A stretch of 56,210 nucleotides of DNA, from assembly GCA_020062745.1 (NCBI GenBank), contig JAGUVT010000075.1, positions 1-56,210 of the forward strand, written 5' to 3'. A program made the position numbers and the translations under genes. The notes beneath the pieces are model-generated. The model searched no databases, was not told where the DNA came from, and saw only the letters and a program-made list of their open reading frames with translations. The stretch is from Deltaproteobacteria bacterium (GTDB lineage: Bacteria > Bacillota > Desulfotomaculia > Desulfotomaculales > JAGUVT01). Below are positions 1 through 56,210 of the stretch, in pieces (within the stretch, counting starts at the first letter, position 1; each line of letters starts with the position of its first letter).

Positions 1-100
1 ACCCCCACTTCTATAAGTGGGGATTACTCTTTTCACTTCAGATGGGGTAGAATCCCCATCTGAAGCCCCGATGTTCAGCGTAAGCTGAACGAGTTCACTG
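1..100. repeat. Cluster of three perfect hairpins resembling an IS200/IS605-type end or palindromic element
   Basis: CCCCACTT-ctat-AAGTGGGG (3-22), CTTCAGATGGGG-tagaat-CCCCATCTGAAG (36-65), GTTCAGC-gtaa-GCTGAAC (73-90). Confidence 0.6.
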
Positions 101-993
101 TCTTTGTCCTGTTTAGCTACTACCGGCGCGCCGGCGGCAAAACACTCCCCGTTTTTCTTTGTTTTAAAACACTGCCTCAACTGTCCGCGCCCTTCTTTAA
201 CAGTCACGGGAACAGAAGAAAAACCCAACAAAGAAAAGAGCCTGGCCACCGGGGGAATAAAATGAACCGGCCTGTTTGCCGCCCGGCGGGCCACCTGCCC
301 GGCCGTATCGTCCTGGATGACCATGCCGCCCTCCATCAGCAAAACCCGGTCGGCCAGGTGGAAACACCTTTCCAAACGTTGTTCAATTAAAACAATGGTA
401 AAGCCCATGTCTTCATTCAACCGTTTAACCAGGTTGAGAAAGTCTTCCGCCGCCACCGGGTCCAACTGGGACGTGGGCTCGTCCAGGATCAACACCCGGG
501 GCTGCATGGCCAGCACGGCGGCCAGCGCGATTTTTTGCTTTTGACCGCCGGATAAATCGGCCGTAAACTCCTTTTTCAACGCCGCCAGTTCCAGGAAGCT
601 GATCACTTCGGCCACCCGCCGGAACATTTCATTCCGGGGCAAACCCAGGTTTTCCAGGCCGAAAGCAATTTCAGCCTCCACACCGGTCATCACCAGCTGC
701 TTTTCCGGGTCCTGAAAAACCATGCCCACCTCCCGCGCCAGAACCCGCCGGTCAATGCGCAGCAATTCCTTTTTTTTAAAAAAGACCTTTCCACCGAAGC
801 GGCCGCCGTAAAAATCCGGAAGCAGCCCTGCCAGCACCCGCGCCAGGGATGATTTGCCGGAGCCGGATTCGCCCGCTACCAAAATAAACTCCCCTTCTTC
901 AATAACCAGATTAATCTCCTTAAGCGCCGGCTGATCCCTTTCCGGGTAGTAATAAATCAAATTTTCGATTTTAAAAAGAGGCAATGGCGCCAC
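1..993 (-). CDS. ECF transporter ATP-binding protein (EcfA/CbiO-like), partial at left edge; possibly first half of a double-ATPase protein
   Basis: Minus frame open from GTG ~993 to position 1; Walker A GESGSGKSS, Q-loop MVFQDPEKQL, signature LSGGQKQK, Walker B VLILDEPTSQLD. Absent from the ORF track because no stop is reached. Confidence 0.85.
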   Translation of the reverse strand, partial: MAPLPLFKIENLIYYYPERDQPALKEINLVIEEGEFILVAGESGSGKSSLARVLAGLLPDFYGGRFGGKVFFKKKELLRIDRRVLAREVGMVFQDPEKQLVMTGVEAEIAFGLENLGLPRNEMFRRVAEVISFLELAALKKEFTADLSGGQKQKIALAAVLAMQPRVLILDEPTSQLDPVAAEDFLNLVKRLNEDMGFTIVLIEQRLERCFHLADRVLLMEGGMVIQDDTAGQVARRAANRPVHFIPPVARLFSLLGFSSVPVTVKEGRGQLRQCFKTKKNGECFAAGAPVVAKQDKDSELVQLTLNIGASDGDSTPSEVKRVIPTYRSGG

Positions 994-1886
994 CCCCAAT
1001 TCAATGCAACCGGAATGGATAAACTCAAAAGCACGGTGAGCAGTACCGCAACCGTTCCCGGGCCGTCAATCAAATAGCCCAACTGCGGGTAAAAAGTATA
1101 GCCGCCATGGCCATGCGTTAATCCCCAGACGCCGGCCAGCAGGGCCAGAGCGCTTCCGGCCAGGCACAGCGCATCCCGCGGCCGCCAGAAGTTTTGGCTG
1201 TAACAAGAGCGGGGCCCGCTACCGAAGGCCCGTGCCTGCATGGACTCAGCAATTCCCAGGGCGTCTTCAAGGGAGGACAGGAGCAGTATGTTGAACAGTG
1301 AGGAATATTTTCTTAATTTTGTTTTCAGCGTTCCCCTGTTGAAATCAACGCCGCGCATCCGCTGTACGTCTTTGATGTGCTCAATGTTTCTGGCCATGGC
1401 CGGAAACAACCTGGTAGCCAGTGATATTACCAGCGCGGATTTTTGGGCCAGGCGGGAAAGCAGGTTTAAAGCCTTGTCCGGGTGAATAATCAAATTATAA
1501 AGACAAAACACGCTGATTATGTCCAGAAGCCTTACGCTCATGGCAATGCCGTAATAGATTGCCTCCAGTGAAATGGTTGGCCGGCCGAGGAAGGGAATGT
1601 CCGGTCCATGCCAGATAATAGTTTTCCCGGCATGTACTACCAGCGGGTTGATCATCATTACCAGCAGCATCATGGCCAGCCCGATTTTTAGGTAGTTCTC
1701 CCAGACTGCCAGACCGTCCGCCCCCCAGACGGTAAGGACAATAACAAAAAGAATCCCGGCCAGGTAAAGCGGATTGGTAAAGGCCAGCGCCAGCACAAGC
1801 AGTGTACCCAGGAAAACCATTGCCGCCAGGGGGTGAAGGTTCTGCAGAAAAAGACCTTTTTCCTCGTAAAAAAGCTTTACCGCCAA
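957..1886 (-). CDS. Energy-coupling factor transporter transmembrane protein EcfT (CbiQ family)
   Basis: 309 aa multi-TM protein, conserved ...RMRGVDFNRG... and SMQARAFGSG coupling-helix motifs; next to ATPase. Confidence 0.85.
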   Translation of the reverse strand: MAVKLFYEEKGLFLQNLHPLAAMVFLGTLLVLALAFTNPLYLAGILFVIVLTVWGADGLAVWENYLKIGLAMMLLVMMINPLVVHAGKTIIWHGPDIPFLGRPTISLEAIYYGIAMSVRLLDIISVFCLYNLIIHPDKALNLLSRLAQKSALVISLATRLFPAMARNIEHIKDVQRMRGVDFNRGTLKTKLRKYSSLFNILLLSSLEDALGIAESMQARAFGSGPRSCYSQNFWRPRDALCLAGSALALLAGVWGLTHGHGGYTFYPQLGYLIDGPGTVAVLLTVLLSLSIPVALNWGWRHCLFLKSKI

Positions 1887-1899
1887 ACTGTCACACTCC

Positions 1900-2979
1900 T
1901 CAGAAAATAGTTTTCACAGGAAAATTCGGCCACATAAAGGGCAGGCAGAAAAGTGCGGCCGTTTCTGATAACCGGAACGATGTCTTGCCTGCCGCAGCAC
2001 CGCTCCTTTCGGATAAACGGACGTAGAGGGTTTTTCCGTAATATATGTCGGATAAAGCCATCAATGCCTGCTGGGTGGCCATTTCATTGGACCCGGTACC
2101 TGCAATGTGCTCAAAGGAGCCGTCCGGCAGTTGAAAACTCAGCATGGCTGTTACCGGGTTGCCGCCCGGCTTGCTCATATCAGCGCCGGCCGGATCTATT
2201 CCCACTGCGGTCAGACCCTCGATTACCATGTTACACGATTCCGGGTTGGCATACCCCCAGGAGGTAAATCCACCATTATATTCCTGAACGCTTTTCAGGT
2301 AAGCCACCGCTTTTTGCACTGCCGGGCTGTCCGCCCGCTCACCCAGGGCGCCCAGAGCCATCAGCGCCATCCCGGTGGAATCGACGTCCGGCGTTTTTTC
2401 GGCAATATACCAGTTAAAGCCGCCGTCTGCATGTTGCTGCCCAATGAGCCACTGAGCAGCCTTTACTCTATCCGGTATTTCTGCCCCGGCGGCATACAGC
2501 GCCAGTATCGCCCAAATATGCGCGTTAATCAATACCTGTTCTCCGTTTTCTCCCTCACCGCTGCCGTCTATATTATCAGCAAATTTGCCGTTGCCGAGCT
2601 GGGCCGCCTGGATTTTCCGCACCAGGTTTTGTCCGCGGTAACCGGACGGATTTTCTCCGGCAGATATTAAGGTAAGTACCAGCAGGCAGTAATCGGCGGT
2701 AGCCCGGGCCGTGTTCAACTGCTGTTCACACGACTGCCCCACCCGCGTTCCCTCAAGGTTTTGTCCGGCAGCGGCCAGGGCCACATAGCTCCACGGCGAC
2801 AGGGGTCCCTCCTGCGCTTTTTCCCGCGCAAGCAAGTTACTCACAGTCCGGTCCATGGCCGGCCGCACGTCAACCGGTGGCGTTGCTCCTGCCACTGCCG
2901 GGTAAAAAATTGAGACAGCCATTATTACAAGAAAAATCCATATAAACCTTTCTCTTAACACAGCCTTTGCCCCTTTCAA
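1900..2979 (-). CDS. Secreted prenyltransferase/squalene-cyclase-like alpha/alpha-barrel repeat protein
   Basis: Signal peptide, then repeats such as WLIGQQHADGGFNWY, AYLKSVQEYNGGFTSWG, MLSFQLPDGSFEHIAG. Confidence 0.7.
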   Translation of the reverse strand: MKGAKAVLRERFIWIFLVIMAVSIFYPAVAGATPPVDVRPAMDRTVSNLLAREKAQEGPLSPWSYVALAAAGQNLEGTRVGQSCEQQLNTARATADYCLLVLTLISAGENPSGYRGQNLVRKIQAAQLGNGKFADNIDGSGEGENGEQVLINAHIWAILALYAAGAEIPDRVKAAQWLIGQQHADGGFNWYIAEKTPDVDSTGMALMALGALGERADSPAVQKAVAYLKSVQEYNGGFTSWGYANPESCNMVIEGLTAVGIDPAGADMSKPGGNPVTAMLSFQLPDGSFEHIAGTGSNEMATQQALMALSDIYYGKTLYVRLSERSGAAAGKTSFRLSETAALFCLPFMWPNFPVKTIF

Positions 2980-3011
2980 TTGATGCCAGACAATGTCTCT
3001 TCAACAAATTA

Positions 3012-3731
3012 CTACCTGCGCTTTAACAGTCCATCCCACTCCGGCTGTAGTGAACCCATGCTTTTGCTGTACCACCATATTACCTTATCACCTTCTTTTA
3101 GCGGCTTTTTACCGGCGGCGACCATTGGTATTTCACCATTGACCTTGTACATCCAGCCTGCCTGCCCTTTGTTGCGCTGCCCGGCGACGGCTTCGACGAA
3201 GCCGGGCCAGCGGGCGGACAACGTGCAGGGCAGGCCGGTCGCTTCAAGAGCATCCAGCGCGGTCACCTCCCCCCCGCTCTTTTTAGTTACGGTAACGTTG
3301 CCGGGACCATAAAGCATCTCCCCATCGATGCCAACTACGGCAACGCCAAATGTGCGTCTCTCTTCCCCGTCAACCGCCGGCGGCGTATTACCCGGATCCT
3401 TTTCCCCCGGCGCGGTCCTTTCCGGAACAGCGGTACCGGAGGAGCTGTCTTTTTGCAACGTGTTATTTTGCGCCGCAGGGCCGTCTTTTTCCGGCGTTCT
3501 ATCCGTTACCGCAGGCGCGCCGCCGTCCGGCTTTTGTTCAGTTGCCCCGGACGGCGGGGAAATTTGCCCGCCGCCCGGTGTGTTGTCGCCTGTTTCGCTG
3601 CTTACCAAGGTTTCCGGCGCCTGTTGCTGCTTGCTCATTTTGTTTGCATAAACAGCCGGGATCAAGATGACGGCTACGATTACCAGAAACGATATGACAA
3701 AAGTAAATTTTCTTTTCATTAATAAAGTCAC
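3012..3731 (-). CDS. Exported DUF4430 (transcobalamin-like C-terminal) domain protein
   Basis: N-terminal signal anchor, Pro/Gly/Thr-rich linker, then GVAVVGIDGEMLYGPGNVTV...GWMYKVNGEIPMVAAGKKPLKEGDKVIWWYS. Confidence 0.8.
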   Translation of the reverse strand: MTLLMKRKFTFVISFLVIVAVILIPAVYANKMSKQQQAPETLVSSETGDNTPGGGQISPPSGATEQKPDGGAPAVTDRTPEKDGPAAQNNTLQKDSSSGTAVPERTAPGEKDPGNTPPAVDGEERRTFGVAVVGIDGEMLYGPGNVTVTKKSGGEVTALDALEATGLPCTLSARWPGFVEAVAGQRNKGQAGWMYKVNGEIPMVAAGKKPLKEGDKVIWWYSKSMGSLQPEWDGLLKRR

Positions 3732-3783
3732 CCTTTTTAAGTTACCCCTCGCGGGTAACAGAAAATAACAGCAAACGGAACGG

Positions 3784-6567
3784 CTACCCGATTGTCAGCA
3801 TGCGGTAAATCATCGTGGCCGATTCCGCCCGCCCGGCAGGTTCACCCGGGTGAAAGGCGCCGTCCGGGAATCCTTTGATCAGGCCGCGTTCGTAAACGGC
3901 CGCCACATCGGCCCTGGCCCAGGAGCCGATCTTTTCCCTGTCGGTGAACGGCGGCTCCTGTTCAGGGGTTTGCAGCTTCATCGCCCGCGCCAGCATGGCT
4001 GCCGTTTCTTCCCTGGTAACCGCTGCCTCCGGCCGGAAAGCGCCGTCTTCGTAGCCCTTGACCAGGCCGGCATGATAAGCCGCACCTACACCCCCCTGGT
4101 ACCAGGTGCCGGTTTGGATATCATTGAAGATTTTGTCGGCGCCAGCGCTCTCCCGCAGACCCAGTGCTTTAACCAGCAGGGTGGTGAATTCCGCCCTGGT
4201 CACCGCCTTACCCGGTTCAAAGTGTATTCCGTCCACACCGGCAATTATGCCGGACCCGGCCAGCTTTTCGACAGCTTCTCTGGCCCAGCCGAAAGTAACG
4301 GGGCTGACATCGGCAAAGGTTTTCACCGGTTCTTTGGCAAATACGGCATAATCAGAAAAGCCGTTCAATCTGGCCAGGATTAATCCTTTGTTCAGGTCTA
4401 CCACCGCCGGGACAACCATCCACTTGCCGCCGGACCGGTCGTACCGGACCAGAGCCACATTTTCCGGCCTGGCCAGGGGCGGAACAGCCGTTTTCAAGAC
4501 TACTAACGCTGCCGGATCAAACCCGGTTCCGTCAGGTCCGAAACTATAGAACGCCGATATGCGCCGGAATTCTACAGGCGCATTTCCCCCCTGGCTGCCG
4601 CCGGCTGTTTTTTTGACGCTTATTTCCAGATCACTCTTCAGCGCCCCGGCCGGAATGACCAGAGCCAGTTCACCGCCGGCTTCCGTCAAAACCGCCCCTT
4701 TGGCGGCTGCCACCCTTTTGGTGAAATCGATCTTGTTCTGCGCCAGTTCCTTTTTTAAGGCCGATGCCGCAGCAAAATCCAGGGGCGGCCTGTTCCCGGA
4801 CAGGGCTACGGCCTTATCCACCTCACCCAGGGCGCCCGGGCTCCCGGCAGCTTCTTTGAAGCCCGGCAACCGGCTGATGTCTTCCAGTGCCGTCAGGGTA
4901 TCGTCAGACGCCTGCAAAGCAGTGGGCAGGCTTTTGTTCATCTCCTGAAGGACGGCCGACACAATAGCAGGCTCTCCGGCAGGTATAACGGAACCGGAGG
5001 CGCTCCTTGTTAGATCATCCCAGTCAGGGCCGGGGGAATTCATATCCGTGCTGTACCACCAGATAATTTTATCGCCGCTGTTGACTTGCTTATCCTTGGC
5101 CGCCACCATGGGCACGACGCCGTTAACCTTGTACATCCACCCGTTCACACCGGCGTTGGCCTGCCCGGCAATCGAGTCGATAAAATCAGGATATGCGGGA
5201 GACATGGTGTAGTCAAGACCCGTGGCGTCCAGCGCCCCCAGCGCCGTCTGCCCCCACTTGCCGGTCCCGCTTACTGTAACGCTGCCCGGGCCGTAAAGCA
5301 GTTCGCCGTCTTTCCCCACCACGGCAATGCCTACGGTGCAACTTGAGTCTGAACCGCCGCCGGGCGACGTTACGATAATCCCGGCCCTGCCGGGTATATT
5401 GTTGTAAGTGGCGCTCAGCACCGTTTTCCCGGTTTTAAGGCCGGTGGCCAGGCCGTAGGCCACGCTGGCCACACTCCCGTCATCCGCCGTCCACGCGGCT
5501 TCATTGGTTACATCAACAGCCATTCCGTTGAAATACTGCATTACCGCCTTATACTGCCGGGTTCCGCCGACAGGTACGGTAGCAGCGGCAGGTGTGACGG
5601 TTGGACCCAGCGGCGTATCAGGCGCAACTGTTCCGCCAAAAAGGAGATAAGAATAAAGGGCCCAAGTGGCATCCATGACATTCTTAGAAGAACCGAAGCT
5701 GCCGTCGTCGTTAAGGGCGTCGTAAACCATGTAATCCACCGGCGTTTTACCTTCGGTGCTTGTCCACGTGACGGGATCTGCATTCAGGGTTATCAGAGTA
5801 CTAATCGTCTCGGCGGTATCGATAACGGGATCGTCCCATGATGCTTTAAAGCTGCCGTCAACCTGCTGTTGTTCCCGCATCCATGAAAGCCCGTCGTCAA
5901 TTGCCTGCTGGATCTGTTCATCGCCGGCGGCGCCGGGCAACCACGTCAGCGCCCGGACGGCCTGGGCGGTGGTCATAAAGTCGGGATAAAATACGCCCGC
6001 CCACTCGCTGCCCCAGGCGCCGTAGGCAGCGTCACCAACCGTGACACACTGGCTGCCCAGAATGTAACCGCGGGCGTAAACGCTGTTGATTACACCAATC
6101 TGCCCGGCTCTGCCCAAGGCCTCATATGCCGGCATATCGCTATAAACATTGTTGTCAAAACCATTTTCTCCTTCTCTTTCTGCCAGAATGCCTGTCAACT
6201 GACCGGTTAAATCTTGATCTGCCCACTGGTTGACAGCCAGCAGTTGATAAGCAATGTCTTTCGTTTTTGCCGCAGAAGGACTGCTTAGCGCAGCATATAC
6301 AGAAGCAAGGACTGTGTCCTTCATAGATTTATCGTTATAAACCCATGCCGCAGCCGACAGGTCCGCCCCGGCCAGGGAAAGCACATAGGCATCACAGGCA
6401 TTCAGCGTCTCCCCATTCACATACGCCTGATGGTTAAACTGAACAGCTTTGCCTGCCAGTTCATCATAAACGCCGGTTTGACCGGCAGCCGCAAACGAAA
6501 AACTCGCCAGGAAACAAATTATCATCGACAATGACAAAAACTTTAAACCAGGCTTAATTCTTCTCAC
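3784..6567 (-). CDS. S-layer-anchored protein: alpha/alpha-barrel repeats + Ig-like + DUF4430 + three SLH domains (transcobalamin-like architecture)
   Basis: Signal peptide; WMREQQQVDGSFKASWDDP repeats; DUF4430 block TVGIAVVGKDGELLYGPGSV...GWMYKVNGVVPMVAAKDKQVNSGDKIIWWYS; C-terminal SLH repeats (FADVSPVTFGWAREAVEKLAGSGIIAGVDG...). Confidence 0.85.
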   Translation of the reverse strand: MRRIKPGLKFLSLSMIICFLASFSFAAAGQTGVYDELAGKAVQFNHQAYVNGETLNACDAYVLSLAGADLSAAAWVYNDKSMKDTVLASVYAALSSPSAAKTKDIAYQLLAVNQWADQDLTGQLTGILAEREGENGFDNNVYSDMPAYEALGRAGQIGVINSVYARGYILGSQCVTVGDAAYGAWGSEWAGVFYPDFMTTAQAVRALTWLPGAAGDEQIQQAIDDGLSWMREQQQVDGSFKASWDDPVIDTAETISTLITLNADPVTWTSTEGKTPVDYMVYDALNDDGSFGSSKNVMDATWALYSYLLFGGTVAPDTPLGPTVTPAAATVPVGGTRQYKAVMQYFNGMAVDVTNEAAWTADDGSVASVAYGLATGLKTGKTVLSATYNNIPGRAGIIVTSPGGGSDSSCTVGIAVVGKDGELLYGPGSVTVSGTGKWGQTALGALDATGLDYTMSPAYPDFIDSIAGQANAGVNGWMYKVNGVVPMVAAKDKQVNSGDKIIWWYSTDMNSPGPDWDDLTRSASGSVIPAGEPAIVSAVLQEMNKSLPTALQASDDTLTALEDISRLPGFKEAAGSPGALGEVDKAVALSGNRPPLDFAAASALKKELAQNKIDFTKRVAAAKGAVLTEAGGELALVIPAGALKSDLEISVKKTAGGSQGGNAPVEFRRISAFYSFGPDGTGFDPAALVVLKTAVPPLARPENVALVRYDRSGGKWMVVPAVVDLNKGLILARLNGFSDYAVFAKEPVKTFADVSPVTFGWAREAVEKLAGSGIIAGVDGIHFEPGKAVTRAEFTTLLVKALGLRESAGADKIFNDIQTGTWYQGGVGAAYHAGLVKGYEDGAFRPEAAVTREETAAMLARAMKLQTPEQEPPFTDREKIGSWARADVAAVYERGLIKGFPDGAFHPGEPAGRAESATMIYRMLTIG

Positions 6568-6646
6568 TTTCTATCATTCCTTTCGCAACTTAAGATAGAC
6601 GTTCATGCTGCTGCCGCGGCACCAACAGAAGATTAAAATGTCATTA

Positions 6647-6678
6647 AATTAAAACCCCGGCCCATCACTGACCGGGGT
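6647..6678 (-). terminator. Rho-independent terminator, probable riboswitch expression platform
   Basis: Minus strand CCCCGG-tcagtgatggg-CCGGGG followed by TTTTAATTT. Confidence 0.7.
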
Positions 6679-6709
6679 CTTCTCTTGTTCCGGGTTTAAA
6701 CCGGCACAT
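6665..6709 (-). CDS. Candidate 14-aa leader peptide MCRFKPGTREDPGQ between riboswitch aptamer and terminator
   Basis: AGGAGG SD 8 nt upstream of ATG; TGA stop lies in the terminator loop. Confidence 0.4.
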   Translation of the reverse strand: MCRFKPGTREDPGQ

Positions 6710-6739
6710 AAAACCCACCTCCTGTCACGCGCAGGGCAT

Positions 6740-6965
6740 GGCTTTCTTACGGAACAGGCAGGTCTCCTGGCTCAGGCTCATCGGAACTCCACGTCTTCCC
6801 GGGTTTACCCCAGTGACCTCATGTGGAATCCCTTGCCTTTACAGTGGCGGGACCGCGCCGGACTCGCACCGGCTTCCCTTTTCGCTTCACTTTCGCAAGT
6901 TAAGGCGCCCGTTCCCTGGATTAAATTTTCACTACGCCGTTCCGCTATTAACTGCGGCGGCAACA
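6740..6965 (-). promoter_or_regulatory. Cobalamin riboswitch (AdoCbl class aptamer)
   Basis: Minus strand GGGAAGCCGGTGCGAGTCCGGCGCGGTCCCGCCACTGT core and B12-box GAGCCAGGAGACCTGCC. Confidence 0.95.
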
Positions 6966-7086
6966 AAATGCTCTGTTTTTTACTTATTGTTAACTTTTTT
7001 TATGCTACCATAATTATACTCCGGTGTCCATATCTATTCTTTTAAAAAAAGACAGAAGCACACTCGCTCCTGCTGCATAACCAGTC

Positions 7087-7395
7087 TTAAACCTTCGTCT
7101 CTTTGATCCCCGGCCTGAACAGCCCGCACGCCTGGTCTTCCGGATTACCGCCGGCCAGCACCCGCTGCAGTCCCTCCCTGCCGGCCAGCTTCAGAACAAC
7201 CTCCGCCGCTATTTTTCCCGGTACCCTCCGGTGTAGGGCCCCGTAAACAGGGATACTTACCACACACCCGCACCGTTGCTCCTCACGCCCCTGGACAAGC
7301 ACAAAAAAGCGGCAGTCCCGGCAGTATCTCACCGCTTTCTCCCGCATCTCCGGCAGCATCAGCCGGTGGCTCTCCCACAGCTTGTTACCGTCCAT
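7087..7395 (-). CDS. Small Cys-rich protein of unknown function downstream of dinB
   Basis: 102 aa, overlaps dinB 3' end by 11 bp; YCRDCRFF...RCGC...ACGLF cysteines. Confidence 0.6.
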   Translation of the reverse strand: MDGNKLWESHRLMLPEMREKAVRYCRDCRFFVLVQGREEQRCGCVVSIPVYGALHRRVPGKIAAEVVLKLAGREGLQRVLAGGNPEDQACGLFRPGIKETKV

Positions 7396-8620
7396 ACCGC
7401 ACCCCTGCCCCGGTTAGTGAAACCGCTCTAAAAACGGCTTTCCCCCCAAACCTGTTCCGGATCAGATCACATGACTTTTCCATTCTTTTAAGTTTTTCTT
7501 TTTTACCAAACAGGGTCAGTTGATCCGCTTCCAGGGGAATCAAGCCGGCCAGCGCCACCCCCACCATGCGTACCGGCCAGTGCGGCGACCAGTGCTTCTC
7601 CAGCAGCTTCACCGCCGCCAGGTAAATATCCGGGGTCAGGTCGGTATATTCGCCCAGTGTCCGCATCCTGGACAGCCAGGTGAAGGCCGCATCCTTTAAG
7701 GTAAGGACCACAGTTTTTCCCACGCAGCCGTTGGACCTGACCCGCTGTCCTACCAGGTCCGCCAGTTCCAGGATAACCACTTTTATTTCTTCGCCCCGGT
7801 AGTCCCTGGGCAGGGTAATCTGCTGCCCGATGCTTTTCATTTTCGTCAGGGTATCCGGGTCGACGGGGCTGTGGTCTATGCCGTTGGCACAACAGCGGAG
7901 AACCTCTCCCATCACCCCGAAACGGCGCCTTAAAACATCCGCCGGAAAGTGAGCCAGGTCCCCGATAGTATGAATGTTAAACTTACGCAGGTGCTGTTCG
8001 TAGCGGGGACCTACGCCGAAAAGCCTTCTCACCGGCAGGGGCCACAGTTTTTCCGGCACGTCTTCATAATTAATCATTGTCAGGCCGTCCGGCTTTTGCA
8101 TTTCCGCCGCCGTCTTGGCTAAAAGTTTGTTGGGCCCTATGCCAATACTGCACCTGACGCCCACTTCCCGCCGGATGCGTTCTTTCAAGCGCAGGGCAAT
8201 GTCCGCCGGCGGGCCGAACAGCCCGCGGCAACCGGTAACATCAAGGAAAGCCTCATCAATGGAGAAAGGCTCCACCAGAGGAGTAAAATCACGCATTATC
8301 CGCAAGATTCTGGTAGAAAAATGAACGTAAAGGTGGTGCTGAGGTTTTATAAAAACACCCTCAGGGCAGAGGCCGTGCGCTTCACCCGCGGTCATCCCCG
8401 TTTTTACGCCTTTTACTTTGGCTTCGTAACTGGCGGCCAGAACCACGCCGTGACGTTTGGCGGGATCTCCGGCCACTATAACCGGCCTCCCCCGCAGGCC
8501 GGGTTCAAGGGACTGGTGAACGCTGGCAAAGAAAGCGTTCATATCGGCCAAAAGAATAGCCCGCTGCATAGAAAAACAACTCCCCTTTCTCAGACTTGCC
8601 ATTTTATTATAATCGAACAC
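7385..8620 (-). CDS. dinB: DNA polymerase IV (Y family); true start probably internal MQRAILLADMNAFF
   Basis: ADMNAFFASVHQ, FSIDEAFLDVTG, SIGIGPNKLLAKTAAEMQKPDG; C-terminal QLTLF clamp-binding motif. Confidence 0.95.
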   Translation of the reverse strand: MFDYNKMASLRKGSCFSMQRAILLADMNAFFASVHQSLEPGLRGRPVIVAGDPAKRHGVVLAASYEAKVKGVKTGMTAGEAHGLCPEGVFIKPQHHLYVHFSTRILRIMRDFTPLVEPFSIDEAFLDVTGCRGLFGPPADIALRLKERIRREVGVRCSIGIGPNKLLAKTAAEMQKPDGLTMINYEDVPEKLWPLPVRRLFGVGPRYEQHLRKFNIHTIGDLAHFPADVLRRRFGVMGEVLRCCANGIDHSPVDPDTLTKMKSIGQQITLPRDYRGEEIKVVILELADLVGQRVRSNGCVGKTVVLTLKDAAFTWLSRMRTLGEYTDLTPDIYLAAVKLLEKHWSPHWPVRMVGVALAGLIPLEADQLTLFGKKEKLKRMEKSCDLIRNRFGGKAVFRAVSLTGAGVRYGR

Positions 8621-8723
8621 TTGTTCCTTTGCAAATAGAACAAATCAATTCATTGCATTTTCCGGCTTTTCATCATGTATCCGCCGGTTTGCCCATAAGA
8701 TACTAACAGGGGTTGCATTACTC

Positions 8724-9662
8724 ATGAAGATAAAGCCGCGCGCCTTGCAAAAAGGGTCGACCATTGGAATTATAGCGCCGGCAGGGCCGGTTGACGATTT
8801 CCGGTCAGTTGAAAAAGGAATGAAAGTGCTGGAGAGCCTGGGGTTCAATGTGCTCCCGGGCCGTCATATCCTGAAGCGGGAAGGCTACCTGGCCGGAAGC
8901 GACGATGAGAGGCTGGCCGATCTCATGGATATGTTTACAGACCGGCAGGTTGAAGGGATCATGTGTTTGAGGGGCGGCTACGGCAGTATCAGGCTTTTGT
9001 CTAAAATCGGCTACCGTTTAATCAGTCAAAACCCCAAGATTTTTATGGGATACAGCGACATCACCGCCCTTTGCCTGGCCATCCGGCAAAAGTGCGGGCT
9101 GGTCACTTTTTCCGGGCCGATGGTGGCTGCCGATTTGGGCAGTTTTTTAAGCGCCTATACCCTCGGCTCTTTTATAAGAGCGGTAACGTGTCCGGTCCCG
9201 GCCGGCCTGATCAGCACCCCGCCCGGCGAACCGCCGGCAGTAACCATCACTCCCGGTAAGGCGCGCGGCGAATTGACAGGCGGCAACCTGTCGATGATCA
9301 CGGCCACCCTCGGTACTCCTTACGAAATTGAAACTAAAAATGTTCTTCTGGTTCTGGAAGAGGTAAATGAAGAGCCTTACCGCATCGACCGCATGTTGCA
9401 GCAGTTGCTGCTCGGTGGGAAGCTGACCGCGGCGGCAGGAATTGTTTTCGGCCGCTGTGTGAACTGCGAGGCGAAACAGGGCAATTCTCCCGCTTTGCTG
9501 GAGGTAATCCGGCAGAACCTGGGCGGGCTCGGCATACCGTGCTTTTACGGCTTTGCCACCGGCCATGCTGCCCATAAAGCCACCTGGCCGGTTGGCGTCG
9601 CCGGAAGGCTGGACGCCGACAAAGGTTTATTGTTCATCGAGGAAACGGCCACCCGTCCCTGA
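8724..9662 (+). CDS. LD-carboxypeptidase / MccF-like S66 family peptidase
   Basis: TIGIIAPAGPV, MCLRGGYGSIRLL, IFMGYSDITAL, LLVLEEVNEEPYRIDRML. Confidence 0.9.
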   Translation: MKIKPRALQKGSTIGIIAPAGPVDDFRSVEKGMKVLESLGFNVLPGRHILKREGYLAGSDDERLADLMDMFTDRQVEGIMCLRGGYGSIRLLSKIGYRLISQNPKIFMGYSDITALCLAIRQKCGLVTFSGPMVAADLGSFLSAYTLGSFIRAVTCPVPAGLISTPPGEPPAVTITPGKARGELTGGNLSMITATLGTPYEIETKNVLLVLEEVNEEPYRIDRMLQQLLLGGKLTAAAGIVFGRCVNCEAKQGNSPALLEVIRQNLGGLGIPCFYGFATGHAAHKATWPVGVAGRLDADKGLLFIEETATRP

Positions 9663-9694
9663 GCAAATGAAAACTAAAACCCCCCCCATCCCGT

Positions 9695-9779
9695 ACGTGT
9701 CAGAAGAACCGTCCCCTGTCACGTGGATGTCGCCGCTGCTGTGGGAAACAACAAACAGGAGAACCGTCCCTCTGTTTGT
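9695..9779. repeat. Two inverted-repeat units sharing core GAACCGTCCC with different arms
   Basis: ACGTGTCAG...AGAACCGTCCC...CTGTCACGT (9695-9724) and ACAAACAG-GAGAACCGTCCCT-CTGTTTGT (9751-9779). Confidence 0.6.
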
Positions 9780-9786
9780 CCATCTG

Positions 9787-10437
9787 TTAGGCGCTGGATA
9801 TTTTTTTAACCAGGCTTTTTCCTTCCCTCATTTCCACCACGTAGACTGCATCCGCAGCTTCTGTGAGGTGCTGGTTGTGGGTAACCATCACCACCTGACG
9901 GCCGAACATGTCCGACAGGCTTTTTAAAAACCTGGCCACGTTCGGCGCAAATTCCTCGCTCACGTGCTTGGCCGGTTCATCCAGCAAAAGCGGCCCGGCC
10001 AGGGGAGGCCGGGAGGTCTGCAAAAGGGCCACCCTTAATGCCAGCGAAATCACATCCACCACGCCGCCGCCGCGGGCATCCTGCGGCCGGTTCTTAACTT
10101 CCACCCCGCCGTATTTGGAGACGACGTAAAATTCCGCATCCGGCTGCCCCCGCCGCTCCTGCACCTCCACTTTAAAAGAGATGTCTTCCCCAAAGGTAAA
10201 CTGCAAGGCGTTGGTGACCATATGCTCGATTTGGGCCCTTGCCTGTTCCCGGGCAAAGTCCGACGCTTCCTGCAACAAAAGGCGCGTCTGTTGCAAAAGG
10301 TCAATTTCGGCTACCAGTTCCCTGCGGCGCCGGATGGCCGACTCCCGTTCTTCCTGCAGCTTCTCTTCTTCCCACCGGCGTTTATGGTAGTAGTTTTCAA
10401 ACTTTTTTAAGGCCGGCTGCAGTTCTTCTATTTGCAC
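9787..10437 (-). CDS. Rad50/SMC-like C-terminal ATPase lobe as a stand-alone protein
   Basis: Coiled coil, then ARGGGVVDVISLALR signature region, GPLLLDEPAKHVS Walker B/D-loop, QVVMVTHNQHL H-loop; GTG start with GGGGAGG SD. Confidence 0.8.
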   Translation of the reverse strand: MQIEELQPALKKFENYYHKRRWEEEKLQEERESAIRRRRELVAEIDLLQQTRLLLQEASDFAREQARAQIEHMVTNALQFTFGEDISFKVEVQERRGQPDAEFYVVSKYGGVEVKNRPQDARGGGVVDVISLALRVALLQTSRPPLAGPLLLDEPAKHVSEEFAPNVARFLKSLSDMFGRQVVMVTHNQHLTEAADAVYVVEMREGKSLVKKISSA

Positions 10438-10455
10438 GATAAAGCCTCCCCGGGC

Positions 10456-10707
10456 CTAATTCTTAATCAGATCCCATGGAATAAGCGCTTCTATCTCCCT
10501 GCTCAGCTTTTCAATCCGGTCCTGTAAATTTGCTATCTCCTCGTCCAGCCTGTCCGGGTCCACACCCAGTTCCCTGGCTTCAGCCAGGTACTGCTTTTCC
10601 TGTTTCGCCAGTTCCTCCAGGCGCGTTGCGGCCTGAATGCGCTTGTTTTTCGCCTTCTCCAGCCCGTCCTTCAGTTCCTTTATCTTTGCCTCATAATCCA
10701 TTGCCAC
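10456..10707 (-). CDS. Small coiled-coil protein, probable middle segment of split Rad50-like complex
   Basis: 83 aa, heptad-rich, GTG/ATG start with AAGGAGGT SD, overlaps preceding ORF end by 17 bp. Confidence 0.7.
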   Translation of the reverse strand: MAMDYEAKIKELKDGLEKAKNKRIQAATRLEELAKQEKQYLAEARELGVDPDRLDEEIANLQDRIEKLSREIEALIPWDLIKN

Positions 10708-12145
10708 CCACGACCTCCTTTAGTATGCGCTCAATGGTTGACTGGTCGACTTCTCTAAAACAGGCCGGGCACCTTCCCAGTTTCTTCAAGGCAGCCCCGT
10801 ACTCCCGCGCCATGCCGGTGAGCAAAAGCTCGTTTTCACGGTAAAAATTCCGGCCCTTTTCCAGTCGCTGGCGGGTACTGAACAGATTATTGCGAATGCT
10901 TGCCAGCCTGTCCACTTTGCCCGGCAGGGCGGATAAAACTTCGATAACGGAGAAAGCCTTTTCGATGCCTCCGGTAGCAGCCAGAACAAACCGGCCGGCC
11001 GGTATTTCTTTCCTGACCGTACCCAGCTTGCAGTTTAAAAGTTCGGCCTTTTCCAGCTTCAAACGCAAACCGGCAAGTTCTTCCATTTTTGCGGCAGCCC
11101 GGCTCAAACAGTCTGTAGCCGCCACAATCCGGGTTTGTAACGTCCGCTCACCTGAGACAGCAACAGCTTTTTCCTGCAAGGCTGCGAGAGATCGGTAACG
11201 CTGATATTTTTTTTCTGCATCCGAGAGAAAATTACGCCCGTCATCTATCTTTCCGGTAAGTGCAATTTCATGGCGGTTCCGGCTGGCTTCCCTCCTGTTG
11301 ACGTCAAGCCGGTTTTTCAGGCCGGCCAGTTTTTCCGCTCTCCTGTATGCATATTCAAGGTCTGCGGCCATCTCTTCCGCCCGGGGCAATTGACGCAAAC
11401 TATCCAGACGGTCCCCGGCGATGCTTATTTCCGCCCTTGTTCCAGCCAGGTTCTGCCTTAATCTGGAGAGCACGGCGGCACGCTCCCGCATTTTTGATAT
11501 TTGCTCCGCCAAACTGCTGCAATGCAGCAACTTCACTTGCAGCGCCGGCAGGCCGGCAAACTCCTTTAATTTTTCATCCAGGGAAACCAGGTATTCTTCC
11601 AGGCGTTTTTCCTCCTGCTGCAGCCTGGTGATGTCACGCATGGCGGCCCGTACCGCGGCATCTACGATATGCACGCCGTGCAGCCTGCCGATTGCTTTAG
11701 CCTTGGTGGAACCCGGACCGGACAGCAGAAAGGGGCTATCCAGTTGCAGGGCAAAATTCAAGGAGACTTCCAGGCCGTCGTCCAGGCGCACCTTGCAGAT
11801 GCCGTGCAAACCGGTTACCTCCGCCGGGATGTCGGCGCCGAAGCCCTCGTAAACCTCCCGCCTGCCGTCCGGGCAAACTACCGCGTAGCAGTTTTTATTC
11901 CGGCCGCGCTCCCTTGTTACCTCCGTTCCGTCGTCGAAAACCGCCGTCACCCGGCACCCGGAAGCGCCCGCCCGGATAAAGTCGCTGCCTTTGGGCTCGT
12001 TTAAAAATAACCATCGCAGAGCACGGATAACAGCGCTTTTGCCCCGGTCCGATTCCCCGATAATTACCGTCAGGCCGGGACTTAAATCGATCTCGGTATA
12101 TTCGTGGGATTGAAAGTTTTCCAGGCGTATTTTGTTGACCAGCAT
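10691..12145 (-). CDS. Rad50/SbcC-like N-terminal ATPase lobe and coiled coil ending in a CxxC zinc-hook motif
   Basis: MLVNKIRLENFQSHEYTEIDL, Walker A GESDRGKSAVIRALRW, long coiled coil, C-terminal LGRCPACFREVD. Confidence 0.85.
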   Translation of the reverse strand: MLVNKIRLENFQSHEYTEIDLSPGLTVIIGESDRGKSAVIRALRWLFLNEPKGSDFIRAGASGCRVTAVFDDGTEVTRERGRNKNCYAVVCPDGRREVYEGFGADIPAEVTGLHGICKVRLDDGLEVSLNFALQLDSPFLLSGPGSTKAKAIGRLHGVHIVDAAVRAAMRDITRLQQEEKRLEEYLVSLDEKLKEFAGLPALQVKLLHCSSLAEQISKMRERAAVLSRLRQNLAGTRAEISIAGDRLDSLRQLPRAEEMAADLEYAYRRAEKLAGLKNRLDVNRREASRNRHEIALTGKIDDGRNFLSDAEKKYQRYRSLAALQEKAVAVSGERTLQTRIVAATDCLSRAAAKMEELAGLRLKLEKAELLNCKLGTVRKEIPAGRFVLAATGGIEKAFSVIEVLSALPGKVDRLASIRNNLFSTRQRLEKGRNFYRENELLLTGMAREYGAALKKLGRCPACFREVDQSTIERILKEVVGGNGL

Positions 12146-13123
12146 TTAAACACCCAGCTCCTCACGGGCCGCCGAAAGCCTTTTTAGCGCTTCCTCCCGC
12201 ACATGATTATCAAGGTTCTGGCGGTCGGCAATGGTCTGGATGATGTCTTCCAGACTGCTGCCCTGGTAGTCCCCGCTGGAGCGGACTTCCTGGATAAACT
12301 GGTGCAGCTTTTCCTCCTGGAAGGCCGTCTTGTTTAAGCGGGAGCGGTCCAGAACCTCCGCGCCGGGACGGGCCGATTTCAAAACAATATGCCGGCAAAC
12401 CGGCTTGCTTCCCGTAAAATCCAACAGTACCGCCTGCGGCCGGCGGTCCAGTTCCTGCACCAGGGCTGAGAGCCTGGCAATTGCGCCCGGGTTGACAAAC
12501 AGCCTGCCGTCATATTCAACGTCCCGGAATCCGAGGTGGGCATGACCGCCCAACGTGAAATCCGCCTGAGTATAAGGGGCGACATGTTCAACCAGAGTGT
12601 ATGCCGCCCCGGGATAGATTACTTTCCGGAGCAACATGCCGTGCACCATGTGTACGGCCACGTCACAATTTCTTTTTGCCACGCAGTAATCGGCACGCGC
12701 GTCCCGCCGGTCAATTTCATAATGAAAGTGCTGGCCGGTAAGCTGAAGGGTAACGTTCTTGTTTTTCAAGTATACCGGCTCGCCCGGTTTGAGCAGCCGG
12801 AGCAAACCAAGGCGGTCCAGAAAGCCGATCATGGTACGCTCCAGGGTGGCCGGATTATAAGCAAATAAATCGTGATTGCCGGCTATGGCATAAATCGGAA
12901 TCTGCATTTCCTGTAATATATCAGTAAAACCGGATACCACTGCCAGAGAAGGACTGGGCAGGTCAAAGACATCGCCGCCGTGCAGGAGATAATCAACCTC
13001 CAGTTCGGCTGCCAGTTCCACAATCTCCTGCAGCTTGGCTTTGAGCGCAGCCGGGAAGTCATCCATCCGGTTCCGGGGATTGTTGCCGCGCAGGTGCGTA
13101 TCGGTGATGTACAGCAGTTTCAA
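12146..13123 (-). CDS. Mre11/SbcD-like metallophosphoesterase
   Basis: ITDTHLRG, LLHGGDVFD, AIAGNHDLF, HMVHGMLL, GGHAHLGF metallophosphoesterase motifs; 4-bp overlap with upstream ORF. Confidence 0.9.
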   Translation of the reverse strand: MKLLYITDTHLRGNNPRNRMDDFPAALKAKLQEIVELAAELEVDYLLHGGDVFDLPSPSLAVVSGFTDILQEMQIPIYAIAGNHDLFAYNPATLERTMIGFLDRLGLLRLLKPGEPVYLKNKNVTLQLTGQHFHYEIDRRDARADYCVAKRNCDVAVHMVHGMLLRKVIYPGAAYTLVEHVAPYTQADFTLGGHAHLGFRDVEYDGRLFVNPGAIARLSALVQELDRRPQAVLLDFTGSKPVCRHIVLKSARPGAEVLDRSRLNKTAFQEEKLHQFIQEVRSSGDYQGSSLEDIIQTIADRQNLDNHVREEALKRLSAAREELGV

Positions 13124-14991
13124 TGCTCGTCGCTCTTTTCTTTTAGAATATACTGTTCGCCGAACGGCGTCTTTTCCACCTGCAGCAAACCTTCCGCCGC
13201 CAGCATGCGCATTTTTTCCAGAATCTCATTGAAACTGATTTTAGCTCCAAGTTTCTCTTGGATTGCGGTCAAGTGCAGTTCGGCGTTAAAAGTTGGAAAG
13301 GGCAGGTGTTCTTTAATAACGCGCCGGAATTTATCATCGCCGGCCCGGGACTGCTCCACCAGTTCATCAAAAGGATTCTGGCTGTGCGGGCTGGCTGTTC
13401 TGGTACAGCGAATGCGCACCGGTATTGACCGGCCGGTAATGGCTGACGAGATGAAAGCGTTTCCGGAATTAAGGTAGGGCAGGCGGCCCGTTTCTTCCGG
13501 TCCGAGGTCAGTTTCATCCTTAATAACGGCTATATCCGCGGCCCGCACAGTGCGGAATATAAGCTTGGTATTGAGCTGGGCGTTAACCGTATCGTCCAAA
13601 AGAGCCGGCCGCTGCGAGGCTAAAATCAAATTTACCCCGTACTTGCGCCCTTCTTGCGCTATTTCCCGGATAATGCGCTTCGACGCCGGCTCCCGGTCTC
13701 CCCTCAGGGCAAAATTATGCGCTTCATCGGTAATAATCACAAACGGCGGGAACCACTCCTCCGGCGCCTGGTCCTGTCTTTTAACGGCATCCCGGTAGTT
13801 CCGGCGCTGGTGATACAGCCGGCGAAACAGATAAGCGGCATAAGTTTGCAAGAGCCTTACCGGGCCCCGTATTATTGCCAGCTTGCGCCCTAAAACCGCC
13901 TGTTCAACCGCCGCCGTACCGGCGGTAAACAAACCCTGTTCGGCCAGCGCGTTGAGACGCCAGGAAATCCCCCGCAAGGTGCCGGCGCCGCCCACCCGCG
14001 TCCCGTACCGTTCCGACAGGTCGCGGTAACGTTCAGCCTTCTGGGCTTCCAGCGGGTCCCTCCTGCCACCCGGTTCCGTTCTGGTCAGCCTGGGGTCTTC
14101 CATGGCGTTAATCAAATCTTTTACATTGTCGGAAAAAGACTGGAGCGAGTCCTTTCTTTTATGTATGGTAAAAACCGCGCCCGCCATGGCTTCCGACAGC
14201 GGCTCCCCCGTCCCGAGCAAAGCCACCAGTTCGGCGCTGGTAAGCTCCTCGAAATTTACCCCCACGTCCACACCAACCGTGAACACCCGGTACCGGTCCG
14301 GGCAATCCAGGTAATGTTGACCGGGCAGGCCGGGAAAAGGAACCGAAAAATCCATTTCATAATGGGGATCGAGGGCAATTCCGGGTATTTTTTTAATCAT
14401 TAATTCTTCCAGCAAAACCCGCAGCCCGAAGGACTTGCCGCTGCCGGAACCGCCGAAAACGCCGATGTGGGGGTACTGGTCCATGCTCCGGTAGTCGAAA
14501 ATAAACGGAACTCCCTCCTGGCTTGTAACACTTCCTCCGGGACTGCACAGGCACAAGACATCAGCCAGATCTTCCGGCAGTTCGTCCACGAGGTTTTCCG
14601 TCCCCCGGATTGTTCCCAGCACAAGCCCTTCCGCCGGGGAAACCCTGACCAGCAACTGGCTTACTTCTGAAAACGCCGGCCGGCGCACCTTCGACCCGAC
14701 CACCACCGGGGTGGAAATCTCCCCGATTACACGCGCCCTGGCCAGGTTCAGCTCCTCTTCCTGCACATTATACCCGACGGCTTGCAGTCCGGCCAGCACC
14801 TTTTCGTCAACCAGCCCGTTTCTTTCAGTAGTAAGCGGTATATACCGGTTGAATGACTGGGTGGCAACCACTTCCACCCGGGGGTTATGCCGCCCCTGGT
14901 CCTCCACAACCAGGATCTCATTGATTACAAACTTTCTCTCCCTGGAAGCAATATATAATTCCTGCTGGGTGGTAACACCAACAACCTGCAT
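13120..14991 (-). CDS. HerA-type DNA translocase (HAS barrel + DUF87/FtsK-like ATPase)
   Basis: Walker A GVFGGSGSGKSFGLRVLLEEL, FVIITDEAHNFALRGD Walker B, ILASQRPALLDDTVNAQLNTKLIFRT. Confidence 0.9.
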   Translation of the reverse strand: MQVVGVTTQQELYIASRERKFVINEILVVEDQGRHNPRVEVVATQSFNRYIPLTTERNGLVDEKVLAGLQAVGYNVQEEELNLARARVIGEISTPVVVGSKVRRPAFSEVSQLLVRVSPAEGLVLGTIRGTENLVDELPEDLADVLCLCSPGGSVTSQEGVPFIFDYRSMDQYPHIGVFGGSGSGKSFGLRVLLEELMIKKIPGIALDPHYEMDFSVPFPGLPGQHYLDCPDRYRVFTVGVDVGVNFEELTSAELVALLGTGEPLSEAMAGAVFTIHKRKDSLQSFSDNVKDLINAMEDPRLTRTEPGGRRDPLEAQKAERYRDLSERYGTRVGGAGTLRGISWRLNALAEQGLFTAGTAAVEQAVLGRKLAIIRGPVRLLQTYAAYLFRRLYHQRRNYRDAVKRQDQAPEEWFPPFVIITDEAHNFALRGDREPASKRIIREIAQEGRKYGVNLILASQRPALLDDTVNAQLNTKLIFRTVRAADIAVIKDETDLGPEETGRLPYLNSGNAFISSAITGRSIPVRIRCTRTASPHSQNPFDELVEQSRAGDDKFRRVIKEHLPFPTFNAELHLTAIQEKLGAKISFNEILEKMRMLAAEGLLQVEKTPFGEQYILKEKSDEH

Positions 14992-15005
14992 AATACTCCC
15001 CTGCC

Positions 15006-15983
15006 TTATAAGTCCCTCCGCAAGCGGTTCGCTGCAAAAAACCTTTCCCTTACCTCGACGTCCAGGTAAGCTTCCAGCAACAAATCCATCTCCCGGTCGC
15101 TTATCCTGGCTTCGGCATCGACGATGTCCAGCAGCAAAGGAACCCCTCTTCCTCCTGCCGGAGTAATGGTATAAAGGTAGTTCAGCACTCCTGAAGCGTA
15201 CCGGGCCTGTTCCTTGAAAAAATCGAAGGCGACGGCCTGCGGGTTGCGCGACAGGCGGGCAAAAGCCGTGTAAAACGCCGGCTTCTTAACGTAGCGTTCA
15301 AAATCAACCAGAAAGCATTCTCCGGGCTCCATCAGGCCTAAAAGCAATTCCCGGTCGAATACCGGGTTGCCGTAATGCGCCAGGTTTAGTTCCCGGCCCA
15401 GGCCGAAAGAGCCGGCCTCCTCAATCAAGCCGACGGAAAAGATCTCCTTTTCCAGCGCCAGTTGCCTGTACCGGCTCCATGCTTCCGGAGCATGGCGCTC
15501 ATAGCGAACAAATCCGCCGTCAAAAATTACCAGGCGGGGACTTTTGCGTACTACGGTTTCCATCGCCACCTGCAGTTCAAACGCTACCAGCTTGCGCTCT
15601 TTAACGATATTGACAGCCAGTTCGTTGTCCAGGTCCTGCTCACGGGACAAATCCGTCAGTTCACGGTAATGATGCGGTAAAAGGGGGGAAAATACCTCTG
15701 TTACCGCCGTTCTGTCTCCCCCGGTGGTTCTCGCCAGCGCCCGGAAAATACACAGGATATAAGGAAAAAGCGCGCCGAGATAATTTACCGAGCCGTCTAC
15801 CGCCGCCACTTCCCGGCCTCCGGCCCACTCCCGGGCTTCTTGCTGGCTGAAATGGCTCAACCGGCAAAACCTCCCCAGTTCCCTGGCCAGCCTCTCCCTG
15901 ATTTCCTCTTTAGCATAAATGCGCTTGCGCAAAGCCAGATTGATTGCTTTAAGCTCATCGGAGACAGGGTTACTCAACAGCAA
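15006..15983 (-). CDS. NurA-domain 5'-3' nuclease
   Basis: EVAAVDGSVNYL, LVIFDGGFVRY acidic motifs; directly upstream of herA-like gene. Confidence 0.8.
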   Translation of the reverse strand: MLLSNPVSDELKAINLALRKRIYAKEEIRERLARELGRFCRLSHFSQQEAREWAGGREVAAVDGSVNYLGALFPYILCIFRALARTTGGDRTAVTEVFSPLLPHHYRELTDLSREQDLDNELAVNIVKERKLVAFELQVAMETVVRKSPRLVIFDGGFVRYERHAPEAWSRYRQLALEKEIFSVGLIEEAGSFGLGRELNLAHYGNPVFDRELLLGLMEPGECFLVDFERYVKKPAFYTAFARLSRNPQAVAFDFFKEQARYASGVLNYLYTITPAGGRGVPLLLDIVDAEARISDREMDLLLEAYLDVEVRERFFAANRLRRDL

Positions 15984-16086
15984 ATGCAGTCCATCCTTTA
16001 AAAAACTGTTTATAAAGTTATTCCTCTTGAAAATTAAAAATCCTTCCCTATTATGTGGAAGTTAAAAAAGGGGCCGCCCGCAATGA

Positions 16087-16114
16087 CAAAAAAATGGTCC
16101 CACCAGGTGGGACC
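16087..16114 (-). terminator. Rho-independent terminator of sigI operon
   Basis: Minus strand GGTCCCACC-t-GGTGGGACC followed by ATTTTTTT. Confidence 0.85.
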
Positions 16115-16143
16115 GTGCTGACACTTTATATGTGGTATTACTT

Positions 16144-17229
16144 TTAATCTTTTTTAAGAGGCTGAATTACCACGTCCGGAGTTCTGGCCATAATAAAAAC
16201 TGCTTCGCCTGACAGATCAACAAAAACAACAGCCCGGCAACCGATTTTTAAATCGTCCAGGTCGATTCTCTTTCCATCAAGATAGATTAAAGCGTCATCA
16301 GCCACCTTCAGAGTGATCACCTTGTCTCCGTATACATCCCGGTACACCGCTCCGTATACGTCTTGAGACTGATCGTCCTGGTGGAATATCACCGGGGGCA
16401 ACGGCCGGTGGCGCCAACCTTTAACCAACAGCGTTATCGAGTCACCGTATACATCCTGGACCACACCTCTGAGCACCTGAAAATCAAACCGGCCGATTTC
16501 AGGCGCTGCAATCCGGCCCAAAAGTGCGGCCATTTCCGCCCGTTTTACTCCCTGGTTGGGATGGAATACATGACCCGGATAGCCGATCATAATCCCCTGT
16601 TCGGTGACTGCCGATACGTAAACCCTCGCCCAGACAGGCACAGCCGGAGCATCTTTAAAAGGCAGCGGCTCGGCGGCATCCGTTACATTTAAATCTAAAG
16701 CCCTGGCCAGCCATACTGCCACCTGGTAGCGCTTGGCTTCCCTGTTATTATCAAAATCACCTAATTCATCTCCGGTAATAATCCCTTTTTGCAGCGCCAG
16801 CGCCAAATAAGGTTTCGCCCACTCGCCTATATGCCGGTTGATATAAACCGCTTCGGGTATGGTAACTGTACCGACCTGATCCGCAAGCCCCAGCATACGA
16901 ATAATCATGGCAATGGCTTCGATTTGCCTGACCGGCTGATTGGGGCGGAAATTATGGTCGGGGTAGCCATTTATTACTCCCAGCAGGTTCATAGCAGCCA
17001 TCGAATCTTCAGCCCAATGTCCCTGAACATCTTTAAACCTTACTTTAAATCGCCCTTCCATCTTCCCCTGGCCTTCTACCATCGATGGATCCTGTCCACC
17101 TGCGTTAAACGCCATCTTTCCCTGCCCTTTTACCGACAAAGCCGGTTTAGCTGCAGCAACGGCAACTGAGAAGCCAAAAACAAACACCAAAGTCAGCAGA
17201 ACTACCACTACTTTTCTCCACTTATTCAT
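16144..17229 (-). CDS. SLH-domain surface protein with C-terminal DVYGD-rich region
   Basis: Signal peptide; SLH repeats FKDVQGHWAEDSMAAMNLLGVINGYPDHNFRPNQPV etc. Confidence 0.85.
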   Translation of the reverse strand: MNKWRKVVVVLLTLVFVFGFSVAVAAAKPALSVKGQGKMAFNAGGQDPSMVEGQGKMEGRFKVRFKDVQGHWAEDSMAAMNLLGVINGYPDHNFRPNQPVRQIEAIAMIIRMLGLADQVGTVTIPEAVYINRHIGEWAKPYLALALQKGIITGDELGDFDNNREAKRYQVAVWLARALDLNVTDAAEPLPFKDAPAVPVWARVYVSAVTEQGIMIGYPGHVFHPNQGVKRAEMAALLGRIAAPEIGRFDFQVLRGVVQDVYGDSITLLVKGWRHRPLPPVIFHQDDQSQDVYGAVYRDVYGDKVITLKVADDALIYLDGKRIDLDDLKIGCRAVVFVDLSGEAVFIMARTPDVVIQPLKKD

Positions 17230-17247
17230 AAAATCACCCTCCTTGAT

Positions 17248-18138
17248 TTAAGGTTTTGCCAGTTTTTTTTGTGACATGCCTCTTTCCAATCCGTGCCCTG
17301 GTTTATCTGATTCTCCATCAGCAGTCATTTCTTTAGCTGCAGGCCGCACTCGCTTAACGAAACCTTCTTGCCGGCGAATACCTGAAGCCTTCCCGGCGTA
17401 ACCGGGTGGATCCTGAAGCAATTCTTCAAATTTTAGATTTTTTTCTTCCTTTAAGTTTCTGAGATTAACCTGCTGCATTTCCTCCACAGCAAAAGGAATG
17501 CCTCTCTCTTCCATATGGCGGTACAAAACGTATCTCCCCGCCGAAAGCCCTTCTTTCCTGGCTTCGGCACGCTGCTCCGGTTTTACCGGCTCAATCACCA
17601 CCTCGGCCTGCAAATTACCGCTAACCAGAGGCCGTTCAATAGAATCATAAATAAGCTGAAAATCCGCCTCCGGTTGTTCATCTGCGGAAACAGTCAAAGT
17701 GACCACCACAGTGTTATCGACACCCCTTTTCAAATACCCGTCGGCCATGGCCTGGAATACAAGTAATTCGATTGCTTCCGGCAACCTGTGCCGTTTTACT
17801 TTTACCTCCGAAAGCAGCCTTCCACCGTCGGCATTCAGTGCCCGTGCTGTTATTACCATTTTACCGGCATCAACTGAAAGCTCGACGCTTGGGTTTATAT
17901 CCAGGGATACGTAGGCAGCGGCAGGCAGCAACCAGCCCGGATATAACTGTCCTGTCACTACCAGCAGGAGAATGGATGCGGCGGCAATTAATTGTTTAAA
18001 GTAAGGTACAACCTTCTTTAACTCAATTTCCTGGCCGACCCGTGCATCTTTCGGTAGAGATACTTCCTCGAATTTCCCGTCTGGCGTAAGAACGATGCAG
18101 GACCTTTTTTTCTTCTTAACAATCATGCCGCTTTCCAT
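17248..18138 (-). CDS. rsgI: Anti-sigma-I factor RsgI-like membrane protein
   Basis: RsgI N-terminal segment, single TM, YVSLDINPSVELSVDAGKMVITARALNADG. Confidence 0.85.
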   Translation of the reverse strand: MESGMIVKKKKRSCIVLTPDGKFEEVSLPKDARVGQEIELKKVVPYFKQLIAAASILLLVVTGQLYPGWLLPAAAYVSLDINPSVELSVDAGKMVITARALNADGGRLLSEVKVKRHRLPEAIELLVFQAMADGYLKRGVDNTVVVTLTVSADEQPEADFQLIYDSIERPLVSGNLQAEVVIEPVKPEQRAEARKEGLSAGRYVLYRHMEERGIPFAVEEMQQVNLRNLKEEKNLKFEELLQDPPGYAGKASGIRRQEGFVKRVRPAAKEMTADGESDKPGHGLERGMSQKKLAKP

Positions 18139-18865
18139 CCCGCATCCCTCCTTCTTCCAAACTCAAGTAGGAAAACACATGGGCGAAATCGTTCCGGTAG
18201 TGTAAAATCAGCGCTATGGCAATGATATACTTCCTTCCCTTTTCCAGAACTTTTCGCTTTAAACCGGTCAGACAGGCTAACTCTTGTAAGGGCAGCTTCT
18301 TTTTTTGCTCCAGCATCTGAAAGAGATGAGGCCGGTTCACCAGTTCCTGCGCCACTTTGAACATCACAGCGCGAGAACGGCGATGCTTGGGTGAACATCT
18401 TACCAGTTCTGTAAAAGTAATGCCAAACTGCTTCAGCAAGACCTCGTATTCCTTAATCTCTTCTTCCCGCTCCCAGGCGCTCACCCTTATATTATACATT
18501 TCCCACGCCCGGGAACGTTCGAACAGGTTGCCGGCGCCTTCTTCAAGTGAGGCAGCCAGCGGCACGTTTCTTGACTTGACTCTGTACTCCCGCCGGAGGT
18601 GGTCCGTGAGACGGCTGTGTATTACCAGTCGGGCAAACTCCAGGAACCGTTTCCCCTGACACTCCTCATAACGGTCGATGGCCTCATTAAAAGCCATTAA
18701 GGCTACTCCCAACTCGTCATCACGGCCCCACTCCAGAGTTCTCCGGGTAATTCTACAGGTTGCCTTATAGACAAATGGCTTGTACTTTTCCAGCAGCTTT
18801 TCCCTGTCTGCTCCACTGCCGTTCTTAGCCTGTCGCAACTGCTCCTCCAACGGCAAAACAGTCAC
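18116..18865 (-). CDS. sigI: RNA polymerase sigma-I factor
   Basis: Sigma-70 region 2 like KPFVYKATCRITRRTLEWGRDDELGVALMAFNEAIDRYEECQGKRFLEFARLVIHSRLTDHLRRE. Confidence 0.9.
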   Translation of the reverse strand: MTVLPLEEQLRQAKNGSGADREKLLEKYKPFVYKATCRITRRTLEWGRDDELGVALMAFNEAIDRYEECQGKRFLEFARLVIHSRLTDHLRREYRVKSRNVPLAASLEEGAGNLFERSRAWEMYNIRVSAWEREEEIKEYEVLLKQFGITFTELVRCSPKHRRSRAVMFKVAQELVNRPHLFQMLEQKKKLPLQELACLTGLKRKVLEKGRKYIIAIALILHYRNDFAHVFSYLSLEEGGMRDGKRHDC

Positions 18866-18940
18866 TTCCCTCTCCTTAAGAACATCACCTCTCTTTTCGT
18901 CAAAGGCATTTAGAAATCCTTTCCTTTCTACATATAGTTG

Positions 18941-18969
18941 TACGAAAGAAGGAACAATTTTTAGGGGGT
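18941..18969 (-). promoter_or_regulatory. Candidate SigI-type autoregulatory promoter
   Basis: Minus strand ACCCCC-TAAAAA-TTGTTCCTTCTTT-CGTA upstream of sigI. Confidence 0.5.
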
Positions 18970-18973
18970 ATAT

Positions 18974-19003
18974 AATAAAAAAAGCCGGCTTTAAACCAGC
19001 TTT
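18974..19003 (-). terminator. Rho-independent terminator of GGDEF/HD-GYP gene
   Basis: Minus strand AAAGCTGGTTTAAAGCCGGCTTTTTTTATT. Confidence 0.7.
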
Positions 19004-19018
19004 ACCGGGTTCGAATAT

Positions 19019-20707
19019 TTACGCCGATAATGCATCGTTTAAATCTAACCTGTTATTTTCTTCATCATAGTATTTCTGGATCATCTGCACAAATTCTTCC
19101 GCCAGAATCGGATCGAACTGCGATCCGGCGCATTTGCGGATTTCGAAGCAGGCGTCAGAAATTGATTTTTTCTTTTTGTAAGGACGGTCGCTGGTCATGG
19201 CGTCAAAGCTATCGGCCAGCCTTAAAATGCGCGCCGGCAGGGGGATGCTGTTTCCGGCTATTTTAAACGGATAACCAGTCCCATCCCAGTTCTCATGATG
19301 GTGTACAATAACCGGCATAACGCTTTTTAATAAATCAATGCTTGGCCCGACAATCTCATTCCCCCAAACCGGGTGCTGTTTTAATGTTGCCCATTCTTCT
19401 TCTGTCAAGGGTCCTTCTTTGTTCAAAACAGCAGGGTCAATTTCTACCTTGCCGATATCATGAATAAAAGCGCCATATTTAACCAGGCTTATTTCTTCTT
19501 CATCCAGCCCAAGGTGTTGGGCAAACCTTTTAGCGTACGTGACCACTCTCTCGGAGTGGATGTAAGTATACTTATCCTTGGTATTAACAAATGAAACCAA
19601 GGTTTTTAAAGAACTTAACCTGTCCCGCTCATTGCCGGCGTGCTTTTCATCATCCAAAATGGAGAAAAATAATTTGATCCTGCTTTTGCCTGCGTATTTC
19701 GCTCTATATAACGCCAGATCAGAACACCGGATCAATTCTTTAGGTGAATTGGCGTGTTCCGGATAAGACGATACCCCCATTGAAACTGTCAACTTTCGTT
19801 GCAAATGTTTCCTGCTGCCATAAAACGGATAATTCTCTATCTCATTTTTAATCCTTTGAGCAACAACCAGGGCCTGATGAGAGTTTTCACCCGGTAAGAC
19901 TATTGCAAATTCTTCACCTCCATACCTTGCCGCGAAACAAGGCCTCCTGGCTATTTCACTTAACAATTTTCCGATTGCCTTAAGTGCTTCATCGCCTTGC
20001 TGGTATCCATAGGCATCGTTATAAAGTTTAAAATAATCAATATCGACAAAAATTAAAGACAGCGGCATGTCCCTTTCCTTCGCTTTCTTAAACTCCTCTT
20101 GCAGCATTTGATGGAAATAACGGTGGTTATAAAGACCGGTAAGCTCATCAATATTAGTCATCTGATCCAACCTGGTTCTGGTACACTTCTCAACTTCCGA
20201 AAGCCCGCCAACCAGCCAGGAAACCAGGAACATCAGACCGGTATAAATCAAATCCACTTCTAACAGACTGCCAGAGGTAATGTCAATAAGCATTAAGCTA
20301 ATTCCCGATGCTCCGGCAATCAGCAGGCCGGACAGCTTTCCATAAATCAATGAGGCGACTATAACCGGCAGCAATAAGATCAATTTAGACTGATTATTTG
20401 TAAAGCCAGTGACAAATATCGCTACAAAAACAGAAAGCAGGGCTACTACTGTGATAACCTGTTCAATCAAGACTGGCTTGCTCTCAAGAAAGCTTCCCAA
20501 TATCATATTTTTTCTTAAGAAGTTAATCAACCCCAGGCTCAAGACTGCCGTGATGAGAACAGGCAAGAAATAAATAAAAGACCTTATTTCTGCAGATAGC
20601 CCGTAGATACTTAAATAGGCCAGGCCGAAAACTACAAAGCTTATTATGTAAGTCACGGCAATTATTTCCGAAATCCTCTTTTTCCTTTTGATTTCCCAGT
20701 TTCCCAT
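19019..20707 (-). CDS. Membrane GGDEF + HD-GYP bifunctional c-di-GMP enzyme
   Basis: Multi-TM N-terminus; YGGEEFAIVLPG; HDIGKVEI and HHENWDGTGYP motifs. Confidence 0.95.
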   Translation of the reverse strand: MGNWEIKRKKRISEIIAVTYIISFVVFGLAYLSIYGLSAEIRSFIYFLPVLITAVLSLGLINFLRKNMILGSFLESKPVLIEQVITVVALLSVFVAIFVTGFTNNQSKLILLLPVIVASLIYGKLSGLLIAGASGISLMLIDITSGSLLEVDLIYTGLMFLVSWLVGGLSEVEKCTRTRLDQMTNIDELTGLYNHRYFHQMLQEEFKKAKERDMPLSLIFVDIDYFKLYNDAYGYQQGDEALKAIGKLLSEIARRPCFAARYGGEEFAIVLPGENSHQALVVAQRIKNEIENYPFYGSRKHLQRKLTVSMGVSSYPEHANSPKELIRCSDLALYRAKYAGKSRIKLFFSILDDEKHAGNERDRLSSLKTLVSFVNTKDKYTYIHSERVVTYAKRFAQHLGLDEEEISLVKYGAFIHDIGKVEIDPAVLNKEGPLTEEEWATLKQHPVWGNEIVGPSIDLLKSVMPVIVHHHENWDGTGYPFKIAGNSIPLPARILRLADSFDAMTSDRPYKKKKSISDACFEIRKCAGSQFDPILAEEFVQMIQKYYDEENNRLDLNDALSA

Positions 20708-20783
20708 CCTTATCCCCCTGAACGAGATTTATCTGGACCACTTTTAGACTATCGGAACGTTTCAAAAAAAACTTGATATATAA

Positions 20784-20815
20784 AAGCAAAAAGCCTAAAA
20801 AATCAGGCTTTAAGT
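20784..20815 (-). terminator. Rho-independent terminator
   Basis: Minus strand AAAGCCTGATTTTTTAGGCTTTTTGCTTTT downstream of the 20825 ORF. Confidence 0.75.
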
Positions 20816-20824
20816 AAAGAAAAT

Positions 20825-21142
20825 TTAATTATCAAAGGGTACTGGAGTTGTTATCTTATTTCTATGGCCACAAGCAGGGCATTGATAGCTGACTATATTC
20901 CTGATCACTTTTTGCTTTGACCGGCAGTTTTGGCATACTATCTCTTTTGATATCCCCAGCGAGCCGGAGATGATCACCACCAGGGATACGAACCCGACTA
21001 TCAGACCAACCAAAAAATAAGGGATACCAAGCAATAACCCCAGCCCAGCACCCAAAAAAACAAGCCCGACAAGCACAAGTACGCTGATAATGCTCAAAAT
21101 AATTTCTACCGTCTTGCTCTCAATTATGCCTGCTGCAATCAA
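20825..21142 (-). CDS. Small membrane protein with zinc-ribbon tail
   Basis: Two or more TM helices then CQNCRSK...YQCPACGHRNK. Confidence 0.65.
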   Translation of the reverse strand: MIAAGIIESKTVEIILSIISVLVLVGLVFLGAGLGLLLGIPYFLVGLIVGFVSLVVIISGSLGISKEIVCQNCRSKQKVIRNIVSYQCPACGHRNKITTPVPFDN

Positions 21143-21313
21143 TATTTCCCCTCCCTTTTTTCAGATATGCTCTACATTTTCTCTTACCTATTCTCCATCT
21201 TTCGATTTTTTCCTGCATTTCCAACCGGATTTTTAATAAAAATTTACACCGCCATAATTTGTTTTTAATCTCTTCTTAATAAGAATAAACTAAAAATATA
21301 TTAATAAAGTATA

Positions 21314-21342
21314 TTGACGAAGTCTAAATTTTCTGATAACAT
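21314..21342 (+). promoter_or_regulatory. Sigma-A promoter of 29-aa micro-gene
   Basis: TTGACG (21314-21319), 17-bp spacer, TAACAT (21337-21342). Confidence 0.6.
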
Positions 21343-21374
21343 ATCACAATCATATCCAAAAAGGAGGTATGAAG

Positions 21375-21464
21375 ATGGACTCTACTTCTGAGAAGCCCAA
21401 AGATCTGGCTAAACCGGAGCAAGAGCAAAGTGATTTATATCTGGTGCCAATTCTTTTTTACTAA
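21375..21464 (+). CDS. 29-aa peptide MDSTSEKPKDLAKPEQEQSDLYLVPILFY
   Basis: AAGGAGGT SD 6 nt upstream, good promoter, own terminator immediately downstream; below ORF-track length cutoff. Confidence 0.6.
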   Translation: MDSTSEKPKDLAKPEQEQSDLYLVPILFY

Positions 21465-21469
21465 ATTTA

Positions 21470-21496
21470 CCCGCTTACGGAGCGGGAATTTTTTTT
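21470..21496 (+). terminator. Rho-independent terminator
   Basis: CCCGCT-tacgg-AGCGGG-AA-TTTTTTTT. Confidence 0.85.
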
Positions 21497-21588
21497 CGTC
21501 CACAAGGAAAATTGTCTAATCAGTCGAATTTAAGAAAAATATACATATTCTACAAGAGTCAATCATCAAGCAAGGCGAAGGAGTAACA

Positions 21589-23112
21589 ATGGTTGCCATT
21601 GTAAAAAGCATTGCTTTAGACGGCCTGGAAGGTCAAATTATCCAGGTGGAGGTAGATGTTACCAAAGGTTTACCTTGTTTTGAAATTGTTGGCCTGCCGG
21701 ATGCATCTGTACGGGAAGCAAAAGAACGGGTTCGCACAGCCATTAAAAATTCCGGTTTTGAATTCCCGGTTAAACGTATAACCGTCAACCTGGCCCCGGC
21801 CGACATAAAAAAAGAAGGTCCGGTTTACGATCTGCCCATAGCAACCGCTATTCTGGCTGCTACCGGGCAACTGAACCCGGATTTATGCAGTAAATATGTT
21901 TTTTTGGGTGAATTGTCGCTAAACGGGAGCCTGCGTGGAGTGGCCGGAGTATTGCCAAGCGTCATTGCAGCCTGCTCCCATACTCACACCGAAGTCATTG
22001 TCTCAGCAGATAACGCTGTTGAGGCGGCATTGGTTGACGGTGTTACTGTTTACCCGGTGACAAACTTAACCGACCTGGTTCATTTTATTAGAGGAGAAAC
22101 AGAAATAATACCTGCTCGGGTAAATACGGAAGATCTGATTAAAAAGAATTCCGACGACCTGAACCTTGTTGATGTTCAAGGCCATACCGCAGCCAAAAGA
22201 GCCCTGGAAGTTGCGGCTGCCGGCGGACATAACATTATTATGATCGGCAGCCCCGGTTCCGGTAAAACCATGCTGGCCCGTCGCCTGCCATCGATCCTGC
22301 CTGACCTCACCTTTGCCGAAGCACTGGAGATAACCAAAATTTACAGCCTGGCCGGCCTGCTCAAGCCAGATCAACCGTTGATCAGCAAGCGCCCCTTCCG
22401 GGCGCCACACCACACCGCTTCTACGGCAGCCCTGGTTGGCGGGGGCAGGATACCCCGGCCGGGAGAAATAAGCCTGGCTCACCACGGTGTTCTTTTCATG
22501 GATGAGTTGCCGGAATTTCAAAAAGACGCCCTGGAAGCATTACGCCAGCCACTGGAGGACGGAATCATTACTATAGCAAGAATTAATGCCGCTCTCACTT
22601 ACCCGTCCAGGTTAATGCTGGTAGGCGCTCTTAATCCCTGCCCATGTGGCTACCACGGCGATCCCATGCGGGAATGTTCCTGCACACCACACCAAATCCA
22701 GCGTTACTTCTCCCGTTTATCCGGGCCGCTTCTGGATCGAATCGACATTCACATCGACGTGCCCCGTGTTTCTTACAATGAACTATCCGGCCCAAAACAA
22801 GGAGAGCCGTCGGCAGAAATAAAAATACGGGTGGAAAACGCCCGTAAAAAACAGCATGCGAGATTGTCCTCCACTTTAACCTGCAACGCTCAAATGAATC
22901 CTCAAGAAACACGCCGGTTCTGCAAATTGACCAAAGAGGCCCGTTCACTGCTGCATTCAGCATTTGACAGCCTTCATTTAAGCGCCAGAGCCCATGACCG
23001 GATTATAAGAGTTGCCCGTACCATAGCCGACCTGGCGGATTCTGAACTGGTTGAGGCATCTCATATAGCCGAAGCTATTCAATACCGGAGCCTGGATCGG
23101 ACTTATTTTTAA
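21589..23112 (+). CDS. comM: YifB/ComM family Mg-chelatase-like AAA+ ATPase
   Basis: MVAIVKSIALDGLEGQIIQVEVDV, GSPGSGKTMLARRLPSILP, RPFRAPHHTASTAALVGGG, LMLVGALNPCPCGY. Confidence 0.95.
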   Translation: MVAIVKSIALDGLEGQIIQVEVDVTKGLPCFEIVGLPDASVREAKERVRTAIKNSGFEFPVKRITVNLAPADIKKEGPVYDLPIATAILAATGQLNPDLCSKYVFLGELSLNGSLRGVAGVLPSVIAACSHTHTEVIVSADNAVEAALVDGVTVYPVTNLTDLVHFIRGETEIIPARVNTEDLIKKNSDDLNLVDVQGHTAAKRALEVAAAGGHNIIMIGSPGSGKTMLARRLPSILPDLTFAEALEITKIYSLAGLLKPDQPLISKRPFRAPHHTASTAALVGGGRIPRPGEISLAHHGVLFMDELPEFQKDALEALRQPLEDGIITIARINAALTYPSRLMLVGALNPCPCGYHGDPMRECSCTPHQIQRYFSRLSGPLLDRIDIHIDVPRVSYNELSGPKQGEPSAEIKIRVENARKKQHARLSSTLTCNAQMNPQETRRFCKLTKEARSLLHSAFDSLHLSARAHDRIIRVARTIADLADSELVEASHIAEAIQYRSLDRTYF

Positions 23113-23407
23113 CATTTAAATAATTAATATTGTCTGTTGTCAACAGAGTCGCTAAAAAAATATAGTTGTTAAAATCCAGGTTTTCTTCCCGACAAAGCCG
23201 GTATAAGCCAGCGAATAATTTGCCCCCCCCTTTCTTCTCACCATTTATGACCCGAAAAAGATAAGAATAATCTATACCCAAACGTTTTGCCAGCTCAGGA
23301 ATAGACCATCCTTTTTCCCATGCCAGCGACTTCAGAGCAGTTGTATTCACTACCAAAAAAGGCACCCCCATAGTCTTGTTAGAACATAATATCATGTCTA
23401 CAGACAA
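23075..23407 (-). CDS. XRE-family HTH regulator; likely start ATG 23371
   Basis: ALKSLAWEKGWSIPELAKRLGIDYSYLFRVINGEKKGG HTH. Confidence 0.65.
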   Translation of the reverse strand: MSVDMILCSNKTMGVPFLVVNTTALKSLAWEKGWSIPELAKRLGIDYSYLFRVINGEKKGGGKLFAGLYRLCREENLDFNNYIFLATLLTTDNINYLNVKNKSDPGSGIE

Positions 23408-23414
23408 TAGTCAA
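23386..23414 (-). promoter_or_regulatory. Promoter with operator-like palindrome in spacer
   Basis: Minus strand TTGACT-17 bp-TATTAT; TGTCT-ac-AGACA at 23395-23406 within the spacer. Confidence 0.55.
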
Positions 23415-23511
23415 GTAAAGGTGTCTTTTTGCAACATATTTTACAATTTATACATTGCCTTTAGACAATCCATCAGATAAAATAATGTTACGAAAATACG
23501 GAGGTTCTATC

Positions 23512-24354
23512 ATGAACTTCGATAAAGAAAAATTTTCTCAATTGCTCCAAAAAGCAAAAGGCAGCCGGTCCATCAACAACTACGGTCAACAGGCAAAAGT
23601 GGACCCCGGCTATATCTCCAGGCTGCTGCGTGAAAAGATAAAAACACCGCCAAGTCCCGGTATAATTAAAAAACTGGCGGGTAATGCCAGGAACGAAGTC
23701 TCCTATGAAGAATTAATGATCGCGGCCGGCTACCTCCCCGACCCGCACCATCCGGAGGCGGGCCTTTACAAGATCGCTGGTTCTATTGAGCAAAAAGTGG
23801 CCGAAGCGTTACAAAAACCACTCGCAGATTTTCTCCCCGTAAAAAAAATACCGGTAGTGGATACCGGCAACAATAAGATCGGGCCCAATCAGCAAAAGAC
23901 CATCGGCTACCTTGACGTACCAAGGGAACTGGAAGCTGATTTTGCCTTTAAAATTAATGAAGATGCCATGCTTGAGGCAGGCATCTTCCGCGGCGATACG
24001 GCCATTTGCAGGCAAACCAGCAAAGCTGCGCCTGGAGAAATGGTATCGGCCCGGCTTTCTTCCGGAAAGGTTGGTATCCGGTATCTTGACTATGAAAACG
24101 GCCGCTGGAAATTAATAGCGGCCAATTCTCGCTATCGAGATGAAGAAATTGATGCGCCTGAGATTAAAGGTATTGTCTTAATGGTTCAAAAAGAAGCGTT
24201 AAAATTAGAACAATTCAAGGTTCTGCAAGCCAAAGACGAGCCGGAAGGTGTTTTTCCGGTAGATTTTCTGCTGGAAAAGCTGTCGGCGGCAAGTAATATA
24301 CCGCTTAAAAAACTCAAAACCACTCTGGCGAGACTAAAAAGCCAGAATCCATAA
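23512..24354 (+). CDS. XRE + S24/LexA-like repressor with degenerate catalytic dyad
   Basis: SD ACGGAGGT before ATG 23512; HTH YGQQAKVDPGYISRLLRE; S24-like KINEDAMLEAGIFRGDTAICRQ...GEMVSARLSSGKVGIRYL. Confidence 0.75.
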   Translation: MNFDKEKFSQLLQKAKGSRSINNYGQQAKVDPGYISRLLREKIKTPPSPGIIKKLAGNARNEVSYEELMIAAGYLPDPHHPEAGLYKIAGSIEQKVAEALQKPLADFLPVKKIPVVDTGNNKIGPNQQKTIGYLDVPRELEADFAFKINEDAMLEAGIFRGDTAICRQTSKAAPGEMVSARLSSGKVGIRYLDYENGRWKLIAANSRYRDEEIDAPEIKGIVLMVQKEALKLEQFKVLQAKDEPEGVFPVDFLLEKLSAASNIPLKKLKTTLARLKSQNP

Positions 24355-24370
24355 GCCAGAATACGGTTTA

Positions 24371-24733
24371 CTAAAAAGCATCTTCGATATGCTCGACCTC
24401 TACCAGTTTACCTTCCCGGTCGAACTGCACAGCAACAACGTCAAACCGGCAGTTTTGGCTTGTTTTCCCTTCCGCCTGCAAATAATATGCCGCCAGGCGG
24501 CGCAATCTGGCTTGTTTTTGACCATGTATGCTTTCCCGGGCCAGTCCGTACCGGTCGCTGCTTTTTGCCCGCACTTCTATAAAAACAAGCTGCTCCCGGT
24601 CAACGGCTATTATATCAATTTCCCCGAGGCGGCACCGGAAGTTCCGGTTTAATATACGGTAACCTTTGCTTTTCAAGTAATCTGCCGCTATTTCCTCTCC
24701 CTGTCTCCCGGTCGCCTGCCTTTTAAAAGTCAT
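24371..24733 (-). CDS. yraN: UPF0102 family protein YraN
   Basis: GRQGEEIAADYLKSKGYRILNRNFRCRLGEIDIIAVDREQLVFIEVRAKSSDRYG. Confidence 0.95.
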   Translation of the reverse strand: MTFKRQATGRQGEEIAADYLKSKGYRILNRNFRCRLGEIDIIAVDREQLVFIEVRAKSSDRYGLARESIHGQKQARLRRLAAYYLQAEGKTSQNCRFDVVAVQFDREGKLVEVEHIEDAF

Positions 24734-24747
24734 ATGCCTTACTTGCC

Positions 24748-26181
24748 TTATTGCAACATAAAGAACGACATGGCTGCAGCATTAACAATTTTGGCAACGG
24801 GATTCGGGTAAATACCGATAAACAGGGTTAGAACCATCGCTACAATCAACGTAACGGCTACCGGGTAAGGCACAGCGATCGGTGTTGTGTCGGCCGGCTG
24901 ATCCCGGTACATTACCAGAGATACCATCAGGTAGTAATAAACGGAAACCATGCTCATAATCAAGCCGATAAAGGCCAGCCACAGGTAATTTTCCACAACC
25001 GTCTGAAAGAGGTAAAACTTGCCTACGAACCCGGCCAGCGGCGGGATGCCGGCCATCGAAAGCATGGCCACGACCAGCACGGCGGCCATCAATGGTGAAC
25101 GCTGGCTCAAACCCGCATAATCTTTGATCTCGTCACTGCCGGTAACCGTGTAAAAATGACTTACCACGGTGAAGGCCCCGATAGTAGCAAAAATGTAAAG
25201 AAACGAGTAAAATATTACCGCTTTAATACCGGCCGGGCTGGCCGTAACCAGACCGACCAGGATATATCCGGCCTGGGCAATACTGGAGTAAGCCAGCATT
25301 CTCTTGATGTTGGTCTGGGGAATGGCCACCAGGTTGCCGACAATAATGGTCACCCCGGCCAGAATGGCTACCAGCATGGCCCAGTTCTCCCATACGCCGG
25401 CCAGGCCGGCGGCAAAAACACGGAGCAGAATGGCAAAAGAGGCGGCTTTAGACCCTGCGGCCAGAAAAGCAGTAATCGGGGTGGGAGCGCCTTCATAAAT
25501 ATCGGGCGCCCACATATGAAAAGGCACAGCCGATATTTTAAAACCAAGGCCGGCTACCAGCATTACCACGCCCAGGAGCAGCGCTGGTGAAAAGGCGCCG
25601 GGTGTTAGGAAAGCCCAGGTTACCTTCAAGATGGTAACGGTACCGGTCAGGCCGTATACCAGGCTCAACCCGAAAAGCAACACGGCGGAAGAAAGACCGG
25701 CCAGCAAGACATATTTGATTCCCGCCTCCACCGATTTTGCATCCAGCCGCTTGTAGCATACCAGGATGATGAAGGCGATAGTCATCAACTCCAGCCCCAG
25801 GTAAAGGGTAATGAAATCACCTGCTGAAGCCATAACCATCATCCCCAGGGTGGCAAATACCAGCATGCTGTAATATTCGGCCTGGGCGCCCATCTCATCA
25901 ACATAGCGCATGGAACCCATGGCCACCATAATGGCTGCCGCCAGGAAGATCTGTTTAAAGAATACGGCATAGCGGTCCACAATGTAAATACCGTCGTACA
26001 AAGAACCCTGGTTATTCCACAGCGTAAAGCTCAAACCCAAAAGGCCGATTAAACCCAGGGTGGTCAGGGAGCCAAATCCGGTGCGCCCGGTTTTCGGCAC
26101 AATCAGCCCCAGAACCAGCAGGGCCAGGCCAAAGGCGGCAGTAGCTATTTCCAGGGAAATTAAAGAAAGGTTGACGCTCAT
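24748..26181 (-). CDS. nuoN: NADH-quinone oxidoreductase subunit N
   Basis: Position and sequence; proton-pumping subunit motifs. Confidence 0.95.
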   Translation of the reverse strand: MSVNLSLISLEIATAAFGLALLVLGLIVPKTGRTGFGSLTTLGLIGLLGLSFTLWNNQGSLYDGIYIVDRYAVFFKQIFLAAAIMVAMGSMRYVDEMGAQAEYYSMLVFATLGMMVMASAGDFITLYLGLELMTIAFIILVCYKRLDAKSVEAGIKYVLLAGLSSAVLLFGLSLVYGLTGTVTILKVTWAFLTPGAFSPALLLGVVMLVAGLGFKISAVPFHMWAPDIYEGAPTPITAFLAAGSKAASFAILLRVFAAGLAGVWENWAMLVAILAGVTIIVGNLVAIPQTNIKRMLAYSSIAQAGYILVGLVTASPAGIKAVIFYSFLYIFATIGAFTVVSHFYTVTGSDEIKDYAGLSQRSPLMAAVLVVAMLSMAGIPPLAGFVGKFYLFQTVVENYLWLAFIGLIMSMVSVYYYLMVSLVMYRDQPADTTPIAVPYPVAVTLIVAMVLTLFIGIYPNPVAKIVNAAAMSFFMLQ

Positions 26182-27690
26182 TTAAAACCTCCCCCCGATC
26201 TGTAAAACATCGCTTATTTCAGCTACCAAAGGCGCCACCCCGTTATTGACCATATCCATCAATAAAGACGGCAGGAGACCGAAAACCACCAGAAAAACAC
26301 CCAGCACCACCAGCGGCACCATTTCCGGCCCGCGAATATCGACAAGGTGGTCCCACTCTGCCCGTTTCGGCCCAAACATGGTGTTGGCGGCAGCACGCAG
26401 AATATATAAAGCGGTGAGGATCACCCCGGTGATGGCCACAACAGCCAGACCGCCGTAAACCTTAAAGGCGCCGATAAAAGTGGTGAACTCCGGTACGAAA
26501 GTCACCAGGCCGGGGAGACCGAGTGAAGCCAGGCCGGCCAGCAGGAAAGCAACCGCCAGCCGCGGCACTTGCTGGGACAGGCCGCCGAAATCAGGAATCC
26601 AGCGGGAATGGGTCTTCTCATAGATAAAACCGACAGTCGAGAAGAACAGGGCCGCCATAACGCCGTGACCGAACATGGTGGCTACGGCCCCGTTAATACC
26701 GATAACATTGAGCGAGGCTATTCCCAGCAGCACATAGCCCATATGGCTTACGCTGGAATAACCGATGACGTATTTCAAGTCCTTTTGGGCCAGGGCGGCA
26801 AACGCCGCGTAGGCCACGCCGGCCACGCCCAGCACGGCCATAAACGGCGCCCAGAACTGGGCTCCCGCCGGCAGCACGTAGAGGGCAATACGGATTAAAC
26901 CGTAACCGCCGATCTTTTTCAATACGCCGGCGTGGATCATGCTGACCGCCGTAGGCGCGCCGGCGTACCCGTCAGGCGACCAGGAGTGAAACGGCCACAT
27001 GGAAAGAAGGGAGCCGAAACCAAGAAGCATCAAAGCGAACATGTAAATCTGGAAGTCTACCGGGAACGGTACCTGGGCCAGACCGGTAAAACTGAAGTCC
27101 GGCACCCCGGTGATGATCAAAGCCCGGACGAAAACCGCAATAACGCCGACCAGCAGGAAAGCGCTGCCGATCAAAAGGTAAATGGTCAGCTTCATCCCGG
27201 CGTATTCTTTGGTTACCCGCTTGGAACTGCCCCAGATAATGACCATTATGTAAATGGGGATTACCACTACCTCGTAAAACAACAGGAAAATAAACAGATC
27301 CTGAGCTACAAAGGTACCCATTACGCCAACTACCAGCAGCATGAACAAAATCATAAACTCCCGCGGCCGTTCGCTGACGTTCCAGGAAGCAAATACGGCG
27401 GCGAAACCAATCATGGTCACCAGAAGCAGCATGGGCAGGCTCAAGCCGTCCACGCCGAGAAACAGGGTTACGCCCAGGTCGTTGATCCACGGATACCTTT
27501 CCACAAACTGCAGGCCGCCGGCAGTCTGGTTATAAGCAAAGTAAGTATAAACGGTCAGGCCGAAGGAAGCGCCGAGGGCTATAGCAGCTACCGACTTGAT
27601 CAGCTTGAATTCATCCTTGGGGATAAAGAGCAGGAAGATAACCCCTGCCACAGGTGCCAGCAGGATGATACTTAGAATCGGAAAATCCAT
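26182..27690 (-). CDS. nuoM: NADH-quinone oxidoreductase subunit M
   Basis: [36 protein letters not shown]-like motif ([19 protein letters not shown]). Confidence 0.95.
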   Translation of the reverse strand: [502 protein letters not shown]

Positions 27691-29604
27691 CTACCTCACA
27701 CCTCCCCAAACCAGGCCGGCCGGAGCCGGGCCGGTAATAGCCAGAATAACGGCAACCGCCAGCACTCCCAGGAAGAAGACCAGGGCGTAGTTCTGCAGGC
27801 GCCCGGTCTGGAAAACACGCAGCGCCGAGCCGGTATCCCTGGTAATAGCGCCGATGCCGTTAATAAAAATGCCGTCCACCACGTAAATATCAAAGAGATA
27901 CATCGCCTTTGCCGCTCCGTCAACCAGAGTGTGGTTAAACCACATGTAGATTTCATCAATATAATACTTGTTATAAAGCAGGGTATAAACCGGCCTGAAC
28001 CGCTCCGCCAGCCGCTGCTCCGCGCTTACATCTTTCACATACATCTTGTAGGCCAGGCCGATACCGATCACTCCGAGGATAACGGAGAGGATCATTACCG
28101 TGTAATCAGGCGCCGCATGATGAAACTCACCGAAACGGATCCACTCGCCCCAGAACGGAAACCAGGGTGTACCCACCAGTCCGCCGACCAGGGACAAAAA
28201 CGCCAGGATCAGCAGGGGAACAGTCATTACCGGCGGTGATTCCTGCGGATGGTTTTCCGGCTTTTCTTTTCCGAAGAAAGCCAGGAAAATCAACCGCCAC
28301 ATGTAAAAAGCGGTGAGAAAAGCAGTCAGGGCAGCCATAAAAAACAAGACCGGATGGCCCCCGCTTAGGGTAAGGGACAGGATCTCGTCTTTGCTCCAGA
28401 AACCGGCAAAAGGCGGAATGCCGGCAATAGCCAGGCCGCCGACGGCAAAGGTGGCGCCGGTAACCGGCATTTTCTTAATCAGGCCGCCCATCTCCCAGAT
28501 GTCGGCTTTGTGATGCAAGGCCGTCAGCACGCTGCCGGCGGCAAGGAACATTAACGCCTTAAAGAAAGCGTGGGTCCAAAGGTGGAACATGCTGGCCGTC
28601 AGACTCCCTACACCCAGAGCCAGCATCATGTAGCCCAACTGGCTGATGGTAGAGTAAGCCAGAATGCGCTTGATCTCCCGTTGGGTCAGGGCAATAGAAG
28701 CAGCAAACAAAGCGGTGAAAGCGCCGGTTACGGCTACCAGTTGCTGTGCTTCGGGTACCTCCAGGAACATGAACAGCATCCGGCCGACCAGGTAAACTCC
28801 GGCCACAACCATGGTGGCGGCGTGAATCAAGGCGCTGACCGGAGTAGGCCCTTCCATGGCATCCGGCAGCCACACATGCAACGGAAACTGCCCGGACTTG
28901 CCAATCGGACCGAGAAAAACTAAAACTGCTACCAAAGTGAGAGTGGCCGCGTTGGTATAAAGCTCGAAGTTGGCAATTTTTTCGCCCAGTTCGGTGATAT
29001 TCAAAGTGCCGAAAATAATCTGCAGCGCCAACATGCCCAGCAGCAGGCCGAAGTCGGCAATCCGGCAGGTAACAAAAGCTTTCTTGGCCGCTTCCCGGGC
29101 CGATATCTTGTGGTTATAAAAACCAATCAGAAGATACGAACACAGGCCCACGCCTTCCCAGGCCACGAACATTTCCAGCAGGTTGCTGGAAATAACCAGA
29201 AGCAGCATGGAAGCGCCGAAAAGCGACATATAGGCGAAGAAAGTCGAGAATCCTTTTTCACCCCGCATGTAACCAATCGAGTAAATCTGAATCAGTGAAG
29301 CTACCAGAGTAACCATGAACAGCATCATGGCCGAGGTCGGGTCCAGTTTCACCCCTACGTCGATATTCAAACCGGGCATGGAAAACCAGCGCACGCTATA
29401 CTCCAGCGATTTCTCAATCAAAGAGTGGCTGGTAAATACCCCGTAAGCGGCGTAGGCGGAAATTACAAAGCCGGCCGCCATTGCCCCGACCGATACCAGG
29501 GCGCTTAACATTTTCCACGGCCTGGTTAAGAAAACAATCACCGCAAAGGCAAGAAAAGGCAAAAGTGGCACCAGCCAGGCATGGGTCATGGAAAATTCAA
29601 CCAT
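27691..29604 (-). CDS. nuoL: NADH-quinone oxidoreductase subunit L
   Basis: FPLHVWLPDAMEGPTPVSALIHAATMVVAGVYLVGR. Confidence 0.95.
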   Translation of the reverse strand: MVEFSMTHAWLVPLLPFLAFAVIVFLTRPWKMLSALVSVGAMAAGFVISAYAAYGVFTSHSLIEKSLEYSVRWFSMPGLNIDVGVKLDPTSAMMLFMVTLVASLIQIYSIGYMRGEKGFSTFFAYMSLFGASMLLLVISSNLLEMFVAWEGVGLCSYLLIGFYNHKISAREAAKKAFVTCRIADFGLLLGMLALQIIFGTLNITELGEKIANFELYTNAATLTLVAVLVFLGPIGKSGQFPLHVWLPDAMEGPTPVSALIHAATMVVAGVYLVGRMLFMFLEVPEAQQLVAVTGAFTALFAASIALTQREIKRILAYSTISQLGYMMLALGVGSLTASMFHLWTHAFFKALMFLAAGSVLTALHHKADIWEMGGLIKKMPVTGATFAVGGLAIAGIPPFAGFWSKDEILSLTLSGGHPVLFFMAALTAFLTAFYMWRLIFLAFFGKEKPENHPQESPPVMTVPLLILAFLSLVGGLVGTPWFPFWGEWIRFGEFHHAAPDYTVMILSVILGVIGIGLAYKMYVKDVSAEQRLAERFRPVYTLLYNKYYIDEIYMWFNHTLVDGAAKAMYLFDIYVVDGIFINGIGAITRDTGSALRVFQTGRLQNYALVFFLGVLAVAVILAITGPAPAGLVWGGVR

Positions 29605-29637
29605 TTATTTTAACACCTACTTTCTATTTCAAAAGTC

Positions 29638-29967
29638 TTACCACTTAAGCCAGTCGAAATCATCCAGTTCAACAGACAACCGGTTCCGGTAAATGGCTAT
29701 AATAATAGCCAGACCTACCCCCACCTCGGCTGCCGCCACGGTAATGACAAAGATGGCCCAGATCTGGCCGATAAAGGCCAGCGGGGTAACAAACTTGTTA
29801 AAAGCCACCAGGTTGATATTCACGGCATTTAGCATCAACTCGATACAGATCAAGACCATTACGGCATTCCGCTTGGCCAGAGCGCCAAACAATCCGATAC
29901 CGAAAAGAAGGCTGGATAAAACTAAAAAATGTGTTATGCCGATGCTCAAGGATAGGCTGTTAATCAT
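29638..29967 (-). CDS. nuoK: NADH-quinone oxidoreductase subunit K
   Basis: ICIELMLNAVNINLVAF. Confidence 0.95.
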   Translation of the reverse strand: MINSLSLSIGITHFLVLSSLLFGIGLFGALAKRNAVMVLICIELMLNAVNINLVAFNKFVTPLAFIGQIWAIFVITVAAAEVGVGLAIIIAIYRNRLSVELDDFDWLKW

Positions 29968-30469
29968 CGGCCTTCACCTCCTTGGCCAGAATAATGGCGC
30001 CGATCAGAGCTACCAGCAGCAGCAGGGCGGCCACCTCGAAGGGGACAACATATTTGGTAAGCATCAACGTGGCGATGGCTTCCGCGGTCCGGGGCGGTAC
30101 CGGCATAACCGTACTTGTCCAGGCAGTACGCATGGCCAGGTAAGCGCTGAGTGCTGCTGTTAAAAAGGCTACCAGGCCGGCCGACCGGAACTGGGCATTA
30201 AAAAGGCTGCTGCTCTTCATGTCTTTGCGCTGAGTAAGCATTACCGCAAAAACCATCATGATGCAAACTGCGCCGGCATAGACCAGAATCTGCACCATGG
30301 CCAGAAAGTCGGCATCTAAGAGCATATACAACCCGGCAACGGCAATAAAAGTTACGGCCAGCCATAATACACAATGCACCAGGTTTTTAAGCATTACCAC
30401 CAGTATGGCAGACCCCAGAATAACCAAACCCAGTAGGTAAAAGGCAGCAATCGAAAAAATGTTATCCAT
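29960..30469 (-). CDS. nuoJ: NADH-quinone oxidoreductase subunit J
   Basis: MVQILVYAGAVCIMMVFAVML. Confidence 0.95.
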   Translation of the reverse strand: MDNIFSIAAFYLLGLVILGSAILVVMLKNLVHCVLWLAVTFIAVAGLYMLLDADFLAMVQILVYAGAVCIMMVFAVMLTQRKDMKSSSLFNAQFRSAGLVAFLTAALSAYLAMRTAWTSTVMPVPPRTAEAIATLMLTKYVVPFEVAALLLLVALIGAIILAKEVKADD

Positions 30470-30473
30470 AATT

Positions 30474-30917
30474 TTAAACCTCCGTCCCTTCAGCTTCGCC
30501 GGCGGTAATTCCAGTATTACCCTGCTCTTCTTGAACCGGCGGCTCTCCCTTATATAAGATCAGAGGGATCTGATCCCGGAAGTATTTAGCCATTTCAAAC
30601 TTCTGACTGAACCTGATTGCTCCCTTGTTACAGGCTTCTACACAAAGCCCACAGAAAAGACAGTATTGCAAGCGCATCATGTAACCGGTCAGCACCCGCT
30701 TTTTATCCAGCTTTGCCGTTTCAATCTCAATTACCTTGTTGGGACAGGCGTTGGCACACAGGCTGCAGGCTATGCACTGCTCCACATCCAGGACAAACTC
30801 GCCGTGAAAACGCGGCGCCAGGGGAAGGCTCTCTTCCGGGTACTGAACGGTAACTTTTTTGGTAAACAATTCTTGTAAAGTAATCTGCAGTCCTTTCAGT
30901 AAACCTTGCCCGAACAT
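30474..30917 (-). CDS. nuoI: NADH-quinone oxidoreductase subunit I
   Basis: Two 4Fe-4S motifs CIACSLCANACP and CLFCGLCVEACN. Confidence 0.95.
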   Translation of the reverse strand: MFGQGLLKGLQITLQELFTKKVTVQYPEESLPLAPRFHGEFVLDVEQCIACSLCANACPNKVIEIETAKLDKKRVLTGYMMRLQYCLFCGLCVEACNKGAIRFSQKFEMAKYFRDQIPLILYKGEPPVQEEQGNTGITAGEAEGTEV

Positions 30918-30921
30918 ATCA

Positions 30922-31974
30922 TCACCACCCTATCGCCCGGTAAATAAACATCCCGATCCCGGTGACAAAAATATTGGCCAGAGAAAGGGGCACCAGTACC
31001 TTCCAGCCAAAATTCATCAATTGATCCACCCTGATCCGTGGATAGGTCCAGCGAAACCACATAAAAACCCAAATCATGAAGTATATCTTCAATAAGAACC
31101 ACACCCAGGACGGAATGAAGGTTAATCCGAAAGGAGCCAGCCAGCCGCCTAAAAATAAAGTGGTAGCCAGGACAGAAACAAGAATTAAATTAGCGTATTC
31201 TGCTAAAAACCACATGGCGAAGCCCATCCCGCCGTATTCGATAAAAGGACCGGCGATAATCTCGGATTCTCCTTCCAATAAGTCAAAAGGAGTGCGGTTG
31301 GTCTCAGCCGTAGCCGCAATAACATAAATGATAAAGGCTACCGGCTGGGTAAAGATGAACCAGACATTCTGCTGAGCGTTGATTATATCAGACATTTTCA
31401 TCGAACCGACGATCATGATTACGCCGAGTATGGCCAGCACCATCGGCACCTCGTAGCTGATCATCTGGGCCACCGCCCGCATCGCGCCGATCAGGGCGTA
31501 CTTGTTGGCCGAAGCCCAGCCGCCGGCCCAGAAGATAATCGTAGATACTGAGGCCACCGCAAAGAAGTAAAACACCCCTACGTTTAAGTCCACCGCAATC
31601 ATATTTTTACCGAAGGGAACTACAGCAAAGAGCAGCAGGGAAGGAACAAAAATGAGGACCGGCATCAAAAGGAAAACTATCTTATCCGCCGCCCTCGGGA
31701 TAATGATTTCTTTGGAAATCAACTTGCCCATATCAGCCGCAGTCTGCAAAAGACCCCTTGGTCCGACCCGGTTGGGACCGATCCTGGCCTGGAAATAAGC
31801 CGCCATCTTCCGCTCCATATAAACTATCCAGAGCACGCTGATGGCTATAAATGCCAGTATACCGGCTACTTTCACAATCATTAAAACAATATCACCGAAG
31901 AGCGCCGGCAGGCCGGCGGCAGCCAGCAATGACCTCAGCCATTCAGCAAAACCGACAAAAATATTTTCCACCAT
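30922..31974 (-). CDS. nuoH: NADH-quinone oxidoreductase subunit H
   Basis: ERKMAAYFQARIGPNRVGPRGLLQTAAD. Confidence 0.97.
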   Translation of the reverse strand: MVENIFVGFAEWLRSLLAAAGLPALFGDIVLMIVKVAGILAFIAISVLWIVYMERKMAAYFQARIGPNRVGPRGLLQTAADMGKLISKEIIIPRAADKIVFLLMPVLIFVPSLLLFAVVPFGKNMIAVDLNVGVFYFFAVASVSTIIFWAGGWASANKYALIGAMRAVAQMISYEVPMVLAILGVIMIVGSMKMSDIINAQQNVWFIFTQPVAFIIYVIAATAETNRTPFDLLEGESEIIAGPFIEYGGMGFAMWFLAEYANLILVSVLATTLFLGGWLAPFGLTFIPSWVWFLLKIYFMIWVFMWFRWTYPRIRVDQLMNFGWKVLVPLSLANIFVTGIGMFIYRAIGW

Positions 31975-32007
31975 ACCTCTTCTCTCCTATAACCTATTTT
32001 TTCCTGG

Positions 32008-33105
32008 TCAGCAGTCTACTTCGCCCAGCACTATATCCAGGCTGCCCAGGATTGCTACCACATCGGCAATCTTCCAGCCCTTGCAGAGTTCGTTTAAAAA
32101 ACCCAGGTTGATAAATGACGGGCGGCGGACGTGAATCCGGTATGGTTTATTGCTGCCGTCACTTACCACATAGTAACCCAGAATGCCTTTTGCTCCTTCG
32201 ATCTCATGATATACGTCACCGGCCGGCGGCTTTAGCACCTTGGGCACTTTCGCCATAACCGGCCCTTCCGGCAACTGCTCCACCGCCTGCCTTATGATTT
32301 TGAGCGACTGGCGCATTTCCTTAATCCGGCAGGTAAAGCGGTCAAAGCAATCGCCTCTTTTACCCAGCGGAACCTCGAAATCAAACCGGTCATAGACGCT
32401 GTACGGACGGTTCTTCCGCAAGTCCCAGAAAACGCCGGAAGCACGCAGGTTCGGCCCGCTGATGCCATAATTAATGGCTACCCCGGGATCCAGTAAGCCT
32501 ACGTGTTTGGTCCGGGCTTGAAAAATCTCGTTACCGGTAATCAAGCCGTCGTATTCGTCAAGGCGCGACGGCATTTCATCGAGAAACTGGCATAATGCCG
32601 GGATAAACTCATCCGGCAAATCCTCGGCCACTCCGCCGATGCGCATGTAGCTCAAGGTAAGCCGCGACCCGCAAACCATCTCGAAAAGGTCCATAATCCG
32701 CTCCCGGTCGCGCAGGCAGTACATAAACCCGGTAATACCCCCGATGTCCACGCTGTATGTCCCGACCGCAATCAAATGGCTGGCGATCCGGGACAGTTCG
32801 CAGCAAATCACCCGGATGTATTCGGCCCGTTCCGGCACCTCGATCTCCATCAGCTTTTCGACGGCCTGCACGTAACCGGTATTGTTCAGCATGGCGGCCA
32901 GATAATCCAGGCGGTCGGTATACGGGATAAACTGGGTGTAGGTACGGGCTTCGGCCAGCTTTTCAATACCCCGGTGCAGGTAGCCGCATATCGGCCTGGC
33001 TTCGGTTATTACTTCATGATCCATTTTTAAAACAACATGAAACACGCCATGGGTACTGGGGTGCTGCGGCCCCATATTAAGAGTTATTTCTTCAGTCCTT
33101 AGCAT
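32008..33105 (-). CDS. nuoD: NADH-quinone oxidoreductase subunit D
   Basis: [23 protein letters not shown]. Confidence 0.97.
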
Positions 33106-33131
33106 CGATCACACCTCCAATCCGGCTTGCT

Positions 33132-33584
33132 TTATTCCCTGCCGCCAACCCACTGGAAATCTTTGCGCAAGGGGTAACCCGCAAAACCGTCTTCCAGCAA
33201 AATACGGGTCAGATTGTGGCGTCCGGTAAAAATAATCCCGAACAGGTCGTAAACTTCCCGTTCCTGCCAGTCGGCGCTGCCCCAGAGGGAGGTGAGAGAA
33301 GAAACGGCCGGTTCATCCTTGCCCAGATTTACCTTTGCCATCAAGGTGTATCCGTACTTAAACGAAACCAGGTTATAAATTACCGTAAAATTATCGGGAT
33401 AGTCTACCGCCGTCAGATTGGTCAAAAAGTTAAAATCGTAATCCGGGTTATCCCGCAGTTCCCGCATAAAAGAAAGCAGTTCGGCCTCCGGTACGGTAAT
33501 CGTCAAATTTTCGGACACCTCAATGGCCGGAAATTTATCTTTCAGACCATCTATTACCGTAGATGGAATACTACTACCTGGCAT
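33132..33584 (-). CDS. nuoC: NADH-quinone oxidoreductase subunit C
   Basis: [43 protein letters not shown]. Confidence 0.97.
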
Positions 33585-34110
33585 TTTCCAGTACCACCTT
33601 CCCCTGCACCTTGTCCCGCAGCATCATAAAAGCATGCAGCACCGCGTCTGGCCGCGGCGAGCAGCCGGGAACATAAACATCTACCGGAATCAGCTTGTCG
33701 GCGCCGGGAACCACATAGTAGGAATCAACAAAAGGACCGCCGGAAATGGCGCAACTGCCCATGGCAATCACCCACTTGGGCTCGGGCATCTGCTCGTAGA
33801 GCCTGACCACGTAAGGCGCCATTTTATTCGTAATGGTCCCGGCCACCAGCATCACATCGGCCTGGCGCGGCGATGAACGCAGCACTTCATAGCCGAAACG
33901 GGACAGGTCAAAACGAGGAGCGTTGGTTGCCATTAAGCCTTCTATGGCGCAGCAGGCCAGGCCGAACCCCAGCGGCCAGAGAGAATAACCACGCGCCAGG
34001 TTGAAAATCTTTTCCAACGGCGCCAGGTGAATGACCCGCTTGACCTGTTGAATCAAGCTGCTGTCGTTAGTCATTTTTTCGATCGGGTGTTGCTCCCTGG
34101 TCACATCCAT
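33574..34110 (-). CDS. nuoB: NADH-quinone oxidoreductase subunit B (start trimmed to MDVTREQ)
   Basis: [37 protein letters not shown] upstream of internal ATG, resolves overlap with nuoA. Confidence 0.95.
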
Positions 34111-34490
34111 CTTAGCGCTCCCTCCTTCCAGGCATACCATAATCCGACCACCAGAATTAAGATGAAGATGATCATCTCGACAAAAGCAAACAAACCCAGA
34201 GCCTGAAACTTCACTGCCCACGGGTAAAGGTAAATTGTTTCCACATCAAATATTAAAAATATCAAGGCATAAAGGAAATACTGGACTCGAAACTGGACCC
34301 AGGTCGGCCCGATGGTTCTGGGGCCGCATTCATATGTATCCAGTTTGACTTGTGTGGAGCGTCTCGGATGAACCAGAAAACTGGTAATTATACCGCCGGC
34401 AGCAAATACGAGAGCGCCGACAAGAAAGATAAAAATAGCTCCCCCATCTGAAAGCATGCTCTCCCCCCTCTCCTTAAATTTTTTCGCCAA
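34101..34490 (-). CDS. nuoA: NADH-quinone oxidoreductase subunit A
   Basis: [41 protein letters not shown]. Confidence 0.97.
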
Positions 34491-34521
34491 TTCTCTCTCT
34501 ATATAATGTTAGCTTGTGAAT

Positions 34522-35148
34522 TTAATAACTCTCTCCGGCACGACCGTATATTTTCTTTAAGAACGTTATTCTGTGAAGCGGGGACGGCCCTTTTGCCAGC
34601 AAGAGCTCCCGGTGTTCTTTTGTACCGTATCCCTTATTGACACCGATATTGTAACCGGGACATTGTTCATCCCACTCCAGGCACATATTATCTCTCTCCA
34701 CTTTAGCCAGAACCGACGCCGCCGCGATACTCTGACTCAAACAATCACCACTAACAACTGCTCTTTGCGGTATATCGACCGGTATTCCATCGGAACCGTC
34801 AATTAAAATATATTCCGGTTTGACTTTTAAGGAAGTTACAGCCATTTTCATAGCCAGCAAAGCGGCCTGCCTGATATTAATCAGGTCGATAATATTTTCA
34901 TTAACGACGCCTAAGCCAAAAGCCAACGCTTTCTGTACAATTACCTCGTAAAAATACCTTCTCTTTTTTGCAGTTAATTGTTTAGAATCCCTAATACCAT
35001 CTATAACCAGTTCGCGTGGTAAAATAACAGCAGCGGCTACCACCGACCCTAATAAAGAACCTCTCCCCGCCTCATCAACCCCGGCAATAAGATTCCGTCC
35101 TTCAGTCCATAGTTCGCGTTCAATTTTCAGATTACTTACATTTCTCAT
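34522..35148 (-). CDS. rnhB: Ribonuclease HII
   Basis: IAGVDEAGRGSLLGSVVAAAVILP. Confidence 0.97.
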   Translation of the reverse strand: MRNVSNLKIERELWTEGRNLIAGVDEAGRGSLLGSVVAAAVILPRELVIDGIRDSKQLTAKKRRYFYEVIVQKALAFGLGVVNENIIDLINIRQAALLAMKMAVTSLKVKPEYILIDGSDGIPVDIPQRAVVSGDCLSQSIAAASVLAKVERDNMCLEWDEQCPGYNIGVNKGYGTKEHRELLLAKGPSPLHRITFLKKIYGRAGESY

Positions 35149-35228
35149 GCTGAAGTAAATTTCGCTACTAACGAATGAAATCCCTGCCGTTAAAGAAAAA
35201 TTTTTTATAAGGCACAGATGCCTTTTAT

Positions 35229-36077
35229 TTACCCAGGCGGCAGATCCAGCGTAAAACGACCAATCAAACCTTCTCTAAATTCTTTCAATATTACAGCAGC
35301 AGCTTTAAACAGATCTACTACCCCGCCTGGTTTATAAAAACCTCGCCTGGCGCCGATCGATTCAAGCAATTTCTCCATATCACACGGCAAAACCGGCAAC
35401 TTATAACGATCCAACAAAACTTCCGGATAATTACCAATCAGCCATTGAAGCAACCAGCCGGCAGCTTCTGTAACGTCAAAAGATTCTTCTTTAACGGCGC
35501 CGGTTACAGCCAGCTTAAAACCAACTTCCCGGTCGTCCCTCCTGGGCCAGAGAACGCCGGGTGTATCCAACAATTCCAGATCACTCTTCAGCCGTATCCA
35601 CTGCCGGCCTCTGGTTACACCCGGCATACTACCGGTCCGGGCCGCTCTTTGCCCGGCCAGCCTGTTAATAAAAGACGACTTCCCCACGTTGGGAATACCA
35701 ACCACCATACAACGGACCGCCCTCGCCCGCCGTCCGGCCGCTATAAGGGCGGTCATCTTTGCTGCTGCCAGTTCTCTCACCAAAACCGGTACCTTCTTGA
35801 TCCCGTGCCCATGCAGAGAATTAACTGCCACCGCCGGCTGCCCGCAGGCAAAAAACGATTTTCCCCATTTTGCGGTCAGTTCATTTTCTGCCAGATCGGC
35901 CTTGTTCATTACTAAAAGAACCGGTTTTAAGTCTGAAACCTTCTTTAGTTCCGGATTCCTGCTGGAAAACGGCACCCGGGCATCAACCAGTTCAATAACC
36001 ACGTCTACCAGTTTCAGGTTTTCAAAAACCGCCCGCCTGGCTCTGGCCATATGGCCCGGGTACCATTGAAATTCCAT
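35229..36077 (-). CDS. rbgA: Ribosome biogenesis GTPase YlqF/RbgA
   Basis: WYPGHMARARR, circularly permuted GTPase NKAD, GIPNVGKSSFINRL. Confidence 0.97.
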   Translation of the reverse strand: MEFQWYPGHMARARRAVFENLKLVDVVIELVDARVPFSSRNPELKKVSDLKPVLLVMNKADLAENELTAKWGKSFFACGQPAVAVNSLHGHGIKKVPVLVRELAAAKMTALIAAGRRARAVRCMVVGIPNVGKSSFINRLAGQRAARTGSMPGVTRGRQWIRLKSDLELLDTPGVLWPRRDDREVGFKLAVTGAVKEESFDVTEAAGWLLQWLIGNYPEVLLDRYKLPVLPCDMEKLLESIGARRGFYKPGGVVDLFKAAAVILKEFREGLIGRFTLDLPPG

Positions 36078-36115
36078 AAGTCTCCTTGATATTATACATT
36101 GCTTTGCTAATTTTT

Positions 36116-36679
36116 TTACCTGATAAATCTAATCCGGTCAACAGGCCAATAAATTACGACCGCTTTACCGATCACCGTATCAGCAGGTAAAAAATTCCAG
36201 TACCTGCTGTCCTCACTATTATTCCTGTTATCACCAAGCACAAAATAATTTCCTTCAGGCACCGTTACCGGTCCATAATCCTGAAAAGTAATTCCTTTGG
36301 GCAGATAATTTTCCGGCACAACCCTGCCGTTTATGTAAAGATGATTGTCACGCAAGGCTACCGTTTCTCCGCCCACCGCGATCAACCTCTTTACAAAATT
36401 GCGGGAAGGGTTCTTCGGGAAGGGAAATACTATAACATCGCCCCGTTGCGGTTCACGTAAAAGGTAATTGACCTTACTGACAATGATCCGGTCACGTACC
36501 TGCAAATTTGGCACCATAGAAGCGGAAGGAATAAAGAACGGCTCCATCACAAACATTCTGATTAAAATTGCCAGCACCACAGCAATAAGCAGTGATTTTA
36601 ACATTTCCAACAGCCTTTTGCGCCCTTCCTCTTGCTCACTGGAATCATTTTGTAATTCACCCTGCTCAACCTGATCCAC
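36116..36679 (-). CDS. lepB: Signal peptidase I
   Basis: FIPSASMVPNL, RGDVIVFPFP, FVKRLIAVGGE, FVLGDNRNNSEDSR. Confidence 0.97.
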   Translation of the reverse strand: MDQVEQGELQNDSSEQEEGRKRLLEMLKSLLIAVVLAILIRMFVMEPFFIPSASMVPNLQVRDRIIVSKVNYLLREPQRGDVIVFPFPKNPSRNFVKRLIAVGGETVALRDNHLYINGRVVPENYLPKGITFQDYGPVTVPEGNYFVLGDNRNNSEDSRYWNFLPADTVIGKAVVIYWPVDRIRFIR

Positions 36680-36747
36680 TCTTTTACCCTCCTAAAATAT
36701 GACAGGCAAAAAACAAAACAGGGACCGCCTTGCCCAGTCCCTCTTGA

Positions 36748-37089
36748 CTACCGTTTATCCTGGATACGGGCGGCCTTACCACGCAAACCGCGCAGATAAT
36801 ACAACCTGGCGCGGCGTACCCGGCCGCGCCGTAAAACTTCAATCCGCTCGATTTTAGGCGAATGAATGGGAAAAGTTCTTTCCACCCCTACGCCATAAGA
36901 TACCCGGCGTACAGTAAAAGTTTCTCCGGCGCCATCGCCCCGGCGCCTGATAACCAGGCCCATAAACACCTGGGTTCTTTCCCTGCTCCCCTCTACTACC
37001 TTAACATGCACCCGTACAGTATCACCCGGTTTAAACTTAACAACTTCTTTTTTAATCTGATCCTTCTCAATTAAATGGACAAGGTTCAT
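36748..37089 (-). CDS. rplS: 50S ribosomal protein L19
   Basis: Conserved family sequence. Confidence 0.98.
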
Positions 37090-37158
37090 AGTTCATTTTC
37101 TCCTTCCCACCCGCTTTATGCTCAACAGGAGCTATTATAGCACAAAGTTTACCCGGTA

Positions 37159-37929
37159 TCAATCCAGTTTTAAACTTTCCAGGTCGGATCTTAATTTTTT
37201 TAGTATATCTTTATCTTCACCTGCTAACTCCAGTTGCCCAAACAAATCCGGACGGCGTCCCAGGGTACGTAGCAGCGCCTGTCTCCGGCGCCAGCGGCGT
37301 ATTTCTTCATGATGTCCGCTTAGCAGCACATCCGGCACAAAATGATTACAAAAATTTTTTGGCCTGGTATAATGAGGGTATTCCAAAAGACCCGCCGAAA
37401 AAGAATCTTCCGCCGGTGAAACAGCATCTCCCAGAACACCGGGAACCAACCGTGCCACGGCGTCTACTACTACCATGGCCGGCAGTTCCCCGCCGGTGAG
37501 AACATAATCTCCGATGGAAATTTCATCGGTAATTAACTGCTCTCGCACCCGTTCATCAATACCTTCGTAGTGACCGCAGATCAACACCAAATGTTCCTCG
37601 CGGGCCAGGTCTGAAGCCCACATCTGTTTAAAAGGCCGGCCCTGAGGGCATAACAAGATGACCCGTCCCAAAGCATGGCCCCGTCTTTCCCGCACATAAT
37701 CCACCGCCCGGAAAATCGGGCCGGGCTCCATCACCATGCCGGCTCCACCGCCATACGGGGCATCATCAACAGTGCGGTGTCTATTACCGGAAAAATCCCG
37801 AATATCAATCAGATTAATGGTTAAAAAGCCATTTCTAACGGCATTTTTAATAATGCTGGCCTGAAAAGGCCCGGCAAACATATCCGGGAAAAGAGTAAGA
37901 ATATCAATAACCAAATTGCCATACCTCAC
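37159..37929 (-). CDS. trmD: tRNA (guanine-N1)-methyltransferase
   Basis: [36 protein letters not shown]. Confidence 0.98.
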
Positions 37930-38426
37930 TACAGTAGTCCTTCCGGTAATTTGACAGTCATTCGTCCGGCCTTTAAATCAATTTCTGTCACCACTTTTCT
38001 CAAAGCCGGTATAAGGATCGGTTTTTCTCCAGTTTCTATTATATAAACATCATTAGCCCCGGTCTTCAGTACCTCGGACACCTTACCCAGCGGTAAGCCT
38101 TCTTCCGTAAAAACAGCCAGCCCGATAACCTCGAAAATATAATAATTTTCTGACGGAAGAGGAACCAGTTCGTCTCTGGTAACTTGAACAAGACTCCCCT
38201 TAAGAGAAACAGCAGCTTCCATATCATCAATTCCCTTAAGCTTCATGACCACAAATTGCCTGTACAACCGGGCAGCCTCAACAAACAGATTCCGGCGAGT
38301 ATTCCGGCTAAACAAGCAAACATGTTTCATGTTTAGAAAGCGCTCCGGGAAATCGGTTAACGGCAGCACCCGTACCTCCCCTTCTCTCCCCTGGGTACCG
38401 ATGATCTTGCCGATACTGATGTACAT
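37929..38426 (-). CDS. rimM: Ribosome maturation factor RimM
   Basis: [26 protein letters not shown]; 1-bp overlap with trmD. Confidence 0.97.
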
Positions 38427-38428
38427 TC

Positions 38429-38656
38429 CTAAATTATTTCCACCATCACTTTCTTTTTTTGCCTGAGAGCCGCCGCTTTAACCACGGTGCGAATCGCTTT
38501 GGCAATCCGGCCCTGCTTGCCGATTACCTTCCCCATGTCTTCCGGGGCTACCCTTAACTCGACGATAATAGTTCTTTCTCTCTCCACTAAATCTACAGTT
38601 ACTTGTTCCGGCTGGTCTACGAGGGCTTTGGCTAAAATCTCCACCAATTCTTTCAT
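38429..38656 (-). CDS. khpA: KH-domain RNA-binding protein KhpA/YlqC
   Basis: MGKVIGKQGRIAKAIRTVVKA. Confidence 0.95.
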   Translation of the reverse strand: MKELVEILAKALVDQPEQVTVDLVERERTIIVELRVAPEDMGKVIGKQGRIAKAIRTVVKAAALRQKKKVMVEII

Positions 38657-38674
38657 AAAAAAAGCCTCCTCTAT

Positions 38675-38941
38675 CTATTGCCCCTCTTCAACTGGCTTCT
38701 TTAAAATACCGGCCCTGGCAAACAACGCTTTAGCGGTATCAGTAAGTTGCGCCCCCCTTTGCAACCAACCCCGGGCCTTAGCTTCATCAATGCTGATTAC
38801 CGCTGGTTCCTTCAACGGATCATAATAGCCAATCTCTTCTATAAACCGTCCATCTCTCGGACAACGGCAATCAGCCACTACAATACGGTAAAACGGATTT
38901 TTCTTGGCACCCATTCTCCTCAAACGGATTTTTACAGCCAT
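38675..38941 (-). CDS. rpsP: 30S ribosomal protein S16
   Basis: [24 protein letters not shown]. Confidence 0.98.
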
Positions 38942-38967
38942 GACTCAAATCACCTCCTTTTTCGCCC

Positions 38968-40311
38968 TTATTTAAACAACGGCAGTTTAACTTTTTTCTG
39001 CTTTCCACTTCTAGTCGCATCCATAAACTGCTTCATCATTTTCCTGGTTTGTTCAAATTGTTTTAAAAGCCGGTTAACCTCCTGCACAGTTGTACCGCTG
39101 CCGGAAGCAATCCGCCGCTTGCGGCTGCCGCTTAAAATGCGCTCCGGTTCACGACGCTCCGCCGGAGTCATCGATCGGATGATGGCCTCTACATGAACCA
39201 GTTCCTTTTCATCCACCTGTAAGTTTTTCAGGTTTTTGATCCCGCCCAGACCGGGAATCATCCCCAGCACCTGTTCAATCGGCCCAAGTTTCTTTACCTG
39301 CAACAACTGTTCCATAAAATCTTCCAGGGTAAACTCCATACTTTTTATCTTTCTTTGCATCTCCGCCATCTGCTCGGCATCAAAGTTTTCCTGAGCTTTT
39401 TCGATTAAGGTTAAAACGTCTCCCATACCGAGAATCCGGTCAGCCATCCGGTCCGGATAAAAAGGCTCTAAAGCATCCAGCTTCTCACCTACTCCAGCAA
39501 ACTTAATCGGACAACCGGTAACTGCGCGTACCGAAAGCGCTGCCCCTCCCCTGGTATCACCATCCAGTTTGGTCAACACTATGCCGTCCAGACTAAGATG
39601 CCCGTTAAAAGCTTGCGCCACATTAACTGCCGCCTGACCGGTCATGGCATCGACTACCAGTAAGATTTCATGTGGACGCACGGCGTCTTTGATTTTCCCC
39701 AGTTCTTCCATTAACTCCTTTTTAACTTCCTGGCGGCCGGCAGTGTCAATGATTATCAGATCATGACCCATACTCTCGGCGTATTCCAACGATGACCGGC
39801 TGATAGTTACCGGATCATGCTGTTCCCCCATCTCAAATACTGGTATTTTTAATTGTTCACCCAGCACTTTTAATTGCTTGACAGCCGCCGGCCGGTAAAC
39901 ATCAGCCGCCACTAAAAGCGGGCGGCGGCCCTGCTTTCGCAAAAGATCGGCCAGCTTTGCCGCAGTAGTAGTTTTCCCGGCCCCGTGCAACCCAACCAGC
40001 ATTACAATTGTCGGCGGCCTGGAGGCAAGATTGATCTTATTACTGACCGTCCCCATCAAGTGAGCCAACTCGTCACGAACAATCTTAACAACATAATGAG
40101 CCGGACTCAAACTTTCAAGTAATTCCTGCCCTACCGCCTTTTCCTTAATCCGGGCTATAAAATCCTTAACCACTTTAAAATTGACATCGGCTTCCAGCAA
40201 AGCCACTCGTACTTCCTTTAAAGCTTCCTCCACATCAGCTTCGGTAAGGCGGCCTTTGCCACGCAACTTCTTAAAAATTTCCTGCAACCGCTCAGAAAGA
40301 CCGACAAACAC
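38968..40311 (-). CDS. ffh: Signal recognition particle protein Ffh
   Basis: GLHGAGKTTTAAKLA, SRP54 G and M domains. Confidence 0.98.
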   Translation of the reverse strand: MFVGLSERLQEIFKKLRGKGRLTEADVEEALKEVRVALLEADVNFKVVKDFIARIKEKAVGQELLESLSPAHYVVKIVRDELAHLMGTVSNKINLASRPPTIVMLVGLHGAGKTTTAAKLADLLRKQGRRPLLVAADVYRPAAVKQLKVLGEQLKIPVFEMGEQHDPVTISRSSLEYAESMGHDLIIIDTAGRQEVKKELMEELGKIKDAVRPHEILLVVDAMTGQAAVNVAQAFNGHLSLDGIVLTKLDGDTRGGAALSVRAVTGCPIKFAGVGEKLDALEPFYPDRMADRILGMGDVLTLIEKAQENFDAEQMAEMQRKIKSMEFTLEDFMEQLLQVKKLGPIEQVLGMIPGLGGIKNLKNLQVDEKELVHVEAIIRSMTPAERREPERILSGSRKRRIASGSGTTVQEVNRLLKQFEQTRKMMKQFMDATRSGKQKKVKLPLFK

Positions 40312-40356
40312 TTTATCACCACCAGTCCATTAATTCCACTTCCAGGAGACACGCTC

Positions 40357-40713
40357 CTAGTCCATTTCCAGAACCTCGGCCAGAAGTTCCCGCGCCCTGG
40401 CCACTTTGTTACAGTCCCCGTCAACCTGGCAATCACGTAACAACATCTGAGCTTCTGCCAGCTTTTTTCTTTCAACGATAAACTTCTGCACCAGTCCCAT
40501 CTTTCGCTCGTACTCGTTGAGAATATGCTCGGCTCTTTTTATGGCATCATAAACCGCCTGACGGCTTATCTGAAGATCTCCGGCTATCTCTCCCAACGAC
40601 AGATCCCGGCCATAATAAAGCTCCACAAAGTCTCTCTGCCGTTCGGTAAGTAATTGACCATAAAAATCATGTAACAAGTTAATCCAGGAGACTTTATCCA
40701 ATTCCCGCCCCAC
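40357..40713 (-). CDS. ylxM: YlxM/p13-like DNA-binding protein
   Basis: LLTERQRDFVELYYGRDLSLGEIAGDLQISRQAVYDAIKRAE. Confidence 0.95.
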   Translation of the reverse strand: MGRELDKVSWINLLHDFYGQLLTERQRDFVELYYGRDLSLGEIAGDLQISRQAVYDAIKRAEHILNEYERKMGLVQKFIVERKKLAEAQMLLRDCQVDGDCNKVARARELLAEVLEMD

Positions 40714-40806
40714 CTCAAACTATAAAGGCATCGCCCTTTACAGGTTATTCTACTTTACAAAACAAGTTATGTCAAGGAAACGCTCAAAAAAAACGCATAA
40801 TTGCTC

Positions 40807-40857
40807 TTGTATCAGGCAATAAAAACTGGTAAAATAGTTTTGAGCACAAAATTGTGC
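40807..40857 (+). promoter_or_regulatory. Promoter and operator-like inverted repeat upstream of HTH regulator
   Basis: TTGTAT-17-TAAAAT (40807-40835) and GCACAA-aa-TTGTGC (40844-40857) over predicted start site. Confidence 0.5.
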
Positions 40858-40872
40858 ACAAAGGAGGAACTG

Positions 40873-41403
40873 ATGAACTTTATTCGAATTGGCGAAAAAG
40901 TGATAAGCCCTGAACGTATTCACCGCTCGGTGGAGCAAATCCTGCAGTTGCGCCAGAAAGGGCTATCTCAGCAGGAAGTAGCCGAGCGGCTGAAAGTAGA
41001 TCGGACTCTGATCTCCCGGCTGGAGAGCCTGGGCGAGATCCACAAAGGACCACGCCTGGCCCTGGTAGGTTTTCCGGTAGCCAACGGTGAAGAACTAACC
41101 GAAATAGCCCGGGCTGAAGGCGTTGAATTTATTTTACTAATGAACGATAGGGAACGCTGGCGCTTTGTAGAAGAAAAAAGCGGAGCCGATCTCATCAATG
41201 AGATCATGGCTTTAGTTTCCCGGGCAAAGAGTTATGACGCCGTTATCTTTATTGGTTCCGACATGCGGATCAGGTTGATGGAAGCAATCCTGGGTCCACA
41301 GGTCATCAGTTGGGAAATCGGTATTTCTCCCATCAAAGAAGACCGCTGGGTCAACCCGGATCAATTGCGGCAGTTAATCCGCCAGCTTAAAAGCACCGAC
41401 TAA
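40873..41403 (+). CDS. HTH-domain regulator with uncharacterised C-terminal sensor domain
   Basis: AAAGGAGGAACTGATG start; LRQKGLSQQEVAERLKVDRTLISRLESLG HTH. Confidence 0.75.
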   Translation: MNFIRIGEKVISPERIHRSVEQILQLRQKGLSQQEVAERLKVDRTLISRLESLGEIHKGPRLALVGFPVANGEELTEIARAEGVEFILLMNDRERWRFVEEKSGADLINEIMALVSRAKSYDAVIFIGSDMRIRLMEAILGPQVISWEIGISPIKEDRWVNPDQLRQLIRQLKSTD

Positions 41404-41439
41404 ACAGCCGGGCGTCAGAGACCGTAAAAACTGGATAAA

Positions 41440-41469
41440 CACTCATGCCGCATTGCGGCACCAGCAGTG
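41440..41469 (+). other. Possible structured 5' leader hairpin of aminotransferase operon
   Basis: CACT...TGCCGC-att-GCGGCA...AGTG nested pairing. Confidence 0.3.
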
Positions 41470-41494
41470 GAATGAAAATATGTGAGGGATTATA

Positions 41495-44161
41495 ATGCAT
41501 AATTTTACTGAGCACGTCAACCCCCACCTGGGTAAACTTCTCGAAAAGATACGGATGGATAAAATATTTACCCGTGGGGAGGGCAATTACCTTTACGATG
41601 CCGGAGGTAAACGCTACCTTGATTTTATTGCTGCCTACGGGGCCCTGCCTTTCGGTTTCAACCCTCCAGAAATCTGGCAGGCACTGGAAGAAGTTCGTGC
41701 CAGCGCCCAACCCAGTTTTATCCAGCCATCAGCCCTGGAAGCAGCCGGAGAACTGGCCCGGCGTTTAATTGAACTGGCCCCTGAGAGTCTCAAGTATGTA
41801 ACCTTCACCAACAGCGGCGCGGAAGCAGTAGAAGCGGCCATCAAGATGGCCCGTTCCGCTACCGGCAGGTTAGGCATTTTAAGCACTATTAACAGCTTTC
41901 ACGGCAAGACTCTGGGCGCTCTTTCGGCTACCGGCAGGGAATATTACCAGACGCCTTTTGGAGCTCCGGCGCCGGGTTTTAAGTTCATTCCATACGGCAG
42001 CCTGGCAGATTTGCAGGAAGAACTGGAAAACAATGGTTCAGACTACGCTGCCTTCATAGTAGAGCCAATTCAAGGCGAAGGAGGAATCGTGGTACCGCCG
42101 GCCGGTTATCTTTCCCGGGCCCAGGAATTATGCCATGAGCACGGCCTTCTTTTCATTCTGGATGAAATCCAAACCGGTCTCGGCCGTACCGGCAAGCTCT
42201 TTGCCTGTGAAGACGAGACGGCCACACCCGATATGTTGCTTCTGGCCAAGGCCTTAGGCGGCGGACTTTACCCCATAGGCGCCTGCCTCAGCACTGCCGC
42301 TGTCTATTCCAGGGACTTCGGGGAACGGCACTCCTCCACTTTTGCCGCCAATACCCTTGGCTGCCGGGTCGGACTCAAGGTACTGGATATTTTAACCAGG
42401 AACAACCAGGCCCTTATCCGCGAGGTATACAACAACGGGCAGCGCCTGCTCCGCGAATTAGTTGTTCTACAGCAGCGTTTTCCCAGAGTTCTAAAAGGAG
42501 TACGGGGCCGCGGCTACATGCTGGGTCTGGAATTTGAAATGACGCGCGCTGATTTTCCGAGCTGTCTTTTAAGTGTCCTCTCCGAACAGGAAGATCTCAC
42601 CCCTCTGATTTCAAGTTATCTTTTAAATACAGAAAACTTAAGGGTTGCGCCTACCTTAAACGGCAATAAGGTTATCCGCCTGGAACCTCCACTCACCGTC
42701 ACCTGGGAAGAGTGCCAGGCCGCTCTTAAATCCCTGGAGAAGGTTTTAACTGTACTGGATGCCGGTAATACCCTGGAGATCTTACGCCCGGTTCTGGAAA
42801 TTGATGAACAAATTACACATTGCGTGCCGGGAGCAGAAAAACATCCGTGGGACCGGTACCAGCCTTCGTCTGATCCCCGGGAAGGCCGCTTTGCGTTCCT
42901 GGTACATCCCCTGGACCTGGATAACTATCATGAGTTCGACAGCAGTTTAGCCGTTCTCTCCAGTGAAAAGCTGCAGCAACTGGCCGATCTGGGCAGCGAA
43001 ATCCTGGACCCTTTTGTCATCGGCCGCACCGCGGTAGAGTCGCTGGCCGGTTACCGCGCCTACGGCGAGTTTATCGCCCTGCCCCGCACCGCCAAAGAAA
43101 TGCTGGAACTTAAGCCGGAAGGCGCCTTAAGGGAGTTGTCAAAGGCCCTCGAGTTGGCTCTGAAACGAGGAGCCCGCCTGGTTGGACTGGGAGCCTACAC
43201 CTCAGTGGTATCCCGTGGCGGGACTCTGCTCCAGGGCCGTTTCCTGCCCCTGACCACCGGCAACAGCTACACAGTGCAATCCGGAGCCGAGGCAGTTAAG
43301 CTGGCTGCAAAACGCCTCTCCCTCGACCTCGGCCAGAGTACCGCTGCAGTGGTAGGCGCTACCGGTTCCATCGGACGGGCACTGGCTCTTCTGCTTGCGG
43401 AAGAAATGCAAAAAATCATTCTGATTGGCAACGCCCGCCATCCTAAAGCCAGTTCCCGGCGCCTGCGCCGGGTAGGAACAGACTTATGCCTGCACCTGGC
43501 CAGCCAGCTTAAAGCCGGCTGGACTCCGCCCCCCGCCGGCCTGGGAAAACACCTTTTGCAATTAGACCGGCCGGCTCTCGACGCGAGTCAGGAAAAATGG
43601 CTGCCGGTAGTTGAAGAACTGGAAAGAAAAGGGGTACTGGTAATTACCACCGACATCAAACTGGCTCTTCCCCAGGCACAGGTAGTAGTCACCGCTACCA
43701 GCAGCATAGAAGACCTGGTCAAACCTGAATGGGTGGCTCCGGGAGCCATCATCTGCGACATCTCCAAGCCTTCCAACGTGCGGCCGGCCTTGCGGGAAAT
43801 ACGGCCCGACGTTCTGGTGATCGACGGAGGAGTGGTAGAGGTGCCCGGCCGACCGTCCCTGGGCTGGAACTTCGGCTTTGAAACAGGCCTGGCTTATGCC
43901 TGCATGGCCGAAACCATGCTGCTGGCTCTGGAGCACCATTACACCGACATGAGTCTGGGTACCGACTTGCGAGTGGATAATATGCTCTACCTCAGACAGT
44001 TGGCCTTAAAGCACGGTTTTGCGCTGGCCCAGTTGCGCAGCTTTGACCGGCCCCTGAGCGAAGAAGAATGGCAGCAGGTAATAGAAGCCCGTGACAATCT
44101 CCTCCGTAAGATTGCTTCGCTGCCCGCCACGGCTACGGCTCGCAACGACACGGTAAGGTGA
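41495..44161 (+). CDS. Class-III PLP aminotransferase fused to C-terminal AAR-like (long-chain acyl-ACP reductase-like) domain
   Basis: N-term: TNSGAEAVEAAIKMAR, FILDEIQTGLGRTGKLFACE, LLAKALGGGLYP. C-term: GAYTSVV, LTTGNSYTVQSGAEAVKLAAKRLSLDLGQSTAAVVGATGSIGRALA, VIDGGVVEVPG, YACMAETMLLALE, LALKHGF. Confidence 0.85.
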   Translation: MHNFTEHVNPHLGKLLEKIRMDKIFTRGEGNYLYDAGGKRYLDFIAAYGALPFGFNPPEIWQALEEVRASAQPSFIQPSALEAAGELARRLIELAPESLKYVTFTNSGAEAVEAAIKMARSATGRLGILSTINSFHGKTLGALSATGREYYQTPFGAPAPGFKFIPYGSLADLQEELENNGSDYAAFIVEPIQGEGGIVVPPAGYLSRAQELCHEHGLLFILDEIQTGLGRTGKLFACEDETATPDMLLLAKALGGGLYPIGACLSTAAVYSRDFGERHSSTFAANTLGCRVGLKVLDILTRNNQALIREVYNNGQRLLRELVVLQQRFPRVLKGVRGRGYMLGLEFEMTRADFPSCLLSVLSEQEDLTPLISSYLLNTENLRVAPTLNGNKVIRLEPPLTVTWEECQAALKSLEKVLTVLDAGNTLEILRPVLEIDEQITHCVPGAEKHPWDRYQPSSDPREGRFAFLVHPLDLDNYHEFDSSLAVLSSEKLQQLADLGSEILDPFVIGRTAVESLAGYRAYGEFIALPRTAKEMLELKPEGALRELSKALELALKRGARLVGLGAYTSVVSRGGTLLQGRFLPLTTGNSYTVQSGAEAVKLAAKRLSLDLGQSTAAVVGATGSIGRALALLLAEEMQKIILIGNARHPKASSRRLRRVGTDLCLHLASQLKAGWTPPPAGLGKHLLQLDRPALDASQEKWLPVVEELERKGVLVITTDIKLALPQAQVVVTATSSIEDLVKPEWVAPGAIICDISKPSNVRPALREIRPDVLVIDGGVVEVPGRPSLGWNFGFETGLAYACMAETMLLALEHHYTDMSLGTDLRVDNMLYLRQLALKHGFALAQLRSFDRPLSEEEWQQVIEARDNLLRKIASLPATATARNDTVR

Positions 44162-44188
44162 GGAATACGGTAGTCAGAAGAAACGAGG

Positions 44189-45625
44189 GTGAAGATAAAG
44201 TTGTCGACAAAAGAGAGCCCAGTGGTTCCGGGGCCAAAGCCGGACGGCTTGCTTTCTGTAGCCGATGCTCTGCAGTTATCCAGAAGGCAGAGCAAAGAAA
44301 ACCACCACACTTATGTAAATGCCAGTTTAACCATGATGCTGGGGCTGTTAAACTTCGACAGGCGATTCGTTCGTGCTGAAGGAGTTTCCGTATGGGACAG
44401 TGAAGGAAACGAATATATCGACTGTCTGGGTGGTTACGGCGCCCTTAACCTGGGCCACAACCACCCTAAAGTAATTGCCGCTATTGAACAGGTAAAACAA
44501 CTGCCCAATCTTCTGCAGGCATCTTTGGGTCCCATGGCCGGAATATTGGCCAGGAACCTGGCTCTCATTACCCCGGGCAACCTGCAGCGGTCTTTCTTCG
44601 GCAACAGCGGAGCGGAAAGCGTTGAGGGAGCGCTCAAGCTTGCCCGGGCAGCAACCGGGCGGCCGGAATTCATTTACTGCACCAATTCTTTTCACGGCAA
44701 GTCTTTCGGCGCTCTTTCCATCACCGGACGGGAAAAATACCAGAAACCTTTTCATCCCCTCCTGCCGGGCTGCCTGGCCGTACCTTACGGAGATCTGGCC
44801 GCTTTAGAAAACAGGCTCAAGGGTAAAAAAGCAGCCGCTTTTATCGTCGAACCGATCCAGGGGGAAGGCGGCATCATTCTTCCGCCACCAGGCTACCTGC
44901 CGGAAGCCAGAAAACTCTGCATAGATCACGGAACGCTTCTCATCTTCGATGAAATTCAGACCGGCATGGGCCGCACCGGTGAAATGTTTGCCTGCCAGCA
45001 AGAAAATGTCGTTCCCGATATAATGTGCCTTGCCAAGTCGCTGGGTGGCGGGGTCATGCCTGTCGGCGCCTATATTACAACTGACTCGATATGGAAAAAA
45101 GCATACGGCCACATGGAAAAAGCCATCCTCCACACTTCCACCTTCGGCGGCAATACCTGGGCAACAGCCGCCGCTGTTGCTACTATTAACGTGCTCTACG
45201 AAGAAAACCTGCCTGCTCAGGCTAAAGAGAAGGGTAACTATTTGATGAATAAATTAAACGAACTGAGAAACCGTTACCCTCTGATCAAAGAAGTACGAGG
45301 CCGGGGTCTGTTGATCGGCATCGAGTTTAACCAGCCCGGCGGCATTGCCAGCAAACTATCGCTTGGCCTGGTAGACAAGGTGTCCAAGGAATACCTCGGC
45401 GCCCTGGTAGCATCTGAATTGCTTAACAAGTACCGGATTATAACCGCTTATACCCTGAACAACCCCAACGTTATCCGGCTGGAGCCGCCGTTGACGATTT
45501 CTTACCGGCAAATCGACACCCTCGCAGGAGCCCTGGCCGAAATCATGGCAAAACATAAGGGATTCCTCAGCATGGCCGCCGCCGGAGCCAAAACAGCGAT
45601 CCAGTCTTTCAAGGATAAACGTTAG
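44189..45625 (+). CDS. Class-III aminotransferase (putrescine/acetylornithine aminotransferase-like)
   Basis: GNSGAESVEGALKLARAATGR, LIFDEIQTGMGRTGEMFACQ, CLAKSLGGGVMPVGAY. Confidence 0.9.
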   Translation: MKIKLSTKESPVVPGPKPDGLLSVADALQLSRRQSKENHHTYVNASLTMMLGLLNFDRRFVRAEGVSVWDSEGNEYIDCLGGYGALNLGHNHPKVIAAIEQVKQLPNLLQASLGPMAGILARNLALITPGNLQRSFFGNSGAESVEGALKLARAATGRPEFIYCTNSFHGKSFGALSITGREKYQKPFHPLLPGCLAVPYGDLAALENRLKGKKAAAFIVEPIQGEGGIILPPPGYLPEARKLCIDHGTLLIFDEIQTGMGRTGEMFACQQENVVPDIMCLAKSLGGGVMPVGAYITTDSIWKKAYGHMEKAILHTSTFGGNTWATAAAVATINVLYEENLPAQAKEKGNYLMNKLNELRNRYPLIKEVRGRGLLIGIEFNQPGGIASKLSLGLVDKVSKEYLGALVASELLNKYRIITAYTLNNPNVIRLEPPLTISYRQIDTLAGALAEIMAKHKGFLSMAAAGAKTAIQSFKDKR

Positions 45626-45636
45626 TTGCCCTAATA

Positions 45637-46965
45637 TTAACCAGTCAGGCGCGCGGCGCACCGGCGGGCCTTCTCCATAACCTCTTCCTCGTCCACGGTC
45701 AGCACCCGCCGGCCGGCCATGACCACCTGTCCGTCGATGATTACCGTATCCACATCAGCAGACTGGGCGGCATAAACCAGATTGGCCACCAGATCATGCC
45801 GGGGATAAAGATGCGGCTTATGTAAATCAACCAGGATAACATCAGCTTTATAGCCGGGTTTCAGTAATCCCACTTCGCTTCCCAGCCCCAAAGCTCTGGC
45901 CCCGTTCACCGTAGCCATCGACAAGGCTTGAAAAGCCGGTACCACCGTTGGATCCATGGTTACTACTTTTTGCAATAAGGCGGCTGAGCGCATCTCCTCG
46001 ATCAGATCCAGGTTATTGTTGCTGGCCGCGCCATCGGTACCCAAACCCACTACGGCGCCCGCCTGCAATAAATCTGCCACCGGCGCTATCCCGCTGGCCA
46101 GCTTCATATTGCTCTGGGGATTATGAGCAATCCCCGCTTTCTTAGATCCTAAAATTTCTATATCCCTCTGATCTAAATGCACACAATGGGCAGCCAGCAC
46201 AGGAATCTCAAACAAGCCCAGTTCATTTAATAATTGAACCGCCGTCTTTCCGTACTGAGAGCGGACAGCTTCCGTTTCGTCAATTGTTTCTGAAAGGTGA
46301 ATCTGGATACCAAGTTCCAGGCAACCGGCAATTTCGATTATTTTGCGCATAAACCCCGGCGGGCAAAGATAAAGGGAATGAGGCCCCAGCATAACAGTTA
46401 TCCGCCCGTCCGCCGCTCCGTGCCACTTTTTAGCGGAGTGGCGGGTATGCTCCAGGATGTAATCCGGGGAAGGCGGTTTACCCAAAAAAGTTGCCGGCGG
46501 CTTTTCGATCATTCCCCACGAAAGCCTGGCCCTGAGGCCGGCTTTTTCCGCCGCTCTGGCGGCCTGCCCCAGTTGAAAATACATATCGGCAAAGGTAGTG
46601 GTGCCCGACCGGATCATTTCCAGACAGCAAAGAAGGGTGCCCCAATAAATATCCTCACGTTGCAACCCGATTTCTACCGGCCATATTTTTTCTTCCAGCC
46701 ATTTCTTTAACGGCAGGTCGTCGGCATAGCCGCGCAAAAGGACCATGGCGGCATGGGTATGACAGTTGACAAATCCGGGCAGCGCAGCCATATCAGTACC
46801 GTCAATCACTTTTTCGGGGAGAAAGCCTGCAGGCAATGTTCCTTTTATACCGACATGTACAATATACTGCCCTTCTATGGCGATTTCCCCGTTTTCAATG
46901 ATCGAATCAGAAGACTCCATGGTCAGGACAGTTGCGTTCTTAATCAACAGTTTCTGAGAAAGCAC
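45637..46965 (-). CDS. mtaD: 5-methylthioadenosine/S-adenosylhomocysteine deaminase (amidohydrolase)
   Basis: ALPGFVNCHTHAAMVLLRGYADDLPLKKWLEEKIWP; HAAHCVHLDQRDI-like; GLGTDGAASNNNLDL. Confidence 0.9.
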   Translation of the reverse strand: MLSQKLLIKNATVLTMESSDSIIENGEIAIEGQYIVHVGIKGTLPAGFLPEKVIDGTDMAALPGFVNCHTHAAMVLLRGYADDLPLKKWLEEKIWPVEIGLQREDIYWGTLLCCLEMIRSGTTTFADMYFQLGQAARAAEKAGLRARLSWGMIEKPPATFLGKPPSPDYILEHTRHSAKKWHGAADGRITVMLGPHSLYLCPPGFMRKIIEIAGCLELGIQIHLSETIDETEAVRSQYGKTAVQLLNELGLFEIPVLAAHCVHLDQRDIEILGSKKAGIAHNPQSNMKLASGIAPVADLLQAGAVVGLGTDGAASNNNLDLIEEMRSAALLQKVVTMDPTVVPAFQALSMATVNGARALGLGSEVGLLKPGYKADVILVDLHKPHLYPRHDLVANLVYAAQSADVDTVIIDGQVVMAGRRVLTVDEEEVMEKARRCAARLTG

Positions 46966-47012
46966 TTGATTCCTTCCTCTTCAATCCATCAAACCAGCAT
47001 CTGTACTCAACA

Positions 47013-47813
47013 TTAAATCCTGGCATTGGCCAGAGCACTTTTACAACCACATTCCCTTTCCCCGGGAATGGCTTCAATGACAGCATACAGCAGGCTACGA
47101 AGACGCTCATTGTTGGCTTCAAAAACCCTGATCACTTCTTCGTGGCTGACCGGCGCAATATCCTCCTGTCCTTCAAGGCCAACGTCATAATCCGTAATCA
47201 GGGATATATTTACATAGCAGATTTCCAATTCGCGCGCCAGAATGTTCTCCGGATACTGGGTCATATTTATAACTTCCCACCCCATTTTTTGGAACCAGCG
47301 GCTTTCTGACCGGGTGGAAAAACGCGGCCCCTGAATAATTACAACTGTTCCCTGGGGGTGCATGGCTATCCCCAGTTTTTTCCCTTCAGCAATCACCAGT
47401 TTCCGCAGTTCCGGGCAGTAAGGATCTGCGGCGCTTATATGAGTGGTAACCGGGCCGTCATAAAAAGTATCGCGCCTTTCCCGGGTGAGGTTTACAAACT
47501 GATCACATACCACAAAATCCCCCGGCTTGACCCCTGTCTGGAGGCTTCCCGCAGCACAAGGGCCGATAATCCTTTTCACGCCCAGCTTATACATAGCGTA
47601 AACATTTGCCCGGTAGTTAATGACATGCGGAGGCAGGTCGTGTTCCTTTCCATGACGGGGCAAAAAAGCAACCTTTTTTCCTTTTATTTCCGCCAGGGCA
47701 ATCCTGTCACTCGGCGGACCATAAGGAGTTTCTACTTTAATTTCCTCAACTCCATCCAGGAACTGATAAAAACCGGAGCCTCCAAAAACGCCAATATCTG
47801 CTTTCGCCCTCAT
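47013..47813 (-). CDS. mtnP: S-methyl-5'-thioadenosine phosphorylase (6-aminopurine type)
   Basis: IGVFGGSGFYQFL, RHGKEHDLPPHVINYRANVYA, ITDYDVG purine-specificity loop. Confidence 0.93.
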   Translation of the reverse strand: MRAKADIGVFGGSGFYQFLDGVEEIKVETPYGPPSDRIALAEIKGKKVAFLPRHGKEHDLPPHVINYRANVYAMYKLGVKRIIGPCAAGSLQTGVKPGDFVVCDQFVNLTRERRDTFYDGPVTTHISAADPYCPELRKLVIAEGKKLGIAMHPQGTVVIIQGPRFSTRSESRWFQKMGWEVINMTQYPENILARELEICYVNISLITDYDVGLEGQEDIAPVSHEEVIRVFEANNERLRSLLYAVIEAIPGERECGCKSALANARI

Positions 47814-47825
47814 TTTTCCACCCCA

Positions 47826-48353
47826 TCAGTCATCGTATTTTATTAAAGAACAAACGTCATATTTTCTCAGTTTCTCCCTTCCTTTAAGGAAAACAAGTTC
47901 AATTAAAACAGCAATACCGCTTACTTCTCCGCCGCATCTCTCGACCAGTTCTGCCGCCGCAGTTACAGTACCGCCTGTTGCCAGAAGGTCATCAACAATA
48001 ACCACCCTTTTACCTCCGCCCAAAGCATCCACATGCATCTCAACGCACGCTTCCCCGTATTCCAAAGCATAACTAACCTTTTCCGTTTTAAAGGGCAGTT
48101 TTCCCTCTTTCCGCACCGGAATAAAAGGTACTTTCAGCCTGTCCGCAAGCGCGCCGCCAAAAATAAATCCCCGCGATTCAATAGCCGCTATTGTTTCAGC
48201 TTTTCTTTGGCGGCAGTAGCCGGCCATCATATCAATAACCCGGCTAAAAAGCGGGCCATCCTGAAGCAAGGTAGTAATATCCCTGAATAAGATTCCTTTT
48301 TGGGGGAAGTCGGGTATGCTCCGGATCTTCTCCTTCAGGACCTCGATTTCCAT
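47826..48353 (-). CDS. apt: Adenine phosphoribosyltransferase
   Basis: IRSIPDFPQKGILFRDITTLL, VVIVDDLLATGGT. Confidence 0.97.
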   Translation of the reverse strand: MEIEVLKEKIRSIPDFPQKGILFRDITTLLQDGPLFSRVIDMMAGYCRQRKAETIAAIESRGFIFGGALADRLKVPFIPVRKEGKLPFKTEKVSYALEYGEACVEMHVDALGGGKRVVIVDDLLATGGTVTAAAELVERCGGEVSGIAVLIELVFLKGREKLRKYDVCSLIKYDD

Positions 48354-48396
48354 CTGAATTATCTCCCTTCACCACTTGCATCTTCTTGTATCTCGC

Positions 48397-49641
48397 TTAA
48401 GTCCCGGAGTCCCAGGAACTTAAATATTTTTCCTGTTCCGGAGTCAATTTTTCAATTTCTACCCCCAGACTTTCCAGCTTGAGCTGCGCCACCCGGGCGT
48501 CGATTTCTTCCGGCACCGGGTAAACTTTATTTTCAAGCACCTTACTGTTTTTGACCAGCCAGGCGGCCACCAGCGCCTGATCAGCAAAGCTCATATCCAT
48601 CACCTGGGCCGGATGTCCCTCTGCCGCCGCCAGGTTAACCAGCCGCCCCTCAGCCAGTAAAAAAAGCCGGCGATTATTTTTAAAACTGAATTCTTCCACA
48701 TTTTCCTTAATTCTTTTACGTGAAACAGCCATTTCCGCCATGGCCGGAATGTTAATTTCCACGTCAAAGTGCCCGGCATTTGCCAGCATGGCCCCGTCCT
48801 TCATCAGTTCGATGTGTTGACGGTCAACTACATGTTTGTTTCCGGTAACGGTTATAAAAATATCGCCTTCAACTGCCGCTGACCGCATATTTTTAACGGC
48901 AAACCCGTCCATCAAGGCCTCCAGCGCACGCAAAGGATCAACCTCCACGACAATAACATTTGCCCCCAGACCCCTCGCTTTCTGAGCCACCCCTTTGCCG
49001 CACCAGCCGTATCCAACAACAACAAGTTTAGTTCCGGCAATTAAATAATTCGTAGCCCGCAGAATCCCATCCAGTGCCGACTGGCCCGTACCGTAACGGT
49101 TGTCAAAAAGATGTTTGGTAAGAGCGTCGTTTACAGCTACAATCGGGTATTTCAGAGCCCCGTCTTTTTCCATGGCCCGGAGCCGGATTACTCCCGTCGT
49201 AGTCTCCTCAGTTCCGGCAATTACTCCCGGCAGAAGCTCTTTTTTCTGGGAATGAAGCGTGCTGACCAGGTCTGCGCCGTCGTCTAAGGTAATTTGCGGT
49301 TTGCTTTCCAATACCTGAAGAATATGTTCATAATAAGTTTTGGTATCCTCTCCCCGCACGGCAAAGGTAGGAATATTATATATTTCATTAAGAGCGGCAA
49401 CAACATCATCCTGGGTACTAAGAGGGTTAGAAGCGCAAAGGGCGACTGCTGCCCCGCCGTCAGAAAGCGTCCTTACCAGATTCGCCGTTTCAGTGGTAAC
49501 ATGCAGGCAAGCGCCTATCCGGATTCCTTTTAGAGGCTTTTCCTTTTCCCACCAGGCTGCAATGGCGCATAATACCGGCATTTTGGCCCTAGCCCAGTTG
49601 ATCCGCGCTTCCCCCTTTTGTACAAGTTCCTTTGTATACAT
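48397..49641 (-). CDS. ahcY: Adenosylhomocysteinase
   Basis: VVVGYGWCGKGVAQKARGLGANVIVVEVDPLRALEALMDGF. Confidence 0.96.
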   Translation of the reverse strand: MYTKELVQKGEARINWARAKMPVLCAIAAWWEKEKPLKGIRIGACLHVTTETANLVRTLSDGGAAVALCASNPLSTQDDVVAALNEIYNIPTFAVRGEDTKTYYEHILQVLESKPQITLDDGADLVSTLHSQKKELLPGVIAGTEETTTGVIRLRAMEKDGALKYPIVAVNDALTKHLFDNRYGTGQSALDGILRATNYLIAGTKLVVVGYGWCGKGVAQKARGLGANVIVVEVDPLRALEALMDGFAVKNMRSAAVEGDIFITVTGNKHVVDRQHIELMKDGAMLANAGHFDVEINIPAMAEMAVSRKRIKENVEEFSFKNNRRLFLLAEGRLVNLAAAEGHPAQVMDMSFADQALVAAWLVKNSKVLENKVYPVPEEIDARVAQLKLESLGVEIEKLTPEQEKYLSSWDSGT

Positions 49642-49677
49642 TTCCTTCCTCCCAATTTAATTTAGCCATTTTTATAA

Positions 49678-50346
49678 TCAGCAACTGGTTTTTCTCAGCT
49701 TGCTATAAGTCGTCAGGTAGGCAGAACGTAAAGCTTCAATATCTCTTGCCGGAAGCTCCGCCGGCCTGCCGTTCAACCCGGCCCAGGCATAAACCTGAGC
49801 TGAACGTTCTACTACCTGGCAAACGTCAAAGGCTTCGTTCAAGTCCCTGCCCACGCCGACCACCCCGTGATTGGCCAGCAGAACAGCATTTAGTTCACCC
49901 AGGGCCTCTACGGCGTTAGCAGCAAGCTCAGCCGTTGCTGCCCGGGCGTAGCGGGCCACCGGTACCCCGCCACCGATAAGCTGGGCCATGTCCTCCATGA
50001 TCGGCGGAATAGCTGTCTGCGCCACCGCCATGGCACTGGCAAAAACACTGTGGGTATGCATCACCGCTCCTACATCATTACGGGCCCGGTAGATAGCCAG
50101 ATGCATTTGAGTCTCGTTGGAAGGCCGTCGCTCTCCTTCCACCACCTGTCCCGCATAATCCACCACTACCATATCCCTGGCCTGGATATTACCGTAGTCA
50201 ATACCGCTGGGAGTAATCACGACCAGTTCTTCCTTAGCCACTCGTACCGAAATATTTCCCCACGTACCAAATACCAGACCGGCAGCAATTATTTTCTGCC
50301 CCATTTTAGCTATTTGCTCTTTTGCTTTCTCTGCTGCCAGCGACAA
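49678..50346 (-). CDS. Class II aldolase (fuculose-phosphate aldolase family; candidate Ald2/DrdA of MTA/5dAdo salvage)
   Basis: GNISVRV, VITPSGIDYGNI, PSNETQMHLAIYRAR, AVMHTHSVFASA, ALLANHGVVGVG. Confidence 0.9.
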   Translation of the reverse strand: MSLAAEKAKEQIAKMGQKIIAAGLVFGTWGNISVRVAKEELVVITPSGIDYGNIQARDMVVVDYAGQVVEGERRPSNETQMHLAIYRARNDVGAVMHTHSVFASAMAVAQTAIPPIMEDMAQLIGGGVPVARYARAATAELAANAVEALGELNAVLLANHGVVGVGRDLNEAFDVCQVVERSAQVYAWAGLNGRPAELPARDIEALRSAYLTTYSKLRKTSC

Positions 50347-50368
50347 ACCTTCTCATCTCCTTAGCTTT

Positions 50369-50402
50369 TTGCTTCGTCGTCCTTTGGCCTCCTCGCAATG
50401 AC
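50369..50402. repeat. Interspersed-repeat-like GTCATTGCGAGGAGG...GACGAAGC segment
   Basis: Minus strand GTCATTGCGAGGAGGCCAAAGGACGACGAAGC in the intergenic gap. Confidence 0.45.
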
Positions 50403-50403
50403 T

Positions 50404-51441
50404 CTATTGGCGCAAGCTTACCTGATACGGCGGCCGCAGCACGCCCCGGTCGGTGATTATGGCCGTAATCAGGTGATTGGGCGTAACATCAAAAGCAGGA
50501 TTCCATACATTTACCCCGTCAGGAGCAATAGCGCTCCCGGCCAGGCTGGTCACCTCGCTATGATTGCGTTCTTCAATGGGAATATCGGCGCCCGTGACCA
50601 GATTCAAGTCTACAGTAGAAAAAGGAGCCGCCACATAAAAAGGAATGCCATGCTCTCCAGCCAGCACTGCCAGGCTATAGGTTCCGATTTTGTTGGCGAC
50701 ATCACCATTAGCAGCAATCCGGTCAGCGCCGACAATTACGAGATCTACCATTCCTTTTGCCATTAAGTAACCGGCCATGCTGTCGGTAATTAGAGTTACC
50801 GGAATATTTTCCTGCACCATCTCCCAGGCAGTAAGCCGGGCCCCCTGTAACAGCGGCCTTGTCTCGTCGGCATAAACGCTGACCTTTTTACCTGCTTCGT
50901 ATGCAGCCCGTACTACTCCCAGCGCAGTACCATAACCGGCAGTGGCCAGGGAGCCGGCGTTACAGTGGGTAAGTACCCTGGCTTCAGCCGGCACCAGTTC
51001 CTGCCCGTGCATCCCGATACTCCGGTTACCGGCTATATCCTCACGGTAAATGGCATGAGCTGTTTCCAGCACCATTTTTTTGTAACTGGCCGCTTCATCA
51101 AACTTTACAGTGGAAATCTCTCTGATAACGCGCTCAACCGCCCATTGTAAATTAACCGCCGTTGGCCTGGTAGAAACCAGTTCCCGGCCTATGCCCTCGA
51201 TTTTGGAAATAAAATCCTCTTTCGAACCGGCCTCGATATTCAACGCCCCCAGGGCCATCCCATAAGCGGCAGCAGCGCCAATGGCCGGCGCCCCGCGCAC
51301 CTGCATGTTTTTAATGGCTTTAGCCACGTCCCGGTAATCACGACAGGCAACATAACATACCTTACCGGGCAGTCTGGTTTGATCGAGCAACTCCAGAAAC
51401 CCTTCATCCTTCCAGCGCATGGTTTCCATTGTCACAAGCAT
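50404..51441 (-). CDS. mtnA: S-methyl-5-thioribose-1-phosphate isomerase
   Basis: MQVRGAPAIGAAAAYGMAL, THCNAGSLATAGYGTALGV, VIVGADRIAANGDVANKIGTY. Confidence 0.97.
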   Translation of the reverse strand: MLVTMETMRWKDEGFLELLDQTRLPGKVCYVACRDYRDVAKAIKNMQVRGAPAIGAAAAYGMALGALNIEAGSKEDFISKIEGIGRELVSTRPTAVNLQWAVERVIREISTVKFDEAASYKKMVLETAHAIYREDIAGNRSIGMHGQELVPAEARVLTHCNAGSLATAGYGTALGVVRAAYEAGKKVSVYADETRPLLQGARLTAWEMVQENIPVTLITDSMAGYLMAKGMVDLVIVGADRIAANGDVANKIGTYSLAVLAGEHGIPFYVAAPFSTVDLNLVTGADIPIEERNHSEVTSLAGSAIAPDGVNVWNPAFDVTPNHLITAIITDRGVLRPPYQVSLRQ

Positions 51442-51455
51442 CCCCTTTTTATAAA

Positions 51456-51532
51456 AGCAGTCAGCAGTTAGCTTTCAGCCGTCAGCAATCATCCAACCGC
51501 TTAAAGCTATATAGCTGATAGCTTACAGCTAT
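51456..51532. repeat. Degenerate low-complexity repeat of AGC/GCTGATAGCT-type units
   Basis: GCAGTCAGCAGTTAGCTTTCAGCCGTCAGC...AGCTATATAGCTGATAGCTTACAGCTAT. Confidence 0.5.
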
Positions 51533-52566
51533 TTCTGGCATTCTATTATCACTTTAAGCGAATCCTTACCGCTTGAAACAAGCTGAAAACCAAGTGCTGT
51601 CTCAGCGAGAGGCAAACGGTGGGTAATCATCTCACGTACCCGCACCCTGCCCGCCTGGATCAGTTTCAGCGCCATCATGTGATCGGCCGGGCTGCCGGCA
51701 TAAGAAGTGGTAAGCGTTACTTCGTTTCGCCAGAAAAGGTCGTTTACGGAAACCGGGATAATAACACCTGGATCGGTTGGAGCAAAAAGAAGCACCGTAC
51801 CGCCCCGTTCCACTGATTGCACGGCCTGGGTAATAGCTGACGCCGCTCCAGTGCAGACGATTACCAGATCGGCCAGCCGGCCTTCGTTAACCTGACGTAC
51901 AACCGCCGGCACATCCTCACCGGCAGGTACTGTCTTGTCGGCGCCAAACCTTTCTGCGGCCTTCAGCCGGTAATCGAGGATATCAGCGGCCACCACGCAG
52001 CCCGCCCCCAGCGCACGGGCCACCTGGACATGAAGCAGGCCGGCAATCCCACTGCCGATAACAAAGATGCACTGACCGGGCTGAACCCGGGCCAGCCTCT
52101 GCGCCCGCAAAACGCAGGCCACCGGCTCAACAAAAGTGGCCTCCTCAAAAGACACTTCCGGCGGCAAAAGAAACATTCCCCGGTCAACATTGATGGCCGG
52201 TATCCTGGCATACTCGGCAAAACCACCGGGAACAATATTTGTCCGGCGCAAAGTATTACATACGGTATGATGGCCGCTAAGACAATAATGACAGGTATTG
52301 CAAGGAACATGATGGGCCACGGTAACCCGGTCGCCCTTTTTATACTGTTCTATACCCTCCCCCACAGCAACAACCACACCGGCAAGTTCGTGACCCAGCA
52401 CCAGCGGCACCTTATGCAGGCGATACCATTCCATAACATCGCTGCCGCAAATACCGCTGGCCTCTATCCGCACCAGCAACTCGCCCGGACCCGGCTCCGG
52501 AGTGGGCATCTCTTCAATCCGTATATTGTTGTTGCTGTAGTACATCGCTACCCGCATCTTAATCAC
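51529..52566 (-). CDS. Zinc-dependent MDR-family alcohol dehydrogenase
   Basis: GICGSDVMEWY, GHELAGVVVAVGEGI, CNTCHYCLSGHHTVC structural zinc site. Confidence 0.9.
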   Translation of the reverse strand: MIKMRVAMYYSNNNIRIEEMPTPEPGPGELLVRIEASGICGSDVMEWYRLHKVPLVLGHELAGVVVAVGEGIEQYKKGDRVTVAHHVPCNTCHYCLSGHHTVCNTLRRTNIVPGGFAEYARIPAINVDRGMFLLPPEVSFEEATFVEPVACVLRAQRLARVQPGQCIFVIGSGIAGLLHVQVARALGAGCVVAADILDYRLKAAERFGADKTVPAGEDVPAVVRQVNEGRLADLVIVCTGAASAITQAVQSVERGGTVLLFAPTDPGVIIPVSVNDLFWRNEVTLTTSYAGSPADHMMALKLIQAGRVRVREMITHRLPLAETALGFQLVSSGKDSLKVIIECQK

Positions 52567-53350
52567 CTTTTATACTGTTAAACAATTCGTAAGCCTCTTT
52601 AACTGTTTTATTTTCATGCACAATGGCACGTATGGCCCTGATCATCGCCACCGGGAAATCGGACTGCCAGATGTTCCGGCCCATATCCACACCCCTGGCA
52701 CCCTGCTGGATAGCGTCATAAGTAAGCTCAAGCGCATCAAGCTCCGTATTCAACTTGGGCCCGCCGGCAATAACTACCGGAACCGGACACCCTTTTACCA
52801 CCGACGCGAAATCCTCGCAATAGTATGTTTTTACCATACGCGCCCCCAGTTCGGCCGCAATGCGACAGCATAAGGACAGGTAGCGGGCATCCCGTTTTTC
52901 CAGTTCTTTACCGACGGCAGTAACCGCCAGCACCGGGATGCCGTAATCTTCGCCCTCATTAACCAGGCCGGCTAAATTTAACAACGATTCATGCTCATAG
53001 TCGCTACCCACAAATATGGAGAGTCCCATTCCAGCCACGTTAAGGCGGACAGCCTCCTCTATAGAAGTCGTAACTCCCTCATTGGCCAGGTCTTTCCCGA
53101 TTACACTGGTGCCGCCGGATACTCTCAAGACAACCGGAGTAGCGGTATCAGCATCTACCGACGAGCGCAATACCCCCCTGGTAACAAAAAGAGCATCACA
53201 ATAAGGGAGCAGGGGCTCAATAGTTTTACGAGGTTCTTCTAATTTTCTGGTGGGTCCCAAAAAATATCCATGATCTACCGCCAACATGACCGTCCGTCCG
53301 GTATCAGGTTTGAATATTCGGGCCATCCGGTTTTTCATTCCCCAATCCAC
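52559..53350 (-). CDS. DeoC/LacD/LsrF-like class I aldolase
   Basis: VMLAVDHGYFLGPTRKLE, MVKTYYCEDF, PVVIAGGPK, GARGVDMGRNIWQ. Confidence 0.88.
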   Translation of the reverse strand: MDWGMKNRMARIFKPDTGRTVMLAVDHGYFLGPTRKLEEPRKTIEPLLPYCDALFVTRGVLRSSVDADTATPVVLRVSGGTSVIGKDLANEGVTTSIEEAVRLNVAGMGLSIFVGSDYEHESLLNLAGLVNEGEDYGIPVLAVTAVGKELEKRDARYLSLCCRIAAELGARMVKTYYCEDFASVVKGCPVPVVIAGGPKLNTELDALELTYDAIQQGARGVDMGRNIWQSDFPVAMIRAIRAIVHENKTVKEAYELFNSIKGD

Positions 53351-53401
53351 CTGATCAAACCCCCTCCATGTGCCATTTTTTGTAATGGTTCTGGCCTTAG
53401 T

Positions 53402-54217
53402 TTATAATTCGGGATTATGGTTGTCAAGTGTCCCTGGGTCAAGAGCGTAACGGCAGGTGCAGGAACGTTCTTCGTCAACCCGGGCCACTGCGTGCATAAC
53501 TAATTTCCGGATACTTTCCCCGTTTTTTTCCATCATTTCCACCACTTCTTGATGAGCCAGCCGGCTTGAGGAAATGCCGGCGGCAAAATTTGTCACCACG
53601 GCAATGGCAGCGTAACACATCTCAGCCTCTCTGGCTAAAACAACCTCGGGCACCCCGGTCATGCCGGCCAAATCACCCCCGAGCAGGCGGTACATCCGGA
53701 TCTCAGCCGCAGTTTCAAACCGCGGTCCTTCAGTACAAACATAAGTCCCGGTAGGATGAGCAGTCAACCCCAGGCTGCGGGCGGCCCGGAAGAGGATTTC
53801 CCGCAACCCGGAACAATAAGGACTGGTCATATCCGTATGCACCACCCCGCTGTCTCCTCCGTCAAAGAAAGTCTGAATACGGCCTTTAGTAAAATCTAAA
53901 AACTGATCGACAAATATAAAATGCCCCGGCTGCATGGCCGGGTTGAGGGAACCTACGGCAGCAGTAGCCAGGACATGCTTAACTCTCAGTTTTTTTAGAG
54001 CAGCTATATTGGCCCGGTAGTTTACCAGATGAGGAGGCACGGTATGGCTAGCCCCGTGGCGGTTTAAGAAAACAACTTCTTTCCTCTGATAAAAACCAAT
54101 CTTTAAATCTACCTGGCCGTAAGCAGTAACCACCCTTTCATCTTTTACGTCACTCATGATATCAGGGTCATAAACCCCGGTGCCGCCAATTACCGCCAGC
54201 TTAACAGGCAATGCCAA
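53402..54217 (-). CDS. MTAP-family phosphorylase, 6-oxopurine type (MTI phosphorylase-like)
   Basis: AVIGGTGVYDP, RHGASHTVPPHLVNYRANI, VVTNFAAG in the purine-specificity loop. Confidence 0.88.
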   Translation of the reverse strand: MALPVKLAVIGGTGVYDPDIMSDVKDERVVTAYGQVDLKIGFYQRKEVVFLNRHGASHTVPPHLVNYRANIAALKKLRVKHVLATAAVGSLNPAMQPGHFIFVDQFLDFTKGRIQTFFDGGDSGVVHTDMTSPYCSGLREILFRAARSLGLTAHPTGTYVCTEGPRFETAAEIRMYRLLGGDLAGMTGVPEVVLAREAEMCYAAIAVVTNFAAGISSSRLAHQEVVEMMEKNGESIRKLVMHAVARVDEERSCTCRYALDPGTLDNHNPEL

Positions 54218-54262
54218 CCCTCCTCTTAAAAAATAAAGAATACGGGAGTCAAAAAAATATTT

Positions 54263-55171
54263 TTAAAAAAGCGCCTCTACATACTCTTGCGCTTTAAATG
54301 GGCGCAGGTCATCAACCCCTTCACCGATACCAATTAATTTGACCGAAACGCCTAATTCCTTCCTGACGGCAAGGATTACCCCGCCTTTGGCGCTGCCGTC
54401 CAGTTTAGCCAGAACAACCCCGGTAATCCCGACCGCTTCACTAAAAAGGCGAGCCTGATTGATCGCATTTTGCCCCGTAGAAGCATCAAGTACCAAAAGC
54501 ACTTCATGCGGCGCGCCCGGCAGGGCCCGGTTCAACACCCGGCTTATTTTTTTCAGTTCCTCCATCAGACTACTCTTGGTATGCAGCCTGCCGGCCGTGT
54601 CAATAATCAACAAGTCTGCTTTCCGGGCACAGGCTGCCTGGGCCGAGTCAAAAGCTACTGCCGCCGGGTCGGCTCCTTCCCGCTGCGAAATCATCTCCAC
54701 TCCCACTCTTTTAGCCCAAAGCCCCAACTGGTCAATAGCTGCGGCCCGAAAGGTATCGGCTGCTCCAAGTAAAACTTTTTTCCCCTGAGAATGATAATAA
54801 TATGCCAGCTTGCCAATGGTAGTAGTCTTACCAACTCCGTTTACTCCTGCCACCATTACTACTGTAGGCGGCTCAGCGCTGAAATTAACCGGGCAGGCAT
54901 CCTCTCCCAGCAAAAAAAGTACCTGTTCTTTTAAAACTGTCTTCAAACCGGCATCGTCACCGATACGCCGTTCTTTAACCGCCCGGCGCACCCTCTCCAT
55001 CAACTCAGCGGCAATGCCGACACCTACATCAGCTTGAATTAAGATCTCTTCCATTTCATCGTATAACTTTTCGTCAAAAACCGGATGCCGGCGTACCAGA
55101 TCATCAACTTTTTCCACCAACTGACTTCTGGTTTTGCTTAAACTTTCTTTTAAACGAGTAAAAACCCCCAC
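54263..55171 (-). CDS. ftsY: Signal recognition particle receptor FtsY (start trimmed to GTG after AGGAGG)
   Basis: GVNGVGKTTTIGKLAYYY, LLGAADTFRAAAIDQL, LIIDTAGRLHTK; ORF track start overlaps rnc. Confidence 0.93.
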   Translation of the reverse strand: MGVFTRLKESLSKTRSQLVEKVDDLVRRHPVFDEKLYDEMEEILIQADVGVGIAAELMERVRRAVKERRIGDDAGLKTVLKEQVLFLLGEDACPVNFSAEPPTVVMVAGVNGVGKTTTIGKLAYYYHSQGKKVLLGAADTFRAAAIDQLGLWAKRVGVEMISQREGADPAAVAFDSAQAACARKADLLIIDTAGRLHTKSSLMEELKKISRVLNRALPGAPHEVLLVLDASTGQNAINQARLFSEAVGITGVVLAKLDGSAKGGVILAVRKELGVSVKLIGIGEGVDDLRPFKAQEYVEALF

Positions 55172-55188
55172 GCGCCCGCTAAATCCTC

Positions 55189-55878
55189 CTATACCTTGAG
55201 CTTTTTCAGCGCTACTCTGGCCGCCTGCTGTTCTGCTTCCTTCTTCGAACATCCGGAGCCGTTTCCGACTAATTTCCCCCGGTAGATTACACCGGCTATA
55301 AAGGTTTTGGCATGGTCCGGCCCCTTTTCGGCCAGAATTACATAACGTACCGGTTCCGGGGAATACCGCTGGACCGTTTCCTGTAAAATTGTTTTGTAGT
55401 CTCTTTCCAGGTAACCTTCAGCCACCTCTTCAATCAGCGGAACAAGAAAGCTGAGAGCCACACTCCTGGCCTGTTCCAGTCCCTGATCAAGGTAAACTGC
55501 CCCTAGCAAGGCTTCAAAAGTGTCGGCCAGAATCGAAGGCCTTTCCCTTCCCCCTGAATTTTCTTCCCCTTTCCCGATCCAAAGACACAAACCCAGACCC
55601 AGTTCCCGAGCCACCCCGGCCAGGGAAGGTTCACAAACAACAGCAGCCCTCGCCCTGGTCAGCTTACCCTCTTCATAATGCTGATAATGTCTGTAAAGAT
55701 AATCGCTTACTACCAATTCGAGTACGGCATCGCCCAAAAATTCCAGGCGCTGGTTGTGTTCCGTTTTGGTTTCATGAGCAAAAGAGCTATGAGTCAGCGC
55801 TGTTAATAAAAGGGCTTCATCTTTCCAGACTACCCCAAGGCGTTTTTTTAATTCAGCCAATGATTGATCATTATTCAA
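55189..55878 (-). CDS. rnc: Ribonuclease III
   Basis: [22 protein letters not shown] plus dsRBD. Confidence 0.97.
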
Positions 55879-56210
55879 CCCGCATCATCTCTCACCGGCA
55901 CTTTGCGGAAAACCAGGGAAACATTTTGGCCTCCAAAACCAAACGAATTTGAAACAGCAACATTTACCGGAGCAGGTCTGGCCACATTCGGCACATAATC
56001 CAGTTCACACTCCGGATCAGGATACTCATAATTAACAGTAGGGGGAATAATACCGCGGGCGATGGTCAAAACACAGACCACGGCTTCCAGCCCACCGGCT
56101 GCTCCCAGCAAATGACCGGTCATAGACTTTGTTGAACTGATGGCCATCTTCTTTGCCGCATTTCCAAAAATCTTTTTAATAGCCAGATTTTCAGCTTTAT
56201 CACCTAACGG
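55875..56210 (-). CDS. fabF: Beta-ketoacyl-ACP synthase II, C-terminal part (runs off right edge)
   Basis: [25 protein letters not shown]...[21 protein letters not shown]. Confidence 0.95.

Follow-up and report, generated by a model that had tools for sequence, protein, structure and literature searches.

The Rad50-like ATPase encoded in a 56,210-nucleotide stretch of DNA from a member of the Desulfotomaculales (hereafter, the window) is divided among three separate genes. The first, Rad50-N (N), encodes the Walker A lobe and a long arm with a zinc hook near its C-terminus; the second encodes a short coil protein; and the third, Rad50-C (C), encodes the other ATPase lobe. On the minus strand, the genes run in the order NurA, HerA, Mre11-like nuclease, N, coil, C, and the three rad50 ORFs lie where a preliminary description of this DNA had placed them (Table 1). 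We consider it probable that their products constitute a trans-split, heteromeric Mre11-Rad50, in which N and C would build one head, the hook-bearing arm would be modular, the coil protein would be a structural subunit and DNA ends would be processed together with HerA-NurA. Physical assembly, zinc binding, ATPase activity, where exactly the coil protein sits and that the complex acts in repair are features that we infer.

Table 1 Features of the split rad50 operon, with positions in the window.
Feature	Coordinates	Strand	Basis
NurA nuclease, first gene of the operon, 325 aa	15006..15983	-	Pfam NurA PF09376, E 3.3e-22, 79.6 bits vs cut-off 21
HerA-type ATPase/translocase, 623 aa	13120..14991	-	Pfam DUF87/HerA central domain, E 3.4e-11; NCBIfam HerA, E 2.8e-18 (under curated cut-off)
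Mre11-like nuclease, 325 aa	12146..13123	-	Metallophos PF00149, E 6.9e-12; archaeal Mre11 NF041031, E 2.1e-11 (under cut-off)
Rad50-N: Walker A lobe, 47-residue repeat arm, C-terminal zinc hook CPAC, 484 aa	10691..12145	-	
Five tandem 47-residue helical repeats in the N arm, residues 204-438	10832..11536	-	Autocorrelation and repeat listing
CPAC zinc-hook motif of N, residues 459-462	10760..10771	-	Sequence; N-tail profile
Separate coil protein: helix, LGVxP turn, helix, 83 aa	10456..10707	-	PHROG 18563, E 1.1e-6
Rad50-C: coil, signature GGG, Walker B LLLDEP, H-loop, 216 aa	9787..10437	-	PHROG 15167, E 1.1e-62

The N protein resembles Rad50 both in its ATPase lobe and at its tail. It matched AAA_23 (E 2.1e-12) and, across residues 3-464, PHROG 16465 (E 7e-78), and its profile matched the Rad50 N lobes 5f3w and 3aux in the PDB (E about 1e-12). 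The Walker A is canonical (GESDRGKS), and G30, G35, K36 and Q134, which belong to the Walker A and the Q-loop, were invariant in 27 homologs. A zinc-hook CPAC near the C-terminus of this first piece had already been noticed, and a profile of the N tail agreed with it: the best PDB match was the zinc hook of P. furiosus Rad50 (1l8d, E 4.6e-4), with 6zff in fourth place. The two hook cysteines, C459 and C462, were at least 90% conserved. The preliminary description also had the chain cut at the hook apex and again on the return coil. The break into three pieces stood, but its position at the apex did not: N continues for 22 residues beyond CPAC to its C-terminus, and since the break falls about 20 residues past the CxxC, N holds the entire hook turn, with the CxxC presumably at the apex of the arm. 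The AlphaFold model of N was of low confidence (mean pLDDT 62.8, pTM 0.30).

The remaining ATPase motifs reside in C. The separate ORF had been reported to carry LLLDEP and an H-loop; both motifs were found, the latter as VTH, and GG at 123-124, DE at 153-154 and H187 were invariant in the C proteins of 30 homologs. The best PDB match of the C profile was Rad50 3aux (E 2.8e-14). Coil and C were also folded as one chain by reading through one stop, which served only as a computational tether; this model had a mean pLDDT of 79.5, and its best structural match was the P. furiosus Rad50 head chain 1ii8_B. Instead of the ABC signature LSGG, the signature region reads ARGGGVVD (that is, xGGG), just as first described. 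When the alignment between the C profile and Rad50 structures was extended without gaps, and with canonical residue numbering, Gly123-Gly124-Gly125 aligned with the Ser-Gly-Gly of LSGG. In P. furiosus Rad50, the serine of the signature is important (entry 1us8). Because in this register its position is occupied by Gly here, the split family may use an altered ATP chemistry.

The coil protein was conserved across 31 aligned loci and had no match in 14 control genomes; its weak matches include coils of Rad50, SbcC and SMC proteins. Its gene overlaps N by 17 nt in a different reading frame and starts with GTG, preceded by the SD AAAGGAGGT. C begins 18 nt past the coil stop, also with GTG, behind the SD GGGGAGG, so that each downstream ORF has its own SD, as originally proposed. 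Directly downstream of the C gene, AGAACCGTCCC is present twice, at window positions 9705 and 9760, and is perhaps part of a dispersed repeat.

The preliminary description had held that the split is real and no frameshift artefact, and comparison with other genomes upheld this. Sampling across the phylum covered 40 loci, every one of which had the same three-way split. In 39 of them, N has CPxC close to its end; in the remaining one, N could be read as one frame for its first 109 aa only. Among 398 phylum genomes, 66 matched the C profile, only three of these without a separate C ORF, and every searched genome of the Thermoactinomyces family (23/23) had a separate C ORF, in open frames of 220-235 aa. 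Some phylum genomes (G180, G217 and G398) contain two copies of the C gene. Relatives within the same order and beyond had three ORFs in the same order, mostly following Mre11, and the check for an uninterrupted chain across both junctions in relatives found none. Neither in the window nor in the relatives or the 40 loci did one polypeptide contain both lobes joined by a coiled coil. By sequence comparison, all three genes are under purifying selection, with dN/dS in pairs of close relatives of 0.08-0.40 for N, 0.01-0.26 for coil and 0.03-0.23 for C. A sequencing error or a decaying pseudogene, in favor of which we found nothing, is refuted by these comparative data, namely conservation in dozens of families and purifying selection, and we give it practically no weight. 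The split is old, conserved and general.

Three ORFs could still yield one chain through programmed frameshifting or stop-codon readthrough, and the short overlaps and gaps at the junctions, together with the reading frame shared by coil and C in the window, are what would be cited for it. However, the N-coil offsets were evenly distributed over the three frames (23/23/21), gaps spanned -35 to +202 nt, and it was common for ORFs to have an SD of their own; given such offsets and gaps, no common frameshift or readthrough can join the pieces. N and C can moreover be unlinked. In Acetivibrio alkalicellulosi, a single contig carries Mre11, N and coil, and the sole good match for C is found on a different contig, while N and C are separated by about 107 kb, on opposite strands, in phage Tunturi_5 and by about 93 kb in phage Magritte. 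Being so far apart in Acetivibrio and these two phages, N and C must work in trans. Finally, N and coil of phage vB_BboS-125 are separated by a gene with the annotation AP2 domain protein (L080:5584-6156), which is possibly a homing endonuclease and a hint at the origin of such splits. We therefore regard joining into one chain as highly improbable and retain the reading of three separate polypeptides.

Three separate ORFs also occurred in Thermoactinomyces, in plasmids and in phage vB_BboS-125, the breadth among phages being judged from phage and plasmid collections. Plasmids of Paenibacillus, Brevibacillus and Geobacillus encode an Mre11-N fusion, with coil and C separate. The loci L086 and L089, from Brevibacillus and Paenibacillus plasmids, carry the Mre11-N fusion, coil, C and HerA as a set. 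In two divergent loci, L077 and L078, which are possibly mobile elements, other genes lie between N, coil and C.

The only close single-chain relatives were eleven short Rad50s without hook or coil, which form one cluster inside the split tree. Six of these mini-Rad50s are fused to Mre11 (L066-L068 and L074-L076) and five are not (L065, L069, L070, L071 and L073). The cluster adjoins the window's own group, and the enclosing fork has a support of 93/89 in a tree that is unrooted and has long branches. Because they nest inside the split tree, the mini-Rad50s are likely, rather than proven, to be secondary re-fusions that lost the hook. These hookless proteins show weak similarity to mad3 of MADS. 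A twelfth single-chain row, L079, has a branch of great length and is probably a member of a different family.

The arm of N is built from repeats. Autocorrelation of the N arm in 26 homologs gave peaks at lags 47, 94 and 141 (z 26.9, 19.3 and 14.2), and the hook lay within 5 residues of position 411 + 47n in 62 of 70 sequences. Between relatives, the number of repeats changes in whole units, shifting the hook by about 47 residues per step, and coil length did not correlate with arm length (r = -0.08). Each repeat contains one likely helix break, T-x-G-[LVI]-[EP], and helices were interrupted at several repeat boundaries in the low-confidence model of N. The arm also exceeds the length with which the helices of coil and C could pair. 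With regard to a long antiparallel coiled-coil arm as in Rad50/SbcC, the N arm is predicted to be helical, but it is made of 47-residue tandem repeats and its model is weak; the modules may form either a rod or a bundle that folds back. With an arm of variable repeats whose length the coil does not track, simple pairing of all of N with the short return helices that coil and C provide is not feasible, and the earlier picture of a simple cut through an ascending and a return coil is not supported as it was put. Tentatively, and at somewhat less than even probability, we suggest that the arm could be a self-contained stack of 47-residue modules with half a hook at its free C-terminus; two other polypeptides would close the head and support the arm, resulting in a modular, dissociable tether. 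If so, the complex could open by subunit exchange instead of hook dissociation, and helical modules could be gained or lost singly during evolution.

These lengths also bear on the place of the coil protein. N and C might form the head, and the coil protein, instead of belonging to the arm, might act independently as a regulator or adaptor that, for instance, links to HerA-NurA or Mre11; the missing correlation with arm length fits this idea, as does the fact that the helices of coil and C fall short of what pairing with the full N arm would take. In addition, phages Tunturi_5 and Magritte, which both keep N and C, had no clear coil protein, so that it is either absent or unrecognisable there and is not indispensable everywhere. 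On the other hand, the gene for the coil protein sits between N and C in almost every bacterial locus, the weak matches of the protein include Rad50, SbcC and SMC coils and it is missing from the hookless mini-Rad50s, so it goes with hook and arm. An independent coil protein thus appears unlikely to us, and we favor its role as a structural subunit.

The neighboring genes suggest a function. An Mre11 partner nuclease gene accompanies the split Rad50 in the window and in the compared loci, and the sequence of the nuclease contains the motifs DTH, GGD, GNHD, VHG and GHAH. Profile searches and locus comparison showed that NurA and HerA are encoded in one operon. SbcC had no match in the source genome, in a search that was positive in 14/14 control genomes, and AddA gave nothing above the cut-off in the source genome. 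In archaea, NurA, HerA, Mre11 and Rad50 cooperate in end resection (PMC9960219; PMC2288612). Given that NurA, HerA and Mre11 are linked as in archaea, and that SbcC had no match and AddA none above the cut-off, DNA-end processing is the likely role of the complex. Plasmids and phages carry split copies, and C and HerA are weakly similar to the MADS defence proteins mad3 and mad8; the split complex might accordingly serve mainly mobile-element replication or defence, its chromosomal copies being domesticated. We find this improbable, as the complex occurs in every searched genome of the Thermoactinomyces family and widely across the phylum, and the NurA-HerA-Mre11 linkage matches the archaeal repair operon (PMC2288612).

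In the mechanism of end processing that we propose, N and C would be made separately and would fold together into one ABC ATPase head, with N supplying the Walker A and Q-loop and C the signature, Walker B, D-loop and H-loop. Two heads would bind an Mre11 dimer and engage upon ATP, as in ordinary Mre11-Rad50. The C-terminus of N would be free and would carry the zinc hook, at the end of the arm of 47-residue helical modules, so that one zinc could join two N arms. The coil protein, a separate structural subunit, would lie against a portion of the arm and serve there as a partial return helix. Together with HerA and NurA of the same operon, the machine would open and resect broken DNA ends.

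Features shared with Rad50/SbcC (SbcCD) are the two ATPase lobes, which resemble those of Rad50 in sequence as well as in fold, the N tail, which matches the P. furiosus hook 1l8d, and the adjoining Mre11 gene. Rad50/SbcC, however, is one gene with the signature LSGG, whereas the present system has three genes, an extra 83-aa subunit, a hook at a free C-terminus, an arm with a variable count of 47-residue repeats and the signature xGGG. The archaeal herA-mre11-rad50-nurA cluster likewise encodes the same four activities together, but here the hosts are bacterial, the order is nurA-herA-mre11-rad50 and rad50 is in three pieces. Separate N and C chains are also present in the crystallographic P. 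furiosus Rad50 head (1f2t and 1ii8, chains A and B); that split was the work of the experimenters, while the present one is natural and comes with an arm, a hook and a third piece. Phage members of the three pieces were known as separate entries of three separate families, PHROG 16465, 18563 and 15167, labeled exonuclease, unknown and ATPase, and we found no link among these three as one Rad50. Mre11/Rad50 fusions from Anaerostipes and Bacillus phage 0305phi8-36 without one P-loop NTPase segment have been described (Yoshida 2011, PMC3175470), and the plasmid Mre11-N fusions found here resemble them. A separate C or coil gene is not described in that paper's passages on the fusions; a separate C gene would explain the missing P-loop segment. 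In the non-subscription literature searched, we found no description of a split Rad50/SbcC.

Rad50 is usually treated as one chain, whose coiled coil links the head halves and extends to the zinc hook. A natural, widespread three-part Rad50 shows that the chain need not run on through the hook, and this form allows arm, hook and head to be swapped independently of one another. Its arms, which differ in length step by step, provide a test of how tether length and the hook matter. The three-part form may also explain the 'half' Rad50 genes of phages and plasmids that are without a C-lobe. Overall, the split opens a new route to studying how Rad50 holds and processes broken DNA.
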